Part shown: in pieces, positions 1-10,183 of the stretch
How the letters are laid out: each line of letters opens with the position of its first letter
Numbering within the stretch: the stretch's first letter is position 1
NCBI GenBank assembly: GCA_947457715.1
Contig: CANGXK010000054.1
Span: forward strand, 1 to 10,183
Direction: 5' to 3'
From: Gemmatimonadota bacterium
GTDB taxonomy: Bacteria > Gemmatimonadota > Gemmatimonadetes > Gemmatimonadales > Gemmatimonadaceae
DNA: 10,183 nt
The notes under the pieces: generated by a model
What the model was told of the DNA's origin: nothing
The model's database searches: none
The model's input: the letters and a program-made list of their open reading frames with translations, nothing else
Made by a program: the position numbers and the translations under genes

Positions 1-460
1 CGACGAAGAAGTCCCGACTGCCGAGCGCGATGATTTCGCCGACGCCGACATTGATGCCGGGTGCCTGCCGCTCGGCAAAGGAATCCGTCGGCCCGTTACG
101 CCAGTACCAACCCGCGCCGGCCACGCCATACAGCTCGAGCTTTCGCTCGTGCCGGCGGGTGGTGACGTTGGCAAGGACCGCGCCGACGTGGGTATTCTCC
201 GACGCCATGTCGGGTCGCGCGTCGCGAAACTGTGCGTACATGCCTTCGATGGTCACCCCGACCGGCACGCGGGGGGCGCGCAACCAGAGCGCCCCTTTGA
301 GCGTGACGCTCTCCGCGACATCGCGTCCGAAAGCGCCCGCAGGGATCGCCGTGCCGACAGCGACAGACGGGGCGATGGACCACTGGGCCTGCGCCGGCCG
401 GGCGACAACGAGAGTAGAAGAGCACAACAGCGCGAACACGAGCCTGTGTGTGGAACGCAT
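1..460 (-). CDS. Outer-membrane beta-barrel protein, N-terminal part (cut by window edge)
   Basis: The frame opens at an ATG at 458-460 and stays open for 153 codons to the window edge, so the C-terminus is not seen. Residues 1-25 form a classical Sec signal peptide: basic start, hydrophobic core LVFALLCSSTLVV, AQA cleavage site before QW. The mature part alternates polar and hydrophobic residues with many Gly and aromatics (VAVGTAIPAGAFG, GVTIEGMYAQF, LELYGVAGAGWYW), the look of transmembrane beta-strands and hairpins. A start of Gly-x-x-x-Pro-x-Gly-x-Phe followed by a 'Val-Pro-Val-Gly' strand is typical of small beta-barrel proteins common in Gemmatimonadota and Acidobacteria (family knowledge, not searched). 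A good ribosome site, GGAGAAGG, lies 4 bases upstream of the ATG. It follows the prohibitin-like gene by 77 bp on the same strand and may share its transcript. Transported substrate unknown. Confidence 0.75.
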   Translation of the reverse strand, partial: MRSTHRLVFALLCSSTLVVARPAQAQWSIAPSVAVGTAIPAGAFGRDVAESVTLKGALWLRAPRVPVGVTIEGMYAQFRDARPDMASENTHVGAVLANVTTRRHERKLELYGVAGAGWYWRNGPTDSFAERQAPGINVGVGEIIALGSRDFFV

Positions 461-490
461 ACGACCTTCTCCGGAAGAAATGGTGCGGCT

Positions 491-519
491 CGTCGCGGTC
501 CTGAGTGTGGCACGCGACG
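491..519. other. Inverted repeat between the SPFH gene and the barrel gene
   Basis: CGTCGCG at 491-497 and CGCGACG at 513-519 are perfect 7-bp arms around a 15-base loop. They sit in the 77-bp gap between the two minus-strand genes. No T-run follows, so a factor-independent terminator is not supported. An mRNA processing or attenuating hairpin, or chance in GC-rich DNA, are the options. Confidence 0.25.
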
Positions 520-537
520 ATGGTGCGTACTCCACGA

Positions 538-1470
538 CTACGGCGTGCGCGGCGGCAGCGGCGGCAGTGGGCGCTCAACGCGCCGCGCACCCGGCGCCGG
601 GGTGGACGGTGCACTCAGCGACGCCGAGCCACCTGACGGTGCCGCACGCACCACGGACGCGTCGCCGCCCGCCTCGGCGTTGAGCAGCATCGGCGTTTTG
701 CCGTCGGTCACGATCACCTTGGCGTTCGGGCTCCGCGCCAATTCGCGGAACGCTTCGATCGACTGGTACGAGATGATCGACGGCGTCAGTTCCTGCGCGA
801 TGATGGCCCACGCGTCGCGAATGCCGGTGGCTTCAATCGTGCGCCGCTCGGCCTCCTGGCGTTCACGGTCCAACACGAAGCGCATCTGCTCCGATCGCTG
901 CTCCGCTTCGAGCTTCTCCTCGATGGATCGCGCCAAGTCCGCGGGAAGTCGAATGCTCTTCAGCAGCACCGTCTCCACTTCGAAGCCGCGGGCGTCGAGC
1001 ACCGACATCATCTGGTCCTTGATGGCGCGTTCGATACCGGAGCGTGTGCCGGAGTGCAGATCCTTCGCCATGTAGCGTGACGACACATCGGCCGCCGCCG
1101 AGCGGAAGACCGGGATGATGACGTCTTCTTCGTAACGCAGTCCGCTCGTCTCGAGGATACGTGCGACCTGCTCCGGGCGCGCACGATACAGGATCGACAC
1201 TTCCGCCGACACATTCAAACCTTCGCGGGTCGGCATCTCGAGACGCACCTCGCGGTTCACGACGCGCGATGGCACACGCAGCACGGAGTTGACGCCCGGA
1301 ATCAGCAGCTGTGCGCCGGGCTGCAGCGGACCGCTGGCGACGCGCCCGAAGCGCGTTTTGACGCCGATCTCGTCCTGTCGAATCGTGGCGCACGCCCCGA
1401 GCGGCACCGCCAGCAGCACGGCAAGGGCGACACGGAGGGACGGCACGGGATGGGACCTTGAGATGGACAT
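538..1470 (-). CDS. Prohibitin/SPFH (band 7) family lipoprotein
   Basis: A 310-residue protein. Residues 12-26 are hydrophobic and end in a lipobox LGAC, so Cys27 should be lipidated after export. The SPFH/band 7 domain spans about residues 30-205: the start 'RQDEIGVKTRFGRV', the 'LQPGAQLLIPGVNSV' turn, 'EGLNVSAEVSILYR' and 'GFEVETVLLKSIRLP' are hallmarks of prohibitin-like proteins. A charged helix (about 180-215, rich in Glu, Arg and Gln) follows, as in HflK/HflC and prohibitin where it drives ring assembly, and then 'SPNAKVIVTDG' at 247-257. The last 50 residues are low-complexity Ser/Ala/Pro. Relatives are membrane scaffolds that organise or restrain proteases, but the lipobox implies periplasmic rather than cytoplasmic exposure. 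ATG at 1468-1470; the ribosome site is weak. No protease gene such as ftsH is adjacent. Family assignment is confident; the precise partner is unknown. Confidence 0.9.
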   Translation of the reverse strand: MSISRSHPVPSLRVALAVLLAVPLGACATIRQDEIGVKTRFGRVASGPLQPGAQLLIPGVNSVLRVPSRVVNREVRLEMPTREGLNVSAEVSILYRARPEQVARILETSGLRYEEDVIIPVFRSAAADVSSRYMAKDLHSGTRSGIERAIKDQMMSVLDARGFEVETVLLKSIRLPADLARSIEEKLEAEQRSEQMRFVLDRERQEAERRTIEATGIRDAWAIIAQELTPSIISYQSIEAFRELARSPNAKVIVTDGKTPMLLNAEAGGDASVVRAAPSGGSASLSAPSTPAPGARRVERPLPPLPPRTP

Positions 1471-1687
1471 GAGTGGCTCACGTCGAAAGGTGGCGCGAAG
1501 CGCGAGCAGCTTCGCAATGACAGCGCACGGATGTGCGGTGGATGCGAAGGTCTCGCGCAGTCCGGCTGTCCATCACTGGAGCCGGAGCCCAGCCAACCCG
1601 TGCGCACTCGCGAGCGCAGTCTTGACGGATTGGTTGCACGGGACGCGTCCCGCGGTGCTACTCCCCTTCTCCTCGCAACCTAGGCAC

Positions 1688-1702
1688 GTCCTCCGCGAGG
1701 AC
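1688..1702. other. Short perfect hairpin dyad
   Basis: GTCCTC at 1688-1693 and GAGGAC at 1697-1702 form a 6-bp stem with a 3-base loop (CGC). It lies in the shared upstream region of two divergent genes, 13 bases before a second dyad. Possible operator or transcript hairpin; chance cannot be excluded. Confidence 0.3.
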
Positions 1703-1714
1703 CAGATGCGAGCA

Positions 1715-1736
1715 GATCGATTGTTCAGTGTCGATC
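1715..1736. promoter_or_regulatory. Inverted repeat GATCGA-N10-TCGATC, possible operator
   Basis: GATCGA at 1715-1720 and TCGATC at 1731-1736 are perfect 6-bp arms with a 10-base, AT-richer spacer. The 22-base span fits two successive major grooves, as for a dimeric regulator. It sits at the edge of the least GC-rich patch of the divergent region. The regulator is unknown and no promoter boxes were assigned. Confidence 0.3.
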
Positions 1737-1920
1737 CATAGAGAAAACCGAAGAAAATGCACTCGGGGGGCGCGCTGACATCCCGACCCGGGTTGTCTGG
1801 ACCGGGGCCGGCACCAGTTTGCGTGGACCGCCACGACGCGCGACATTCGACCGGCGGGTCGTCGATCGGCCGCCAGCGCGCGCAAGGCGAACGCCCTCAC
1901 GAAACCCATACCGTCACACG

Positions 1921-2259
1921 ATGCTTCCCTCTCGATTCCGCACGGTCGGTCTGTGCCTGCTCGCGGCGACGTCCACGATGGCCCACGCGCAGTCGGCACG
2001 CACCGCACCATTCAGCACCGCCAGCGGCGAGTGGCCCAGTCACACCGGTGACACGCGCGGCACGCGCTATTCGCCGCTCGAGCAGATCACCGCCGCGAAC
2101 TTCAGCACGCTCGAAGTCGCATGGCGATTCAAGACCGATGCGCTCGGTCCGAGGCCGGAGTTCACGCTGGAGGGCACGCCCCTCATCGTCGGCAACGTGC
2201 TCTACACCACCGCCGGTACGCGCCGCGCGGTCGTAGCCCTCGATGCCGTCACCGCGTAA
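1921..2259 (+). pseudogene. PQQ-dependent dehydrogenase, N-terminal remnant
   Basis: The 112-residue frame starts at ATG 1921. Residues 1-23 are a Sec signal peptide ending AHAQ. What follows reads like the opening of a membrane or periplasmic quinoprotein (glucose/alcohol-type) dehydrogenase: 'GEWPSHTGDTRGTRYSPLEQI', then 'LEVAWRFKTD', 'GPRPEFTLEGTPL' and 'VLYTTAGTRRAVVALDA'. In the family this is the first blade of an eight-bladed PQQ-binding propeller of several hundred residues. Here it ends at TAA 2257-2259, exactly where the relatives read 'DAVTGE'. All PQQ-ligating and catalytic residues would lie in the missing part, so it cannot work as a dehydrogenase. A cytochrome c domain continues at once in the +1 frame. 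I infer an internal deletion of more than 1 kb that also broke the frame; an assembly collapse would look the same. Confidence 0.75.
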
Positions 2260-2611
2260 TCGGACCACGTGGGACAGCGTGTTCTCCGCCCAGCAGGCCG
2301 GGCGCGGGGAGACCACCTACAAGCAGCTCTGCGCGCGCTGTCACATGGAGACGCTCGCCGGTGGCGATGAGGCCGGTGAACTCACCGGCAGCCCGTTCAT
2401 GAGCAGCTGGAACGGGCAGTCGCTCGCCGATCTGCATGAACGCATTCGCACGACGATGCCGACCGATACGGTTGGCGTCTACAGCAGTCAGCAAGTCACC
2501 GACGTCATCGCCTACATGCTGCGTTTCAACGGGTTCCCACCAGGGTCGGTGGAACTCACGCACACGAACGACGCCCTCAAAAGCATTCGCTTTGTGACCT
2601 CGAAACCCTGA
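2243..2611 (+). pseudogene. Cytochrome c domain fragment (C-terminal part of the broken locus)
   Basis: This 122-residue frame, if started at ATG 2243, overlaps the end of the propeller fragment by 17 bases in the +1 frame. From residue 10 it is a standard class I cytochrome c domain: 'WDSVFSAQQAGRGETTYKQL', the covalent haem motif CARCH (Cys30, Cys33, His34), 'LAGGDEAGELTG', 'SSWNGQSLADLHERIRTTMP' with Met72 a likely axial ligand, and a closing helix 'VTDVIAYMLRFNGFP'. Such domains are fused to, or encoded beside, PQQ dehydrogenases and take electrons from them. There is no signal peptide, so this frame alone could not reach the periplasm for haem attachment, and no ribosome site precedes 2243. 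An in-frame stop lies just upstream at 2234-2236. A +1 frameshift from the upstream frame would restore an exported fusion, but decay after deletion is simpler. Confidence 0.7.
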
Positions 2612-2637
2612 GGAGCCTGCCCTTCGGGGCCGGCTCC
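2612..2637. terminator. Hairpin between convergent genes, possible two-way terminator
   Basis: GGAGCC at 2612-2617 and GGCTCC at 2632-2637 pair perfectly, with an inner CCC/GGG stem around a TTC loop and a small internal loop. It starts directly after the cytochrome fragment stop and ends 7 bases before the hydrolase stop on the other strand. The position suits a shared terminator. A T-run is missing on both sides, so it would be weak or factor-assisted. Confidence 0.5.
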
Positions 2638-2644
2638 CGGCGGA

Positions 2645-3487
2645 TCAGGCGTCGCGCAGGAACGACGTGAGATCGCGGCGGAAGCGCTCCGCGAACGCGT
2701 AGGTGCGCTGCGGAAAATGATCCGAACCCACGTAGTGCGTGATCTCGAGCGTTGGATTCACCGCCAGAATCACGTCGGCGTGCTCATCGACGAATGCCGC
2801 TCCCAGCGATGCGTCACAGCGAATCAATCGCGTGGGTCGACGAAACGGCTGGGTCGTGTCAATCGACGCGAACATCTCCTGCACCGGCAGTCCCCAGCAC
2901 GCCGGATCCTGACGCTGCAACGCCGACGCATGACTCAGGATCTGCCGATGTCCCATGTGATCGGCGAACACGCCGCCCGACGGATGCGGCGTATTCGCGA
3001 TTGCCGCATACCAGTCATCGAGTGGTGCTTGCGCCGCACGCAGCTGCGTGATCAAGCCGATCAGCAGCGCAAACCGACGGGGATACACCGTCCGGTGGAA
3101 CTCTTCGGGAATGCCGAAATACCAGGCCGGGTCCAGCATCAGGACGGAGTGCACCAGTGCGTCATCACGCTGCGCGAGCGCACCGGCCACCACGCCACCG
3201 AGCGAATGCCCCACGATGCGGGTCGGCGCGCCGATGGCGGCGAGTATCGCAGTAGCGTCGGACACGTAGTCCGCAATGCCATAGCGTTCGGCGCGCGCCG
3301 AGTGGCCGTGTCCACGAAAGTCCAGCGCGTACACGCGATAGCGATCACTCAGCTCCACCGCCCAATCATACCAGACGTCACGGCTGTTGCTGATCCCGTG
3401 CATCAGCAACACCGGGGGCAACTCCGGGCGGCCGTACACGGACGCGGCGAGCGCCACACCGGCATTGTCGATCGTGATGTCGTTCAT
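2645..3487 (-). CDS. Alpha/beta hydrolase fold protein
   Basis: A 280-residue single-domain enzyme with the usual length for the family. Visible landmarks: the oxyanion-loop motif 'LLMHGISNSRDVW' (His30-Gly31), 'ALDFRGHGHS' after strand 4, the nucleophile elbow GHSLGG with Ser95, a probable acid in 'IRCDASLG' (Asp225) and the catalytic His257 in 'GSDHFPQ'. The triad is therefore complete. No signal peptide, so it is cytoplasmic. Likely reaction: hydrolysis of an ester or related bond; the substrate cannot be read from sequence. I chose ATG at 3485-3487 because the fold begins right after it ('MNDITIDNAGVALAASVYG'); a TTG at 3518-3520 would add 11 residues with no family-like content. It is convergent with the cytochrome fragment and divergent from the bciA-like gene, with 90 bases between the two starts. 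A BchO-type role was considered and not supported. Confidence 0.88.
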   Translation of the reverse strand: MNDITIDNAGVALAASVYGRPELPPVLLMHGISNSRDVWYDWAVELSDRYRVYALDFRGHGHSARAERYGIADYVSDATAILAAIGAPTRIVGHSLGGVVAGALAQRDDALVHSVLMLDPAWYFGIPEEFHRTVYPRRFALLIGLITQLRAAQAPLDDWYAAIANTPHPSGGVFADHMGHRQILSHASALQRQDPACWGLPVQEMFASIDTTQPFRRPTRLIRCDASLGAAFVDEHADVILAVNPTLEITHYVGSDHFPQRTYAFAERFRRDLTSFLRDA

Positions 3488-3577
3488 GGGCGTCCGTGGG
3501 CAAAGGGAGAGAGGGTGCAAACTACGCGCGTCACTTCCGCATTCCCAGCGGACGCGATACGGCGCATCTTTCCGGAC

Positions 3578-4567
3578 ATGACGTCACGCCCGCCGCTTCG
3601 CGTGTTCATGCTCGGCGCCACCGGCACCATCGGTCGCGCCACCGTTCGGGCGCTCGTCCGCCACGGACACGAGGTCGTCTGCTTCGGTCGTCCCCGTCGC
3701 ATCGGCGGCCGTGCACCCGTGACGACCAGCGCCGGTGTCACCATGCGTGAAGGCGACGTCGGCGACCCGGTGTCGGTCGCCCGCGATGGCTTCAAGGGCG
3801 AGCACTTCGATGCCGTCGTCTCCTGCATGGCGTCGCGCACCGGCACCCCGCGCGATGCGTGGGCCATCGACCATCAGGCGCATGTGCATGTACTCGAGGC
3901 TGCGAAGGCCGCGGGCGTGCCGCAGATGGTGTTGCTGTCGGCCATCTGCGTGCAGAAGCCGCTGCTGGCCTTCCAGCAGGCCAAGCTGGCGTTCGAGCAG
4001 GCGCTGATCGACTCCGGACTGACCTGGTCCATCGTGCGCCCGACGGCATTCTTCAAATCGCTGGCAGGGCAGGTCGAGCGCGTGAAGCGCGGGAAGCCGT
4101 TCCTGATCTTCGGTGACGGCACGCTCACCGCCTGCAAGCCGATCAGCGACGACGACCTCGCAGAGTTCATCGTGTCCTGTCTCGAGGACCCGGCGCGGCA
4201 GAACCGCGTGCTCCCCATCGGTGGTCCGGGCGAGGCACAGACCCCGCGTCAGCAGGGCGAGCAGCTCTTCGCCTTGCTCGGACGCGAGCCGCGCTTCAAG
4301 CAGGTGCCGGTGGCGCTTCTCGACACGATCATCAGGGTGCTCACCCTTCTTGGCCGCGTGATTCCGCCGCTGGCCGACAAGGCGCAGCTCGCGCGCATCG
4401 GGCGCTACTACGCCACGGAATCGATGCTCGTGTGGGACGCGGAGCACGCGCGCTATGATGCCGACGCCACGCCGTCGACCGGACACGACACGCTCACGGA
4501 ATTCTTCGCCAAGCGGTTGCGCGGTGACGCGCATGACGATCGCGGCGAACACGCGGTGTTCACGTGA
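3578..4567 (+). CDS. bciA: Divinyl chlorophyllide 8-vinyl reductase (BciA-type)
   Basis: A 329-residue NAD(P)H-binding protein of the atypical short-chain dehydrogenase (NmrA-like) type. The dinucleotide motif GATGTIG is at residues 13-19. The rest carries a run of signatures I recognise from BciA and plant DVR: 'VVSCMASRTG', 'LLSAICVQKPLLAFQQAKL' (119-137), 'RPTAFFKSLAGQVE' (154-167), 'FGDGTLTACKPISDDDLA' (178-195), 'VLPIGGPGEAQTPRQQGE' (211-228), 'LGREPRF', and 'IGRYYATESML' then 'TPSTGHDTL' near the end. These enzymes reduce the 8-vinyl group of divinyl (proto)chlorophyllide with NADPH, a late step of (bacterio)chlorophyll synthesis in the cytoplasm. No internal break is seen. ATG 3578 starts just before the Rossmann strand; an in-frame GTG at 3515, preceded by AAAGGGAG, would add 21 residues. 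No other pigment gene lies in the window. Function is inferred from motifs; another reductase of the same fold is possible but less likely. Confidence 0.85.
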   Translation: MTSRPPLRVFMLGATGTIGRATVRALVRHGHEVVCFGRPRRIGGRAPVTTSAGVTMREGDVGDPVSVARDGFKGEHFDAVVSCMASRTGTPRDAWAIDHQAHVHVLEAAKAAGVPQMVLLSAICVQKPLLAFQQAKLAFEQALIDSGLTWSIVRPTAFFKSLAGQVERVKRGKPFLIFGDGTLTACKPISDDDLAEFIVSCLEDPARQNRVLPIGGPGEAQTPRQQGEQLFALLGREPRFKQVPVALLDTIIRVLTLLGRVIPPLADKAQLARIGRYYATESMLVWDAEHARYDADATPSTGHDTLTEFFAKRLRGDAHDDRGEHAVFT

Positions 4568-4580
4568 TGCAACGCCCCGC

Positions 4581-5141
4581 CTAGCGGAGCCCGCGCACGA
4601 ACTGCAGATACACGGCGCGCTGCGCGTCCACCGCCGCCACCGGACCGAAGCACTGAAAGAACAGCGTCCCGCGCGGCGTCTCGGCCACCACGGCAATCAG
4701 CTTGTGCCCGGGACGTGCCGCATCGGGCGCTGAACCCGCGCCCGTGCCGCGCGCATAGGTGCCACTGTACTCGGCGATCGTGAGTGGGAACGCACCCGTC
4801 GTATCGCGGCGCACCGTCTCCGCCACCGGGCCGCCGGCGGGATTGCTGAACTGACTCTTCCATCGGTCCAGATTCGCCTGCGACGAGCCCCCCTGCCCCG
4901 GACCGAAAAAGTACACCACGATCTCCACGGGAGTCGCGCGACCGGTCGCCGGCACGCGATACTCCGCGAGACGCATGGTGGACGACGGCGCGGCCGCGAC
5001 CCATCCCGCCGGCACGGTGGTGCGGTACTCGAGGAAGGACGCCGCTGCCGGCACCGTCGCGGCCCTCTGTGCACGAAGGGACGCGGCCGGTACGACCGCC
5101 GTTACGGTCACGGTGAGGAACAGGAGGCGAAGCGCGTTCAT
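4581..5141 (-). CDS. Secreted protein of unknown function
   Basis: A 186-residue protein with a clear Sec signal peptide (residues 1-24, 'LLFLTVTVTAVVPAASLRA', cut before Gln25), so the mature form is periplasmic or outer-surface. I do not recognise a named domain. The mature part has a pattern I associate with uncharacterised exported proteins of Acidobacteria and Planctomycetes: 'PAGWVAAAPSSTMRLAEYRV', then 'VEIVVYFFGPGQGGSSQANL' and 'DRWKSQFSNPAGGP', later 'ETPRGTLFFQCFGP' and a closing helix 'AQRAVYLQFVRGL'. This is a compact alpha/beta layout, and no catalytic motif stands out. It ends 13 bases from the convergent bciA-like gene and is transcribed away from the YccF-like gene. Start ATG at 5139-5141; the ribosome site is weak (GAG about 6 bases upstream). 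Confidence 0.8.
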   Translation of the reverse strand: MNALRLLFLTVTVTAVVPAASLRAQRAATVPAAASFLEYRTTVPAGWVAAAPSSTMRLAEYRVPATGRATPVEIVVYFFGPGQGGSSQANLDRWKSQFSNPAGGPVAETVRRDTTGAFPLTIAEYSGTYARGTGAGSAPDAARPGHKLIAVVAETPRGTLFFQCFGPVAAVDAQRAVYLQFVRGLR

Positions 5142-5174
5142 CGGAGCTCAGGCGAAGGGAGAGTCAGTCGGCGC

Positions 5175-5203
5175 AACGTACCATTTCCTGCAATCTGAAG
5201 CAA
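5175..5203 (-). promoter_or_regulatory. Weak sigma70-like promoter candidate for the secreted-protein gene
   Basis: Read on the minus strand, TTGCTT (5203-5198) and TACGTT (5180-5175) are separated by exactly 17 bases, in the least GC-rich part of the 124-bp divergent region. Each box matches the consensus at 3 of 6 positions. Transcription would start near 5168, leaving a leader of about 27 bases before ATG 5141. Weak evidence, based on spacing and placement. Confidence 0.22.
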
Positions 5204-5265
5204 AAGCGTCTGAATCGCCGTATGGTCCATCACGCCTACGCGGCCTTCTCCATCCGAGCCATTCC

Positions 5266-5655
5266 GTGACCCTGCTGCTCAACATCCTGTGGTTCATTTT
5301 CGGCGGCGGTCTCGTTGCCGGCATCGCCTGGCTGCTCCTCGGCCTGCTGCTCGCCATCACCGTGGTCGGCATTCCATTCGCCGTGGCGGCATTCCGCATC
5401 GCCGGCTTCGCCGCCTGGCCCTTCGGCCGCACGCTCGTCGACGCGCGGACCGTGGGCGAAGAGCAGATCGTCGGCACGGGCATCGCGAATCTCCTCTGGA
5501 TCGTCTTCGCCGGCATCTGGCTCTGGATCTCGCATGTGCTCGCCGGCATTGCGTACTGCGTTACGATCATCGGCATCCCGTTCGGCTTCGCGCACTTCCG
5601 GCTGGCCGCCGTGTCGTTCGCCCCACTTGGCAAGCGCGCCATCGACCTACCGTAA
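5266..5655 (+). CDS. YccF-like (DUF307) inner-membrane protein
   Basis: A 129-residue, strongly hydrophobic protein with two copies of one unit. The first has 'LLNILWFIFGGGLVAGIAWL', then 'GIPFAVAAFRIAGFAAWPFG'; the second has 'IANLLWIVFAGIWLWISHVL', then 'GIPFGFAHFRLAAVSFAPLG'. This duplicated membrane unit ending in Pro-Phe/Leu-Gly is the YccF domain architecture, and the length is near the family's usual 120-150 residues. Members are inner-membrane proteins of unknown function. The start is GTG 5266, chosen because the family-like sequence begins there (VTLLLNILWF) and no ATG, GTG or TTG in this frame lies between about 5156 and 5266. The frame is open much further upstream, but that part is not protein-like. 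No clear ribosome site is seen. Confidence 0.82.
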   Translation: MTLLLNILWFIFGGGLVAGIAWLLLGLLLAITVVGIPFAVAAFRIAGFAAWPFGRTLVDARTVGEEQIVGTGIANLLWIVFAGIWLWISHVLAGIAYCVTIIGIPFGFAHFRLAAVSFAPLGKRAIDLP

Positions 5656-5700
5656 CTCGGTTGCAGTCCACGATGAGCGTCGGGTAGCGGCCACCCGCAG

Positions 5701-5723
5701 GGACCCGCATCTTCCGCGGGTCC
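5701..5723. terminator. Strong GC hairpin after the YccF-like gene
   Basis: GGACCCGC at 5701-5708 and GCGGGTCC at 5716-5723 form a perfect 8-bp stem with a 7-base loop (ATCTTCC). It lies 45 bases after the YccF-like stop and 38 bases before the amidase start. It could end the upstream transcript or act as a leader hairpin for the amidase. No T-run follows. Confidence 0.4.
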
Positions 5724-5761
5724 GATACACCTGCCGGCCAGGAATCCCCGCGACCCACGCC

Positions 5762-7345
5762 ATGTCGACCACGCGCCGCGAAGCCCTCGCACGACTGAGC
5801 GCCCTGCTCGCCATGCCACTCGTTGGCTGGCCCCTCCGCGCCGACGATCCGCTCGCCGGCACGATCGCGCAGTTCCAGGCGGGTCGCCTGCGCGGTGACT
5901 TCTCCGCCGTGGACGTAACCACGGAAGCGCTGAAACGCTGCCGCGACTGGAACGGCACATTGCGCGCCATCGATCAGCTGGCCGACAGCGCTCTCGGCGA
6001 AGCGCGCGCGTCGGACGCCCGCGCCGCGCGACGCGCACTGATCGGCCCGCTCGACGGCGTACCGTTGTTCGCCAAATCGATCTACGACATGAAGGGGTTG
6101 CCCACCACCGCGTCCAGTGCGGAGTGGGCGCGCCTCTTTCCGATGCCGGTCAGGCGCGACGCGCTCGAGGTGCAGCGCCTGCGCGGCGCCGGCGCGGTAC
6201 TACTCGGCAAGACTGCGGCCGATGACTTCGCGTATCGTGGCAACGGCACCAGCTCGCTGACCGGACAGGTCCGCAATCCGTACGACCCCGCCGGCGTGCG
6301 CACTCCGGGTGGCTCGAGCGCCGGATCCGCCGTGGTCGTCGCCTGCGGGATGGCCTTCGCCGCCCTCGGCACCGACGATGGTGGATCGAATCGTATTCCC
6401 GCGCAATTCACCGGCGTCGTCGGCATGAAGCCGTCGTTCGGGCTCGTGCCACGCAGCGGCGTGATCCCCACGTGGCCATATCGCGACACCCATGGCCCGC
6501 TCGCGCGCACAGTGGCCGATGCCGCGTTGATGCTCGATGCCATCGCCGGCCCCGATGCGTCGGACGGTCTCGCCGATCGCTCGCCATATGCGCGCGGCTT
6601 GCTCCGCACGCTCCGTGACGACGCACTGGTGGGAGCGCGACTTGGCATCGTCGAGCTGCACGTGCCGCGGGCGCAGATGACCGCCGAATGCATCGACGTG
6701 TTCGACCGCGCGATCGCCGACTGCACGCGCGCTGGCGCCACGGTGGCATCATTCGCGCCACCCGTGGATCGCGTGAATGTGCGTGACCTGTTTGCCGCCG
6801 ATGCGAAGTCGCACGGCCGCATCGCACCGGACCACAACGCACCGGCGCCGACCGCAAATGCCCTCCTGCGCTACTTTCGCCGGCACGGTGGTGATGCCGA
6901 GCGGAATGTGCAGCACGGACTCGCGGCCTTCCGCTCGTTCTACGACGTGCTGCCCACCGAGTGGGATGCCATGCAGCAGCTTCTCGTGCAGCCGTATGAG
7001 GAGGACGCCGCCAGCCAATCGTTCGCCCGGTCGCGCGCGAGCGCCGTGGCGCAACTCGATGCGGCATTCCGTGCCCAGCGGATCGACGCGATGGTGTACC
7101 CCACGATGCCCTTCGGGGCGCCCGCCGCGACCGATCCGTGGCCCGATGTGCGCACCGCCCTCGGTTACGGCAACTGGCTGGGCCTCCCCGAGGTTTCGGT
7201 ACCCGCCGGATACGGCGCGAACGGGATGCCGGCGGGGAATCTGTCATTCGTCGGACTCCCCGGCAGCGATGCACGCCTGTTGGCGCTCGCGCATGCCTAC
7301 GAACAGCGTTCACGCCGGTTTACGGCGCCACCAGCACCGGCGTGA
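5762..7345 (+). CDS. Amidase signature family hydrolase, exported (Tat-like signal)
   Basis: A 527-residue enzyme of the amidase signature family. The Ser-cisSer-Lys triad is complete: Lys105 in 'PLFAKSIYDMKG', cis-Ser185 in 'PGGSSAGSA', and nucleophile Ser209 in 'GTDDGGSNRIPAQFTG'; the 24-residue spacing of the two serines is the family norm. Such enzymes hydrolyse amide bonds (GatA, acetamidase, fatty-acid amidase types). The substrate here is not readable, and no gatB or gatC is nearby, so GatA is unlikely. The N-terminus 'TTRREALARLSALLAMPL' holds twin arginines (5-6) before a hydrophobic stretch and a likely cut near Ala27, which suggests Tat export to the periplasm. ATG 5762 fits this signal; the open frame continues upstream through the YccF-like gene in another frame but is not family-like there. 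An NTF2-like lipoprotein gene follows after 47 bases, probably in the same transcript. Confidence 0.9.
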   Translation: MSTTRREALARLSALLAMPLVGWPLRADDPLAGTIAQFQAGRLRGDFSAVDVTTEALKRCRDWNGTLRAIDQLADSALGEARASDARAARRALIGPLDGVPLFAKSIYDMKGLPTTASSAEWARLFPMPVRRDALEVQRLRGAGAVLLGKTAADDFAYRGNGTSSLTGQVRNPYDPAGVRTPGGSSAGSAVVVACGMAFAALGTDDGGSNRIPAQFTGVVGMKPSFGLVPRSGVIPTWPYRDTHGPLARTVADAALMLDAIAGPDASDGLADRSPYARGLLRTLRDDALVGARLGIVELHVPRAQMTAECIDVFDRAIADCTRAGATVASFAPPVDRVNVRDLFAADAKSHGRIAPDHNAPAPTANALLRYFRRHGGDAERNVQHGLAAFRSFYDVLPTEWDAMQQLLVQPYEEDAASQSFARSRASAVAQLDAAFRAQRIDAMVYPTMPFGAPAATDPWPDVRTALGYGNWLGLPEVSVPAGYGANGMPAGNLSFVGLPGSDARLLALAHAYEQRSRRFTAPPAPA

Positions 7346-7392
7346 CCAGGCGCGCGGGAGCACTTCTCTTCACCCCAGGAATCCCCCTCAGC

Positions 7393-7923
7393 ATGCGCTA
7401 CGCATTCACACTGCTCCTCGCTGCCGCCACCGGCTGCGCATCGTCCGCCGGCGCGCGCGCCCCCAACGCCGAGCTGCCGGCGACCGACGCACGCCGCATG
7501 TCCGTGATGGCGGTGGTCGACTCCGCGCTGCTGCACATCAACAACGGCGACCTCAACGCGCTCTCCGATCTCATGCTCCCCGAGGCAGGGTTCTTCCCCG
7601 CGCAGGAGCGCGCGGGGCTCGGCGGGAGCTATACCGTCCGGACCGTGGCGGCGCAGCGCGCGGCCGGCAAGCGCGCGCCCATCATCGAGCGCGGCTACGA
7701 TCCGGTGGTGCGCGTTGCCGGCACCATCGCGTCGGTATGGATGCCGTACGACCTGTGGGCACAAGGCAAGTGGTCGCACTGTGGCATCGATCTGCTCACG
7801 CTGGTGCAGGTCGGGCGCACGTGGCGCATCGCGAACTTCACCTACACCATCGAACAGCCGCCGGCCTGCACGATGCATCCGGACGGACCGCCGCCCGGGT
7901 ATGCACCGCCGCCCGGCCGGTGA
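7393..7923 (+). CDS. NTF2-like (SnoaL/lumazine-binding type) lipoprotein
   Basis: A 176-residue protein. Residues 2-14 are a short hydrophobic signal ending ATGC, so Cys15 is a probable lipid anchor, although the -3 residue is Ala rather than Leu. The mature part fits the NTF2-like cone fold: an opening helix 'VMAVVDSALLHINNGDLNAL', a central segment, then 'ASVWMPYDLWAQGKWSHCGI' and 'DLLTLVQVGRTWRIANFTYT' with a final 'PPAC'. The 'PYD-W-x-x-G-K-SHCGID' pattern and a closing Cys recur in exported proteins annotated as nuclear transport factor 2 family or putative lumazine-binding; the two Cys could form a disulfide. The tail is Pro-rich. Most family members have no proven role. AGGA at 7377-7380 lies 12 bases before the ATG. 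It probably shares a transcript with the amidase and ends 9 bases from the convergent BNR gene. Confidence 0.85.
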   Translation: MRYAFTLLLAAATGCASSAGARAPNAELPATDARRMSVMAVVDSALLHINNGDLNALSDLMLPEAGFFPAQERAGLGGSYTVRTVAAQRAAGKRAPIIERGYDPVVRVAGTIASVWMPYDLWAQGKWSHCGIDLLTLVQVGRTWRIANFTYTIEQPPACTMHPDGPPPGYAPPPGR

Positions 7924-7932
7924 GTTCGCCGG

Positions 7933-10183
7933 TTACTTCGTCATCCACCGCCGCTTGAGCGCGGCATACGCCGCCAGCCGCGCGCGCGCCGTCTGCACCA
8001 TCACCTCGGTGGCCGGCGCGTCGCTGTCCTGCAGCGCGTCGATCACCGACTGGTGGGCCGACGCCACGCCACCAAAGCCCTCCGCGCCGGCAAACTCGGC
8101 GCGCCCGCCGGCACGCGCCTCGGCCGCCAGGGTCTTCGCCTCCAGCATCGCGTCGTAGAGCGCCAGCGACAAATCATGCTGCTGCGCGAGCGACGCCTTC
8201 GCCGTCGTCACGCGCGGGTCCATCCGCACCATGAACGTCTGCGACTGCACCGCACCATCCACCGTGAGCCGCGCCGTGTACACACCCGGCATCACCCACG
8301 GTCCTTCCGGCTCGCACTTGGTGTTGTACGGCGTACCGGAGATCGGCAGTGAGCACTCTGTGCTCGGACGCGCGTAATGCAAATCCCACGTAAAGCGCTG
8401 CAACCCGCGCTTCGCACTCGGCGCCGCCGCCGGGCGGAACCAGTAGCGCGGCCAGTTGCCGGCGTCGGTCGGTGCCGGCGTGGCGTCGGTGCTCGCGAAG
8501 GTGCGCACCACGCGGTCGGCCGCATTGAGAATCTCGAGCGTGACCGACTCCGCGTCGCGTGACAGGTAGTAATCGATCATCGCGCCATCGGGCGGATTCT
8601 CGGCCCGCGGTTCATCGGGCGGCACCGGCGTGTCGGTGTACATCGAGTAGCGCACGCGCGTGGCGACCGCCGGCTTGAACAACGTGGCCGGCGCCGACGC
8701 GCTGGCGTCGCTCCACTGCCGCAGCGCCGTCGTGTTGTCCAAGATCCAGAAGCCGCGGCCGTGTGTGCCGACGGCGAGGTCATCGTCCTTGATGATCAGG
8801 TCGCGGATCGAGATGGCCGGCATGTTGCCGCGCAGCGAATGCCAGTGATCGCCGTCGTCGAGCGAAAACCACACCTGCGTTTCACTGCCCGCATACAGCA
8901 GCCCGCGCCGCTTCGGATCTTCGCGCACCACGTTGATCGGCGCGTCGGCCGCAATGCCGCTCACGATCTCCGTCCACGTGGCGCCACCATCGCGCGTGCG
9001 ATAGATGTGCGGCCGCAGGTCATCGAGGCGTAGCGTGTTCACGGCCGCATACGCCGTCGTCGCGCTGAAGTGCGAGGCGTCCATGATCGACACTTTCCAC
9101 CACGCCCCGATCTGCGGCGGGGTCACATTGCGCCACGTCGCCCCACCGTTGCGCGTGATGTGAATCAGGCCGTCGTCGGTACCCGCCCACACGGTGTTCG
9201 AGTCCACGTAGCTCGGCGCGATCGTGTACACCACCCCGCGTCGCGTCGGCTTGGCAGCCGGCGTGTTGGCATACACACCCACGCTGGCCGGCACTTCCCA
9301 CGTCTCGCGCGACAGATCGTCACTGAGCCGCTTCCACGTGGTGCCACCATTCACCGTGCTCCACACCACGTTCGTGCCGTAATACAGCTTGCGCGGGTTG
9401 ATCGGCGAAAAGAGAATCGGCATGGTGCGCACGCCACGGGAATAATCGGGGCCGCTACCGGCCGCGCCGCGTGTACGCCCGATGGTCGGACTCACGTTCT
9501 GCGTCTGACCGGTGCGGCGATCGAAGCGCGTGACCGTGCCGCCGTACACGAGATCGGGGTTGAGCGGATCGGGCGCCACGTAGCTGTACTCGCTCGCGCC
9601 CACCGGACGCCAATCGCGATACGTGATACTGCCGTCGTTGCCACGGCTGTTCACGCAGGCCGAGCCGGACTCCTGCTGTCCGCCGCATACGCGGTACGGC
9701 CATGCGTTGTCGGCCGTGACGTGATAGAACTGCGCGGTGCCCTGATTGTACCACGAGCTCCACGTCTCGCCGTCGTTCACCGTGATCACCGCCCCTTGGT
9801 CGGCCACCAGCAGCATGGTGGTCGGCACCAACGGATTGATCCACAGGCGCTGATAATCATCGCCCCCCGGCGCGCCGCGGAATGCGGTCCACGTCACGCC
9901 GGCATCGGTGCTCTTCCACGCCACCACGTTCATGGAGTACAGCGTGTTCGGATCGCGCGGGTCCACGGTCACCGCCGCGAAGTCGTCGCCGCGTCCGAAG
10001 ATGCGGTTGTCCGCCGTGGTGCGCGTCCACGTGGCGCCGGCGTCGTCGCTGCGGTATAGGCCGCTTTTCGCACCGGCCGTGGCCGTGACGTAGATGCGGC
10101 GCGGATTGCTGGGGCTGATACCGATCCCCAGCCGCCCGAGTCCGTCGGCCGTGGTGGGGAGACCGCCGGACAGCTGCGTCCAG
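7933..10183 (-). CDS. Sortilin/BNR-repeat 'glycosyl hydrolase'-like secreted protein, C-terminal part (cut by window edge)
   Basis: The frame is open from the right window edge (first whole codon at 10182, reading WTQLSGGL) to TAA at 7933-7935, 749 residues. The N-terminus with the expected signal peptide lies outside. At least seven Asp-box (BNR) motifs of the form S/T-x-D/N-x-G-x-T-W are visible: SDDAGATW, STDAGVTW, VNDGETW, VNGGTTW, TRNGGATW, TRDGGATW and LDDGDHW. They are separated by short strands with 'ISPSNPRRIYV' and 'VDPRDPNTLY' linkers, as in the sortilin/VPS10 propeller family often named 'glycosyl hydrolase' or 'WD40/YVTN/BNR-like'. The last 300 residues form a separate C-terminal region with a beta-sandwich-like segment ('GVYTARLTVDGAVQSQTFMV') and a final helical stretch. 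No catalytic residues can be assigned, and many relatives may be binding proteins rather than hydrolases. An internal GTG at 9970-9972 can be read as a start, but propeller sequence continues upstream of it. Confidence 0.88.
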   Translation of the reverse strand, partial: WTQLSGGLPTTADGLGRLGIGISPSNPRRIYVTATAGAKSGLYRSDDAGATWTRTTADNRIFGRGDDFAAVTVDPRDPNTLYSMNVVAWKSTDAGVTWTAFRGAPGGDDYQRLWINPLVPTTMLLVADQGAVITVNDGETWSSWYNQGTAQFYHVTADNAWPYRVCGGQQESGSACVNSRGNDGSITYRDWRPVGASEYSYVAPDPLNPDLVYGGTVTRFDRRTGQTQNVSPTIGRTRGAAGSGPDYSRGVRTMPILFSPINPRKLYYGTNVVWSTVNGGTTWKRLSDDLSRETWEVPASVGVYANTPAAKPTRRGVVYTIAPSYVDSNTVWAGTDDGLIHITRNGGATWRNVTPPQIGAWWKVSIMDASHFSATTAYAAVNTLRLDDLRPHIYRTRDGGATWTEIVSGIAADAPINVVREDPKRRGLLYAGSETQVWFSLDDGDHWHSLRGNMPAISIRDLIIKDDDLAVGTHGRGFWILDNTTALRQWSDASASAPATLFKPAVATRVRYSMYTDTPVPPDEPRAENPPDGAMIDYYLSRDAESVTLEILNAADRVVRTFASTDATPAPTDAGNWPRYWFRPAAAPSAKRGLQRFTWDLHYARPSTECSLPISGTPYNTKCEPEGPWVMPGVYTARLTVDGAVQSQTFMVRMDPRVTTAKASLAQQHDLSLALYDAMLEAKTLAAEARAGGRAEFAGAEGFGGVASAHQSVIDALQDSDAPATEVMVQTARARLAAYAALKRRWMTK

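Follow-up and report, generated by a model that had tools for sequence, protein, structure and literature searches.

The window, by which we mean the whole stretch of 10,183 nucleotides from a Gemmatimonadaceae genome that was analysed, contains an open reading frame at positions 3578..4567 of the forward strand that starts with ATG, is free of internal stops on translation and encodes a protein of 329 amino acids. On the basis of its intact frame, domains, homology, tree position and structural model we assign this gene as bciA, encoding a divinyl (proto)chlorophyllide 8-vinyl reductase. Pfam identifies an NAD(P)H-binding domain (PF13460, 2e-25) and an NmrA domain (PF05368, 4e-11), but not the FrhB/FdhB domains PF04422 and PF04432, the absence of which rules out an assignment as BciB, an unrelated ferredoxin-type, FrhB-like protein that probably carries out the same chemical step. 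The BciA/DVR motifs named in a preliminary description of this DNA are all present in the translation. The dinucleotide-binding loop VFMLGATGTIGR (residues 9-20, positions 3602..3637, forward strand) agrees at 8 of 12 positions with the peptide ILVLGGTGTIGR from BciA of Acaryochloris marina (PMC4836224), but is also seen in unrelated paralogues and is not diagnostic alone. The BciA signature DSGLTWSIVRPTAFFK (residues 145-160, positions 4010..4057, forward strand) matches a further A. marina BciA peptide at 12 of 16 positions, a score reached by none of 1000 shuffles. Sequence, Pfam and model concur in a GxxGxxG-type NAD(P)H-binding atypical SDR fold; the closest counterparts of the AlphaFold model (pLDDT 87.5, pTM 0.87) among the 50 structures listed are NADPH-dependent NmrA/isoflavone-reductase-like proteins and NDUFA9, and none of the 50 is named as BciA. 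No sigma-70-like promoter or terminator was found at the gene, nor does the PpsR-type motif TGT-N12-ACA occur upstream of it, the sole copy in the window being located at 2857.

A divergently oriented alpha/beta hydrolase gene (2645..3520, reverse strand, identified by Pfam) lies next to bciA and adjoins it also in the stretches L001-L005 and L183. As far as is known this hydrolase stands outside the pathway; an assignment as BchO was rejected, the model score being 43 bits against a cut-off of 172.55. On the other side, an amidase gene (5762..7345, forward strand) is a conserved neighbour, with an orthologue of 68-86% identity accompanying bciA in 15 of the 36 stretches from Gemmatimonadaceae. 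The remaining neighbours encode a Band-7 protein, a broken PQQ dehydrogenase/cytochrome c, YccF, a VPS10-like protein and hypothetical proteins. The gene order is common to the window, L001-L005 and Gemmatimonas groenlandica, in agreement with the Gemmatimonadota-like context first described. The wording "housekeeping or envelope genes" is roughly right. In G. groenlandica the bciA product is 83% identical to that of the window and PQQ dehydrogenase, YccF, amidase and VPS10-like genes are likewise found nearby, whereas the window differs in having the hydrolase gene directly upstream and an internal gap in the PQQ gene. At 1819-2611 of the window the N-terminal part of the PQQ dehydrogenase, covering profile positions 1-76 of 595, is directly joined to the cytochrome c domain of this protein in a different frame, which reflects either an internal deletion or a misassembly; the counterpart pieces in G. 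groenlandica (L170) lie about 1.8 kb apart, at 4284-4610 and 6389-6736.

Relatives of the protein are abundant. A pattern scan of 84,980 species genomes gave 577 matches, 516 of which encode a relative; the best 80 of these are 67-84% identical over almost the full length, Gemmatimonadota MAGs ranking first, followed by Burkholderiales and relatives of alphaproteobacterial phototrophs. In a protein search that scored the 8000 candidates with the most words in common, the 120 matches listed include a 100% identical entry (P0002) and the G. groenlandica protein (P0018), and many of the relatives among them carry the source name divinyl chlorophyllide a 8-vinyl-reductase. In an alignment of 31 rows, in which the window is 62-85% identical to its 30 relatives, 86 columns are invariant, and the window, itself one of the rows that define them, retains all 86. 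Judged by sequence, chance is excluded as the source of this resemblance.

The protein could still be a general NmrA-like oxidoreductase of the atypical SDR type that has another function and merely resembles BciA, given that the fold and the NAD(P)H domain are common to the large NmrA/isoflavone-reductase group and that no NCBIfam model, and hence none specific to BciA, reaches its curated cut-off with the window protein. We regard this as extremely improbable. Three distant NmrA-like paralogues retain 18-21 of the 86 BciA-invariant columns and split off in the BciA tree with starred support of 100, leaving the window on the BciA side, although paralogues so distant make this an easy test. 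The source names, the peptide matches to a proven BciA and the co-occurrence with pigment genes described below also speak against another function. The trees were built after removal of L187 (G064), in which the frame is broken after about 262 residues, and of two short paralogues. They place the window in a clade of eight (98, starred) with L001-L005 (G001-G005), G. groenlandica (G061) and G079. A more careful tree, from which L003 and roughly half of the rows from Pseudomonadota had been removed, is weakly resolved, with 21 of its 64 inner branches starred, but recovers the window within a clade of seven (100/96, starred).

A link to enzymes of demonstrated activity is provided by A. marina, in which the genes formerly named nmrA and frhB were shown by complementation to be bciA and bciB, respectively (PMC4836224). 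The A. marina BciA peptides printed in that paper match the window protein in colinear order, and five of the seven are clearly matched, in a comparison with peptides as opposed to whole proven proteins: three score above all 1000 shuffles, two are equalled by 11 and 5 shuffles, one is marginal (47) and one is unmatched (535). The first of them, from the nucleotide-binding region, is matched by the paralogues as well. In summed score the window (231) and a BciA-like protein from Cereibacter ovatus (L052; 241) exceed the paralogues (107-153). A. marina differs in also possessing bciB, whereas the two genes occur together in none of the Gemmatimonadaceae genomes examined. The function of BciA in R. 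sphaeroides has been established with mutants (PMC4432870). Compared with such purple-bacterial, DVR-type enzymes, the window protein is similar over its full length (72% identity to the Cereibacter relative), shares the invariant motifs and is likewise encoded apart from the photosynthesis gene cluster (PGC); the differences are confined to host phylum and local neighbours, with no distinguishing feature in the protein sequence. The identification as a BciA-type 8-vinyl reductase is borne out by homologues, source names, A. marina peptides and tree, and the protein would be expected to have this activity, together with the cofactor of the BciA type. The gene itself is unremarkable, its family and its kind of host both being known, and its annotation is a plain one.

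The preliminary description had treated the isolated position of bciA as remarkable. We compared 101 bciA-bearing stretches of 3-21 kb (one genome being represented twice, by L056 and L189) with 20 PGC proteins encoded on two annotated plasmids, a query set that lacks puf, bchC, X, Y, Z, I and D and crt. This set found no match elsewhere in the window. Clear PGC genes were found near bciA in four stretches (L046, L051, L062 and L077), all from Pseudomonadota, and weak matches of 32-39% identity in three, those in L021 and L060 being possibly bchX; the other 94 gave no match. Among the 36 Gemmatimonadaceae stretches none has a PGC gene of this 20-protein set beside bciA, and in Rhodobacter sp. 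CZR27 bciA likewise lies among sox and aromatic-degradation genes. An unlinked bciA is therefore normal: almost all relatives, those in the Pseudomonadota included, carry the gene away from the PGC. The earlier view of it as a satellite of the cluster is supported; the view that its isolation is unusual is not. In Limnohabitans (L077:4669-10996), bciA is located about 2 kb from bchG-bch2-bchP, near the site taken by a bciB-like gene in some Gemmatimonadaceae, and in L051 and L062 a bchH-like gene, itself bordered by genes for B12-binding (AerR-like) proteins, is found no more than about 7 kb from it.

We surveyed 179 Gemmatimonadaceae genomes for pigment genes, using a threshold of E <= 1e-40 for bciA and the curated cut-off for bchL; the genome of L070 (G016) belongs to this set and that of L006 lies outside it. 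The bciA gene occurs in 36 genomes, with fragments at contig ends in two others (G063 and G082), while pufM is found in 44, bchL in 45 and at least one of the two in 46. Of these 46 genomes 33 carry bciA (35 counting the fragments), compared with three of the 133 that have neither pufM nor bchL (Fisher 5e-24, the genomes not being independent). All seven nearest relatives of the window in the BciA tree have pufM and a bchL match above the curated cut-off, and we infer that the window organism is phototrophic, with a PGC of its own.

The preliminary description had also considered the reductase as an orphan or as repurposed; the host would then have lost bacteriochlorophyll synthesis or never possessed it. 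This is very unlikely for the window, because bchL and pufM are present in all seven nearest relatives, and the retention of every invariant column by the window protein also tells against it. Three genomes have bciA but no bchL or pufM match (G017, G071 and G097). In G097 a bchP fragment is found at a contig end. G017 (L071) has bciA, with bchL, pufM, bchX, acsF and bchP all below cut-off, and is either incomplete, mixed or a true orphan. A comparable state does apparently exist in the relative G071, in which bciA is intact, with 82 of the 86 invariant columns preserved, and adjoins the amidase gene. Away from it, a 695-kb contig (C2) bears a truncated photosynthesis cluster (L304:14766-19901 and L305:1-6372) comprising aerR, broken into two frames, ppsR, bchG, bch2 and bchP, followed by hemA, hemE, hemF and hemG. 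The truncated cluster lacks bchFNBHLM, and bchL, pufM, bchX and acsF were not found in this genome, which looks like that of a former phototroph that has kept bciA, provided that the MAG is complete enough.

A second gene is relevant to the same step. A PF04432 match is present in eight of the 179 genomes (G138, G139, G142, G144, G148, G149, G150 and G158), none of which has bciA. In all eight the gene is part of the PGC and is flanked by a retained bch2 and by bchP, whereas in G. groenlandica, Pseudogemmatithrix spongiicola and G071 bch2 adjoins bchP without an intervening bciB-like gene. The two proteins tested contain both FrhB domains (PF04422 and PF04432), and the sequences share 65-67% identity with proteins from Rhodopseudomonas, Rhodoplanes, Roseomonas and Litoreibacter, with eight cysteines invariant across 14 rows. 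BciB carries two [4Fe-4S] clusters. For three peptides of the proven BciB from A. marina, the comparison being to peptides only, the scores were equalled by 363, 31 and 215 of 1000 shuffles, so that a clear match was not obtained. Judging from its family, its place and its mutual exclusion with bciA, we take this gene to encode a putative BciB. It is very probably the "frhB" reported in the bchP2G operon of hypolimnetic phototrophic group 1 instead of bch2 (PMC8547001), and in the PGCs of two orders, where it was suggested to replace bch2 (PMC9426454). The main texts of these papers draw no link between frhB and vinyl reduction; searches in them found bciA in neither and no bciB in the latter.

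The two genes seem to replace each other within the family, because P. spongiicola (G152) possesses bciA and lacks the bciB-like gene, while its six closest relatives by rpoB have the bciB-like gene. In the rpoB tree, for which 22 of 30 genomes gave a sequence at E <= 1e-100 and 21 were entered (G015, in two pieces, being dropped), P. spongiicola is sister to these six genomes (100/100, starred). It falls among them in the PufM tree (99/90, starred), although an AU test does not reject the six as a clade without it (p 0.349). Four PGC-bearing genomes have neither gene (G031, G066, G080 and G143). In G080 the contig ends 189 bases past the amidase gene, where bciA is expected, and G066 is a MAG of 2.0 Mb. 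The near-complete G031 (first contig 2.99 Mb) is a real exception: its PGC (L200) has bchG adjoining bchP without bch2 or bciB, and no bciA was found in the genome, the best BciA-like match being 27% identical. Since G031 has a PGC, the 8-vinyl step appears possible without both enzymes, and it may be covered there by chlorophyllide a oxidoreductase, which in producers of bacteriochlorophyll a can itself reduce the 8-vinyl group (PMC4432870). Taken at the level of sequence, it is probable that in phototrophic Gemmatimonadaceae the 8-vinyl step is swappable, being served by an unlinked bciA or by a bciB between bch2 and bchP in the PGC, never by both; that the "frhB" described in print as a replacement of bch2 is bciB beside a retained bch2; that at least one switch separates P. 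spongiicola from its six bciB-bearing relatives; and that both have been lost in at least one lineage (G031), which relies on chlorophyllide a oxidoreductase instead. We found no account of this alternation in Gemmatimonadaceae in the main texts of the literature searched.

We consider it about 93% probable that bciA was brought into the Gemmatimonadaceae from Pseudomonadota, together with the photosynthesis genes or at about the time they came, and has been inherited vertically at a site elsewhere on the chromosome than the PGC. The encoded enzyme would be an NADPH-type atypical SDR that converts the C8-vinyl group of divinyl (proto)chlorophyllide into an ethyl group during bacteriochlorophyll a synthesis. 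In the family this step would fall to either of two unrelated enzymes, BciA encoded away from the PGC or a BciB-like iron-sulfur protein encoded within it, and chlorophyllide a oxidoreductase may take over where both are missing. The history of its own that had been proposed for bciA was not confirmed: the BciA and PufM trees broadly agree, and a single Gemmatimonadota clade is not rejected by AU tests in either (p 0.242 and 0.311, respectively). Acquisition of bciA separately from the PGC, on more than one occasion within the family, is rather doubtful on these results, and also because the amidase neighbour suggests one old locus for the subset of stretches that have it, G. groenlandica and G062 included. 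In its favour, G012, G093 and G094 stand apart from the main Gemmatimonadaceae set in both trees, and P. spongiicola carries bciA inside a group characterised by the bciB-like gene. The PufM sequences of G012, G093 and G094 (L135, L139 and L141) group with Pseudomonadota, separately from the remaining 37 rows of Gemmatimonadaceae. For these three genomes a second acquisition is possible but is not demanded by the AU tests; two acquisitions of PGC and bciA within the family, as suggested by both trees, are unsupported by the same tests. Across the phylum, two acquisitions, in the orders Gemmatimonadales and SG8-23, have already been claimed (PMC9426454).

The interest of the window lies in a pathway step whose gene is not part of the cluster that moved. 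The comparison of genomes names, lineage by lineage, the enzyme that would fill the 8-vinyl step, and it is the alternation of bciA and bciB, rather than the window gene, that adds interest: it allows the puzzling "frhB" to be read in a way that can be tested, and the bciA and bciB lineages form a natural pair in which two unrelated enzymes of a single pathway can be compared. The PGC of Gemmatimonas is the textbook example of phototrophy transferred as a whole from one phylum to another. G071 is an apparent former phototroph with bciA retained. No clean empty bciA site was found in the non-phototroph G060 (probably G. aurantiaca), in which the amidase and 3-mercaptopyruvate sulfurtransferase genes are near each other, in changed order and without bciA; in G070 a 3-mercaptopyruvate sulfurtransferase gene flanks bciA.
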